A stretch of 64,000 nt of DNA from Bryum argenteum (lineage: Eukaryota; Streptophyta; Bryopsida; Bryales; Bryaceae): the NCBI GenBank assembly GCA_037043015.1, contig CM073322.1, positions 5,777,601 through 5,841,600 on the forward strand. The letters are read 5' to 3'. The translations under genes and the position numbers were made by a program. The notes below the pieces were generated by a model, which ran no database searches, had not been told where the DNA came from, and was given only the letters and a program-made list of their open reading frames with translations. Below, one piece after another: positions 1-64,000 of this stretch. The first letter of the stretch is position 1; every line of letters starts with the position of its first letter.

Positions 1-1039
1 TGAGTAGATTCGGTGGCTAGCATACTACTTTTAGAACACTGTTCACATGCATGCACACCCCAGCAGCGCCTCGTCTCGCTGGTGTGCAACACCATTTTTT
101 CACCTGTTACGTGATTATATTCCCTTCTCTCAATCTCTCCCCATGCATTCCATCAAGTTTCAATCTCACTCACATTCCCACCAAGAGTGTTGGAAATAAC
201 CACATGTCTACACTACTGTTATGCGTTACTGCTATGCTGCACTGTTCATCACAAGCAAGCGAACTGAATCGTATGCACCTTCAGAGCGCACGAGGAATTG
301 CTCAACACGGAGCGATTAAAAGCCCCAAAACGGAGGGAACTGACAGTCTCGTCACATGCACGCGTGAGTTGAACACATGCACGCTTCACGGGAGAAAATG
401 CCGCGAGAATCTTACGAGAATATGCGGAAGTTCAAAATCGGTATACTTGTATTTGGACATACTAAATGTGCTCACACAAAGATCTGCAGGCTCGTGTTTC
501 CAAGCTTCCTCGGTACGATTAAGCGGTTGCTGTCGTTTTGGTAGGAGAAGGATGGGACGTTTGAATGGTATTGCGTGCGGGGCATGTGGTCAACATAAGG
601 CAGCAGGATTGTTTAGGTGAGCATGGTGAGCTTTCACTGTAATTCCCGCATCGACATGCGAGAGCAGGGGCAGCTGTTGATGATTCCTGCTTGCTCACCT
701 GGGCACTTACTGTTCTGGATCCAGGGCAGTATCATTTATTGCGTTCCCAGAAAGTGTCCCCCATGATTTATGAAGGTGTAGGGTGAGCTGGGCCTCTCGT
801 TTTGGTTCTTTTGTGCATTTGTGATGATTTTTTCTTCCTTTTTTCATGCACCGAACGGTCAATGAATGAGCTGATCTACCTTTCGCATGGCGGTTGCATG
901 CGGCCCGGGAGCTCTTACAGCATGCTCATTGGCTGAAAACGCATCACAAGCATCACTTTGTTTGGTTGGGTAATCACTTTTGTATGGAGGCAAATCATTT
1001 GGAAACAATGGGGCTAACTCCTTGGTACAAAATTGTCAA
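1..1039. other. Left-edge DNA without a supported gene
   Basis: A 189-codon open frame starts at 51 on the plus strand, but its product has no recognisable domain, no intron structure and biased composition. It may be the transcribed flank of a gene outside the window. I see no RNA gene or known transposon here. Confidence 0.4.
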
Positions 1040-1290
1040 AATTATCAAAAAAAATCCTTCTTCTACTTAAGGCCCAAAGAAAGTCAATCTACGAATTAAT
1101 TAGAAGATTTAACCATAGGATCTTGAAGTTAACTTGACCCTTTACTCAAATGTAAAATTTGAACCGTTAATTTTTCCCCGAGTTTGAGATTATAATGGTC
1201 AAAGTTGGCTGAATCCCACAAAAGCCGATTCGGGTTTCTTCCATCTTTAGGAGCTAATATCCAAATCTAAAAAGTAAACCTCAAAAAATA
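1040..1290 (+). repeat. Degenerate copy of the 240-bp arm repeat
   Basis: This stretch resembles 13041-13276 and, inverted, 15202-15436. Shared landmarks are a tract about an antisense-oriented AAGATTTAACCATAGGATC-like word, the word GAGATTATAATGGTCAAAG, and the end GATTCGGGTTT. It is a lone diverged copy of the arm repeat that brackets the nested elements at 13-15.4 kb. Confidence 0.5.
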
Positions 1291-1751
1291 ACTCATAGAC
1301 CCTTACGTGGATGCGATTTTGTAGTGCTATGAATTGGTCTTAGTATGGTTTCTGTTTAGAACTCTTGATATGGCGTTGGAGAAGAATTTATTCCGGTATC
1401 CATGATTCCACTTCAAAAAAGTAAAAAAAAATGTTAAGCTTTGAGAAAATTTTAAACCCTAAAATGGAATTCCCTAAAAATTAAGGCTTCCCACTCTATA
1501 TCAACTTGAAGTATCTGAATGAGCTTCATATTATGCATTCAAAATGGGTATACCTGCCAACTTTTATGTTGTAACAAGTTGATAGTGAGTACTTTTGCAT
1601 TCTTAATTTCATTGTGACCTTAGGAACAAAATGACAAAATCTAGTAAGTAAACATGGAATGAAAATAACTTTTATGGATTTTGATTGTTGGAAAATCATA
1701 TTCAAGCGGTGTGACACCCAAATCATGTAAAACGCATTTAAAAAAAAAAGT

Positions 1752-1951
1752 TTAGCCCTTGACCGGGCCGAATGTCAAAAATTGCCCTTCTCGATGTCTG
1801 CAGCAAGTTTGAAGAGCCATAACTTCTTCATTTGGAGTCTATTGTGGATGAAATCACTTGGGTTGCGTCTTAAATCAAGTATAGTGTACAGAGTGAAAAT
1901 TGCGGACCCATAAAATGAAGTATGGATAAATGGCATGTATTTTGTTGAAGG

Positions 1952-1983
<32 letters not shown>

Positions 1984-2700
1984 AGTTTTCAAACTTTGGG
2001 GCATGTTTTGCCATTGTGAGGCAATTATGGGAGATGAAAAAAATATTTTCATGATTTTTTTTTTTACAGGATCACAATCTTAATGGGGAGGCTAATAGAT
2101 TTCTACAAAGATTTTCGTTTAGGTATTGGATTTGCAATGATGTTTGTATCTTAAAAGAAAGTGGATTAATGGATGATTTTTGAGGACTATATTCCCTTCC
2201 TCCACCCTTGGATATTGAGTTTTTGACTTTATTTTTTGGGATGGATTTCGATTAGAGTCTTGTTTTAGTGGTAGGAACCTTGACAACATCAAAGATAAAT
2301 TGAAGATAAGGCATAGAAATGAGCGCAAAGGGTTGAGTTCTAGACTATTTTTCTTTTGTAAATTTTTTGGCAGTTTTCACCATTGCGAGGTCATTCTTTG
2401 CGCAAAGAAATTTTTCTAATGGAATCCTTTTGTTCGAGGGTGTTATTAAGATGAAGGTTAACCTCTTTGTAGTTGGTGTTTTTTTTATTGCAACAAGTGC
2501 ATTGTTTGGTAGCATTTTCACTTCAAAATGAAAACATTGAGATTTTGTGATGTTTTTCTGAGTACTAATACGTTACTATCTTGCAATCTATGAGGCCTCA
2601 TGACTCAAAATTTCACCCACGTGATGTAAAATATGTTGACTACAAGAGGGTACGGTTGAGATTTGAAGAACTTACCTTTGTTTCATTTGGGACACTTCTC
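1752..2700 (+). mobile_element. Diverged TTAA-type element, family 1
   Basis: About 900 bp matches the better-preserved element at 13281-14253 in the same direction. Shared landmarks are GAAGAGCCATAACTTCTTC, the ATCACTTGGGTT region, GGGGCATGTTTTGCCATTG, and GGCCTCATGACTCAAA near the right end. The terminal TTAACCCCTAAACG motif has decayed. A poly-T run of about 30 bases (1953-1982) interrupts it. No transposase is visible, so it is a non-autonomous relic. Confidence 0.55.
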
Positions 2701-2713
2701 TTGAGAACGTGTT

Positions 2714-2771
2714 GTTTTTTTTTTTTTTTTTTTTGTTTGTTTGTTTGTTTGTTTGTTTGTTTGTTTGTTTC
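2714..2771. repeat. Poly-T plus (GTTT)n microsatellite
   Basis: A run of T is followed by about nine copies of GTTT. It creates short spurious reading frames on both strands. Confidence 0.9.
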
Positions 2772-2945
2772 CAACCAATGACAAAATGGCACATGGCATA
2801 GTGTCATTTTAACAAAATTGAGGTTATAAGCAATTTGGTAGGTAGGTTGAAGAGGAGAAAAAGTCATCAACATGTGAGACTTGCAATTCGAATAAAAGCA
2901 AATTGGTAGATTAAAGAGGAAAGAGTCATCAACATGTGACACTAT
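2772..2945. repeat. Fragments of the AAAATGGCAC repeat family
   Basis: The words ACAAAATGGCACATGGCATA and AACAAAATTGAGGTTATA are shared with 42125-42180 and, in part, with the terminal inverted repeats of the MITE at 63529-63963. This is probably a decayed end of the same family. Confidence 0.45.
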
Positions 2946-3150
2946 GGTTTGAATAAAAGTGGGCCCTTTTCATGCTGCAACAACATATTGAATTAACATT
3001 TCATAGCACTTTTCAACAATTTTCAACAATCATGCAAGCTCGACAATCAATCAAATGTGGTAATCTTGAAGTTACCACATTAGTTTTGGAGCAGCTCTGA
3101 GTTTTGTTGTGCTCAAATTATAGAGTATGAATGTTGCATTTGTTATACAG

Positions 3151-3290
3151 TGTCCACCCTGAGAGGGGTTAGTAGTCCTATACCACTATTGTTATGTTCT
3201 GTGGGCATATCATCAAGGGTAGGTCGAACAAACACTATATTCACGCCAACCCATAGGGGTCTGGTGTTCGTCTTCTTCTTTGTGGATGTT
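3151..3290 (+). mobile_element. 5'-truncated SINE-like fragment
   Basis: It begins TGTCCACCCTGAGAGGGGTT and ends with a TTC-rich tail. It is close to 23298-23432 and more distantly matches the 3' half of the SINE copies at 27518 and 54396, which share the GTCCACCCT word and a GAACGGACACTTCATTCACGCC-like stretch. Confidence 0.55.
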
Positions 3291-3691
3291 GCAAACCCCT
3301 GAGTAGCTTCGTATCATCTTAGTTTAGAATGGGTCTTTAAGCAAGTTATGGTTAGTAGCGTGTGAATTAAGTAGTCATGAAAAGGAAGTAGGAAATTGGG
3401 TGTACTCGGAAACAAGAATAAGCAAATTTGCGTTTGTTGCCAACACCAAAGAGATCCGTATAGAACCAATGACCTATCTATCGAGAGGCATTGCATTCTC
3501 CTTGTAAATGAGGAGTAACTTTGACTAGGTCGATGTGGTACAACTTATGGCAATGCGAAGGAAGTTCTTATTTATTGCGTGACACAAAAGACTGATGACT
3601 TGATTATCTCTTTTTATCGGGATTTGTCTTTCTACTACAAGATTGGTTGTGGCTCCAGATTCCATGTTACATAGGATTTCCCTCGTAACAA

Positions 3692-3775
3692 GTGATTACG
3701 GAAAATTCATTCATAAGGTGATTACGGAAAATTCATTCATAAGGTGATTACGGAAAATTCATTAATCAATATTAT
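3692..3775. repeat. 26-bp direct repeat, three copies
   Basis: Three head-to-tail copies of a unit starting GTGATTACGGAAAATTCATT begin at 3692, 3718 and 3744; the last diverges at its end. There is no coding context. Confidence 0.9.
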
Positions 3776-4259
3776 GAAGTTTGTCGTGCTTGGTTGATTT
3801 CTTACACTGTTGGGTAATCATTTGCTCCTCACGCAATACTGGAAATAATCCCTCTCCTCGTCGGGCTCCACCCTGCTCGTCATGGGATTATTTCCCACAT
3901 TGCCCTCGTAGCAGGTGATTGCCCTCTACAACAACAACCCCTTGATAGCTTTTTCCCACACCATAACATTGTGCTTTGATTCCATCTTCCATATCTTCAT
4001 GCTTTCCTATTTGCATTATTTCATACATTCCCAAGTACACTTCTTGTATTCCGGCATGCCTTATGATTATTGTTACACATGCACACTGTCTCTAATGTAT
4101 AGTAAGGTGTTCAATAATGGCTCAATTTCAGCACAGGAAATTGTAGCAAACTATTTTTGTACATAGAAAAGTAGAAAGATACAACAACCTGAATCATCAA
4201 TTCTTCACTCTTTTACAATAAGTTATGAACTTTTTCAGGTAAAATTTAGGTGTTCTTAA

Positions 4260-5230
4260 CCCCTAAACGTCCCAGCCTATTTTTAGCAAAAAAGCACATT
4301 TCCATAGAATTCGTCATAGATGAAAATGAAGAGAAGCTATTAAGATCTCAACCGTACAAACTTGTAATGGGCTTATCGAAGATCATGAGGACCAAAATTT
4401 GAGTCATGAGGCCTTATAGATCGAGAGATCATAACATAATAATACTAAAAACAAACTGCAAAATTTCTTCATTTTCACTTTGAGGTGGAAATGCTACCAA
4501 TTTACCTACTGCAATGAAAAAATCACCAACCAGAAAGATGTTCACCTTCATCTAAATAAGTCCTTTACCCAATAAAAATTCATCAAAAAAATTCTTGGCT
4601 CAAATAAAAGCCATGCAATGGTAAAAACTGCCGAAAATTTTACAAAGGAATAATAGTACAAAATTGGACTCTTTGCATTCAATTTCATGCCTTATCTTCA
4701 AAACATCTTCGATCTTGTTAAGGTTTCTACCACTTAAACTAGACTCTAATTGGAGGCTATCCCAAAAAAATAAGTTGAAATCCAACGGTGGATGAAGGAG
4801 ATATAGCTCCTCAAATATCATCTATTTTCTCACTTTTTCTGTTGACAAAACATCATTGCAAATCCAATAGCAAAATCATTTGGATCAAAAAACTTCTCAC
4901 TACAAAGTTGTTAAGAATCACCTTAAGATCACGACCATGAAAAAAAAATCATTAAAAACTATTTTTAGTTTCACATAATTGGCTTGCAATGGTAATACAT
5001 GCCCCATGCTTGGAAACCCAAAAGCAAGAGCTGTCTTCACTAAAGTGCATCTCAATAATTCATACTTTATTGTATGGGCTTGCAAATTTTACAACACAAA
5101 CTAGACTTGATTTGGAACCTAACCCAAGTGATTTTATCCAAAACGGACCTTGGATGAAGAAGATATGGCTATTCGAAGTTTCTGCCCTCCATCCAAAATG
5201 TAGAAAAACGACATTGGGGACGTTTAGGGG
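4260..5230 (-). mobile_element. TTAA-flanked DNA element, family 1 (971 bp)
   Basis: The element is bounded by TTAA at 4256-4259 and at 5231-5234. Its ends are inverted: the left end reads CCCCTAAACGTCCCAG and the right end is its complement, GACGTTTAGGGG. The interior is an inverted match to 13281-14253. TTAA duplication with a terminal CCC is the hallmark of the piggyBac superfamily, but no transposase frame is present, so it would be a non-autonomous member. An 81-codon frame inside (4989-5234) recurs in the other copy only because the DNA is repeated. Confidence 0.7.
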
Positions 5231-5330
5231 TTAAAATGACACCCTAAATTGTTTGCGCTTAGTGTATGGTATTATTAGATTGGGAAGCTATTATGTACCT
5301 CTAATCAAAGATCACTAAAAACTTGCATGA

Positions 5331-5907
5331 CCCCTAAAGATCCTTGTGTGTTTTTTTCAGCTTGAAACCTCAAAACTCCAATTTTCTACCTCTATGGACT
5401 TTAAGGGGTGCGAAACAATTTTTTTTAATTCTTTTTTAAACTTCCAACCGTAAGATCTTGTACCTAAGACAATTTTAGTATCTGATTTAAAAATTGACCG
5501 TTGAATGTTTACCATTTGAGAGATCATAACATTCAAAGTTTGTCTACGACGTTTTTTGGGCATTGTTGAGATTATTTTTGACAATTTTGGAGGCTGCCCT
5601 TGTAAAATTGGTACTCTTTGTGACTTGGGCCCCTTTGGAACTTAAGTAGTGATTCAGTTATGAACATATTTTCAAAAAAAAATCTCAAAAAGATACTAAA
5701 TTTAAACTGCCCCAGTTCGCCTCGCAAACCAAGAATTGTAGTAGAAGACTCAAAAATTGAAATTTGGCTTTGAAAATTTTACCACATATACTTTGCAGTA
5801 TAGGAAGCACCCATCAAAAAATTTAGGCAAAATATTACTTTTAACCTATTCATCTAGGCTGCCCAAAATAGCAAAAGCCTGATTTGGTCCTCTTGGATCT
5901 TTAGGGG
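5331..5907 (-). mobile_element. TTAA-type DNA element, family 2 (577 bp)
   Basis: It is an inverted copy of 17696-18273. The left end reads CCCCTAAAGATCCTTG and the right end GATCTTTAGGGG followed by TTAA (5908-5911). The left target site has decayed to ATGA. The interior differs from family 1, but the terminal octamer CCCCTAAA is the same. Confidence 0.65.
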
Positions 5908-5911
5908 TTAA

Positions 5912-8900
5912 TTCATTTTAGAGCACTCTACTATACCCATTAATTATCACTATGAATATTTCAACTCTAAGTTAGTGATTTCTAAGTTTTATCTTGTGAT
6001 CCATACCTTAGGTTCCATTTTTGTGACTTTATATGCAATTGACATATTGGCATATTTTTCTGGCATTTTTTCATTTCTGAGACGGATGCAGACATCCACA
6101 TTGACTTGAATTTATGCAGGACATGGATGAAGGGCACAATGACAGAATTATAGCACTTTTTGATCATTTGTTGCAGAAGTAGAGTTCGATTTGAAATTGT
6201 TCTTGTGAAGGATGTGACCATATTGTGGCTATCAGACCATGTCCAGCACCTTTCGGTTGGAAAGCACTTTAATAAGTGATCTTAAAGGAAGAAATAATGC
6301 CTAAAATGGAGCTTTGAGGAAGTCTCAATCCTGGAATGGGATTTGTCACTTTTTGATACATGTTGCTCTTTGAAAACAAAGGAAAGTCCTATTTCTCAAA
6401 TTAGAGGCCATTTTTAGACTTCACAGTAAAATTACTTCAGGAATAAACCAAAAGTATAGGATATACCTTAATTTACAGGACAAACTTCATAGCCTCCTCT
6501 TTCTTTCCAAGGCCTTCAAACATGGCATGATGCCCACTTTGGGTGTTTCAAGTAGCCCTTCAAGCCATTTGATCTTACCTTTATGTAAAAGGCCTTCAAG
6601 ATGGCTAGAAAGGATACAATTTCTTGAACTTTGCTTCTGTAAACAAGTTGGATTAGAAACCAAGTTTATACCATTTCCAAAAAATCAAACAAAATTTGAA
6701 CTATGACATTTGTGACTGCTCTACACTATGTGGAGCTCTAGTGCTTTTCAGAGCTATTTAAGAGGATGCTTTCTGACTTGTCATTTGTTAAAATTTCTGG
6801 AATGCAACTTTTGACTTTGTTAAGCACAGTCTACGGAAGCAATTAAAATGGTTATCAAGGAGTTCAGAGTGTATGTGGACAAAATAAAATCAAGCAATCA
6901 AATGGCTACACAATATTGCAAACCTTACAATGAGCGGTACATTTCATCAACACAAGACTACTTGATGACAAATATTATTCCACCCCTTCCACTGCACGTG
7001 AAGTCTCTCATGTGCTCGCTCAGACACCCTCTTTCAATTGCATGCCACTGTTACGGTATGATTTCCTTGATGATTGCTACGTCCATCTTTGTCTCTTTTC
7101 TACTGGACTTTTCTTTTGATTTTAATATTTGTAACATTCTCTGCCCTTCGTACAACTGCCCCGCATGTGTTCAGAAGAATGATACAATAGCAGGTTAAGC
7201 ATAAAAGCAAGACAACTTACAGCTTAGGAGCGCAGTTCATGCCATATGCACAACCAGAACACCTGATCCCCGTAAACACTCACACTAACCACGTATCAGA
7301 TCGGAATGCCTGGATCAATCAATAAAAGCCTTTGCAATACATTTTTCTTTAGATTTGTGAAGTGTTCTATTTTGTGGCCATAAATGAGTTGCTTGGATGA
7401 CTACCAAGCTTCCGCTATAAATAAATGAATGAAGCTAAATTTTACGTTAATAAATGGGTTGGTCAGTAAGAAAAATCTCACCGACCCATTTGCGGTCAAA
7501 ATGTAAAGCAAGGAACATGAAGGAGCAAATTCACTAAGAAAAGAATTTGAATCAAAACAACTGGGCCTGAACACCCTAATTCCTTAATTGAAGGTGGCAC
7601 GTAACATACTATGTGCATGAACAATCACTGCCCACAAATCCAACAGCGAAATGAAAAACAGGAAAACCTCCACCCACCAAATCAAGGTCCTGGACATTTA
7701 GTTGTTGACATTCAGTAGTGCCTCGTTTAAAGAGGGAAGATGTTGCATAAAGCTAGGCTTATTTCTACTGAGTAGGCACATCCATATAATGAACATACAC
7801 CTCTTCACTGAAGACCTTGGTCACTTCATGGTTTTAAATGAAGAAGTTAATTAGAATCACGAGTTGCTCTGTGTACGTAGTACTGCATGCAGTTACATTG
7901 GCCGGCATGCAAGAGGAGGATTGATTGAGAGCAATACCAGTTTGGTAATTACGGGGTCCCTGCAACCTCATTGGCGCAGAGGGCATTCACTGCCCAAGTC
8001 GCATCTGAGTCAATAGTACGTTGGTTATGACTTTTGTCAGTACATACATATTTCCGGGTATGCAAAGTGCACCATCCATTATTGATGATGTAAATTTTGT
8101 TTTGGTTTGTTTTGTTTTACGTGATGAACAACCAAATGCACTTTCTTAAAGAGTGGGGGTAGACATCACTTACATGTTCTTTTAATTTCGGACAGCACCC
8201 ACAGGAAAAATCGGCTGCCGTGCACGAAGCAAGTCGAAGTTCACAGAGAGGAAGCAAGGAAAAAGTATGAATGATGCATATGAAGAGCAAGAAGAGGAAT
8301 AAAGAGGATTAACGGAGTAAGATAGTCAATATGAGGGAAAGAATAGAGATAAGAAGAGAACAATCAACAAATGCAACAAGTTTGTCTGAGGGTTATTCTT
8401 GTCGTGTACCTTTCGTGGTTCTTTCGTGATGTTGCTCCTCTTAATGCTCATGTTCATCGTGTGCCTCCAGATGTGCTGAGTTGTTTGAAAGATTGGTCCT
8501 TCGTGATTCTATCTTAGAATCCCGAGCACGTATTCTTCAATTACGCTTCATGTACCTATTAGAGCCTTGTAACATCTACTCAATTACGGAAAGACATTGA
8601 TGTGAGCATGAGGTTACTACTCAGATTCTGTGAGATAAAGGTCACCAAGCGATCATTTCAGATGGTGGCAAGTGAGTATGTATACCAATGTTTAATATTA
8701 AACTTCTTCGCGAGGAACAGAGAAACAGTTCAATTAATGAAGTTTCTGTCGAGTGTTGTCCTGAGCTCTCAACAACATCATGGTGATGCCGCAGTACAGG
8801 ATCATGAAGAGATTTTTTTTTCTTTTCGAGATAGAGCTACTGTATACCAACGAATTTCTCGCTATCCAACAGTCAGGAATTTATGACTGAAGTAGAATAC

Positions 8901-9566
8901 AAACTATTGTGATTCCCAGAATTAAGCTACGAACTTGAAGCATCCAGTGCTCGTGTCTACCTTCACTCGGGGATGGAATCCATATCCGAAGCCTCTGCGT
9001 TATCCTGAGCAGTCAACCAGATCTTATCTCAATTTAGTATTCTTGCACGTAGACATGAACACCGATCAAGGCGCGTCATAGAGTGCAATGGCACTGAAGA
9101 AATCGATTACCAGCGGGAGAGTTACTTTGGTTAGTTATTGAATTTTAGTGTTGTGTGTCGTCTTCCTTGAGCAATTTTACTTCAAATTTCGTCTTCCACA
9201 GAGAAAATGGGAGATAGTAGAATGCTTCAAACTTTGACGGCGTGCTCCGCTTGTGATTGTGGGCCCGGACAGGAGGATGGGTTGCAGGTAACTTCGGCCT
9301 TGTGACAGGTTTGGGCTTATGTGACTTTCGCCAGGGTCCTTTCCTTGCCGATGGCGGTGTCCCGCTGGTGACTATGCTGTTCAAATTTCCTGATGCAACA
9401 CCGATTTCACAGCATATTATTTATGATGGATTTAAACCTGCAGATTCCAACTATTGACGCTCGAGATCAACAACGAAGACGTGGTTGGCCCGAGTTTGCA
9501 TCAGTTATTGTGTATATTCTAGAAGGGATCAAAGCACGAGCCAACAACATCGGACCGATGTAAGGA
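5912..9566. other. Intergenic DNA without a supported gene
   Basis: Short open frames occur at 6848-7198, 8602-8886 and 9145-9384. None shows a recognisable domain, splice structure or consistent codon use. The right part (about 9100-9566) probably includes the 3' untranslated region of the XTH gene on the minus strand. Confidence 0.4.
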
Positions 9567-11400
9567 TCACGAACCCAGTCTTTGAGGACATTCTGGCGGA
9601 GATCGTTCTGGATAACGCTGCATATCATCACAGTAACTATACCACATATAATTTGAACGAGCCCATTCCAAGGCAATCAACTGTTTGCCAGACATCTCTT
9701 GCATGTCGTTGTCGTTGAACCATGCTTTGTAAGTCGGCGACGCGCATTCAGGCGGCTTGATTTGCACTGTCGGGTTCCAGACACAGCCTTCCAATTTGAA
9801 GTCTGTAAAGATTGCGTCGAATGGACCTTGAGTATAGTTTACATGATACTGTCCACCCTCTGTGGCCCACGTTGAACCGTCCCAAATTGTTGCATACGCG
9901 TTCATGGGCTTCGCAGGATACTGAATTCCTAACTCCGGATGGTTTACGTATCTTCGGATAGGGATGCCGTCAACGAAGAATCTGAAAATCCTCAAGCATA
10001 GAGGGTCTTATGACTAGGAACGTAGACAACATTGCAAAGAGGGGCTGCACTCACAGAAACCAATCACTACATCTTTGCCAGCAAGGAAGAGAAGACTAGA
10101 AATTCATATTGCAACAACTCCACTTTGAAATGAGGTAGCATGATACTCACACAATGTGGTGATAAGTCCACAGCATACTATAATTGTGGAAGGCGACTGT
10201 AGGATCAAACCAAAGATGGAAGCGCTCTTCTCGTCCGATGCCAGTGCTGCCATCTGCATATATGTTGGTCTGAACGACATATGGCTGCCCCGGAAGAACT
10301 CCAAGAAATTCCATGTCAATCTCGTCGTGATTGTGGGGATAATTTCCACCGTTGGAAGCCTGCAAATATTCAATGAGAAACTAAGTATTACATCCTTATA
10401 GCGAGCCCAAATTCAATCAAGACTGAAGAAGGCAGATTAGGAATATTTCAGCTGATGGTAACTAACTGGCTGAGCTACAGCCAACCATGACCACAGAATG
10501 CCTGCTTTGACCAAAAAATAGCCTCAACTCGTAGGGAACTTGTGTAACTCAGCTTATTTCTTGATTAGAATTTGAATGACTCTGTGATGTCAGCTGAAAT
10601 TTTCTGAACAGCTTCTCATAACATTGTGGACAGGCACCATCACTTATATGTTTGACTGGAACGAATTGACACAGAAGCTTTATTAGGGGTACCAGAACAA
10701 ACAAAAGCATTCTGCAGTAACTCAACACTTACATAGAAGGCTGAAACGATGCCAGCAGAATTGCCGTTGACACCGCAGGGTAATTTGATAGCCGCATTGA
10801 AAAATCCACGGAACACGGAGTTCTGAGACATTATTCCAGAGCCTGCAACTCAAGGGAGGTTGAAAATCTTTAACATCGACGGTGCAGCAGCAAGCAAGCA
10901 GAAGAAAGATTTCTTGGCGCTTCATGTGCACCCCGCCGACAAACACGTAGATACTTTCTACCTACACAGTGATTATAATGAGGAGACCTAAAGTATAGTG
11001 TGCACGATTTTCTGATTAGCTACTGTTAGCTCAACTGCATGTAAAGAAACGTCCCACTCATTCTTGGCATAGCTAGGGGTCTACAATCATCTACAACAAC
11101 GGTCGCCAACAACAACAACATACCTGAATGGCTTTCCAAGCGCAAGCGTATCGTACTTCCATCGTCATGAGAGATGTCAATATCGCCGGGTGCACCAAAC
11201 ATCGGCACAAACTCCGCGTGCGTCGTCGAATTGATTTCCGAGACGTCAGAATACATTACCACGTGATCGACGCCAGGAGGAATGTTCTTCCGGTGCCGCA
11301 CTTCCACTTCCACTCCATCAATCAACAACCCGAACCATAATATCAACAAAATTCTCGAAACTCCAACGGCTACACTCATGGCTACTTCTTTAAAACGCAA
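9567..11400 (-). CDS. XTH: Xyloglucan endotransglucosylase/hydrolase (XTH)
   Basis: A GH16 enzyme that cuts and rejoins xyloglucan chains in the plant cell wall, acting outside the cell. Four exons on the minus strand: 11400-11124, 10842-10733, 10359-10151 and 9981-9567, all GT-AG. They total 1011 nt, giving 336 residues, the usual family size. A hydrophobic N-terminal segment (LILWFGLL) serves as signal peptide. The catalytic motif [10 protein letters not shown] (about residue 140) keeps the E-x-D-x-E arrangement of nucleophile and acid/base. It is followed by [17 protein letters not shown] and by LWFDPT, which resemble the group III (XTH27-33) members. The C-terminal domain has four cysteines (GCVW, ECASP, YSYCDD, PPEC) as in the XET_C fold. 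A second in-frame Met lies 7 codons downstream and could be the true start. The protein ends shortly after PPEC, so the tail is short compared with group III members. Family assignment is firm; the subgroup is an inference. Confidence 0.95.
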
Positions 11401-12008
11401 TAAAAATTGGCCCCAGCAACACGTATCTCAGTAACGAACTCTCCCAGCTCTTTCCAACCAAATTTCGCGAAATCTCACACACTCTGATCTCTATTTTCTT
11501 TGAGCACAAAAGACTCTATGATCCCTGTCACTCAACTGCTCCTACCCGGGATATCGAGACTTTCGATGAGCTCCATCAATAGCTTGAAACAACTAGCATG
11601 ACACTGGAAGCTACTACTGGATCAATGAGCAGAAAATAATGGAAAATTTTAACGGATCGGTCAATGCTGAGATGGTTTAATAGAAGAATGCAGGGATTGG
11701 TGAAGAAGGAAGCAATTCGAATTGTGGGTAGTGGAGCCCGCGCTTCAATTGCAGAATGGGCGGGTGATGCGAGAAAGTGACAGACAGCGACGGGTCTGCT
11801 CGGCAATGAACCCTCCTCGGTCCTCCTCGTCTTCAAATGATACTTGGTCCTTGTGATCATGGCTGGCCCTTTTTGTAGAGGACTCCCCTTCTTCTAAGGA
11901 CGAGGGGGCCTCGGTAGGTAACACTAATTTAGGTAACATTTTTGGTGAAACTAGAGTTTATTTTTGTTGATCTTGAACATGATTAAGCTGACTAGCTTCT
12001 AACATATG
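11401..12008. other. Upstream region of XTH
   Basis: This region holds the minus-strand XTH promoter and 5' untranslated leader. I could not identify a convincing TATA box. Frames at 11576-11939 have no recognisable product. Confidence 0.35.
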
Positions 12009-12274
12009 TACTAGTAGAAAATGGTGTCCAAAATTTGTTCGTAATTACATGTCGAGAATTACATAGAATCACTTACTTCTTTTTCCTACAACTTTGTTTT
12101 CTCAAATCAATCAACGCAACTATCATTATTTTATATATTTTTAGTATTGTAGTAGACCAACCGATAATCGGTAAAAAATGTGATCTATTTGAATGACACA
12201 AAATTATAGAAAAAACACAAGCAGTTCTACGTAATTCCGGACATATAAATTTCGGGCACCATTTTCTACTAGTG
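12009..12274. mobile_element. CACTA-type MITE (266 bp)
   Basis: The terminal inverted repeats are ACTAGTAGAAAATGGTGTCC on the left and, on the complement of the right end, CACTAGTAGAAAATGGTGCC. The element is flanked by a perfect 3-bp direct repeat ATG (12006-12008 and 12275-12277), the target size expected for CACTA/EnSpm elements. The left terminus has T in place of the first C. There is no coding capacity. Confidence 0.8.
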
Positions 12275-13040
12275 ATGTGTTCAAGATGTACGCTGAAGTC
12301 TTAAAACAAGTTGTGATGAGCTTTGTGTTTTCTCTTACCACTTTTAAGAAAGTGTCTGAGATGCATACATGATGGACGTAGTGATTTGACGTGATGGAAA
12401 ATACTCAACACTTGTGATATTTTGAGAGCCCAGTTGCAATCTTCCTCCTTAATGGGTAAAACATACCTCTGTATCAATTGCAGTGGTACTCTAAAGCAAA
12501 AGAGTGATCTTTTATTCAAGGCTAATTTGTGCGATGCTAGTAAAATATAGTTGAAATTAGTATATGGAAATATTCAAATTTCTGTAGTTGAAAGTTTTGT
12601 GTTTCGAATAACTGACTACTATAATGAAAATAGGCACTAGCCTAATTATTTGCTTCTATATATCTTTGTTGTTTAATAATTACATTGGAGAGCTTCCGAA
12701 TATGGCATATCATGTGAGTGGGTGGTCTTATGTAGCCTACGACGAGATTCTTGTAGAAAATTACCACATTAGTTGACTTGATATAGTATACAACTTTATT
12801 AGTGTGATCCATTGCAGATGTTTCATGAAGGTTTTTTTATTATCAAAGTTGCCGATAAACATAATGATTGGTAATAAAGGGTGCAAACTACAATTTGAAG
12901 TCAAAAAAATTCCTATAGAAATTCATATGCACCCATGAGGAGCTTGACTTTCTTATCATGGAAACTCTAGAATTGCAATTTGCTTACACAATAAATTGAT
13001 CAGATGCTCTTATCCTGGTAGAGTTGTGCAAAAGTCTTAA
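12275..13040. other. Intergenic DNA, nothing recognised
   Basis: AT-rich sequence between the CACTA-type MITE and the nested TTAA elements. I see no gene, RNA or clear repeat. Confidence 0.4.
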
Positions 13041-13280
13041 CCCCTAAATTTCCATGTTGCAAAACGGTCTAAGTCACAAAATTTGACCTTCCTTTAAATT
13101 AATCTCAAAAAATTTCAATCTAAGCATTAGTTAAAAGATTCAACCGTAAGAGTTCACTTGACATTCTTCTCACATACCGAATTTCAACCGTTAATTCTTC
13201 CTCATTTGTGAGATTATAATGTTCAAAGTTGGCTGAGTTTTTCTCCTTCGAGAACCTCCAAAACCCGTTTCGGGTATTAA

Positions 13281-14253
13281 CCCTTAAACGCCCACGATGT
13301 CCAAAAACGGCATTGTGGATGTACATCCATAAACTTTGAAGAGCCATATCTTCTTCATCCGAGGTCCATTTTGGATGAAATCACTTGGGTTAGGTCCCAA
13401 ATCAAGTCTAGTTTGTGTTGTAAAATTTGCAAGCCCATACAGAAAAGTATGAATTAATGGAATGCACTTTAGTGAAGACAGCTCTTGTTTTTGGGTTTCC
13501 AAGCATGGGGCATGTATTACCATTGCAAGCCAATTATGTGAAATTAAATTTAGTTTTTCATGATTTTTTTTTCATGGTCATGATCTTAAGGTGATTCTTA
13601 ACAGCTTTGTAGTGAGAAGTTTTTTGATCCAAATGATTTTGCTATTGGATTTGCAATGATGTTTTGTCAACAGAAATAGTGAGAAAATGGATGATATTTG
13701 AGGAGCTATATCTCCCTCATCCACCGTTGGATTTCAACTTAATTTTTTGGGATGGCCTCCAATTAGAGTCTAGTCTAAGTGGTAGAAAACTTAACAATAT
13801 CGAAGATGTTTTGAAGATAAGGCATGAAATTGAATGCAAAGGGTCTAGTTTTGGACTATTTCTCCTTTGTAAAATGTTCAGTAGTTTTTACCATTGGCAT
13901 GGCTTTTATTTGAGCCAAGAAATTTTTTTGATGAATTTTTGTTGGGTAAAGGACTTATTTAGATGAAGGTGAACATCTTTCTAGTTGGTGATTTTTTCAT
14001 TGCAATAGGTATATTGGAAGCATTTCCACCTCAAAGTGAAAATGATGAAATTTGGAGTTTGTTTTTGATATTAATATGTTATGATCTCCCGATCTATAAG
14101 GCCTCATGACTCAAATTTTGGTCCACATGATCTCCAATAAGTCTATTACAAGTTTGTACGGTTAAGATCTTAATAGCTTCTCTTGATTTTCATATATGAC
14201 GATTTCTAAGGAAATGTACTTTTCTGCTAAAAATAGGATCGGACGTTTAGGGG
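13281..14253 (+). mobile_element. TTAA-flanked DNA element, family 1 (973 bp)
   Basis: TTAA flanks both ends (13277-13280 and 14254-14257). The left end reads CCCTTAAACGCCC and the right end GGACGTTTAGGGG. It is the inverted counterpart of 4260-5230 and almost the same length. It sits inside the foldback element, at its internal TTAA. No transposase frame is present. Confidence 0.7.
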
Positions 14254-14257
14254 TTAA

Positions 14258-15197
14258 AGAAAGTTAGGGGTTAAATATGGAACATGTATGCCGAATCCAA
14301 GAATGAACATCTTAGGACTTTATTCAAAATTTGAATAAAACCATGGTGCTCATATTAGACTTGAGCCTGGTTTGGGACACCTAAATCTTTCAACTTTAGA
14401 TATTATTAACTAATTTAACTTCACCTAGGAATCAATCTTTTTGAACCCAATTTTCTATTAACATCCCAAAAGCATTCCCCAATTTGAAATTTGGTACGTT
14501 CTTGGGACCCTTCCTATAGTCTTAACACTCCGTTTCTTTATTCATTTCTTCAAATTACCTAGTACATAGTTACCATACTCCTATCACATAATGATAACCG
14601 GTGGCCGTCATTGTCATGGTAGTGCACAAACTTGGGTAAATATTAGAATTCTTGTATCCTTCACCTCTACTAAGGGATGCTTTACATGGGGGAGTCAAGG
14701 CCAACAAATTTTCCAAGCCAATTTACTCATATTTTGAGCCCAATTGGCTCCACGGGCCACTTAGACAATTAATTAATAAAGTGGGGGTCAATTCCCCATG
14801 TGTAAAGCCCTTGGGGAAGGAAAATAAGCCCATGGGGCTAATTCATATTATCAGCAACATTCCATGCTTTTGACTTGTTCACATTAAAATATTTTAGTAA
14901 AATATTGAAATCATGCAACGGCCTCTAGGCTATGAAGTGGCCTTCCATTCTTGTATCTCCCAACTTTTAAAGCGCGGGCCGTGTCATAACTTGTCCCCCA
15001 CTGATTATAACAAAATCTCCGAAAAATTGACCTTGACTCCCCATGTAAAGCCCCTCAAGCCAATTGCAAGAATTGGACCAATGACAAGAGAGGATTCAAC
15101 CATGAATTGGCCCCATCATAGCTTGGCCCCTCGTGTAAAGTGGTTGGCATGATTCCTTAGTTTGCAAGTATGTGCATGTATCAATCCCTAACTTTCC
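14258..15197. mobile_element. TTAA-flanked element, family 4 (about 940 bp)
   Basis: TTAA occurs at 14254-14257 and 15198-15201. The inverted ends are AGAAAGTTAGGGGTTAAAT on the left and, complemented, GGAAAGTTAGGGATTGATAC on the right, followed by a second match CATGTATGC / CATGCACATAC. Interior blocks such as GCCCATGGGGC and CGCGGGC recur in a diverged inverted copy near 45130-45760. Confidence 0.5.
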
Positions 15198-15795
15198 TTA
15201 AAACCCGAAACGGGTTTTGGAGGTTCCCGCAAGAGAAAACCTCAGCCAACTTAGACCATTATAAGCTCACAAATGAGGAAAAATGAACGGTTCAAATTTG
15301 GTATGTGAGAAGAATGTCAGGTGAACTTTGAGATCTTACAGTTGAATATTTTAAATAATGCTTAGATTGAGATTTTTGAACTTAATCTAAAGGATGGTCG
15401 AATTTTGTGACTTAGACCGTTTTGCAACAAGGAAATTTAGAGGTTGAGATCAGTTGGTATTAGGATTGCTCACCTTCCAAGTACATACATGCCAAACTAG
15501 CTTCGGATGCAATTGAGCATAATTGCATTCCAAGCTAGATTCTTTTTGGTGAATAATCAACTTGTGCAGTGTACAAGAAACCAAATGGGAAAAAGAGTGA
15601 GTACCTGAGATAGGGTGAGCTGGTATACAGCCCATTTCTGCTATACCCACTACTAACAGTGCTGTACCACTTATTGTATGAACAAATCATAACACCTACA
15701 TTCCAAACCCTAAACCCCACACTCTTCATGCATTCTCATTGAACCCGGGATCGCGCGCTTGACCCTTGCGGGGCGCCTTTCCACCATGAATATTA

Positions 15796-16233
15796 CTCCC
15801 TCCGTATCAGGAAAAACACCATGATTTGGTCCAAACATCCGTCTCACAATAATACCAAGATGTATTCTAAACCATATTCAGCTATATCAATGAGTAATCT
15901 AGACTATCAGAAAAAATCAGCCATTTTTTGGAAAAACACCCTGATTTGGTTCAAACACCCGTCTCACAATAATACCAAGATTATGATATTAATGAGTATT
16001 CTAAACCATATTCAGCTATATCAATGAGTAATCTAGACCATCAAAAAAAATCAGCCATTTTTTGGAAAAACACCTTGATCTGGTACAAACACCCGTCTCA
16101 CAATAATACTAAGATTATGATATTAATGAGTATTCTAAACCATATTCAGCTATGTCAATGAGTAATCTAGACCATCAGAAAAAATCAGCCATTTTTTAGC
16201 AAATCATGGTGTTTTTCCTGAGACGGGAGGGAG
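15796..16233. mobile_element. Stowaway-like MITE with internal tandem repeats
   Basis: The ends are CTCCCTCCGTATCAGGAAAA and its inverted match CCTGAGACGGGAGGGAG. The dinucleotide TA flanks both (15794-15795, 16234-16235), as in Stowaway/Tc1-mariner MITEs. Inside are three tandem copies of a 120-134 bp unit, beginning with GGAAAAACACC at 15810, 15930 and 16064. Confidence 0.8.
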
Positions 16234-16235
16234 TA

Positions 16236-17082
16236 TCATAGAATGAGCCTGATTTTAGGGCAGATGAGCAGCTGAAGGGTAGGTGAAGGGAAATGGACTA
16301 CTCAGCCTCCTAGTGTAGCTTGTGCATGCTTCTTGAATTTTGTAAGCTTGCAATTTAGATGACCAACTACCAAGCCAGCCCCAATCATTACCATCATTGG
16401 TACCTTAAGGTTTTGCAAGGAACCCTATCTACATTTTCACACACACTAATAAATTATCACACTAATTTATGTGAATCATGCATTGGGTATTTGAATATCT
16501 CTAAATACTTGTTGTATTTTGGCTCATATGTATTTCATATATTTCTTTAGGTACCTTGCTCAAGGATTGCTCAAATTGTAAAGTGGCAAGCTCATTCGGG
16601 AGTGGTCGAGGGAATGTGTAAAGAGTATACTAATTGGAATCTTGGATCAATTTTGGATCCTATTTGAGAATGCATCATTGATGTTTTTTAATTGCACACC
16701 CTAAAAAATTGACTATGGGTACATTAAAAGTTGGAAGTTATAATGTGCCTCTTGTTTGTAAGTCCCTTAACGAGTGCGTAGAGGCTTTGGTGGTTGTGAC
16801 ATCTTAATGGTTGGAAATTTTGTTGGTTTTTGTTCTATGTTGGTGGACAATATATGGATTTCACATTTTAGTATAAGAGGTGGGTAGCCCATCCAAGTGC
16901 TCAACTTTAAGGAGAGTGTGAGGGTTACCTATAAAATCTTTGTCAATCTGCATTGTTTCCAATTTTAAAATGTTATTCTATCTACAATGATGCATTGGAT
17001 AAGGAGTATAAATGGAGGTTGTTGTTGTGGATGGTCGCTATGTTTGAGGCAACCATTAATTCCACACTCTCTCAAAATTACG
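16236..17082. other. Intergenic DNA, nothing recognised
   Basis: No gene, RNA or clear repeat is visible between the Stowaway-like MITE and the next family 1 element. Confidence 0.4.
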
Positions 17083-18605
17083 CTTAAACGGGCTGAATGT
17101 CAAAAAACTACATTTTGGATGAAGGGCAAAAGCTTTGAAGAGCCATAACTTCTTCATCCGGAGTCTATTTTGGACGATATCCCAAATGAACTTTTGTTAG
17201 CGTGGTCAAAAACAGAGTTCCATACAATGAAGTATGAATAAATGGCATGCATTTAAGTAAAGGCAACTTTTGATTTTGAGTTTTCAAACATGAGGCATGT
17301 TATACCATTGTAAGGCAATTATGGCAAATTGAGAAAACATTTCTATGAATTTTTTTACATAATCATGATCTTAAGATGAATCCTCACAACTTTCTAGTTG
17401 GAATATTTTTGATCCAAATATCTTTGGTATCAGATTTTCAGTGATGTTTCTACAATTTGAAAAAAAAAAAAAAAAAAAGTGAATAAATGGATGATTTTTT
17501 AGGAGCTATTTCTCCTTCATCCACCATTGGATTTGACTTTTTTGTTTTTTGGATTGGATTCCAATTGGAGTGAAATTTCAGGGATAGAAACCTTGACCTA
17601 ATCATAGGTGTTCTAAAGGTGAGGTAAGAATTTGAGTGCAAGGGGTTTAGTTTTGGACTAATTTTTCCTTGTAAAAGTTTTGGCAAGGCTATTAACCCCT
17701 AAAGATCCAAGAGGACCAAATCGGGCTTTTGCTATTTTGGGCAGCTTAGATGAATAGGTTATAAGTAATATTTTTGCCTAAATTTTTTAATGGGTGCTCC
17801 TATCTTTGCAAAGTGTATGTGGTAAAATTTACAAAGCCAAATTCCAATTTTTGAGTCTTCTACAACAATTCTTGGTTTGCGAGCCGAATCAAAGGCAGTT
17901 TAAATTTAGTATTTTTTGAAATTTTTTTTTGGAAATATGTTCATGACCAAATCACTACTTAAGTTCCAAAGGGCCCCAAGTCAAAAAGTGTACCAATTTT
18001 ACAAGGGCAGCCTCCAAAAGTGTCAAAAATAATATCAACAATGCCCAAAAAAACTTCGTAAACAAACTTTGGATGTTATAAACTCTCAAATGGTAAACAT
18101 CCAACGGTCAATTTTTATATCAGATACTGAAAATTGGCTTAGGTACAAGATCTTACGGTTGGAAGTTAAGAAAAGAATAAAAAAATTGTTTCGCACCCCT
18201 TGAAGTGCATAGAGGTAGAGAATTGGAGTTTTGAGGTTTTAAGCTCCCAAAAACACCCAAGGATCTTTAGGGGTTAATCGAGACAAGAATTTTTTTTCAA
18301 CATATTTTTCACGTACAAGGGTGTTCTTAAGATAAAGGTGATCAACTTTCTAGATGGTGGAAGTTTTATTGCAAATAGCCTATTGGTAGCATTTTCACTT
18401 TAAAGTGAAAAAGGTGGAATTTTGTGGTGTCGTTCGAGGATTAATACATTATGATCTTCCAATCTATGAGGCTTTATGAGTGAAATGTTGGTCGACATGA
18501 CCTACAATGAGTATACTACAAGTTCACACGGTCAAGATCTATATAGCTCATCTTCATTTTCACCTATGACACTTTTTTTGAAATTGAGCTTTTTGGCTAA
18601 AATAG
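17083..18605 (+). mobile_element. Family 1 TTAA-type element, split by a nested insertion
   Basis: The left part (17083-17691) and right part (18278-18605) match consecutive parts of 13281-14253, including GAAGAGCCATAACTTCTTC and the later ATCTATGAGGCTTTATGAG-like block. They are separated exactly by the family 2 element at 17696-18273. The outer termini are decayed. This shows family 2 transposed after family 1 had inserted. Confidence 0.6.
17696..18273 (+). mobile_element. TTAA-flanked DNA element, family 2 (578 bp)
   Basis: Perfect TTAA flanks (17692-17695, 18274-18277). The ends are CCCCTAAAGATCCAAG and GGATCTTTAGGGG. It is the best-preserved copy of the family also seen at 5331-5907 and it interrupts a family 1 element. 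No coding capacity. Confidence 0.75.
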
Positions 18606-20190
18606 CCAAGTATTGTAGTACATATCTTTTTGGACTTTGAGCATGTTTCTGACTTTTCATGTGATATAAGCTTGTTTTACTTTTTATTCTCCTTTCTAAG
18701 TGTGATTTGGAGTCTAAATAAAATGAGAAGGGAACTAAGTGAAAAGCTAGAGAATGAACCGTCATGAGTAAAATGAAAAGTTGTGAGTTTCAAAAGTGAG
18801 AGATACAAGTAGGAGAAGCAAGCTCATTTGTTTTTTGAACACATATGTAAGAAAATGTGTATCCCGCACTCAAGGAAGTGTGATTATTTGAATTTGAATT
18901 TGAAGTTTTGTAATTGGGAAGATTGAAACAATTGTTGTCTTAACAATAGATGTAAAATTGTCTAAGTAACACTTGATAATAAATTAAGTAATAATAAATA
19001 TAAAAATCGGAATTATGAGCATTGTACGTGTTGAAAAATAATTGTGAATGTTAATTCTGGAAATTGTGAACATGGTTTGAAGCGTTGAAGTTTACAAATT
19101 ACATGGTATGAATTACAATTGGAATTAAAAGCCTTGACGGATTAATTTGAAATTACTTAAGAAGAATGTAATCAAGTGTTTGCAACAATAGAAATTGTGT
19201 GCAACTTTGATGAGAATAAATTGTGATTCATGGAAAAATCTGTAAGTTGTATAAAGAAAGTAATTAGAACCTTAAGTTTACATCATTATTGACGTACATT
19301 CTATATGTGACCATTGTAACTTTGACAGAATTAGACTCTCCAAACAAAGAACTTTCCTATCTACTGTCCTCGGGTTTTCTGTTAAACTCTTGGAAAAAGG
19401 CTTTACAAGTGTGTATAGCATGTTTTTCCGTTATTTTATACATTGAGGAGTTTTTGTTCAACTTTGCAGATTGCAAGGCTCAAGAATGATTTTAAGCATC
19501 AAATGATTCAAAGGTGAACAAAAGATTAGTAGAAAACCCTAATGTGCAATATAATCTCAAGAGAGGTCACGTTTTTGTTTCGGTACAAAAATTGTTAAAT
19601 GTGGTCCAAGTTTGTTGCCCAAATTATTTTTATAACCTATTTTTTAATATATTGTGGATCTTGTAATTCATATAGTGAATTAAATTGATATCCTTTGCAA
19701 AACTTCTTATCTAAATACCGTGCAAGATCATACGCAAACATAATTTAGATTATCTAGCAAAACTTCCCAAATTTTAATCATTGACTTACTCACTTTGGGA
19801 GAAGGATAAGCTTCCTACCTCTCTTGGCCTTTAGAGTGAAAATTTGGGTCCAAAATTATTGGGTTAATTCTTTTTTGGTGATGGAGAATTGGAGACACTG
19901 CCTACCTTGTTTGAAAGCTCAATCCTAATTGGTTGGGATAAGTATCTCACAACTCCTCTTGAAAAAAATCTTCCCTATTTGTGGGTTTATAAAAAATAAG
20001 TATGAAGCCAATTAAAGTATTTTAAATTGTACAAGTCCTTACCCGTGTTCTCCGGACACGGACATTAAAAAGGCCAGATCATAATTTATAAGATATGTAA
20101 AAAAATCCAGGCCTAAGTAAAAAAAAGTACAAAGTTGGAGGTTTTTGGTGATGTTGAAATTATAGGATATGCAATCTAAATGCAAGTTCC
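18606..20190. other. AT-rich intergenic DNA, nothing recognised
   Basis: No open frame above 70 codons, no clear repeat and no RNA gene are visible here. Confidence 0.4.
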
Positions 20191-20209
20191 ATGCTTCTCA
20201 CTTGTCACT

Positions 20210-20620
20210 GCTGTTTAAGATTTATAGCATGTCCTCTCTTCCCATCTTTTTGGTTTTGCGTGTATTTCAAAATTTGTAGCATGTCCTCTGTTCCCTCATT
20301 TCGTTGTTGCTAGTTCCCCATCATCTATTATGGTTCCCCATCTCCACTTTTTTCTTACTAGTTCCCTACCTACAAAATCTCGTTCATGGTTACCATCTTT
20401 TGTTATGAGTTTCTCGTCCTCCAACTTCCCTTATTGGTTTCCATCATTTGTTCTCGGTTTCCGTTTCTATCAGTCATTCCTTGTTCTCATTATTTGTTCC
20501 TAATTCTCATCCTTCGTTTCCAATTCCTATCATTTGTTCCCGGTTCCAAGTTCCTCTCCGATGTTCCCTTGATCCCGGGTTCATTGTCTCCGTCTTTGCT
20601 CCCATTTTCTTTTTCCACAT
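20210..20620. repeat. Pyrimidine-rich degenerate repeat
   Basis: Loosely spaced words such as GTTCCC, TTCTCATC and CATTTGTTCC recur every 20-30 bp. The purine-rich complement of this pattern is at 40650-40990. The 166-codon frame at 20386 follows from the low complexity and has no recognisable product. Confidence 0.5.
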
Positions 20621-20979
20621 TCCTTGTCTCTTCGACTCCTTGTTATATTATAGGGATCTTAAAACTCTTAATAGCAATCAAATACCACTTACGGAACTCT
20701 TCAAAATCTTTAAGACTCTTCATACCATGTATACATGACCAAATGATGATCACCATGGCCATGACTATGCATCGCAATGGACAGACATCGCATGGACGAC
20801 AAATCGCAAATCATGTTCTTTTATATATAGAGACTCGTATGATTTCCGTCGTCCCGACGGGAAAGGTCTTTAGATGGTACTTTTAAAAAAGTATCCCGTG
20901 TCTACCATTTCCTCAAATGGTTTTTTTTTCTCCCGTTTTCTCTCTCTTTATTCATATCTTTTTAATACATAAAAGAAGG

Positions 20980-21062
20980 TAGGTAGGTTGGTAAGTTCGT
21001 AGGTTGGTAAGTTTGTAGGTTGGTTAGTTCGTAGGTTGGAAGGTTGGTACATTGGTGGGTAG
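20980..21062 (+). repeat. GTAGGTTGGTAAGTT tandem repeat
   Basis: About five imperfect head-to-tail copies of a 15-bp unit based on GTAGGTTGGTAAGTT. Confidence 0.75.
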
Positions 21063-21159
21063 GAAGGATTGCCAAACAGTAGTTTATTATAGAAGTAGAT
21101 ACAACTCTATACAAGTTTACCAAATTTCCAATGAAAATTTCTTAGTTATTTCTAAATTA

Positions 21160-21310
21160 TTACTTCAAGTCTTGAAAACCTTTCAAATTATTGCATGTAA
21201 CACTGAATGGTCAATAACGCACCTAGTCGTAAAGTGATAAACAAAAGAGAAAAAATTGTGAAAGTGGCCCTCAAACATCTCGTATTTGTTCATATGGCTA
21301 AAATTACTAA
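21160..21310 (+). repeat. Dispersed repeat shared with 26740-26860
   Basis: Shared words are CCTTTCAAA, ATTGCATGT, ACTGAATGGTC / ACTAAATGGTC and AAAGTGGCCCTCAAACATCT. A complementary relative lies at 27365-27475. The family is unidentified. Confidence 0.5.
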
Positions 21311-22189
21311 AGACTAAAATTACAAGTACCCATTTTGGAATTTAAGGTTTTTTAGGGGATCAAATGATTGCAATTGTAATTAAGGATACGATTTAGAACT
21401 AAGGTAGCGACACCCATAAGCATCCCTGTCCCCATTGGCGTGACCTATAAGTGTACCTATTGCTGACCTTTGTAGACCCATAGCTGACTGTTGTGAAAAA
21501 GGGACGGTAATGGGTGTACATTAAAGCGTGCTTTACTGCCAATTGGTTGGAAATGGATGTTGTATGTCGTGTTCTAAAGTGCATGTCATGGTTGGAAATG
21601 GATGTTGTATGTCATGTTGTAAACTGCATAGTGTTTTAATGAAATAATATTGAGAGGTGGTTGAGCGGTTGGTTTGGAGTAATTTGCATGGCAAATTAAT
21701 GGACTAATGGCTGGTTTAAAGGGGAGAAAAGTCACACTTCTCTGTCTTTGGATGGCGGTGTTAGGTGCCTTGACTTTTGGTTTATTCGTTACTAGTGTTT
21801 GGTGAAGGGATTGGAGGGGCCAGCATTTTCTTCCCCTACTGGTAGTTTTTGCTTATCCACAGCTTGGAATTTTGACCCACGGTGGGACGTTTTTCAATTC
21901 CCCGTTTAACTTTTATAGGAACTATCTTTCTTGGTTTTAAGCCACTACAGGACAACAAACACTTCAGCGGTGGTCATTTTTAACTCCACCTATGGACAAG
22001 CATATAAGTATGTTCATTTTGTACTTTGAAATATTCTTATAAATTCACTCTCGTCACAAAACCTCATCTCTCACAACAAATATTTTTCACTCCCAATTGC
22101 TAATCTGTACATATTTTTTTCAAGCTTCCTTGGTGGTTGTAACCAACCATATTTGCTTAGTGGGATGGTTATGGGTGCCGCTACCTTAA

Positions 22190-22928
22190 CCCTAGAACGT
22201 CGGAGCCCATAACCGTGGCCTGAACTTTGATATGTCTTACTCTGAATCCTCCATTTTGCCACTTTACCTGAAAGTAAAATATTTTATTTTATTTTTCGTA
22301 GATGTGATCACATGCTTTTCATATGCTGTAAAAATTTCAGATTTTTTTGGGAAGATTTGAAATTCAAGTGAATTTTCAAAGAAAAACAAAAAATAATTCA
22401 TATCAAATACAAATCACTTTCAAAAAATCTGAAATTTTTAAAATAAGGGGACATTGTAGTGAAGAATAGCATGGTGTAATCCATGGTTTCGTGTCATGCT
22501 ATATTTGAAAATTGAGAAAGAGACCCTATAGGCATGTAAACTTAAGGTGTCGATAAATCACTAGATATTAGGAATTTCTTGAAATTCTAACTTGGAGTAG
22601 AAACAAGACTTGGTAAGATTCATTTTATGAATTGAGCTTGAACTCAAAAGAGATCATTTAGTTGCCTAAATTTGAGACTTAATAAAAGTAGGAAAAAGTT
22701 GCAGAAATGCACTTTGTGGTGATTTGTTTTTAACCATTCTTTCAACTTTCATACCACATGTGATCTTAGGAAATACCTTAAATGACCTCAAATGAATTCC
22801 ATGATATGCTATTATCATTCATAAATCCAATTACAAAAATCATGAATGAAATTCATCCCGCAATAATAGGTTACAGTGAAAATGTTCTGTTCATCGGACA
22901 TAAAATGGCCGCTCCGACGTTCCAGGGT
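22190..22928. mobile_element. TTAA-flanked DNA element, family 5 (739 bp)
   Basis: TTAA flanks both ends (22186-22189 and 22929-22932). The terminal inverted repeats are CCCTAGAACGTCGGAGC on the left and, complemented, CCCTGGAACGTCGGAGC on the right: 16 of 17 positions match. TTAA followed by CCCTAGAA is the start expected of piggyBac-type ends. No transposase is encoded, so a non-autonomous element is inferred. Confidence 0.75.
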
Positions 22929-23297
22929 TAATATGAACAGAAGAAGAACAAGAGAAGAACTTGAGCATCACATTTTCTTACTGGTCCAAAAGTTGTGTGT
23001 AAATTTGTTTATCTCCGCACAATATTTTTTATTATCCGACACCTCTTGATCTCATATCAAATTCGCAAGTGAAATGAACATTGTACTTGAAGCAAAACGT
23101 GTGAGTAGTCAATGATAAATGTAACAATGATAGTTTTTTTCGAACATAATCACCAAAAAAAAAAAAAAAGTGTGTATTTGTGATGATACTATAAAAACAC
23201 AACTCGATGTGATTCCAATGCCTTTTTACAAATTGCAATTCCCGTGATGCATGTTGGGTATCTCTAAGGTACTAGTGGCTAGGAAGGAACTAGCATA

Positions 23298-23432
23298 GTG
23301 TCCACCCTGAGAGGGGTTAGTAGTCCCGCCATTGGTGTAATGACCTCGGGGCATACATCCAAGGATATGTCGAACAAACACTCTATTCACGCCAGCCTCT
23401 ACATAGGTTGAAGTTTCTCTTCTTCTTCTTAA
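23298..23432 (+). mobile_element. 5'-truncated SINE-like fragment
   Basis: It matches 3151-3290 (GTGTCCACCCTGAGAGGGGT, CGAACAAACACT, ATTCACGCCAG) and ends in a CTTCTTCTTC tail. It is a relative of the 3' portion of the SINE at 27518. Confidence 0.55.
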
Positions 23433-23450
23433 GTACACAAGACAAATTTC

Positions 23451-23454
<4 letters not shown>

Positions 23455-23482
<28 letters not shown>
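23455..23482 (+). repeat. Poly-T run
   Basis: Uninterrupted run of about 26 T. Confidence 0.9.
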
Positions 23483-23878
23483 GAAACGGGCAGTTGGAAT
23501 TATTTTTTGCTGTACCCTCGTACTAGAAGAATGTTAGAATCCACACACATGCATCAATCAAAGCAAAGGAAGGGTGCCTGGATGAAGCGGACGGTGATAG
23601 GAGGCTCTCCTATCTTGGTGCATGAGTGGGAGGCATGAATGCAGAGGCAAGCACGACATGTGGCAAGATGATAACACGCGTCTGGCGAGCACCTGCTCCG
23701 CCCAAGTGGAATATACCACGTAGCAAGCATTCCTTGCCCTTTCATCGCCTCCAATTCCAATCCTTTTCTTGCATTCCGAGCTCCTCAGCAGCAATCCGAG
23801 CTCAATTTCCTGTTTTCGTGTTGCATGATCGACTTTGAAGCTGCATTGTAGAGTGACCCTTTGATTGCAGCAATTTTT

Positions 23879-25859
23879 ATGGCCATGGGAGTCACTTCTC
23901 TACTCAGCCGCCCCGTCCCTGCCGCTACTTACCACCATGGTCAGCTCCCGTTGCCTTGCATGCTTCACTCTTGTGCAGAAATTTTAGGGTTATTCTTATC
24001 CATCAATGGGTCGTTGTTAGAGATGGCGAGGTATGCATTACTGCAGTTTGTGATAATGGGTCTTTAGCTAGTGTTGAGAATGTGGTTTGTGTTGGGGGAC
24101 GAAGGCCTGATTTGAGATGGTATTCCGGTTATTGAGTCTTTAGCTTGGTATGGGTAGTGGTGAGAATGTGGGTTTGTGTTGGGGGAGAAAGGCCTGATGA
24201 TTTGAGATGGTATGGTATTTGGCCAGATTCGCAAACTAAGGTGTCGAAGGTAACAGCCTCGACACGGTATGGAGTTCCATGCCACAATGCGGGTAACACT
24301 GCTGCATTGAGCTCAATGCAGTTCAACCCTTTGAGAGCTGTTGTTGCTGTGCCCGTGCCTGAGAAGATGCGGAGAACCTTGAGAGTTGCGGCAGAGACAA
24401 GTTCTGACAGTGGTAATAATACTGGGCGGAAACGAACACTTGCCAAGGATGTGAAGAGCTTGCGAGAGAGAGTAAGTTTTTTATCTGTTAATTTTTTTGT
24501 CTGCTTGAGCTTCACAGCTTGTACGTCTTGTCCTCATTATCATCTTTTTCACTTAACCCAGACAAGGATAAACCAGAAGTGTATCTGTTATTTTTGTTTT
24601 TTTCTCTGTATCAAGCTATTATAATGTACAGGAGCTCTGAATGCGTGATGGCATTATGTTTGTTTCAGGTGAGCGATTTCATTGAGCAGAAGTCAGGGTA
24701 CTTTTGGCTGGGCGGGCCGATCTTGGCAACAGCTGCCATCTTCATTCCACCAGGGCTTGTAAATCTAACCGTGCTGCTGCAAAAGAATTACTTGGCAGGG
24801 CTTATCAGCACTTTTGTTTTAGACATCCTCTTTGTGCTCAGTGGTAACTACCCTCACCTGGCTTCTTTCATTTTTCGAGTTATAAAAGCGTTTAGGGTTT
24901 GAGGTGCTTACATTGAGCAATTGTGATTTGCAGCGGATCTATTCTTTGTGCTGGCGGACAAGGCGGGCCACCATCAGACAATTTCGGGTGGTTCACCACC
25001 CTGGATTGGCCCATGGGAGTATACAGGTCAGTAATAATAAACTCTTTGAATCATGCTCCAACGTTTACATTCGAAGCATTTTGTTTACAGTGATTGTTGT
25101 TGTGTAGGTTACCCTAAGGGTGAGCCCCTGTTGACGAAGCTGGTTGCGTATTCTGGTGTGGCGATTGGCGTGATTGGTGTTGTAATGTCGCTATTCATTG
25201 GCAAATTGGCGGTGGGATTACCTGCTTTCGGTTCTTACTTGGCCCTGATCTTCGTTCAGGTAAGCACACACATTCCAACTCCAACGCATATCACATCCCT
25301 CCCACAGTGAATTAATTCATCTCTCCAACTGTCTATTCATATATCTTCACAGCATTTACATGTTCAAGTCAGTCACATTAACTTCCACATCCTTCGTGAG
25401 TTAGCTGTCTTACCGGCACTTAGAGCAAGGAGCACTCTGCTAAAATGACTACATTCCAAGCGCCATTTCGACACATCAAAACTGTCATCTCGTTCCAAAG
25501 TTGCATAGCTGATTTCGGAGCACACATTGCATTTCTCTCCTGCTCTCGTTTGACTGAATTCTTACTCCCCAATATTGCAGAATGTTAACGGGATTCGGAT
25601 GTTTCGATTGCAGGTGGCGTATGAGAGGCTGCTAAGCAACGACAGGGTACCAGCGTACCCACTAGTGCCCATAGTGTACACAGTGTACAGATTCAAGCAA
25701 TTAGCCAGGGCCATGGAGCTGGTGACAGTCATGGGAGGGGGAGCGCCGCTGGCCTTCATCATCCGGGCACTCACAGTAGTGTGGACATTCTATTTGAGCA
25801 TGCAGTTGACGCATCTGCCGTGGCTCTACTCCACATGGAACTCCAACAAGGCCACTTAA
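23879..25859 (+). CDS. Conserved plant multi-pass membrane protein, likely plastid
   Basis: Function unknown. Coding exons that close in phase: 24227-24471, 24669-24843, 24934-25026, 25108-25259 and 25614-25859. Adding a first exon 23879-23939 (start MAMGVTSLLSRP) gives 972 nt, 323 residues, with a Ser/Thr/Arg/Val-rich start typical of a chloroplast transit peptide. That first exon is inferred: the acceptor before it has a weak pyrimidine tract, and a start inside the second exon is possible. The mature part begins near RVSDFIEQKSGYFWLGGP and has about four to five hydrophobic segments (ILATAAIFI, LISTFVLDILFVLSADLFF, GVAIGVIGVVMSLFIG, FIIRALTVVWTFYLS). The soluble motifs ADKAGHH, PPWIGPWEYTGYPKG and the C-terminal LPWLYSTWNSN look strongly conserved. 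From memory it resembles Arabidopsis proteins labelled tRNA-processing ribonuclease BN-like, a label that does not establish activity. Confidence 0.8.
24069..24222 (+). repeat. Direct duplication in the 5' part of the membrane-protein gene
   Basis: A block containing TTTGTGTTGGGGGA and AGGCCTGATTTGAGATGG occurs at about 24069-24125 and again, with small changes, at about 24155-24222. It lies in the inferred first intron, or in the leader if translation begins later. Confidence 0.7.
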
Positions 25860-26739
25860 CTAAATCAATCAAGTGGGAGAGAGAGAGAGAGAGTGAGAGT
25901 TTCATGCTACTTGTATAGTTCTTGATCAATCGGGTTCACAACAATTGTGCAGATAATGAGCTTTTTTAGATCTAGTAGTAGTAGAAGTAGTTTTTGTCAC
26001 TGTCTGGCATGTGTAATCAACCTCTGGCAATTGCATTGGGTCATGGTTTTGTTCAATTCGTCAAGTGGTTGCTTTGAATCTTTCGAGGGTTCCTTCAGCA
26101 ATTTCAAAAAGAAGGCGGTCGGATAATGTTGAGTTGCCTTATTGAGTTTGGAACATCGAACTCTTATACTATTTCTTAACTCTTTTAAGATCAGTCTTCA
26201 CTTTGGGCTATTTTTGCAATCAATGCTCCTAAACTTTTTCTCCAAGTTAGTAATTGCATCAATTCCAATCAACTCTCTCACTTAGCAAGAAAGTTTGCAT
26301 GCTCTCTCATTACTTGTTTTGTTCTGAAAATTAGTATTGTAGCATTATGGTGACATGTAACATGTAGTGTTATGGTTCGTGATTAACCGTTTGTAACACT
26401 TAACAACTTTTTTGTCGTGTAAACCGATACATAACAAGTCCATTGTATTCGAACCTAGACCCCTAAATTGCCCATGAAAAAGACCTTGTCCAAACCTTGT
26501 TGTTTTCTATTTGAAATAAACAAACCCGCATGAAATTTTGTGAATTGCATGTAAAGTAAACACATCAAAATTTTGCTATAAATATTTAAAAAAATATCAT
26601 AAGATCCTACTCTTAGTGGTGGCAACACTTCAAAGTTTTGCATCGGCCCAAATTCATCGTTTAGACTTTTATGGGTGAAATTTCCCACTTGTACAGAAAA
26701 CCTAAAAATTAGAAAAAAGAATTTCATACTCTATTTGTT
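25860..26739. other. 3' flank and intergenic DNA
   Basis: It starts with the probable 3' untranslated region, including a (GA)n run at 25876-25894. No further gene is visible. A stretch at 26460 beginning CCCCTAAATTGCCC may be a decayed element end. Confidence 0.4.
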
Positions 26740-27475
26740 GATAACCTTTCAAAGTATTGCATGTGACACTAAATGGTCGATCAAAAGAAAGGAGAAATTG
26801 CAAAAGTGGCCCTCAAACATCTTGTATGTGCTCAAATGACCCCAAGACCCCCCGTCTTAAGGGGGTCTATGTGGCATGAGGACCTAGGTTAATTAACCAA
26901 TGCTGATGCACAATGAAGGTGACTATGCAGCAACATCTCAATATGAGATCAAAGGAGATCAGTGTATATCCAACGTCAGTGGCCTTCACTCCCACTGACA
27001 TCGATTACAGTCAAAGAATTGTTTCGCACAATCGACATCTTCTGTATCCGTGCGGATACGACGCGATGGGTTAAAGGGTGGTAACAATTTGTCAACGGAA
27101 TTGTCTTCATCTCCAACCCCCACATCCCAATGCTCCTCCCTTGGAATAGAATGTAAGAGAGGTGTTGTGATGGATAGGAAGTGGAGGATGGGACACGATT
27201 AAAATAAGATGACATATTGTGAGACGTATAGTGGAAGGCATGCATCTTATCCAATGGTGACTGGGGGGTTTAGGGGTTTGAGTTGGCAGGGACCGGGAGA
27301 GATGTAGCAATGGTGGCGCGTACGCAGGGATATAACTAGGTGGTGTGTTTGTTTACACATCGTCATCACTGTGAGGGCCATTTTTGCAGTTTTGAAAAAG
27401 TGAGGGCCAATTTTGCAATTATGAAAAAATGAGGACCACTTTAGCAAATACGAGATGTGTGAAGCCACTTCCACA
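26740..27475. repeat. Region bracketed by inverted copies of a dispersed repeat
   Basis: 26740-26860 matches 21160-21310. The right side (27365-27475) contains the complement, GTGAGGGCCA(C/A)TTTTGCA, three times. The whole may be one non-autonomous element, but I cannot define its ends. Confidence 0.35.
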
Positions 27476-27517
27476 AGTTTCCCACAAGAAAATTTAATAC
27501 ACCCTTCGATTAGCGAG

Positions 27518-27873
27518 CCTCCACGCACCACAAGCCTTGGCCTGGTGGTTAGGGCTTAGGCCGCCACTGAGGAGGTCGTGGTTTATATTCCCCATGCCGG
27601 CGTGGTGCTCACCGCTATAGTCCACCCAACTATTGTGGGGTCCTTGGACCTTGTTGCATAGGTACCTCAAAGCCCTTTGGGGGATACTATGTCAAGTATC
27701 CTCAAGGCACTAGTAACTAGCTAAAAACTAGCGTAGTTATAGTGTTCACCCTCCAGATGGGAAGTAGTATTGTTCCAATTTCCCCTTGTCCGGTGGCCAT
27801 TAGGATATTAGCATTACGAACGGACATTTCATTCACACCGGCCCCTAGAAAGGGACCGGAGTTTCTATCTATC
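27518..27873 (+). mobile_element. tRNA-derived SINE, full-length-like copy
   Basis: It starts near GCACCACAAGCCTTGG and has an A-box-like TGGTGGTTAGG at about 27543 and a degenerate B box GGTTTATATTCC at about 27580. The body is about 85% like 54396-54717, and it ends in a (CTAT)n tail. The 7-bp word TAGCGAG flanks both sides (27511-27517, 27874-27880), a likely target duplication. It lies about 290 bp upstream of the NDPK start codon. Confidence 0.75.
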
Positions 27874-28161
27874 TAGCGAGTCCCCAGAGGCGAAACCTCA
27901 TACCCGAGAGTTGTAGCCGACGTGGGGCGGGACGAAGGGCAAATCCTCCAGGAAAAAGTCGATGAGGATGAAACCCACAACAGAATCTTCCCCGAATCTC
28001 CATAGTAGACCATTATTCTCGCTCTTCATCCTCCTCAATCTAGCGCTATCCGTCATCCCATCGTTGTCGCTCGACTCCATCTCGCCATCTTCATGCATCA
28101 GTTTTGTTAGCACCCCGAAGCAAGCAGTAGCAGTAGCAGTAGCACAGTCTGTAAGGTAGCT

Positions 28162-29415
28162 ATGGCGGCAATGACAGCAACCCCCTCGCAATGCCGCCTC
28201 TCGTCTGTTCAAAACTCGGCATTCTTCAACGCGGGCCGCTGCCAGCTCTCTCGCCCTGCGGCCCTCTCTGTCCGTCGCACCGCGCTTCCATCGCTCCGCA
28301 TCAATGCCGCTCAGGTATCTGGTCCGAATCCCTCTCTTCCTTCCGCTTGCAATCGAACTAGAGATAGTCAATCCCTAATTGCCTAATTGCGCATTGTTGT
28401 GTGCAATTCCGCAGGTTGAACGGAGCTACGTGATGGTGAAGCCCGACGGCGTCCAACGAGGCCTTGTAATGCCTCTTATTCCCCGTCACTCTCTCTCTCC
28501 CTCTCTCGCTTTTTCATATCATGAAGGTCTCATAGTGAATGCATTTTGAACCCGTTCATTACTGATAGTACCGAAATGTAATGTTGGACAGGTGGGCGAC
28601 ATCATCTCTCGGTTCGAGAGGAAAGGTTTCCAGCTCGTAGGACTGAAAATGTTCAAGACTCCCAAAGAGCTTGCAGAGGTGAAGCAGCAGTGCATTGCAT
28701 CATTTTTCTTTCTTTTGCAATGTAGCTGTTTCAGGAGAGTATCTTATCACTCTTGTTACTTGTTGGTACGTCATTGTTGACACTTTTGCAAATTTAGCTG
28801 AGAAAGGGGGGGTATCTAATCACATTTGTTGTTGATACTTGCTGGTACAGGAGCACTATGGCGAGTTGAAGGAGAAGCCATTCTACGGAAAGCTTGTGGA
28901 CTACATCATCTCAGGCCCCGTCGTCTGCATTGTATGATCCCTTCTCCTGCTCATTTGTAGTGCCCACAGCGTTCATATTCTCTTTTATTAGAATGGCAAT
29001 AACATGTTGAGAATGTGAGGTTTGGTGGTGCAGGCGTTGGAAGGACCAGGTGTGGTAGCCTCAGCCAGGAAGTTGATAGGAGTGACCAACCCCTTGAATG
29101 CCGAGGCGGGCACCATCCGGGGCGATTTTGCCATTGAAGTTGGACGCAATGTCGTCCATGGAAGTGACAGCCCTGAGAATGGTCTTCGTGAAATTGGTAA
29201 CATTTCTTCGCTTTTTGTGGCAAGTGGATGGATGATGAAGGTTGAAGTTTAGAAAACGTTCGCACTTGGAGACCTTTCATGTACATTTGTTGGATTGTTG
29301 GTTGCTAGAGGTGTCTGATTTTGCGGGGGAATAATGGAATGTTGCAGGACTTTGGTTCGATCAAGATGAGCTTGTAGATTGGGAGCAGCATATGACTCCT
29401 TGGTTGAAGGAGTAA
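28162..29415 (+). CDS. NDPK2: Nucleoside diphosphate kinase, plastid type
   Basis: Transfers the gamma-phosphate of ATP to other nucleoside diphosphates through a phospho-histidine, usually as a hexamer. Six exons: 28162-28314, 28415-28465, 28592-28678, 28851-28931, 29034-29196 and 29348-29415; the sum of 603 nt gives 200 residues. The first exon is a Ser/Arg/Ala-rich chloroplast transit peptide ([10 protein letters not shown] start) and joins the kinase domain at [17 protein letters not shown]. Downstream landmarks are [43 protein letters not shown] and the active site [12 protein letters not shown] with His at about residue 166. It ends at [10 protein letters not shown]. Family assignment and exon structure are firm; plastid location follows from the leader. 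Confidence 0.97.
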
Positions 29416-30901
29416 ATTTTGACAGTAGAAGGAAGTGAGTTTAGTAGGGGCGGAATTTATTCCAAATTTATGTCAAATGACATTTTGCAGTGGGGCAATC
29501 TTACTCTTGGGGTTCCAGATTTCTTTTGGCAGATGCAAGAAAAGAATATATTTCGTATTCAATTATTTTCAATAAGAAACTAGTCCGCGAATCACTGATT
29601 TTCAACAACATCTCGAGTTCCGAGATGTTTACAGTTCAGAAGGGAATGGTAATGATGTGTATCACCGGTACCGTTTCTTGAATGTGAGTGCTTGCTGTTT
29701 GTGTACATGATTTGGTTAGATTCTTATTTCCCCAACGCAACTGCATACCGAGGTACTATAAACCGTAGATTCTTGCAAAGTAGAGAATGAACAGATACAA
29801 ATACATGACAAATTTTGTACGTGAAGTTGCATGTTGCATGGCTTCTCTAAGATGTTTGATCTTGTTCTTCCGGTACTGGGAAGATTTCAGTAGCCATTCC
29901 ACCAAGAACGATAAATTAACAGCCATCATAGCATCTTGAAAATCGAAAACAATAAATGTAAGTGGGAGAGAAACGTAGCTAGTGTGTGATCCAGGAAAGG
30001 ACAGACTGCCAGCCTCGGTCCTCATTCTTAGCACTCTGTTAGTCTGTTGGCGTGACCCTGGATATACCAACTCAATCTGAATGCAATTTTTAGTGCCATT
30101 TCACATTCTCATCAACAAAAGGTTTTCCATTACCATGTACGGATACAGACTGCAAGAGATACTTAGTCTACTCTCCTAGACCCATTGTCTTAGAAGTTGA
30201 AGGCTCGGAAAACTTCGAACAAAAAGAGAATTTCACTAGAATTCCCAAATAAAAAAAATATTCGTGTGTCAAAATCCTCTTGAAGCAGGATAAGCTCAAC
30301 ATAACAGGAGGAAAAAGGCTCCTCTCCGAACTCACAGGGAAGATTAAAAGGCACCTTCTTCGATTGTGCCACCCCATCATCCTCATTGTTACCCACGAAG
30401 TTCTTACTCATCGCCAATTCCTCCTTACAAAATCTATATCATCAACCCTCATGCCAAACGGGTCAATGCAATCCTGCCCTCACAATCGACGCCTGCTCGT
30501 TGGAAAATCTCCGAGTCATTCAACCTAAACACCTCTGCACGCACATGAATCTGCCATCGCCATTTAGGGCATCTAGTAATCGCTTTTCGCAGTGTTGGGC
30601 CGTTCCACAAGCACGGCTCAAGGCCCTTGAGTTGAAACCAGAAGTTCAGGAATGCAACCTGCATAAGAACATGCACAAACCAAAAATTTGAAACAACCCC
30701 AGGGTTTTGAAACACAGCTGTCGAAGGACTTATGGTCTCTTCCATGTTTCTCTTCGGAGCCGGAAAAGTTAGTATCCAAATCAGCGACGATACATTGAGC
30801 AAGATTGAGCAATTTCAACCCTACCTGCGAGATCTGGCTGGGCTAGCACCCTCCTGAGCTCCTGACAAAGCTGCATTAGAGACATGGATGGAGGTGGCCA
30901 A
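29416..30901. other. Intergenic DNA between two convergent genes
   Basis: It holds the 3' flanks of the NDPK gene (plus) and the Trm5 gene (minus). Short frames at 29756-30070 and 30190-30802 carry no recognisable product. Confidence 0.4.
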
Positions 30902-33790
30902 CTAGGTCTGTTCCTGTGTGTGGAAAGCGACGGTAGCAGGAAGGCGGAAGGAGGCGCAAAGCATGTACTTCCCAGGAGCCACAAGTCGAACGCGATGGAT
31001 GTGCATCGGGTGTGGCATTTCGTTCAAGATACCCGCAATCCTCTGCATAAAGAACAGAACACTTCTGAGTCAGAAGTGCAAAATATTCATCGACCTTGTA
31101 CTGTACATTATGCAATGTCCAAGTGAGAGAGTAAGAGAGAGAATGACTGACCTCAGAGTATTCAGCCTCGGGGTTTTTGGCCTTTGAGAAACCATACACA
31201 TGGATCATGGGCAGCGTTTGCTGCTCCCATACATCCCTTGAAAATGCATGAACGAAAACATCTGCTCACAAACTCCAGATGAATCAGTAACAATCTCTCG
31301 TACTGAGCAGACAAAGCAAAGCAGCTGTTTCAACATTGAGGGAGGAAACCCGACCTAGAAACTCAGCTGCATCAAGAGGGAGGTTCATGACAACTTGAGA
31401 GATGAGCACAGGTCGGTCCCTTGCCAGCAAGTTCCGAACAAATTGTCTTGCATCTTCGTTGCTCACCTACAGACATACAAACCAAGCATCAAACGAAATG
31501 CCCCATAAAATTATCAGCCCTGAGCAAGAACTTCTTCGATGCCGAGCACAATGTAGTCAAGGATAAAGCATGAGCAGACGTCGGGAGAAGATATTCAACC
31601 TCAGCTTTATACGCCAACTTATTAGTGCTCAGATTTTGCTGCATATACGCAGTTGCAGTTGGATTCAAATCGTTCGCATACACAAACTTGACCTTCTTGG
31701 CTGCGACAACAGCTATGGGCCCAACACCAGCAAACATGTCACCTGGACAGGACAGAAAAAGCATCATGAGAATGGTTCCTCAGAATATGTCAACACAAAT
31801 TTTGCAACGTTCAGAGTAATATGCTACTTACACACTATATCATGCTTGTTGAAGGTATCTACGAGACGTTGTCTTTCTGTAGCCAATCGGGAGTTCCAAT
31901 AGCTGCATTCACCAGTATGGAATGCTTACAGTGAGGTCAGTATGTCATTGCATTACTTTTCATCAGAACCAAGGAAGGTGATGAAACTTACACAGATGCA
32001 AGATCAAGACGGAAAGTAAACCCATGTTCGACCACAGTCGTAACAAGAGAGCTGTTGCCGGCAAGAAGCTCAAGCTGCATGGTTCGATATTTGTTGTGTA
32101 TAACGTCGGTCTTGTTCACGACAGTACGTATTCGCGGTTTGTTTTTCTCCAAAACAATCTGTTCCAATACTTCAGAAATGAGACGGGAACTAAACCATGC
32201 CTCAAATAAAGGACATGATGCATCAAACAGCTACTGACCTGAGCTATGACGTGACGATAAGGAGTATGCTCATCCCGCAAGTTAAGGTGCGCGATGTGGC
32301 CCACAGACTCAAATGCAGAAGGAATGGTCATCCCCAACGGCAACACTTCTCTCAGGATCTGAGTTACCAGAACAACATCAGAACTCAGCATCAAGACTAC
32401 GACTAAAAAGATACCTTAAAGTCTCGACGCATATGAGAACATTCAAACAATGACAAGAACACATCAGTGAAAGAATATTTGCAAGAATTCACAGCCACAA
32501 AGCGCCGTTTGATAAGCCCACTCATTCTCAATAATATGGTAGAGGAGGGTACCTCATCCATCATCCAGTAGTTGTACGTTAAAGTCAGCTGGCAACGCAC
32601 AAGCTCGCATCCAGCATTTACAAGCACCATCTGCAGATAAGTCAGTACATAGGTTGAGTAACTCTTAACGTTTCAATAGCTGACCCAGCTCCTTAAAAGA
32701 CAGAAGAGATAGACAAAGTTCCTATAACGAAAAAGAGATAGACACCTGCACAGCCTGCGGAAGCTCGTCATGGTGCTTGTCTCTGTAGCTTTCGTCCAGA
32801 AGCAAGATCCGCGTCGCCTCTCTTGGTTCATTCTCTGCACAAAAAGTGACCCTACCCATCAATGAACATGACACAGTTGCTCAATTCCCATTCGATAAAA
32901 GAGCTCGATAATAGCTCTTGTTCCTTTTGAGGTATCCTGCATTGTCGAGCCAACACCAGGCAATTAAAGACTGTCTCTTACTTAAGGGGAATGTACATAC
33001 CATGGTCCGAAAGCTTTTGGCTATCATCAACAACCTCGACACTCACAGCTCCCTCTTCCCAAGGATTCTTGCTTGAGCCGCCGCGCCTTGTTTTCATTGA
33101 TTGGATCAAATCACTATCAAGACCGCGAGTGAGCTTGCGCAGACTCGGAAGCTTTTGTTTCGGCTTCTTCACCACTATCTCTTCAGCATCAGACTCATCC
33201 GGGTACACAGCTGATCGCACGGACTCAACAAGGCTCTGAGTGCCGTTCTCCTCCCAGAGCAGAGACTTGATTGCTACGTCTCCGTCATCGCCCTCCACTC
33301 TGGGGACATTCTTCACACGAGGCCAATTGAGGAGATGTCCTTTCAGTCTGGAAACATAGAGTCCGCATTCATCAGCCGGGACGCGTAAGGCTACCAAGTC
33401 GAACACTCGCGTGAAGCTCTCTCTGTCAAGCTCTGCTCCTTTCACGAATCGCTTCACACTCCCGTCCTCCTTCACGAGCTTGTCGGCGAGCTCTCTCGCA
33501 TTCAGCAGATTCGTTTCGAGAAAGGCGGTGCGGTCATCGGACAGTTCCTGAGGTTGAGAATTCTGTAAGGGAATTGTTTCAAACGGTCGGGATAGTCGTC
33601 GTCCTCGCTGCAATGAGGGTCCAAAATTGTAGGAAGTGCTGCTTCGTGCATATGTGATGGAGGGTTTAGCGTGAACCCTACCACGAGTAGCGAGTAACCG
33701 GACATGGCGGAGTGACAAGCAGCTGGATGCCAAGCCCCATGACGCTGCTGCCCTGCTCATCTTTGAAACTGCAGATTGCACTGGAATCAC
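30902..33790 (-). CDS. TRM5: tRNA (guanine-37-N1)-methyltransferase Trm5
   Basis: Methylates N1 of G37 beside the anticodon, using S-adenosylmethionine; this prevents +1 frameshifting and starts wybutosine synthesis in tRNA-Phe. Ten exons on the minus strand: 33790-33001, 32834-32746, 32630-32553, 32358-32239, 32158-31992, 31902-31832, 31742-31600, 31466-31355, 31261-31152 and 31042-30902. They sum to 1821 nt, 606 residues, with every phase closing. The first exon (263 codons) starts [18 protein letters not shown] and is Arg/Ser-rich, like an organellar presequence; a second Met at codon 11 could be used. Landmarks in order: [31 protein letters not shown] (Trm5 signature, about 330-349), [13 protein letters not shown], the SAM-binding CDMFAGVGP (about 438-446), YANDLNP, VVMNLP (about 511), [10 protein letters not shown] and [11 protein letters not shown] near the end. 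All match Trm5/Met-10+ proteins. Mitochondrial or plastid targeting is inferred from composition only. Confidence 0.95.
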
Positions 33791-34735
33791 TTCAAGTATT
33801 CAGTACGTTCATCCACAACGAATGCTTTAAGTTCCTCTCCAAATCTATCTCATTCTACTAACAAATGATTCAGGCATTATGATGTCAATGTGAAAATTTT
33901 GTGAAATTCAATCTTCCAAATTCTCTACGCAATCGAAAGACCAAGTATTCACAAACCTCCAAATTACTTTGAAATCAATTGATTTTGCCTTGAACTGGCG
34001 CAGAATGCTGTGGATGTGGTCTACTTACCGAAAGTGGTGTGCAGCCTTTCACCCTGATTCGTCCCAAAGTGCAGTCATTCTGTAAGAGACATGCTTTGCA
34101 GTTCCATTCCACTGCTCAAAATCATTCCGAGCTAAGCAGATTGTGTCATGGTCGTCGCAAACTCGTGCTATTAAGTGTACACGCAGGTCCAAGATGAGAA
34201 TCCTTCGATATTCGAGAATGCGGGTGATGACTTATCAGTGATCAGCATTGGACAAACTTAGACATCCGCTTCTAAATTGCATGGTGTTCACTCGACCTCA
34301 AAATCAGAAAACGCCGATGAATCCACCGGATAGACAACACCCACCTTCCTCGATCACAGCCAATTCGACCAAGAAGATCCTCCGCGAGCACCGAGTACAA
34401 TTTCTATGCCGAAACTGTTCAATTGCATTGTTGTTGGATAAACCCCCAGCCAATGCTGCAAATTAGGGTTTAGAGCGATCGCATGAGGGGTTCTGTTCTT
34501 TTTGGCTGAATATGAAGATCATATCAATGCCTTCACTTTTGTTACCATTTTGCTATGAAGATCATATCGATACCTTCATTTTTGTTACCATTTTGCTAAA
34601 TTCTATGCGGGTGGTGTATTTGAGGAGTCATGAGATTGTTGTTAGGATAAGCAATGTTTAGAGTAGGCATTTCATTAGAAATTTGTGGAATCTATGTGTT
34701 TATGTCACATAGTTTTTTTTTTTTTTTTTTTTTTT
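33791..34735. other. Upstream flank of TRM5
   Basis: Contains the minus-strand leader and promoter. A frame at 34248-34466 has no recognisable product. A poly-T run of about 27 ends at 34737 where the next element begins. Confidence 0.4.
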
Positions 34736-34739
34736 TTAA

Positions 34740-35958
34740 CCCCTAGACATCCTTAGGGTGTCAAAACCGCATTCTCATCATATTTGGTCAAAAACACATT
34801 TGCATCATAAATTTGGAAAAAAAAGAAAAATAAAAAAGAAAAATAATGATAGAATAATTAGATCTCAATCGTACTAATTTGTAATAGACTTGTTGTAGGT
34901 CATGTGAACTAAAATCTGACGCATGAGATTTCATAAATTGCAAGATTGTGACATATTAGTGTGCAAAATAGGTTTCAAGATCCCATCATTTTCACTTTGA
35001 AGTGAAAATACTACCAACATAAAAAAATAAAAAAATTACAAACTAGAAAGTTTTTCCATCTTCATCTCAAATGAACTTTTGTACCAAAAACATTCATAAA
35101 AAAAAACAATTGGCTCAAATAATAGCCTTTCAATGGGATGAAAACTGCCCCAAAATATATGAATCAAAAATGGTCCAAAACTAGACCCTTTGCACTCTAA
35201 TCATGCCCTATCTTTTATTAGCTTAAGGTTTCTACCACTAAAACAAGACTATGATTCCCAAAAATAACGTTGAAATCCAACAATGGACGAAGGAGATTTA
35301 GCTCCTCAAAAATCATTCATTTTTTCACTTATTTTATTGGAGAAACATCATCGTAAATCCAATACCAAATTTATTTGGATCTAGAGACTTGCAACTTGAA
35401 AAGCTGTTAGGATGCATCTAAAGATTATACTTGTGAAAAAACAAAATCAAGAAAATCTATTTTTGATTTCACATAAGTAGCTTGCAATGGTAAAACATGC
35501 CCAATGTTTGGAATTTCAAAAACAAAAGGTGCTTTCACTAAAATGCTTGCCATAATTTCATACTTAATTTCATGGGTCAGCAATTTTTACCACACTAACT
35601 AGACTTGATTTAGGACCCAACTCAAGTGATTTCATCAAACACGGAGTCCATATCGAGTCCATATGGAGTCCATATTGAGTCCATATGGAGTCCATATTGA
35701 GTCCATATTGAGTCCATATTGAGTCCATATTGAGTCCATATTGAGTCCATATTGAGTCCATATTGAGTCCATATTGAGTCCATATTGAGTCCATATTGAG
35801 TCCATATTGAGTCCATATTGAGTCCATATTGAGTCCATATTGAGTCCATATTGAGTCCATATTGGGTCCATATTGAGGAACTTTGAAGAGCAATATGGAC
35901 TCAAGTTATGGCTCTTCAAAGTTGTTGCTCTTCATTTTTAGACACCAGGGACGTTTAG
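34740..35958 (-). mobile_element. Family 1 TTAA-type element carrying a minisatellite
   Basis: TTAA at 34736-34739 precedes CCCCTAGACATCC. The interior matches 4260-5230 in the same direction (ATAGCCTTTCAATGG and GCTTGCAATGGTAAAACATGCCC regions). The right end, GGGACGTTTAGGACGCAT, is a decayed terminus without TTAA. The copy is longer than the others because of the 11-bp repeat at 35644-35880. Confidence 0.55.
35644..35880 (+). repeat. 11-bp minisatellite GAGTCCATATT
   Basis: About 21 head-to-tail copies of GAGTCCATATT, very uniform in the middle (35695-35860) and with G/C variants (CATATGGAGT, CATATCGAGT) at the left. Because 11 is not a multiple of three and the unit lacks stops on the minus strand, all three minus frames stay open; the predicted Asp-Ser-Ile-Trp-Thr-Gln-Tyr-Gly peptides are an artefact. 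Confidence 0.97.
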
Positions 35959-35969
35959 GACGCATAGGG

Positions 35970-37028
35970 TGCCATTTTAGGGCACCATTTTTAAAACACC
36001 TACAAGTCCAACTTCAAATATTCATAGCAGATTATAGAAGAGTTCAAAAAAGATGATTTCACATGGTCTATCCTTCCACTTCCTTCCCTACACACAAATA
36101 TATCATACAAAATTAACTTCTCTACAGATTTTCCATGAGCCATTATGGAATAGCTTACCTTTGATTTTATTCAAAATCCAACCCACAAGAGACATTAAAA
36201 TCAAACATTGGATGGAACTACAACCCCTTTACAATCATGTGTTTATTCAATTTTAAAGAACTGTTGTAAATCTGACACCACAACTATTCCAATCATGATT
36301 CCCAGAGAATATGCTGTATTTGTTCCAAGAATCTTTCACATGCATACAATTTTTTTGTACTTCAAAACTATCTAGAATATTTTGATAATGAATATTTACA
36401 ACTACGAAAAATATGTATTAATATAGCCAGAAATACGTAGCTGAAATCTGAAAATACAATAATATTCATGTGCTCCGGTAACCTTGATTCCAATCACAAA
36501 ACTTCCAACTAGAAAGTTGTTCGTGCATCCTCATCTTTAAATCACACTAGTATATTCATGGAAAAGAAAAGGAATAGCTTGCAAAAGTACAATACATCCC
36601 ATGTTTTAAACCCTAAAAAAGAAGCTCCTTGCATCAGAATACATGTGATATCATCATACCATCTTAAAATGAGCTAAAATTCTTAGCTCAAAAAATAAAT
36701 TCTGAGATGGAATCCAACCAATTGAAGGCAAAACACTGCACCAGCAAAAAAAAAATTCTAAAAAGAAAGGAAAGGCCACAACATGTGGCTCCATATTCCA
36801 ACTCAATTGATATGGTTGACACAAAGTGTTAAACCCTAAACTAGAGGCTTCTGAAACCCTTGTGCCAATTCAGACTTTCCTTGTTCCTTGTTGGTCTTGC
36901 GGCATAAAATCAAATGGACTTCCAAGTTATCAAGCTCGGCAGCGGAAATAGACTTACACTTCTGGATGACCACCGGATGTGAGGAGTCGTTCATTTATGC
37001 CAACAAAGACAATGGTTGCTATTAAGAC
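35970..37028. other. Intergenic DNA with a repeat shared with 43870-44060
   Basis: About 35980-36110 (AGGGCACC, ACAAGTCCA, TTGTAGAAGAGT-like words) matches 43870-44000. No gene is visible; the right end is the 3' flank of the minus-strand nucleoside hydrolase. Confidence 0.4.
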
Positions 37029-40000
37029 CTAGCTGCTGCACAGGTACTTCTTTACAAGGTTTCGGACACCATCTGCATCAACCGTGATTCCCACCTCCAC
37101 TGGAGGCACGCCAACCCAGGGATTGTTCCCCTTCCAACTGCGAAACACATTCAAAATTGAAGAGTCAGCAACTTTGACACTTACAATAACAAACAATAAT
37201 GTCACCCTTCACTCGGCTAAAAGTTCCGAGTAGAGTGATATCTGTGCACTTTCCAGTGTTGATTACAAATAAGTTAAGAGGGAGATGTTAGCGTCTCGTT
37301 ATTGCAATGAATGTGAAGTAAAAAGAAAGTCAACTTTCATCTGTCTCACTTCACCGAGGGCCAGAATTTCTTCTTTCCAGTTCAGTATATGATGTGAGTA
37401 TATTCTTTAAAACATGCGAGGTTCGTAATTGATCACTGCGGCTATTACTATGACGAGCTTCGGTATCGCCAAACATGTTATTTTAACACCCAACCCCTGT
37501 AATGTACAGTACACTATTGAATGAGAGTAGAGACAGTTGTAAGCAGCAACGTACTGTTTGAGTCCGTAGTCAAGGATGGTGTGGCCTACGCATCGGCCCA
37601 CAGTCTCTACTCGCACTGCTCCCTTTCTGAAGGTGAACAGCGATGGGTCCAACAGTGCTGCCATGCACGTCGGGTCGTGAAGAAAAATTCCTGCCAAAAA
37701 ATAATAAAAAAATAGAACGAATGGAGGTCAGGCGTTTCTCCCCCCCCCCCCCCCCCCATGGGAATGACATCCTTGATAAGTTCATGTTTTTGTGAAGTTG
37801 CAGGAAGTGAGGAGGATTATACCATCAAAATGGTCGGATTCTATGTGCCATTGGTGATAAAAGCGACAACATTCATAGACATATTGCCCGAATTTCCCTC
37901 CGGAATCTCTTATCTCAAGTAAATCTTCTTCTGCAATTATCACACCACAAAAATAACCAGTTGAATGCGTATACTGCTCAGGCTCACAAATTCCTTTAAA
38001 CACTACCCCAGCTCTGTCTCCTATACCAGCACTTGGTTAACCTTCATATAACAAGTTAGGTCACATTGTTATCATACTGTTTAAAGCCCAGAGCTCAGGT
38101 GTACATTTAAGAATTGGATACTGGACATACCTCACACGTTTAAAAAGTGTAAGGATGCATTGCCAAGCAATCTTCATGGGGCTGACTACCGTGCTATCAC
38201 TTATGGTGACCTTCAACCTCCTTAGAAAGAAAAAAACAGACATAGTACTTCGCTTAACAGATTTGGATCTGGAACTCAAATATCACATATCGCCATTGGT
38301 ATTAGTAAAAGCGTTGTATTGATATTTGACGAAGAGGCCTTTACCACTAAATATGACCTGCGTGGTCAAGTTGATTCCTACGGCGAGAGTTTTCATTCCA
38401 GCCGTGAACGTAATATCTGCAGCATCGGGGTCACAAAAAATCTGCATTCCAATCATGCACACTTAGCTAAAGACTCGTCCTACATAATGAGACAAAAAGA
38501 ACGAAAAACCCTTCCGGTACGCCTCGTCCAATAAAGTAGTCATAAAGTGTCAAAGTGTCCTTCATGTAACTGCAATACCACTGTTGCAGTCATCGTGGAC
38601 AAGTCGTACTAAAAGAATTTCTCTTCTAGTGAACAGCAATAAATGGTGTGGGAGTAAGGGCGTGATCCTCACGTTTCGGGAATGAGACTTTTGCCTTGTC
38701 AAACTTACATTGGCTTCCGCAGCAGGATTTACATTTCCACACGCGTTGAAGGCACCTCCGAGGACCACCAGTTGGCCAAGGTTCTTGGCGAAGTTAGGGT
38801 CCTTCTGGACTGCCTGCAATGGATCCACCAGCATCCTCAGCTTGATAATTTCCATAAGAGCAATTTCTCATTACCCAAAATGGTTTTGTAGTTGTCCCTG
38901 TTGGAGGAAGTACTGACCAGTGCGATGTTAGTGAGGGGGCCGAGGGCAACCACAGTCACTTCGCCAGGAAACTCTGCTGCTTTGCTCACAAGAAAGTCTG
39001 GAGCACTCATTGGTGCCTTGTGGCCTTTGGGCTTGGCTTTGTGCGTTTCTCCGAGTCCGTCTGATCCATGAACAAAATACGCAATTCGGGGTTTCACGCA
39101 CTGTTTCAAGAATCCAAAAATGACGAGTTTATGCAAATGCAGATGATATGCACAATCGTGCAGCCAAAGATGCAAAGGAAAACCAAAATGAGCCCAAAGG
39201 CAAAAAAAGAAATAAAATCCTCGAATCTCAGAGCGTTGCAGCCCAATAACTATGAACATGTGTGCACCAGTACTCGATCTCAAGTATCAGGCATTTGCCA
39301 TACGGATTCATAGTAAGTCTAGAAAGAGCTACACGACGATGGTCGAGAGAAGAACCTGTAGTGATTCCGATGGACCTTCTGCAACTGGTATGTCGGGGCA
39401 CCCTGCAAGTTCACACTGATGAATAAAACTACACTGTCAGCACATGCAGGCAAGGGTTGGGGAGGTAATTATACAGAAAATCTGACAGAAGCTCCACCTG
39501 CAGATTTCTAACATTTTGTGTTAATTTGTCGTCAGAAACTCCTTAAGAGCTGCATGCGCTTCAATAAGGTACAGCTCGATTACAGCAAAAGCATGAAATG
39601 CGAAAAACCTCAACAACAGAAACTATGCAAATAACGAAGTATATGCTCACCAGCCAGAGGGCATTGATTGTCGCCAAATCAGTGTTAACGTTGCCAAAAA
39701 TGGTAGTTAGTCCTATAACTTCAACCTCGGGCGCTTGAAACGCCATAATAATCGCCATCATGTCATCTACAAGACATCAAACATCAGATCCACTGCTTAC
39801 ACTAAGAAAATCAATGTATCAAAAAAACGAGTGATGAAATCCGAAACTAACTACAGTTGAAATTTTCACCCCAATTAGGTTGAAATACAGCACACGAACC
39901 CCTACTGTAATCGAACGCAATTGGGAATAATGACAGCACCTTTAATTTTAGGGCATAGCTTGCGTTCTTAACCGGGGTTAATTATTGAACTTATGCTACA

Positions 40001-40405
40001 GTAATGCTACTTAAACCCCAACAACCCACGAGCTCCAATATATCCTCAATCGAAAACAGGAAAGATACTTCACACACAAAAAACGTGACACTTACTTTCA
40101 AATTCTCAAAAAATGATCAAAGCCCTAAACTAAACACAGTGAATTTCAAAATGTAGGCCATCAAAGCTAAACCCTCAAAACTTTGGAATCTTAAAAAACG
40201 CTTCGAAGAAGGAATCCCCGATACTGCACTGGAGCCGACATTTTGAGGCTACAAACGAAAGCGAGCATGCAACTCGGAATTGGAAAGCACCAGGCGGGAG
40301 TGAGGGAGGGAGAGAGAGAAAGGACAGGAAGGAACATCACTTACCAATGCCGGGATCCGTGTCGATGATCACCTTTCGTCGAGCTGGGGGCCTGATCGGA
40401 TCCAT
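37029..40405 (-). CDS. URH1: Nucleoside hydrolase (copy A)
   Basis: Inosine-uridine-type nucleoside N-ribohydrolase, splitting ribonucleosides into base and ribose for salvage. Nine exons on the minus strand: 40405-40345, 39766-39651, 39415-39356, 39100-38918, 38813-38709, 38441-38345, 37930-37823, 37690-37555 and 37137-37029. They sum to 975 nt, 324 residues. The start Met is fixed by an in-frame stop about 40 codons upstream with no ATG between. Landmarks: KVIIDTDPGIDDMMAI (the Asp cluster that binds Ca2+ and ribose; Met replaces the usual Ala), GLTTIFGNV, IPVAEGP, YFVHGSDGLG, VVALGPLTNIAL, LGGAFNACGNVNPAAEAN and FLHDPT with the late catalytic His. It is head to head with copy B at 46037-48916 and shares all eight intron positions and phases. 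Intron 7 contains a run of about 17 G on the coding strand. Substrate preference cannot be read from sequence. Confidence 0.94.
37741..37757 (+). repeat. Poly-C run in intron 7 of nucleoside hydrolase A
   Basis: About 17 consecutive C on the plus strand, that is poly-G in the pre-mRNA, between exons 37930-37823 and 37690-37555. Confidence 0.9.
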
Positions 40406-40649
40406 GGGTGCCTGGAATGGATCGAAAAAGGCTGCGAGAATGTTGCTGGCGTGGAATGGATTGCTGCGGGCAACAATGGAATGGAAGAATGATGGAGAGA
40501 ATGATCCCAATCTCTCTCTCTCTCACTGCAGCATGATTTCTCCGCTGGAATGGAATGGAAAGGAAAAGCAGGGGACGGACAGAAGAAAAGGTGGCTGACG
40601 GATGTCATCTCGTTTTATCCGTCGTCGTTTTCGAGTTCATTCAACCCAG
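40406..40649 (-). promoter_or_regulatory. Leader/promoter region of nucleoside hydrolase A
   Basis: Immediately upstream of the start codon; contains a (GA)7 run on the transcribed strand (40511-40524) and repeated CATTCCATTCC words. I cannot point to a TATA box. Confidence 0.35.
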
Positions 40650-40995
40650 ACTTCTTTCTTGCTAAGTTAGAAGTATAACAAGAAGTCGAAGGGACAAGGA
40701 ATATGGAACATGAAAATTGGAGGAAGAAGGAGTGAACAGGAGATCAAGAATTATGTGAGGGGACTACGAACCGGAACAGAAGATAGAACTGGGAATGGAG
40801 GATGGGAACGATGAACAAGTAATGAGAATCAGAATCAGATGATGGAAACTAAGAAGGGGAGTTTGGGGATGGGGATCCGGTAACGAATGATGAAAATTAA
40901 GCAAGCGAGTTGGGGGATGGAGAACCGGGAACATAAGATGGGGAAATGGGAATGGGAGTTTGGGGAATCGAGAAGAAGGGAATAGAGGACATCCC
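40650..40995 (+). repeat. Purine-rich degenerate repeat
   Basis: Repeated words such as GGGGATGG, GAACCGGGAA and GATGGGAA about every 20-30 bp; it is the complement of the pattern at 20210-20620. Confidence 0.5.
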
Positions 40996-40999
40996 GTAA

Positions 41000-41925
41000 A
41001 TCCTAAAAAGCAAGGGGACCATCAATGAGGGAATCGGGATAGGGGGTACTTTTTGAAGAACACCTAAGAAGAGCTCTTACAAAACAAATAGGCCCTACAA
41101 GTTTGAGACTAAATAAGGTTTGTAATTGCAAAGAGCTACAAGTAGAGTAAGTTAAACACTCAAAGCTAGATTTGAAGATTAGAAAATATGAAGTTTTAGT
41201 AATTGTGAGGCAAAACTTAATACTTAGGAATTGTTGCAAAGTTCACAATTTGAGCCTTTAGTCTTGATCTTTATGCAAACTTCAAAACTGTAGTTGCATA
41301 TTCAAGCCTGACTGAAAGCCATCAACAATTTAAGTGAGGTAGCATGCAGTAGTAACACCTTCGCGCAATTGTGAAGGCATTCATTACTACTAATGGGGCA
41401 AGGTAGGCATGTAATAACATGAATTGTATCTAAAGACTAAACATCAATTGTTGTTTACCTTGTCTCCAATCGATTGAGATTGTGACACTTTTGTCATTCT
41501 CACAACAACTCATCATACATATTTTCAACTTCTTCAAAGAGATGGTTTGAGTTTTTTTTGTGTAACTTTCTTGTAGAAGGCTCTTGCTTCCACCACAAAA
41601 AAATGTTTGTTTAAAAAGCCACCTCAACATCAAAAAAAGATTCATGTCAAGGAGGAATTTTTGGCGCACACAATTTGACAGCCACAACAATCTAAGTGCG
41701 AGCGCATGCACTTCACTTGCTCAAAATGACCCAATTTCAAAGTTTTTACGGATGCTTTACATGGCGAGTCAAGCCGTGCATGATGCCGATGAAAATCTCT
41801 CTCATATGATTGGTCTATTTCTCCTCGAGTACATAGTACTGTCTTCCTTTCTCCTCTACTCTCCCTTTTATTTAGAAAGCATAAAAAGTTGTTCTCCAAG
41901 CAAAATTCTGTTAAAGAACATATAT
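41000..41925. other. Intergenic DNA, nothing recognised
   Basis: Frames at 41430-41711 and 41584-41931 overlap on opposite strands and have no recognisable product. Confidence 0.4.
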
Positions 41926-41927
41926 GA

Positions 41928-42178
41928 TTAATTCCGCTAAAATGGAATTATTCCGGTAAAATGGCACACCTCAACTTTCTGAACTGTAGTTCAACTGAAA
42001 CCATGTGATATAACAAAATTTGAAGGTGATATTATGGAAAATGAGTGACAATGTATATAAAGGAGTGATATTACAAAAAAATGTGATATTACAAAATACA
42101 CCATTTTGTATGAGCACAAATGTAAAGACAAAATGGCACATGACATAGTGCCATTTTAATAGAATTGGGGTTATATGT
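41928..42178. mobile_element. MITE-like copy of the AAAATGGCAC family
   Basis: It begins near ATTCCGCTAAAATGG and GGTAAAATGGCACACCTCAA and ends near ATAGTGCCATTTTAATAGAAT. These ends resemble the inverted repeats of the MITE at 63529-63963. The interior repeats GATATTACAAAA. Confidence 0.5.
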
Positions 42179-42768
42179 GTTGTTTCAAACAATGATAGTT
42201 TGACTGGTCAAAAAAGAAAACAAATGCTGTATTGGTAGCTGATGTTTTGTGAGCAAGGATCTCGCCATTTGGGCTTCTTTCAGAGAATGCACGAAATCGC
42301 CCACCAAAAAGCAATCCAGAACGACTCAATCTGTTTTCCGGTTTTCGATCGTTTCCCCTGCAAGACATTCAACCCAAATCAATCAAAGCAAGAGTTTATC
42401 CGTTCACAATGAATCAAATTCAAAGCAGTCGATCACTAGCCAACACAAAATTAACCATTACCCAGCTCCATCGATCAAACGCAAGCCATCGTAACCATAA
42501 CATCTACCGACCTCGCCATGCTCAAACAAATCTGGTGCTAGCTGAATCGACAAATCCCACAATCTGCTACAGAGTTTCGAATCTCAGTGCAGCTCTATTA
42601 CAATCAGACAACCTGTAAGTAACAACCTGTAAGTAACCATTACCATGCCAAAGATCGATCGAGCCGGCCGGTCATGGACAAATTACTCGATCCAATGTGA
42701 GGAAGCTCGATCGATCAGACTTTCTCGATCTAGAGTTTGAAGATGAACCTGATCACTAGCATACGAGG

Positions 42769-43159
42769 ATGCGGCAGATGTTTCCGTGCACCGCTTCACA
42801 TTACTTGATATTTCCAGATATACCCCATGAGTTAGTGATAGAGTTTGTTGCCGCTACTGTAGATGATGTTGATGAATATGATCCTGCAGATTCATCTTCA
42901 TCTCTAGCTACTTACGGTCCGTAAGTTCGGTTGTGTCAATCTTCAATCGCAACAGAGTTCATCCCTGGCTAGTCAAATTGGGAGTACCGTATAAGATCGT
43001 GATAAGAATATGCCTTGTTAGTACGTCATGCGCAGATTCGAGGATGATACTCTGGCGTTGTGCACATCCACTGCACATGATTTTTTACTGCTCCAATGTG
43101 TGAATAGTGTTGCTGGTTTTGATCGAGTGAATTTTCAAACTCTTATGATAAGAAGCTGA
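42769..43159 (+). CDS. Possible two-exon small protein, unrecognised
   Basis: Function unknown; existence uncertain. Exon 42769-42920 begins with the first ATG after an in-frame TAG (42757) and ends at TCC|GTAAGT, phase 2. Exon 43036-43159 follows a CGCAG acceptor and continues in phase to TGA. The 91-residue product starts MRQMFPCTASHYLIFPDIPH, has an acidic/Ser stretch (VDDVDEYDPADSSSS) across the splice region and ends near VAGFDRVNFQ. I recognise no domain. It lies between the two nucleoside hydrolases, just before the 43.35-kb minisatellite. It could be a relic of a larger gene. Confidence 0.3.
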
Positions 43160-43190
43160 CTCTGGTGGAAGCTGTAAGTTGCTTTCATGA

Positions 43191-43928
43191 TTGGGCCGCC
43201 TACTTTTACATGCATGGGGAGTTGAGTATGTTTTCATTTTGAAGAATAATATTGTACTAATCATTGGAGGAATGCATCTCGAGCATCTTGCTTGGTGGAG
43301 TACACTTTTATGTTATGAGTATCGGAGTTGTCGAAGAAGACAACCGCTAGCTGATGAGTATGGAGATGGGGGAGTCAATAAGTGTGGAGATGGGGGAGTC
43401 AATAAGTGTGGAGATGGGGGAGTCAAGTGTGGAGATGGGGGAGTCAAGTGTGGAGATGGGGGAGTCATGTGTGGAGATGGGGGAGTCAAGTGTGGAGATG
43501 GGGGAGTCAAGTGTGGAGATGGGGGAGTTAATAAGTGTGGAGATGGGGGAGTTAATAAGTGTGGAGATGGGGGAGTCAAGTGTGGAGATGGGGGAGTTAA
43601 TAAGTGTGGAGATGGGGGAGTCAAGTGTGGAGATGGGGAAGTCAAGTGTGGAGATGGGGGAGTTAATAAGTGTGGAGATGGGGGAGTGAAGAAATGTGGA
43701 GAGAGTCAAGTGTGGAGATGGGGTAGTCAAGAAATGTGGAGATGGGGGAGTCAAGGTCAGAAGGGAGAGTGCTCTAAGATGGAGGAGTATCAATACTGTA
43801 GCGCTAAGCTTCTTCATTCAGGGTTACATCATAGTTGTAGAAGTCAATATAATACCATGTACTTATCCCAAACACTAACAGGTGTCAACTTAGGGCACGC
43901 TTGTAAGTCCACCTTTAAAGATTTATAA
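43191..43928 (+). other. Open frame through the minisatellite (245 codons)
   Basis: It encodes repeated CGDGGV(N)K between a non-repeat start (MGRLLLHAWG) and end. No known family, no splice context and open alternative frames argue against a protein, but the repeat keeps frame. It is recorded here because it is the longest frame in the 42-46 kb interval. Confidence 0.2.
43355..43770 (+). repeat. 21/24-bp in-frame minisatellite (GTGGAGATGGGGGAGTCAA)
   Basis: About 18 copies of a G-rich unit based on TGTGGAGATGGGGGAGTCAA, 21 bp long or 24 bp when an extra AAT(A) is present. Both lengths are multiples of three, so a frame from 43191 to 43928 stays open (repeating CGDGGV with K or NK), and two other frames are open as well. 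The last copies degrade after 43690. Confidence 0.95.
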
Positions 43929-46036
43929 CAAATTGTAGAAGAGTCCAAAAATGATAGTGAGATCGACTTTGCGTATCGTTCCACTTACTTTTCCCATGCA
44001 CAAAAATAATGGCTTACTTTGTTTGTTTTACAACAAATTTATCAATATGAGGTTTGAGCCATTATTGAACACTCTCCCTTAACATGTGGGAGGCTAAGTT
44101 TATAACGTGAAGGAGTTAACTTCCAGAGTCCAATAGGCCACAAACTGCCAGAAAGTCTAAGAAGTGGCAAAAACTACCGACTTTTAATGAAAGTTTTCAA
44201 ATTTTGACAAAATTTTAGATATGTGACCGTAAGATCTAGTATTTAACTTTTATGTGTATTTGTTTATCAAATATCATTTTCTAATTTTCCTTACCGATTG
44301 TCAAATATCAAGCTCAAAGTTAAAAAAAGGGTTTTTTCCCTCGCTGTCGAAAGGGTAACTAGTTTTCTGGGGGCCAAAAGAATCATTTTTGGTAGAAAAT
44401 TTGATATGAGGCTCTTCTCAACCTTGTCCCTAGGTGAGTGAGGAACATGTACGTGCAATTTTTACTCTCATGCGACCTATAGAACGTAGAGAAACGCTTG
44501 ATTATTCACATGGAGGTATGTTAAAATCCAACTACAAAGGTTGGTCTTTGACAATAAAAAAATGGCATGTGAAAAATAATTGAATTGGAAATCCAAACGC
44601 TGTGATCATGCCTTGGAACCTTATTTACATGTCCAAAACTTGAACCATAAATAGTTTGGCGGTACTTTTAGGTAGAATTCAAATAGTGTTTTCAAACTTT
44701 AACCTGTAAATATCTTCTAAAGTGTGAGGAATTTTAACGCCGTAAATGACTTTTTAGAAAGATATGAAAAAAATCTCCAACATGAAAAAGGTCTCAACTT
44801 CATGCAAGCTAAAATAGTAAGTCGGAGGCTGACCAAACCCCAAACAAGCAAAATATGGCCTCCATCCACTTTAGGAGGAAACCCCTAATATCTTAAAGCA
44901 TCATTTTAACGTTGTACCTCAAACTCGCCCTTTTTCAATGCAAGGGGAGAATTTTTCATTTTATGATGTTATTGAAGTATGTAAACATGCGATCCTGTAG
45001 TTAACTTAGAACCAAAATTCTCATCGATTGTGAGATCATAACATTCAAGGTTGGAATAATGGTTCTTTTCCCCTGTTGTAAAACGGGAAATTTTGAGGGT
45101 TGAAAAATACCATTTTTGAAGTATACATGACTTTTGTGTTTGGTCTGATGGACCTTATATAGGAAGTCAAGGACAATTTTTTTGAAAATTATATTTTAGT
45201 AAGAGGGGGACAAGTTATGGCACAACCCGCGCTCCAAAAATCGGTACGTACAAGAATGCAAGGCCATTCTCTTGTTTTTAATACTACTCGGAAAGGGATC
45301 TTAACAGAATGCAAGGTCAATTCATGATATTATTTCAAAAATATTATATCACTAATATATTTGATTATGAGCAAATCAAAAAGCATGGAATGTAGCTGAA
45401 ATTACAAATTAGCCCCATGACCTTATATTCTTTTCTGCAAAACAATCCTAAGGGCCGTACACATAGGAGTGTTGGCCACAATATATTTATTCTCTAATAT
45501 ACTTACCAAGCTGCACATTGAGCCATTTGGGCTCAAATTTTAAGTGAAGATTTGTTGGCCATGTCTCCCCATGTAAAGCGTCCCTTATTCCATATTACTA
45601 AAGATGATTTCTTTATGCCAAAATAATGCTTTGGATTCCCATTCTAAAGAAAACTAGGAACCAATAAAAAAACTAATGATTTGACCAAACCCACATGGCC
45701 AAAGACACAATAGTCCAAAACAGAAATTCCCCAAGAATGTGCTATTTTCCACGCTCTATCCATCTGACATGATAAGCTCAAGGACGTATGGGATGATAGT
45801 TAGTTAGTCGTCGAGGTTTCATTCATCCAGTTCAGTAATCATCCATTCTCGTCGGAGGAAGCCAGAGAATGTCCCGGTGCTCTTCACTTAGCGTGCATAT
45901 GATCGTGACCAGCAAACGAGCCGGGAGGAATTGAAGCAGCAGATTGTGACTTGTGTTTCGATTTGTGTGGGAGATCTCGCTTGCCGTGAGTTTGTCGCTT
46001 CAAACCTCACTTGGGTCCCATCCCTTGGCTGCAGCG
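43780..46036. other. Repeat-rich DNA between the nucleoside hydrolases
   Basis: 43870-44060 matches 35980-36110. About 45130-45760 is an inverted, diverged relative of the element at 14258-15197 (shared GCGCGGG/CCCGCGC, CATGTAAAGC, AAGTTATG blocks). The last 200 bp are the promoter and leader of nucleoside hydrolase B. Confidence 0.4.
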
Positions 46037-48916
46037 ATGGCGGTGCCTGACCTTCACGGAGGCGACAACAAACCATCAGCTCCGAAGAAAGTCATCATCG
46101 ACACTGATCCCGGCATTGGTAAAAATTCTCCATCCCTACCCAGTTCCATCGCTGACCAAATTGATGTCCTCCGCTCTTCGTGCCCTGCATTCTTTTTGCT
46201 CCTCTCTGTTGCCGATCCCTCGCTATTATCTCTCGAGTAAATTTTTTGGCGTTTAATTAGAGTCTAAACACGGTGATAATTGAGGGTTTGAAGCCTTTAC
46301 TTGCATGTTTTTGGTGTCGACATGGTGGTGATTTTTGGAATGTAGCCAGTATGTATTTGTGTGATGGCAGGCTCCTCTGTATTTTCGTGACGTTTCTCAT
46401 CGTTTAATTTCCTCGAGAGTCTCGTTTTTGTTCGAGAGTCTTTCATTAGCTGACGAGGCTCCTATCTGGTAGACTAATTTTTAAAGGTCATATTACATTG
46501 ATCCTAAGAAATGCTCGACCATGTGTGTAGATGATGCGATGGCTATATTTTTCGCCTTGAAGTCTCCGGAGCTGGATGTCATCGGCCTCACCACAATCTT
46601 CGGCAACGTGCAAACAGTCACAGCCACTGTCAATGCACTCCATCTGGTAACAATGATCACACATTCTTCGTTTAATCAACAAAATGGAATGTCCATGTCC
46701 TACATCTTCTCGAAGCTTTTTGATTGCTCTTCCTCTGGATCTGCGGACATGGAACACCTCCATCAATTGAAAAGGTCATGTCCCGATTCTAAAAGATTCA
46801 TCACAGTATGTGCTGGATTACCTCTAAACGATGATCACCACACATACGAGTATGATTTTGTTTTCTTACAAAACATGTATTCGAAGGGAAGCTTGCATTG
46901 AAAGTGACAATGCTTAACCTTGGTTCTCTGCAGTTGGAATTTGCTGGTCGAGAAGACATCCCCGTTTCCGAAGGATTCAGAACATCTCTAAGGGTACGAA
47001 CTTACTCACAAGAGATTGTATTCATGGATAGCACTGTCTTTGATACGATTAGTGGCAGGGGTTTGATTATTATTATTTTTGCTATTGTTTTATGGCAGGG
47101 GGCTGTGAAGGAACATATCGCTGATTTCGTGCACGGCTCCGATGGGCTGGGCAACACGCATCCCACTTTATCAGACAGGAAACCTATCGATACATTTGCC
47201 CCCGATTTTTTGATACAAAAGGTCAATGAATTTCCGGGTGAAGTTACCATCGTGGCTCTGGGCCCACTCACGAACCTTGCAAAGGTACATGTCCTTTCTG
47301 TATTCTCTGTATTGAAAATTTGTACCTAAACTCCAGAAATCTTAATCTTAACCAGAGTCAGGCTTAATTTCACCCTTCAATTATGAGTATTGCTTTCACG
47401 AGAGCGTGATTGATTGGTGATATTTTGCCCTTTCGCGTTTCTGTGATGGTGAACCTTCCTTTTTCGCTCAAGAATGAATGGACGTGATCGCAGGCAGTGG
47501 AGCAAGATCCAACTTTCGCCAAGAAGGTGGGCCAGATTATCATCTTGGGAGGTGCTTTTCAAGTGAATGGCAACGTAAACCCGGCCGCTGAAGCAAACGT
47601 AAGTACTGAATCCTCGACTTTCTGCGGAAGGATTCATACCAGTTTCTGATAGAGGTGTAGAAGCTCAATTAGCTAAGAACTGGAGTTTCTGTGCAGATAT
47701 ACGGTGACCCCGAAGCAGCAGATATTGTGTTCACATGTGGAGCTGACATACTGGTTGTCGGAATTAATATCACCCATCAAGTGTACTGGACAGGTATTAA
47801 TACTGAAAGCGGCAACCCTCAATCTTCCTACTTTTTCTTTCTTTGGCTACGGAAGTTCATAATTGTAAGCATATGTTAATGAAAAGGGGGCCGTGGATGA
47901 ATTCCTGTAAAAAGTTTGGATATGCTCTACAATTCTTCGTCGTGATGCAGGGCAAGACCTGGCAGACCTGGGCGAATCGAGTAGCAAGTTTGGCAAGTAC
48001 TTGTATGCGGCATCGCACTTCTATGCCAAATATCATCGTGAAGCATATGATATCGATGGTATGCAATCTCTCTAGCCCCTGGCCTGCTAGATTCACGAAC
48101 TTATTAGTTCTAGATCATTGCTAATCTAATGGAACAATAAGCCGTTCATTAAAGTCAATGGGTTGTCATTTTATTATGCAAAGGACACTACTACCAGAAT
48201 GTGAGATTGTCTTGATCGAAGGCATTGGCTAATAATGACTTTTGAATTCTCGGTTGGCAGCTATCTACTTGCATGATCCAGCAACAATGGTGGCAGCTGT
48301 TGACCCTTCACTGATGACATACGCCAAGGGGGCTGTCAGAGTCCAGCAAGAGGGAATTTGCCGGGGCCTCACACTCTTCAACAACTCGAATAAACTGTAT
48401 TGTTCTCCTCCTCTCATGCTCTTTTAACTCAGAAACTCACTCCCTCTTCATCTCAAATATGAACAGCCAGATAAGAATCCTCTTCGAATGTCCACCATTG
48501 TCGATTGCGGACAATAAAAGGCTATCTAAATTCATCCCTTTTCAGCTGTAAATAACGTCACAACCATGCATGAATTTGAACCATATCAGTCTAAAATGTA
48601 CACCATAGGATTGAGTGATGATCGACTACATGCTCCAAAGTCATTGTAGTATGACTATTTTATGACATCCTGTTCTCAATTTTCCGACGAGACCAAACAA
48701 ATCATCCCAGATGCTCTATTTTGTCACACCTCGAAAATTCTAAGCCCCGTTTCTATTGAGCCCCGTTTCTATTGCATACATGGACTAACAGGGCACTGAT
48801 TTTGCAGGTGGCACGACCCAACAGATTGGTGCGGGATCCCACCAGTGAAAGTAGCAGTGGCAGTCGAGAGTGAACGAGTAGCTGCGCTTCTAAAAGAACG
48901 CCTTACAGCTCCGTGA
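46037..48916 (+). CDS. URH1: Nucleoside hydrolase (copy B)
   Basis: Paralogue of copy A with the same reaction. Nine exons: 46037-46118, 46531-46646, 46934-46993, 47099-47284, 47494-47598, 47697-47793, 47951-48058, 48261-48396 and 48808-48916. They sum to 999 nt, 332 residues. Exons 2, 3, 5, 6, 7, 8 and 9 have exactly the same lengths as in copy A; exon 4 is one codon longer and exon 1 seven codons longer. Landmarks: KVIIDTDPGIDDAMAI (canonical Asp cluster), GLTTIFGNV, FVHGSDGLGNTH, VALGPLTNLAK, GNVNPAAEAN, YLHDPA and a C-terminal VEVA-like segment. The chosen start is MAVPDLHGG. An in-frame ATG at 45953 would add 28 residues (MFRFVWEISLAV start) resembling a signal or organelle leader; which start is used is open. 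Confidence 0.95.
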
Positions 48917-50638
48917 ACCTCTCACTCTGTTGTTGTTGTTGATTCTCTTGAGAGTTGCGACGGAGCCTTTTCAAGGTATCCTGAATAAAAATCATTCGGG
49001 TAGGTGGAAAGATAGATAGATAGGTAGGTAGAAGATGCAGCCTACTGTACTGTACTCTGACTACACCTATGCAAACGAGATTGGGATCTTAGCGATCTTA
49101 GCCATGAAAATTGGTCTGTCACTGAGATTCTGAGTTGGAGTTCTGGTGTATTGATGGAGGAGGGACTTGCAGTTCCTTCCATTCGAAAGGATTCTATACG
49201 ATTCATGTGACAGCTCTTCAGGAAGCTTATTATTATCATGCCAATATTTGAGCTCAGTCACCCTCCTCCTATTTCTCTTTGTCCGTGAAATCATAATTGA
49301 CTGGATAGTGCTCATTTGTGCTTCACTCTATGCTTGTCCTGTGAGGAGTGCTCCCATTCATTTTGAGGGAGCTTTATATTCTATAATAACCTTCTCTTAG
49401 GGCAATGTGGAACATATAGCACTCTCACATGTCTTTACACCGGGTCTTCAACCGCGTTGGTAAACCCGTTGGTAGAACTTGCAAACTTGGTGAGTGTTTT
49501 CTAAAATACTGTTCGAGGCTATCTCTGTGAGCTTGATTTTAGAAATTGTATTGCACCTAAAAAACCCTATTTGAGTGTTGAACATAGGACAAATAAGCTT
49601 ACATTTGCACTTGTTCATGAGAGTTTAATTATTGGTGTAACATTATTTAGGTGAATGAGTCATCATTTGAAATTGGCAAAAGTCTGCGGTAAATGAGAGT
49701 GTGGCAAAAGTTTGCGGCAAATTAGAGTGTGGCAAAAGGCATATAATTGGGATTGTATAGCACCAAGTTTTAAGTTTGGACGTAGTTCAATAATGGTTTG
49801 GAGTCTCCATTCCTTCATAAAAGAGACCAAGCAAGTGATTTTGTGAGTACTAAGCGGGAGCATTTTTTACATGATCACCCTAAGCAATTGAGAATGATGG
49901 AAGATGGCGATCTAGTCCACCGTAGCCTATTGCAATGTGCCATCACATCCAGATACTGTACCATTTCATCATTTGATAAATCATCCTGACTTTCATCTTC
50001 TCTTCCTATTTATATCCTGCTATTTTTCCTGAGAAAGTAATCAGCATGGGTAAACATAGACACATGCCTACATTTCGAAAGTCCTCATTTGAATCGTATC
50101 AGGATCTTCAACCCGTTTGACATGTACCACCGGCAGTGAGCGTCTGTGCACTCAGTTGACTTTGAGAGATCCTGGCCCACTTGTCGAAGTGCCTTGAAGT
50201 TACCTGGAGCTCAGATTTGTGGAGCACGACCATCGCATTTGTAAGTGAGAGAGAGAGACGAGCTCCGGCAAGAGATCGAGCATTCCATTCTTCGACAACT
50301 CGGCATATATAGCGCATGCTTTTGACATCCTCGATCGCGATCGATCGATGAGGTTAGGATTTCGGGTGTCAGGGTTGCAATGCACTTATACATGTTCATC
50401 TCTACAAGAGCAGGAGCTTGAGAAGGCAGGGCTTCGACGGAAGTTCGTACGATTCACGCTCTTTTCTCATGCATGCTCGTGTCTGAGCTTTAAACTAGAT
50501 CCGACGGAGCTTTTGAAGTACGGTTAACAATGTTACTGTGTTAGGGATTCTATGATGACAGTTTCAACCTCTGAATTCTAATGTACACAAGCTTGCCTCG
50601 CTCTGTCAGTTGACGTGTTGGAAGAGGCAACATTTAAG
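48917..50638. other. Intergenic DNA and promoter region of KIX gene A
   Basis: The left part is the 3' flank of nucleoside hydrolase B, with a (GATA/GGTA)n run at 49009-49032. A TATA-like CATATATAG lies at 50303-50311. A short self-complementary GATCGCGATCGATCGAT stretch is at 50334-50350. No other gene is visible. Confidence 0.4.
50303..50311 (+). promoter_or_regulatory. Candidate TATA box for KIX gene A
   Basis: CATATATAG about 330 bp upstream of the start codon at 50639. Placement is plausible only if the leader is long; no other evidence. Confidence 0.25.
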
Positions 50639-51464
50639 ATGTCTAGAAGTTGGGAGAATTTCGGAACGTCGGAAAATTGGGGACCGGATGCTTGGCGTGA
50701 TCATGTTCCGATGCCAGCTCGGCAAAAACTAGTGTTAAAAATGTAAGCCTGAAGATTCTCGGCCTCCATTCTTAGACTCGTTACCAGATGAATGCACAAT
50801 ACAATTCGATACGGGCTATCTGATCACTTTCTGAGACGAGATTAGTATGTCATTTCTTAGTATTACTTTAAATTGGATCCGTAATTATACTTGAAAAAAT
50901 GTGTAGTTGGAAAAAAATGACTATTCCTCTAGATAGCATGGGTGTAGTCTCACCCGAACATTCATGTGAATCTTCTTTCCTCTAGATAGCATGGGTGTAG
51001 TCTCACCCGAACATTCATGTGAATCTTCTGCTGTTGTATGCTACAGGTTGTCCCAGTTGCAGCTAAACAATCCCGAGGTAGGACAGGATGAGCTTCTCAA
51101 GATTGCGACGTCGATGGAAGAACAAATCTTCAAGGATGCACTCGATCGAGTAAGTGTATTAATAGATCTTTGCTTTCCAACAAGCCATTCAATGCAAGTG
51201 CTGAGATTGATACCGTTGCAGTAGCTCAGAAGTTCCTATTTTCCATCAGCGATTGGCATCATTCTCTGTGTTGTACAGGACTACTACAAACGGAAGATGG
51301 AAAGTAAGATGACGGAGCTGGAGAGGGGCGGCAAATTGAGTGAGAGTGAATTGAAGGGCAACGAGAATGTGACGGAGGGTGCCGAGAATGTGACGGAGGG
51401 CAACGAGAATGAGACGGAGGGTGGTGAAGAGATCGAGCCAGAGGGCAACGAGGTTGAGACATAG
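50639..51464 (+). CDS. Stand-alone KIX-domain protein A (MED15-type)
   Basis: Three exons, 50639-50742, 51047-51149 and 51279-51464; 393 nt, 130 residues. The KIX fold is a three-helix domain that in MED15 and CBP/p300 binds activation domains of transcription factors. Here exon 1 supplies helix 1 (AWRDHVPMPARQKLVLKM), exon 2 the middle (GQDELLKIATSMEEQIF) and exon 3 the last helix (DYYKRKMESKMTELE). These align with the MED15 pattern W-R...R-x-x-I-V...G-Q-E/D...L-x-x-I-A...E-E-x-I...D-Y-x-R-K-I-S. The tail (about residue 90 on) is an acidic repeat based on N-E-N-V-T-E-G. It has no Gln-rich region, so it is not a whole Mediator subunit. Introns fall at the same sites and phases (2, 0) as in KIX genes B and C. 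The third helix is the most diverged of the three genes. Confidence 0.75.
50924..51029 (+). repeat. 53-bp perfect tandem duplication in intron 1 of KIX A
   Basis: The unit beginning TTCCTCTAGATAGCATGGG occurs twice back to back (50924-50976, 50977-51029) and ends only 18 bp before exon 2, so it lies over the branch-point region of the intron. Confidence 0.95.
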
Positions 51465-52871
51465 ACCACTTAGAATGAGTTTGAGGAGCTGAGGATCTAG
51501 TTTTTGACTTGTGTGTGCGCATATGCATTTGAAATTTTTCAGCCACAATCACTTTCATGTATTTTGTAGTGCTTTTATGAAGTGAGTACACCAAGTGGTT
51601 ATGAATAGAAATTACAGTTAACCACCCCAGCAAAAATCAAGCAATTTCGAATTGAGCTCTTGCTTCCAATTGCCTCGCTCTGCATAGGAGCGTCATTGCC
51701 CTAATTCTTCTTCAGAAATTAGTGCTTCATCAGAAAAATATGGTACCAAGTGTGCAATTCAAATAAAAAGCAAGAGACAAGGTGAGGAGGTAACAAAAAC
51801 TTAAAGAACTAAAAAGAAAAGGTGATATCACCTTGGGACACCAAAGGTTTTTTCTACAAAGCATACTCATCCAAAAGGCAATAATATTTTTTGCTGGTAG
51901 TGAAAACGTCTCTTAAATTTTTAAACTAAAATCTCGTTTTTCTTTTTTGACATAGAGAGTGAAATTTTGAGAAGCAAGGATTAGATTATGTTCATATAAA
52001 AGAAGATATTCAACTCTTTTATACAGTTGAATGAGAACTCAATCTGTGCAAAAGTTGAACAATTTGAACATTTACACCTTTAGAAACTGAACATTCAGAC
52101 CTGCAGAGATGGAACAAATTAGAATGGGAAGAATCGAACGATCCCAGATAGAAACCTCCCTGTGACAATTTTTTCATGAAATTTGTTGGAAGTGGAAATC
52201 AAAATATGTTGCACGCGATGCACATAATGAGCATAGGAATCGAACAGACGTCTCTCACATGCCTGAAACTCAAAAGTCTCACATCCGAATTTGATTCAGA
52301 TTCTTCAACCCATGTGCATCAGACTCTCTGCGTGTCTGTGCAGACATTTGTACAGACATTAACAAGCAGAGATCGTGCTTCACTTGCTTGCAGCCCATTT
52401 TTTGTGCCGGAGAAGACGATTGCATTTAGATTTTGAAAGTGGGACAACTCGGCAGGTAGCCTAAGTATGATTTTCATGTCTTTTAACATCCTTAGGATTA
52501 GGGAAGTCACCATTGCGATCGGCACTTCGATGATCATAAATGGAAGTCAGAGAGGAAAACAGGAGGCTCGTGACAAAGGAAGTTCGTGCATCCATATGTG
52601 TTGAGAGCTTTTGGCTGCTGTCATGTTTTGATCATTCATGTTTTCGATCAAGCTTGTGATCTTACCTTCCGCTTTTTTTTGGGTCTGTCTTGAGCATCGG
52701 TGATTTTTGTGATGCGATTTCAGAACAGTTTCAACCTTTTTCGATATTCTGCCACTGCAGGAGTTTGGCTGTGCAATGGAATCTAACATAACCTTGAATG
52801 TCTTGCTCAGCTGACTGTGGACAGAGAAGCCACGCTTTTATTGACAATTTTATTGAAATACGAGCTCCAAC
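51465..52871. other. Intergenic DNA between KIX genes A and B
   Basis: Short frames only, none recognisable. No KIX-like exon is visible here on either strand. Confidence 0.4.
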
Positions 52872-54128
52872 ATGGAGAAATCTTGGCGTGAGTCGGTGCC
52901 GCAGGAAGATCGGCAAGACATGGTGAAAAGAATGTAAGTATGGCCTCCATTCTTACATGTTGCTTTCTGCTAGGTTTCTGCGATCCTTATAAACATCATT
53001 ACACAAGAGTTTGTTTATTAGTTTTAGAAACATTAGTTGCGAACCATGACACTAAATGTTACATGTCAGTGTAGGGCTTGTACAACATTCACCTTCAAAA
53101 TATAACACTAAATGTGAGAGGACTCTGCATGTTTATTTTCATGATTTCGCTTTCAGTTGGATGCACTTGGAAAAGTTGTCGGCGGCCATGGTCTTGATTG
53201 TGGGCATGTGTGCTGCAGCCATGGTGTGTTGGTACTTTTTATGGATCCAAATGCAGGAGAGGATGGTAGTGTTGAGTTTCTAAAGCTCGCACGGATGTTC
53301 GAAGACAAAGTCTTTCTAGATGCTCATGATCACGTAAGTCTGCTTTCCAACACCCCTATGCAAGTGTTGTGTCTCATAGCGGTAAAATTCTTACTATTTC
53401 TTTTGAAGAGCTCAACTTGCACCACATTACTTTGTAATTTGTGAGTTCTACAAGAAGTTGACCCTATCAAGTTTGGCATGTCTCTACAGCAAGATTATCT
53501 TCGACAAATCTCAATGAAAATGTTAGGGCTAGGCAAGGAGAATGGTATTGTGATTGAAGAGAATGACGAGGAGGTTGATAAGAACGAGGAGGTTGAGGAG
53601 TATAAGAGAGAAGTTAATGCGAATGAGGAGGAGGTTGACGAATATGATAATGAGGAGGAGGTTGACGAATATGATAATGAGGAGGAGGTTGACGAATATG
53701 ATAATGAGGAGGAGGTTGAAAAATATGAGGATGAGGAGGAGGTTAATGAATATGATAATGAGGAGGAGGTTGACAAATATGAGAATGAGGAGGAGGTTGA
53801 CGAATATGAGAATGGGGAGGAGGTTGACAAATTTGAGAATGAGGAGGAGGCTGTCGAATATGAGAATGGGGAGGAGGTTGACAAATATGAGAATGAGTGT
53901 GAGGTGAATAAGAATGATAAGGAGGAATATGAGAATAAAGGCAGGGTGGATAAGAATGATGAAGAGGTGTATGAGAATATTAAGGAATGCCTTGTGATTG
54001 AGGTAGAGGTCAAGGAAATTGAGAGAGTAGTTGATGCAAATTTGACCGCATTGATAGAGGCTGACAAGAATAAAAATAAGACAAAAGTGGACAAAAATTC
54101 AATGATATACTTCTCTCATTATGGCTAG
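52872..54128 (+). CDS. Stand-alone KIX-domain protein B with long acidic repeat tail
   Basis: Three exons, 52872-52933, 53219-53333 and 53490-54128; 816 nt, 271 residues. The KIX domain spans about residues 1-80: SWRESVPQEDRQDMVKRI, then AGEDGSVEFLKLARMFEDKVF, then QDYLRQISMKMLGL. The exon 2 acceptor (GTGTGCTGCAG) is chosen because it alone keeps phase with exon 1 and restores the KIX alignment; KIX gene C uses the same acceptor word. From about residue 87 to 205 the tail is a 9-residue repeat close to N-E-E-E-V-D-E-Y-D, about 12 copies with E/K/N/F variants, giving a highly acidic, probably disordered region. Then comes a short Lys/Asn-rich end. Acidic tails of this kind can act as activation domains or histone-binding segments; that is inference. 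Confidence 0.75.
53570..53910 (+). repeat. 27-bp coding repeat in KIX gene B
   Basis: In-frame tandem copies of a 27-bp unit (AATGAGGAGGAGGTTGACGA core) encode the acidic tail. The first copies (53625-53710) are almost identical, later ones diverge, suggesting recent expansion on the 5' side. The complementary strand is also open but codes only a low-complexity Ser-rich shadow. Confidence 0.95.
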
Positions 54129-54382
54129 ATTGAAAATTTTCTACCAAGTTATTATTTTTGTACAAATTTAAATTAATACAAAGTTTGAGTAATATTTTTT
54201 AAACAAATCAAACAAATTGAATAGAAGAATCTTGTATTACTAATACGCACTTATTTTTATGAAATATAAAGATGAAATGAAATCATACTATCTTTTATAT
54301 TTTATAAAGATCAATTGAAATTTTGTTTTTATTATACAAAATGGGAACGCCTCTACAACTTTGATGTTCTATTTGTTTATTG
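54129..54382. other. 3' flank of KIX gene B
   Basis: AT-rich sequence up to the target duplication of the next SINE; no gene. Confidence 0.4.
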
Positions 54383-54395
54383 GTGGTCATCATCT

Positions 54396-54717
54396 GAGGA
54401 GGTCGTGGGTTCTATTCCCCATGCCGGCGTGGTGCTCACCACTATAGTCCACCCAACTATTGTGGGGGGTCTTTGGGCCTTGTTGTATGGGTACCTCAAA
54501 GCCCTTTGGGGGGATACTATGTCAAGTATCTTCAAGGCATTAGTAACTAGGCTAGAAACTAGCGTAGTTATAGTGTCCACCCTCGAGAGGGGGAAGTAGT
54601 ATTGTTCCAATTTCCCCTTGTCCGGTGGCCATCGGGATATTAGCATTACGAACGGACACTTCATTCACGCCGGCCCCTTAGAGAGGGACCGGAGTTTCTA
54701 ACTAACTAACTAACTAA
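54396..54717 (+). mobile_element. SINE copy, 5'-truncated, with 13-bp target duplication
   Basis: It begins inside the tRNA-like head (GAGGAGGTCGTGGG, B box GGTTCTATTCC at 54408-54418) and ends with a (CTAA)n tail. The 13-bp word GTGGTCATCATCT flanks both sides perfectly (54383-54395 and 54718-54730). This confirms insertion by target-primed reverse transcription. It is the better-preserved copy of the element at 27518-27873. Confidence 0.9.
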
Positions 54718-54730
54718 GTGGTCATCATCT

Positions 54731-56829
54731 TTTTTATGTCTTTAGAATGAATTTGATTGTGAGTAAATATTGGTGTTGCATGTGATGAAAGAATTGCGTT
54801 ATCACAAATTGAAATTGATGATACAACTTCTCAAAAACCGTTGTATTTGATCCTCAAATGTAATTGCCATAATTTTTATAAGTAAAAACTCAAATTTCAC
54901 TTTAGCCTTAGTCACAAACACGTACCAAAGTCTCTTGATAGTAAAGAGTCATTTTGGAACATCTCTACCGATATAATGTGAAGGGACCCTACAAGATGAA
55001 TAACCCACACACGCCCAGGTCCTAAGAAGTCACCAAAAACCTTAAGTAATCAGGTAAACCGGGAATCCCTAAAGTGACCTGCTACTACAAGGCTGAGATG
55101 GCCAAAAAGTTGAGGGTAGTTGCAAGGGAAGAACCTAACCGGGAGGAAGGAGAGATAAGTTTGGGTCACATTTCTGGGCACGTGAATGAAAGGAAAAAGT
55201 GTTCTCATCCAACACTTCCTAAATAACTCAAATATTCCTCTGAAGTACCAACATTCTAGGATGCCCATCGATATGATTCTTGTCATGCTCACTACCTTAC
55301 TCTAGTATCAAATGCCTGCCTTAATACTCTTCTTACTTTACCTTTCTTTTGATGTCAGCTGCCCGCCAATATGAGTCTCGTCCGGACTTTGTTATCGTCG
55401 TATTCTTTTTAACTTCCTTCTTTGATATTATTTGTATTTGGTTTCTTGTTTGTTCAAGGACATGTCTACGTGGATTCAATGTTTGCTTAACTCCATGCCA
55501 TCAAGAAATGTATCAATTGTTCTATGTGTTTTGGAATTGCTCTGCTTCATCAATCCTAATGTTGTCCTAGAGTGTTGGAATGCTCATCGAAATGTTGTAA
55601 GGAGACCAGGTCTCAAGAAGTTGTTCCAAGTGTTGTTGGAACAATTCAATGATGGTCTCTAGTTGAAAATGCCTTTGCAGGACTTGAAGCCCCTCATCAC
55701 TTTAATTCTTCCTGAGGGCGTTTCTAGTATGTTATTCTTTGTGATTGTGAACGTCTTGAGAATTATCCTCGGTGTTACAAGCTTCTCAAAACTCTTTATT
55801 TCAAGCGCCAATCTCCGGATGTGTGTCAACCTGACCAAGTACTGGTTGGTCAACGTTAATCTTATCTCTCTTCGTAGAACTTTGGATGCTGCTTGCTACA
55901 TGCTTTGGCCTTTTCAAGGAGATTTCAACCCATCAAGCATGAATATTCATAATATATTTACAGATATTCTTCCCTTCATTTATCCCTTACATAAGTTTAA
56001 GTCTACGTCGGATTATATAAAGCATTCTCGTAGGCCACGACAAATACACTATGAAGTTGCACATGCCTTGATTCCTTGAATTACTAGAAAGCCCTTTCTT
56101 GAGAACTTTCCTCCTTTTAGGTTGTCAGCTGCAGGCCGACTCTCTTCAAAACTTGTAAGTAAACTCTTTTCTAATTTAAATATAGAAATATATCCACACT
56201 ATGGTTGACCAATTCTTTGCAAATTGGCATTTGTTGGTCGAGGGCCAACTTAATTATAGACTATAGAATTTTTCCATAAATAGTTAAATATGAGTTCAAA
56301 TGACCTCAGCCAAAAAGTTTACCAAATCAACAAGGGGATGCCTAGAAAGGTTACAGACACAATCATCAAGCTTTTTGGTAATTTTCAAATCATTTAATTC
56401 AAAATTGTCAAAATTTGAGATTCTCGATGTTTTTGGAAAAAAGCTCAAAATAAAAAAACTCATAAAGGTAACTACTCACAATTCCCTTTTTCTTAAAATA
56501 AAGTACAATAAATGTCATGCTTGCTTTTCCAAATCACTCATTTATGCCTATTTTCAAAGAAAATTGCACAAATGTTTAAAAGCGGAATGAGTCTTCAAAA
56601 TTTTGCTTATGCATTTTCAACTTATATATCTACATGGAGAAAAATATGAGATTTTATTTTTGGGCCACAAATCTTAAGTCTCGCTTTGCTCAAATTAGAC
56701 TAGGTCTCCCACACAGTGCCAAAAAAACGGTTTGCATCAATTTTGAATGCTATAATCCCACAATTGGTGCAGATCCAATGGTTGAATTTAGAAATGGTAA
56801 TTTTGTTAGTAGTTTCCTTTGAGACCTTA
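54731..56829. other. Intergenic DNA with unassigned open frames
   Basis: Two neighbouring plus-strand frames (55432-55662, with a Leu-rich LLNSMPSRNVSIVLCVLELL segment, and 55663-56079, starting MKMPLQDLKPLITLILPEGV) could be remnants of one gene. I recognise no domain and could not build a spliced model, so I do not call them genes. Confidence 0.3.
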
Positions 56830-57059
56830 CAATTGAGAATCCTATCAATTTGAAAATATTTCAACCTTACCTCAATCTCCACAAGGTGACAAGAAATCGC
56901 AATTTCTGAGTTGGAGATAAAAAACATTTGGACCTTTAGTGGTTTTATTGAAGGGTTGAGTCTTTAACACATGAAAATGAGAAAACTTAATATATAAAAA
57001 CTGTGTTTATATCTTGTTAGTTAATCACCTCTTTTTTCAAGAGGTAAGAAGACAAATTG

Positions 57060-57440
57060 AGATATCATTATTTCACGGAGCGTTTGGCAACCAACCAATA
57101 TTATGATGTTTCACTCTTTTACCCAAACTCAAGATATCAGCGATATCACAATATTTGTTAGTGACCATCGGTTTGGCAACCCTTCATTTATACAAATTAA
57201 TACCATGATATTTCCAAACTCATGATTTTTCAGTAGAAAAAAAATCAAGATATTCCCAAAATCACAAGTCTCCTCAACCATCCGTTTGGCAGCCCTTCAT
57301 TTTCATCATACAAAAGGATCATGATATTTCCAAAGATCATAATCTTTCATGGAAAATCCACCTTTTCCCAAAATCGCAATTTCCATTAGTAACCACCCGT
57401 TTGGCAACCTATCAATATCATGATATTCCAAAGGAATTGA
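57060..57440 (+). repeat. Tandem blocks rich in TATCATGATATT
   Basis: Four or so imperfect blocks, each containing CCGTTTGGCAACCC followed by ATCATGATATT words. They are present also in the right copy of the duplication (60640-60980). Confidence 0.7.
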
Positions 57441-58167
57441 AATGGAGGTCTCGACGTCAATCTTTCAACCCTTCCCTCCTCTCAATGATCGACTGATTGC
57501 CCTTCCGTGCCGTTTGCCCTTTGTATCTACTAAGAATATAATTAAAGTTACTAAATTTGCTCAAAATGTACTTAAAATACTAAAAAATAATAATATTGAA
57601 AGCTTGTAATTAAAAATACAGACAATGAAGATCGTATAACTATGACGATATTTTATTATTGAGTTAGGAACCAACAACCAAGCAACCCTTTATATTCTCA
57701 TTATCATGCTTTGCATTGAGTTAGGTACCAACTACCAAGCGGCCCTTCATATTCTCATTATCAATTTATCATGCTTTGTGAAAATCCTGCCATCCTGGTA
57801 ATCAATTAAAATGGTAGTCCTATAAATACCATGATATTTTATTATGGGGTTACCAAATGTAACACTAGTTTTAGAATATTTGAGGTGAATTCCAATCCTT
57901 TGTAACTTCTACTAAGCTTTTGGCAATCTTTGGTTTACCTATTTTTGTAAAACCTCAATTTTCTTATAATTTTCACTTTGTAAACTTACCTGTGATGAAA
58001 AGGTAGGTTTATTTTATGGTGAAGAGGTTCACTGGTCAAGAAATTAAGGAGAAACCTGAAATGTGTTCGACTTGAAATTCAAACTCTTGAGATATGATTG
58101 GTTGAAAATGAAACTCTTCATAGACTGATGGCTTACTCTACTCTAGTGTAAACTACCCTAAAACTAA

Positions 58168-58175
58168 TATAAATA
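58168..58175 (+). promoter_or_regulatory. Candidate TATA box for KIX gene C
   Basis: TATAAATA about 535 bp upstream of the start codon, conserved in position in the duplicated upstream region of KIX locus D (61809-61815). Confidence 0.5.
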
Positions 58176-58703
58176 TGCATCGCATCACATTACCACCAAA
58201 GCACTTGCTTCTTCACTCTGTCGCCACAGGGTACGTCTGTACGTTGCAGACTTGCCACACCCGCTTTCGGTGGCAATTTCGGAGAGGGAGGTTGTGGAGC
58301 GAAGCCCGGACAAGGAGGAGGAAGTGGACAGGAGGATTGTCTTGTGCACAGGATTTCATCCCACAGATCCTATTTCTTTCGCAGGTACAGTTGTTTGCAC
58401 CTGTCTATCTCGATTTCCATTTCATTTCGACCCTCGACCCAACCTTTCGTTTATCTAGATTTGCTGTGACATGGACGCTCTTGCTTCGGGACGAGCGTGT
58501 TTCTAGGGTCAGGAGTTTGAGATCTTGGACGGACGACAGTGAGGTTAGGCAGAGCTGATCGGATGCGAGGCCGGGGTCAAGCCATCATTCGAACCGAGAA
58601 AGTCTGATTCACCTTGTTCCGTTTTTGTGCAGCTGGCTGCGGCTACGGGAGGCTCATCCTTTGCAGCAATTGTAGAGGTTGGTGTTACTTTACAACTATC
58701 AAC

Positions 58704-59414
58704 ATGGATAATTCATGGCGGACTTCGTTGAGGCACGACAGTCGGACAAGGATTGTGACAAGAATGTAAGTCTGTCAGAGGTTTCTGGTCTCTACTTTCG
58801 CATAGTACTCAATAACCCACTGTTCGTTTATAAGGATACCGACAGGTATCACGTCTCCTGTGAACTATGTTGCGGGTGGTGATCAATTGTTTAAGCTGTG
58901 TATCGGGGATTTCCAAAGCTCTGCAAAAGCGATGGCATCCTGACCTGGTCGGAGGAACATGATCACAACCAAAGAGGCGAAGTGGAATATGAGTTTAGTC
59001 TGTATGTGAAATGAATGTCGGTGTGCTGCAGCTTGGTCACGTTGCAGCGCCACATGCCAGTTGGTGGGCAGGACGGCGTGGATGAGCTTTTAGAGATCGC
59101 ATGGCGATTCGAAGAGAAAATCTTTCAGGCTGCAACTGATCACGTAAGTCTTTCGCATCGCACACAACTCAATTCCTGCGTATGAGAAGTACGAGTGCAG
59201 CAGTTTTCAAAGCTCATGGTGTAAGTTGGAAATCTATGTTTTGCATTCGATCCTTGTTGAGCTTAGTTTTTGTGACATGTCTTCACAGGAAGATTATTTT
59301 CGAAAGATCTCGCTGAAGATGTTGTCATTGGAGACCGAGGCCAATGAGCCCCAAAACAGCTATCCGCCTGGAGCTCAAGTTGCAGAGCAGGTTGATTATT
59401 CTTACCAAGACTAA
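58704..59414 (+). CDS. Stand-alone KIX-domain protein C (MED15-type)
   Basis: Three exons, 58704-58765, 59032-59143 and 59289-59414; 300 nt, 99 residues. It is the clearest KIX domain of the cluster: SWRTSLRHDSRTRIVTRI, then LQRHMPVGGQDGVDELLEIA, then WRFEEKIFQAATDH and EDYFRKISLKMLSLETEAN. These correspond helix by helix to plant MED15, including the G-Q-D/E-G turn and the D-Y-x-R-K-I-S-L-K-M-L helix. It ends 25 residues later. Exon 1 is exactly as long as in gene B, and both introns are in the same place. A Gln-rich frame follows downstream at 59585, so the gene may be a truncated derivative of a MED15 copy. As a KIX-only protein it could compete with Mediator for activators; inference. Confidence 0.85.
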
Positions 59415-59584
59415 CATGTAACAATATGTGGGGACATGGCAGACGTGTGTCAGTGCGTTTATGTTGAATATCTTGAGACTTAGTCAATCAATTCGAGTTG
59501 AAGAGAGAAGTAGGTGTGTCATTCATTGTATGGTGGACATTTCTGTGGCCTTATTAGTAGCAGTTGATATGTTAGGTTCTTCAG

Positions 59585-59743
59585 CTGCTGCTAAGGCGAA
59601 ACCTCGCTCAAGCTCAAACCGCCGTAAACGGAGTTCTGTCGAGCCAGGCTCAACAGCAGCAGCTTCAGGAGGGGCAGCAACTCCAGCGTTGTCAGCTACG
59701 GCGGTTATCGGCCCTGTCTCTGCAGGAGAGTCGGAAAGCTTAG
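59585..59743 (+). pseudogene. Gln-rich fragment resembling the MED15 region after KIX
   Basis: After a TTCTTCAG acceptor-like word a 52-codon frame reads LLLRRNLAQAQTAVNG followed by SSQAQQQQLQEGQQLQR and then a stop. MED15 proteins carry a Gln-rich region after the KIX domain. I could not join it in phase to exon 3 of KIX gene C without another exon. It may be a relic, or part of an alternative transcript. The overlapping Ala/Ser-rich frame (59428-59760) is a shadow reading of the same DNA. Confidence 0.35.
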
Positions 59744-59760
59744 TTTTAGGTCGCAGTTGA

Positions 59761-60320
59761 CACATGAAATGTCACATGTCTAGATGGTTGAGATTATTTT
59801 TCGAAGGTCTTGTTGAGGCTGTTGTCACTGTAGACCAAGGGCAACCAGGTTAGCAGGATGCTGGACTTGAATTAGGCCGCGAATGGTTTACAAGTGACAT
59901 GAGAGTCGGGTAAAGAAAGAAGAATTGGGTGAAGTGAATGGGGGAAGTGATCAGCCAGTGGAGATGAGGGGATGCCGACAAACTTGTATCAATGCTTAGC
60001 ATGAATGCATAGGGATGAACGCCAATGTAAGGGATTCAATATAAATGTATTGTGTGCTTATGCACTTAATGAAGGACGAAAATGCTTGTAAAGAAGTTCT
60101 GTATAAGGTAAAGCACATCATGTCAACCATTATGGGTTGGAAGGAGCCTTTGCGTGTGAGGGGTTGGGCTCTGCCCAACCACGAAGCTCCAGTGAGTAGG
60201 TGTTTGTTACTCGTTGTAAAGAACTGTGGTCAGAATATCTTGCGGGTGTTCAAAGTGACCTCAATCCAAAATACCTTGCTGGTTGCTACTACAATTAGTT
60301 GTTTTGGCCAGATTCTGTAA
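59761..60320. other. 3' flank of KIX locus C
   Basis: No recognisable gene. A frame at 60045-60320 has no known domain. Confidence 0.35.
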
Positions 60321-60388
60321 AGTCTCCAATTTGAGGGTGCAGTTTAGCTCGACTCGAGCTAAACTGTCATTAAATTTGGAGACTAAAA
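60321..60388. repeat. Long hairpin with a perfect 12-bp core palindrome
   Basis: The core is AGTTTAGCTCGA, one C, then its exact complement (60341-60365). Outside it, AGTCTCCAATTT on the left pairs with AAATTTGGAGACT on the right with one bulge. It lies at the left boundary of the right duplication copy. Confidence 0.9.
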
Positions 60389-61808
60389 ATCTCCCAAAAT
60401 AACGAATATTGAGATCTTACCTCAATCTCTACAAAGTAATGAGAAATCCTTGTTCTTGGGATTGGAGATAATAAAACTTTTGGATCTCCGGGGGTTCAAT
60501 TGAAGGCTTCGGTCTTTTATATATGAAAATGAGAAAACTTATGTAACAACTTTCTTTATTAGTTTGTTACTTAATCACCTTTTTTCTAAAAGCTAAGATG
60601 ACTAATTAAGATTTCTTGACTTAGGGTGTGTTTGGCAGCCACCCAAATATCATGATATTTCACCCTAACTCGAGATGTTAGGAATACCACAATATTTGTT
60701 GTAACCATCGGTTTGGCAACCCTTCATTTTCGTAAAAAGATTATCATGATTTTTCATGAAAAATCAAGATATTCCCAAAATCACAATATTGTCGTTCACC
60801 ATCCGTTTAGCAAACATTCATTTTTATGATAAAAACAATATTGCCAAAAGATCATGATCTTTCATGGAAATTTGAGATATACCCAAAATTGCAATATGTA
60901 CCAGTGACCACCCGTTTGGCAACGCATCAATATCATCATAATGACAATCATGATATTCCAAAGGAAATGTAATAAAAGGTCTTGACCTCAATCTTTTAGC
61001 TCATGCCTTTCATTGATCACCCTTATGCCCTTTTTATCTACTAAAAATATAATCCAAGTTACTAAGATGTATTTAAAATTATTGAAAGCTTGTAATTCAA
61101 AAAACTCAAAATGGAGGTGGTGTTAATATCACAATATTTTATTATTGCGATGCCAAATAGCTCTTCATATTCTTATTATCATGGTATGTGAAAAAAATAT
61201 TATAACGACCGAAAATAGCAATCTTGTAAATATTACGATCTTATAATATTGGGTTGCCAAATGTAGCCTTAGTTTTATAGCTTTTGGGCAAAATTCAAAT
61301 CCTCTATAACTTTGATTAGCTTTTAACAATCTTTGGTTTACCTGTTTTTCTACAAATAATTTGGAATCAACCTCAAATAATCATGTGTGTCTAAAGTGAT
61401 ATTTTTCATAGTATAAATTCAAAAATAAGACCAAAGATCTTAGGTATCCCAAACTCAAAACCTAACATACAAAAACTCAACCACAAAACCAAACCACAAA
61501 ATTTCTTTTTCTAACCTGAACAAACTCACCTGCTATAAGTGTCATGAGACCTTGGCGATTGTGAATGGTCCGAAAGCCCGCCCATGGCCGGCTGGGAGCT
61601 CCTATTTAGAATTCCCTGCATTCATTTTCGATCAAATTAAAAGGTTGGTTTACAGTATGATGAAGAGGTTCATTGGTCAAGAAATTTAGGAGAAATCTAA
61701 AATGTGTTTAAATGAGATTGAGACTCTTGAAAACTAAGTGGTTAAAAATGAGATTCTTGATAGACTGACAGCTTATACTATTATAGTGTAAACCAACCCC
61801 AAAACCAA

Positions 61809-61815
61809 TATAAAC
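61809..61815 (+). promoter_or_regulatory. Candidate TATA box for KIX locus D
   Basis: TATAAAC, in the position equivalent to TATAAATA at 58168 in the duplicated upstream region. A MITE lies just downstream, between it and the exon array. Confidence 0.4.
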
Positions 61816-61842
61816 TTGTATCTCATCGAACTACCTCCACAC

Positions 61843-62173
61843 AGGTGAGCTTAAAGCCGGCCAGCGAGCTGGTCACAGAGCCCCTCGACCCTACCTGCCC
61901 GCCGGATCCCCTGCCCGGATAGAAAATCCATTATTCTTGTGTTTTGCGTTTTGGAATACCCTCTCATGTTGTTTTTTTTTTTTAAAATTGAGTTTCAAAA
62001 TGCGGTCTACGACCGCGTTTTACTCTATTGGGTGCCTCTTGGAGCTATGGGCGACATCAACCATTAAAAATTAGGGGGCAAATATACCCCATTATTTATT
62101 TGGCGGGCAGGGATTATTTGCCCCCATGAGAGGCTCCATGACGAGCTCGCTCGCCGGCTTTAAGCCGATCCCC
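61843..62173. mobile_element. MITE with GC-rich inverted repeats (331 bp)
   Basis: The ends are GAGCTTAAAGCCGGCCAGCG on the left and, complemented, GGCTTAAAGCCGGCGAGCGA on the right; the repeat extends about 35 bp with mismatches. The word CCACAC flanks both sides (61837-61842, 62174-62179). The equivalent place in the left duplication copy lacks it, so it inserted after the duplication. No coding capacity. Confidence 0.75.
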
Positions 62174-62591
62174 CCACACCACTTGCCTCTTCACTATGTT
62201 GACAACCCGAAGTATATGTCACTACGTCGCACAGAGTTTGCCAAACCCACTTTCGGTGACAATTTCGGACATGAAGGTTGAAGAGCGTGCCTAGTTGGGA
62301 AAAATCGTGCTTGAGCTTGAGGTTTCGTAATTTAATTACACCTTTTCTTTCTCGGTTTCAGCTCTCTGTAGTCTTTGATCACATCCTTCATCTTGCTTTG
62401 CTCTGTAGGAGTTGCTCTTGCGTTCTCTTGGAGTTTTTATTCGGAAGACATGCTTTAGATTGATGCCGGACGTAAAAGAATGAGGTTGCCGGTATTAGGT
62501 TTGAATGGATGCAAGGGTTCTCGCTGTCTGCTACTCTGCTAGAAAGGAGTTTGGACTTTTCTCTAATCCATCGTTATTGGTTTTCTCTTAG

Positions 62592-63528
62592 TTGGATGCA
62601 GAAGGAGCCCAACTCAAAAATTTGTGGAGGATTTTGTTTTCTCACGACACTCGGTCAAAGATAGTGAAAAGAATGTAAGTCTCAAATACTTCTTTTTCTT
62701 GATTACATCGTTCATCTCGATCTGGTGTGTCTGAGTAGCTCTTGCGTTTTCTTGGAGTTTTTATTTGTAAGACAAGCTTTAGATTGGTGTGAGACGTGGA
62801 ACAGTGAGGTTGCTGACACTAAGTTTGAATGGATGTAGGGTTCAAGCCATCTTTTCGCCAAGAAAGGAGTTTGGATTTTTCTAATCTATTGTTATTGGTT
62901 TTTTGCTAGTTGGATGTAGAAGGAGCCGAGCTCGAGAATTTGTCGCGGAATTTGTTTGCGCAGGACACTCTTGTCAAAAATAGTGAGAAGAATGTAAGTT
63001 TCAAATATTTCTTTTTTTCCAACACAACGTTCATCCCAATTGGTGTGTCTGAGTTGTTCTTGCGTTCTCTTGAAGTTTATATTCAGAAAACCAGCTTTAG
63101 ATTGATGTGTGACGTAGAACAGTGGGGTTGCGCATTTAGTCCGAATAGATGCAAGCGTTGAAGCCATCTTTTCGGTGTCTGTAAGGAAGGAGTTGAGATT
63201 TTTTTCTAATTCATCGTCATTGGTTTTTCTGTAGTTGAATGCAGAAGGAGCCTTGCTCAAATATTTGTGGCGGAGTTTGTTTGCGCATGACACTTGGTCA
63301 AAAGTAGTGAAAAGAATGTAAGTCTCAAGTATTTCCTTTTCTCCAGCACATCGTTCATCTCGATTGGTGTGTCCGAGTTGCTCTTGCGTTCTCTTGAAGT
63401 TTTCAATTAAAAGACAAACTTTAGATTGATGTGGGACATAGAACAGTGAAGTTGCGTATTGGGTTTGAATGGATGCCAGGGTTCCAGCCATCTTCTTGGT
63501 GTCTGCAAGAGAAGAGTTTCAAGTTTTT
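62592..63528 (+). repeat. About 320-bp tandem repeat containing a KIX exon
   Basis: Each unit comprises the exon, GTAAGTCTCAAATA-like intron start, the GGTGTGTCTGAGTTG-CTCTTGCGTTCTCTTG stretch, a TTTAGATTGATGTG stretch, and a pyrimidine-rich acceptor (TCATTGGTTTTTCTGTAG type). Conserved intron as well as exon shows duplication of whole genomic units by unequal exchange. Confidence 0.9.
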
Positions 63529-64000
63529 AACCTCAATTCCGTTAAAATGGCACAATTCCTTGTGCCATATTGCCAAAGCCATGTTGTGCCAATTTGGTCG
63601 CGTTTCTGAAACGTGCCATTTTACCGGCATATTTTTGAACTCAAAATCTCAAAGATTTATGCTTGCAAAATGGCACGTTTTTTAATATCACCCACATCTT
63701 CCATTATATCAACAAATTTCTGTAATATCATCAAAAATTCCATAATATCACACTATTTGATGAATTTTGACCTTCAAATTTTGTCGAAGGGCAGTTTTTT
63801 CTCAACAGCCGCTCAGAAATATCTCTGGTTTTGAGCGGCCGCTCGGAAAAATTTGCTCTATTATGTCAAAAAATGACAAAAACGAGTGTTGTTTTTTTCA
63901 TTTTTTCCACCTTAAATTGTGCCATTTTACCAGAATATTGCCAAATTAACGGAATTGAGGTTTTTTCTAATGGATCGTCATTGGTATTCTTTAAGTTGGA
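62592..64000 (+). CDS. KIX locus D: tandem array of first KIX exons (partial)
   Basis: Only the left part lies in the window. Exon-like units at 62592-62674, 62910-62993, 63235-63317 and 63996 onward (cut by the window edge) each follow an AG acceptor, and the first three end at AAT|GTAAGT. Unit 1 reads LDAEGAQLKNLWRILFSHDT then SKIVKR; unit 3 reads LNAEGALLKYLWRSLFAHDT then SKVVKR. These equal helix 1 of KIX genes B and C (W-R...R-x-I-V-x-R) and end in phase 2, like them. Unit 2 is one base longer near its end, which breaks the frame. Spacing is 318 and 325 bp, then 761 bp because of a 435-bp MITE. Exons for the rest of KIX must lie to the right. The units could be mutually exclusive exons or a decaying array. 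Confidence 0.55.
63529..63963. mobile_element. MITE inserted in the KIX exon array (435 bp)
   Basis: The terminal inverted repeats are AACCTCAATTCCGTTAA on both ends (17 of 17), with a further AAAATGGCACAA match slightly inside. T-runs flank both sides. Removing it restores the 326-bp spacing of the array, which confirms insertion. Related fragments occur at 2772-2945 and 41928-42178. No coding capacity. Confidence 0.85.

Follow-up and report, generated by a model that had tools for sequence, protein, structure and literature searches.

MicroProteins are small single-domain competitors that derive from a larger parent and usually inhibit the complex of that parent. MED15 (MED15a, or NRB4, in Arabidopsis) is a subunit of the Mediator tail with a KIX domain of the KIX_2 type. 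In flowering plants, stand-alone and multi-KIX proteins such as AT1G15790 (its number is next to that of MED15a, AT1G15780) are short and have a KIX of the MED15 type but no other part of MED15. Among the best 120 of 782 matches, in a ranking that favors multi-KIX proteins, the 118 examined held two to five KIX pieces each. KIX genes with neighboring numbers occur in several species, for instance, N665_2183s0003, s0004, and s0005 on one 41.7-kb contig of Sinapis alba. KIXBASE describes "standalone KIX domains" of plants (PMC5668377). KIX8 and KIX9, small KIX adaptors in the transcription of seed plants, are reported to have a common ancestor with the HAC-protein KIX and to be found only rarely in mosses (PMC10565003). 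The kind of gene examined here is already known, both as stand-alone KIX proteins and as neighboring KIX genes in flowering plants. We found no description in the open-licence literature of a single-KIX, acidic-tailed form beside MED15.

We analyzed a window of 64,000 nucleotides from Bryum argenteum. The three complete small KIX genes of the original prediction were recovered as intact three-exon genes, g1, g2, and g3, of 130, 271, and 99 amino acids at positions 50639 to 51464, 52872 to 54128, and 58704 to 59414. Splicing was clean: all six introns were GT-AG, with phase 2 for the first and phase 0 for the second, at positions common to the three genes. The features, all on the forward strand, were as follows.

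50639 to 50742 (+): g1 exon 1, N-terminal extension and KIX helix 1 (GT-AG model; the spliced protein matches KIX_2 at E 3.6e-13)
51047 to 51149 (+): g1 exon 2, middle of the KIX (blastn match of 51086 to 51155 to MED15 exon 2)
51279 to 51464 (+): g1 exon 3, last KIX helix, then a 47-amino-acid acidic tail (net charge, -13) and the stop
52872 to 52933 (+): g2 exon 1 (gene model, KIX_2 score, and blastn match to MED15 exon 1)
53219 to 53333 (+): g2 exon 2 (gene model and blastn match to MED15)
53490 to 54128 (+): g2 exon 3, with a long acidic tail of 198 amino acids (net charge, -64), largely a 27-nucleotide repeat (EEEVDEYDN)
58704 to 58765 (+): g3 exon 1 (gene model, KIX_2 score, and blastn match to MED15)
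59032 to 59143 (+): g3 exon 2 (gene model and blastn; 94% identity to MED15 exon 2)
59289 to 59414 (+): g3 exon 3, stop within sequence equal to MED15 intron 3 (read-through), unless spliced on at 59391
59585 to 59743 (+): relic of the glutamine-rich MED15 exon 4; the frame is open if joined to g3, giving 144 amino acids
about 59726 to 59838 (+): second, broken copy of the end of intron 2 and exon 3 (73% identity to MED15 at window coordinates 85646 to 85757)
62619 to 62685 (+): locus 4 copy a, exon-1-like (blastn); KIX-frame ATG absent from the exon
62934 to 63017 (+): locus 4 copy b, exon-1-like (blastn and sequence); frame disturbed
63268 to 63334 (+): locus 4 copy c, exon-1-like (blastn); open from the acceptor onward
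64023 to 64088 and 64326 to 64368: further exon-1-like copies of locus 4, past the window end (blastn)

In a hand reading of the sequence, the acceptor of g2 exon 2 was the CAG before 53219; a nearer TTTCAG runs into a stop. The exon-4 relic and the second exon-3 relic behind g3 were absent from the original prediction.

The predicted MED15-type identity of the domain, for which a KIX_2 profile search had been named as the check, was borne out. Against the Pfam profile KIX_2 (PF16987; curated cutoff, 25.6 bits), g1 scored 49.7 bits (E 3.6e-13), g2 scored 56.1 bits (E 3.6e-15), and g3 scored 90.7 bits (E 5.6e-26); g5 and g6, two copies downstream of the window, scored 93.6 and 88.8 bits. Further, g3 matched the solved KIX of Arabidopsis MED15a (9zjn chain C) at E 4.1e-22. 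With the CBP/HAC-type KIX profile (PF02172; cutoff, 27 bits), g1 was not listed and g2, g3, g6, and g5 remained below the cutoff (24.5, 20.9, 18.6, and 19.8 bits), so that g1, g2, and g3 differ in this respect from KIX8/KIX9. No other Pfam domain was above its cutoff in g1, g2, g3, or g6, and by Pfam each of these four is a KIX without other domains. None of them combines KIX, glutamine-rich region, and conserved C terminus in one protein as the MED15 subunit does. In contrast to the angiosperm proteins, they hold a single KIX, and three of the four carry acidic tails.

The KIX of the Bryum MED15 was identical to a Ceratodon purpureus protein at 65 of 70 residues. For the Ceratodon relative P0001, an AlphaFold model based on 6 sequences was of low quality (pTM, 0.43), and the 50 structure matches listed for it included no KIX entry. 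A second model from 24 sequences (pTM, 0.53) had three main helices, and its 8 best PDB matches were KIX structures (lowest E, 0.063; none reached E 0.001); 9zjn was absent among the matches listed for both models. In a KIX tree (28 rows) with the genome's own MED15, as originally proposed, g3, g5, g6, and MED15 lay near P0001 and a JGI protein; g1 and g2 were long branches that meet, a join that may be false, and the six members of the row did not fall together on one side of a single branch.

Downstream of the window the row continues for ∼21 kb on the same strand, with g5, which is without its ATG, and then the intact fourth gene, g6. Its final member is the full-length MED15 of this genome (window coordinates 84782 to 93970), which lies on the same strand as the copies; the copies are therefore 5' partial duplications made in place, and the predicted tandem duplication stands. 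Our MED15 model has 21 exons (ends chosen by eye), 1,428 amino acids, 20 of 20 introns with GT-AG borders, and a KIX_2 match at 89.7 bits (E 1.2e-25). Its C terminus matched Gb_13858 (1,232 amino acids, with KIX_2), presumably from Ginkgo judging from the identifier prefix, at E 2.2e-37. This was the only match among 7,412 candidates in the protein-database search, which did not recover annotated bryophyte MED15 proteins; the best PDB match of the C terminus had an E of 0.8. Copies of the MED15 C terminus alone also occur elsewhere in this genome, some of them scattered and others in a tandem cluster of their own, the second such cluster.

The row consists of tandem 5' partial copies of the adjacent MED15, comprising exons 1 to 3, with the beginning of exon 4 added in g3 and g5, and these range from intact to decayed. 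The intron positions common to the copies are those of MED15 exons 1 to 3, and g3 and g5 retain relics of the glutamine-rich exon 4. Intron 2 was 90%, 91%, and 95% identical to that of MED15 in g3, g5, and g6, respectively. For g1 and g2, blastn homology to MED15 was limited to exons plus at most 16 flanking bases (exon 2 only in g1; all three exons in g2). Accordingly, g1 and g2 are old copies, and g3, g5, and g6, whose introns still match those of MED15, are young ones. An assembly artifact was ruled out, as the copies differ at about 5 to 50% of sites and the 123 kb contain no N.

The partial fourth locus of the original prediction, at 62.6 kb, is a decayed array. Here blastn identified exon-1-like copies, three in the window and two just beyond its end, and in none of the five does the exon contain an ATG in the KIX frame. 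The frame is also damaged in b (62934) and d (64023); in a and c it is open from the acceptor onward. A single exon 3, interrupted by stops, follows at 68.9 kb, and the stretch from the exon-1 copies to it yielded no exon 2. An intact gene at this locus was rejected on these grounds.

The tails differ among the copies, as had been predicted. Acidic tails occur in three of the four intact copies (net charge: g1, -13; g2, -64; g6, -13), compared with +3 for the corresponding stretch of MED15, and each of these proteins has one MED15-type KIX and neither the glutamine-rich nor the C-terminal part of MED15. The tail of g3 is short (27 amino acids; net charge, -6). Matches between tails were weak (g6 versus g1, 38 nucleotides, 79%, E 0.002; g6 versus g2, 45 nucleotides, 73%, E 0.088); the tails are of low complexity, and their shared descent is unproven. 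In g2 the repeat family has a spacing of 27 nucleotides and accounts for part of the open frame, and the opposite strand is likewise open.

We compared the copies with MED15 for signs of constraint. KIX dN/dS against MED15 was 0.48 for g1 and 0.42 for g2, values near 0.5 that are not decisive, and 0.60 for g3 and 0.63 for g6, as would also be expected if the copy were neutral and the parent constrained; selection on these four copies is not demonstrated by dN/dS against MED15. At the nucleotide level and relative to shuffled sequences, g1 exons 1 and 3 were no closer to MED15 (z, 0.7 and 0.6), while exon 2 had a z of 3.6 and the introns 1.8 and 1.3. The comparison of exon with intron identity against MED15 supports conservation of the g2 exons and of g1 exon 2. 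When g1 was compared with g2, introns (51 and 56%; z, 2.9 and 2.1) were about as similar as exons (60, 52, and 47%; z, 2.3, 1.9, and 0.7), so constraint specific to exons is not evident from this comparison. In neutral simulations, the KIX stretch stayed free of stops in 5.2% (g1) and 8.1% (g2) of runs; the open KIX frame alone is therefore weak evidence. Simulated amino acid identity (3,000 runs each) equaled or exceeded the observed value in fractions of 0.0013 (g1), 0.0003 (g2), 0.031 (g3), 0.0007 (g5), and 0.0053 (g6). We rejected this simulation as proof of selection, as g5 passes easily without an ATG; it is too generous because all changes are put on the copy, though the MED15 branch also gathers silent ones.

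Our best guess, held tentatively, is that g1 and g2 are KIX decoys or microproteins that damp MED15-dependent transcription. Like microProteins, they are small, with one interaction domain that the parent also uses, and by genomic comparison with MED15 this domain was duplicated from the parent gene. As old copies, g1 and g2 would be small nuclear KIX proteins that share their activation-domain targets with MED15, for instance, the 9aaTAD of DELLA proteins. Binding of the DELLA 9aaTAD to the MED15 KIX is described as conserved from Marchantia to Arabidopsis (PMC11714745). Being unable to bring Mediator, g1 and g2 would damp MED15-dependent transcription, and the acidic tail may cover the KIX groove in cis or draw other partners. 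The young g3, g5, g6, and locus 4 would be products of birth and death, of which g3 and g6 could act like g1 and g2. Competition of KIX copies with Mediator, as originally suggested, is a sensible hypothesis.

A somewhat less likely alternative is that the row is only debris: unequal crossing-over would make MED15 a hot spot for 5' copies that drift and die, none with a function. The broken locus 4, the lack of an ATG in place in g5, the exon-3 relics behind g3 and g5, the compatibility of g3 and g6 dN/dS with neutrality, and g1 and g2 introns about as alike as their exons all fit such debris. However, g1 and g2 retain KIX_2 (E 3.6e-13 and 3.6e-15) and all splice sites, even though their introns have diverged beyond alignment with those of MED15, and at their age loss of frame and splice sites would be expected. 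It is unlikely that g1, g2, and g6 are instead two-headed adaptors that add activation, with the KIX holding activators while the tail contacts a histone, a second KIX, or Mediator itself. The acidic tails of g1, g2, and g6, where the corresponding MED15 stretch is nearly uncharged, agree with this, as does the binding of the yeast acidic activator Gal4 to Med15 (PMC8044209); but the tails are of low complexity without proven common descent, and that of g3 is short, at 27 amino acids (net, -6). Capture of the KIX exons followed by spread, as first proposed, here with an unrelated gene or a mobile element as the recipient, would account for tails that differ among copies, but it was rejected as very improbable. 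The row terminates in MED15, which has the same orientation as the copies, intron sequence was copied along with the exons (and exon-4 sequence in g3 and g5), and a genome search found no KIX_2 match above the cutoff outside the row: 8 candidates were scored, all four exon matches above the cutoff were within it, and all 13 matches of a KIX protein query (E up to 10) were in it.

A broader reading, which we consider improbable, is that MED15 has been split into two families of free-standing modules, acidic-tailed KIX proteins beside the parent and C-terminus-only proteins, presumably the Mediator-side half. If so, each family would be a competitor for one of the two MED15 halves, and the plant would have two independent ways of tuning the access of activators to Mediator.

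Plant activators, DELLA among them, use the MED15 KIX as their docking site for reaching Mediator. The row, from recent copies with parental introns to diverged acidic-tailed genes, shows how a coactivator domain can turn free-standing. Its naturally separated KIX domains would make it possible to test directly, in a plant, whether Mediator-dependent transcription is damped by free KIX.

Rebuilt gene models bore out the three KIX genes of the original prediction (g1, g2, and g3), and homologous exons were mapped through the next 59 kb, with window coordinates continued past the window end. All lie on the same strand, in a row that ends in a MED15 gene.

50639-50742, 51047-51149, 51279-51464, + strand: g1, 130 aa, rebuilt gene model
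52872-52933, 53219-53333, 53490-54128, + strand: g2, 271 aa, rebuilt gene model
58704-58765, 59032-59143, 59289-59414, + strand: g3, 99 aa, rebuilt gene model
62619, 62934, 63268, 64023, 64326, + strand: exon-1 copies of the decayed locus 4, by homology mapping
~68.9 kb, + strand: exon 3 of locus 4, with stops inside, by homology mapping
73305-74186, + strand: g5, exons 1 to 3 open, CTC at the position of the MED15 ATG
80491-81333, + strand: g6, intact, 133 aa, KIX_2 88.8 bits

All six introns of g1, g2, and g3 are GT-AG, with phase 2 for intron 1 and phase 0 for intron 2 of each gene, and the proteins scored 49.7, 56.1, and 90.7 bits, respectively, with the Pfam MED15-type profile KIX_2 (cutoff, 25.6 bits). 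g3 matched the KIX of Arabidopsis MED15a in the solved structure 9zjn (chain C; E 4.1e-22) and a 137-aa protein of Ceratodon purpureus (74% identity; E 1.7e-33). The Ceratodon protein could in turn be a truncated MED15 model, as its final part looks like the beginning of MED15 exon 4. Because CTC replaces the MED15 ATG, g5 could start only via some exon farther upstream. Intron 1 of g1 contains two 53-bp copies, head to tail (50924-51029), which are exact and hence recently duplicated. Several diverged repeats (73 to 86%) at offsets of ∼3.4 to 3.6 kb join 56921-58163 and 60473-61803, so that the sequence preceding g3 has a second copy ahead of locus 4.

The genome (258.8 Mb, 25 contigs) was searched for KIX in two ways, both based on single exons with only the best candidates scored, such that a diverged KIX can escape. 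The KIX_2 profile gave four exon matches above the cutoff (8 candidates scored), all at positions 5836636-5863124 of contig C2, which holds the window (5777601-5841600), and a search with a KIX protein returned 13 matches (E values up to 10), all 13 within the row. Neither search picked up g1.

The gene at 84782-93970, on the same strand as the copies and 3.4 kb downstream of g6, is, judged from its sequence, the genome's own MED15. Its KIX exons run on into glutamine-rich exons, and our model, 1,428 codons with no stop among them, is divided into 21 exons by 20 GT-AG introns; exon ends were picked by eye, and the model as written stops one base before TGA. KIX_2 matched it with an E value of 1.2e-25. 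Its last 373 residues matched a single protein (E 2.2e-37; 35% identity), Gb_13858 of EukProt, a KIX_2 protein of 1,232 aa, which we take from its prefix to be Ginkgo MED15. Between g6 and MED15 lies a 71-bp tandem duplicate (83061-83201; 98.6%).

The predicted gene cluster is thus real, but its proposed origin by capture of KIX exons does not hold: the cluster is most aptly seen as a tandem array of 5' partial MED15 copies adjoining their parent. For g3, g5, and g6, identity to MED15 was 90, 91, and 95% in intron 2 and 94, 96, and 96% in exon 2, compared with 63 to 72% in intron 1 and 54 to 59% in the 600 bases upstream (shuffled sequence gives ∼43% in such alignments). This mosaic suggests recombination or conversion centered on exon 2 to exon 3. 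The upstream regions of g3 and g6 are 89% identical to each other. Downstream of g3 and g5, blastn homology extends across intron 3 of MED15 and on into exon 4 (59001-59726 and 73641-74492), and second exon-3 relics follow both genes. The g3 stop codon falls in sequence corresponding to MED15 intron 3; use of the old donor at 59391 would add an exon-4 relic (59585-59743) and lengthen the frame to 144 aa.

By blastn, g1 and g2 had no homology to MED15 outside exons plus at most 16 flanking bases; the homologous exons were exon 2 of g1 and all three of g2. Aligned with MED15, their introns were near shuffled sequence (z, 0.8 to 1.9); of the exons, exon 2 of g1 (z, 3.6) and exons 1 and 2 of g2 (z, 3.9 and 4.1) stood out, unlike g1 exons 1 and 3 (z, 0.7 and 0.6) and g2 exon 3 (z, 1.6). 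Hence g1 and g2 are the oldest copies. Compared with each other, the two genes are similar to about the same degree in introns (51 and 56%; z, 2.9 and 2.1) and in exons (60, 52, and 47%; z, 2.3, 1.9, and 0.7), and therefore no exon-specific constraint is visible in that pair.

Pairwise dN/dS against MED15 over the KIX codons was 0.48 (g1), 0.42 (g2), 0.60 (g3), 0.18 (g5), and 0.63 (g6); a neutral copy of a strongly constrained parent is expected to give ∼0.5, so these values are no proof of constraint on g1, g2, g3, and g6. In neutral simulations (3,000 runs per gene), the KIX part stayed free of stops in 5.2% of runs for g1, 8.1% for g2, 36% for g3, 47% for g5, and 41% for g6. Constraint on g1 and g2 is argued from their age taken together with intact splice sites, open frames, and high profile scores; these two old copies may be functional.

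The tails after the KIX of g1, g2, and g6 are 34, 43, and 30% Asp/Glu, with net charges of −13, −64, and −13; that of g3 is short (22%; net, −6). The 78 residues immediately after the MED15 KIX include one acidic residue (net, +3). A 27-nt repeat makes up much of the g2 tail, and in g6 the exon-3 end plus tail is duplicated internally. The acidic tails of g1, g2, and g6 resemble one another weakly and are of low complexity, so that a common origin is at most tentative.

53527-53931: 27-nt coding repeat of the g2 tail, long open frames on both strands

Elsewhere in the window, open frames at 38837-39286 (−) and 46485-47329 (+), possibly an inverted pair, resemble parts of nucleoside hydrolase genes by their motif. 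An open frame at 43191-43928, which encodes CGDGGV(N)K in tandem and has an open counterpart on the opposite strand, is probably a minisatellite.

The MED15 KIX binds the DELLA 9aaTAD and so recruits Mediator, an interaction reported to be conserved between Marchantia polymorpha and Arabidopsis (PMC11714745), and point mutations in the KIX of Arabidopsis NRB4/MED15a leave plants unable to perceive salicylic acid (PMC5533460). The genes of the row encode a KIX domain; we infer all later steps of a decoy model, in which a free KIX, its fold preserved but the remainder of MED15 missing, should hold such activators and yet not deliver Mediator. Given the affinity of KIX domains for activation domains, an acidic tail could conceivably occupy the KIX groove in cis.

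Twelve matches to the final 270 residues of MED15 turned up in the genome, 4 in MED15 itself and 8 on contigs C3, C4, and C7 (36 to 53% identical; a stop inside one of the eight). Around five such places (20 to 30 kb each; 110 kb in total), tblastn found C-terminal exons and no convincing KIX (best KIX-query match, E 0.27).

C3:21927727-21929048, − strand: C-terminus-only paralogue, by homology
C3:2964481-2964954, − strand: C-terminus-only paralogue, by homology
C4:15006170-15026545, − strand: series of C-terminal units, by homology
C7:14867921-14870755, − strand: C-terminus-only paralogue, by homology
C7:16089950-16091364, + strand: C-terminus-only paralogue, by homology

These paralogues comprise exons equivalent to MED15 exons 18 or 19 to 21; at one C3 place the exons, read by eye, are ordered and open, and several units carry stops. 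C-terminus-only copies of MED15 therefore exist alongside the KIX-only genes.

An alignment search for KIX relatives found 782 proteins. Among 138 proteins pooled from 120 of these and the search for g3 relatives, 118 had two to five KIX pieces and 20 had one; these 20 all come from the search for g3 relatives, and several are fragments running into an intron. Gene numbering suggests that Arabidopsis likewise has a KIX gene adjoining MED15a (AT1G15790 beside AT1G15780), and close gene numbers, by name only among the matches listed, suggest KIX clusters in Sinapis alba, Brassica napus, Rehmannia, and Bauhinia. The stand-alone KIX gene is a type already known in flowering plants; the unusual points here are the acidic single-KIX form and its coexistence with copies of the MED15 C terminus only.
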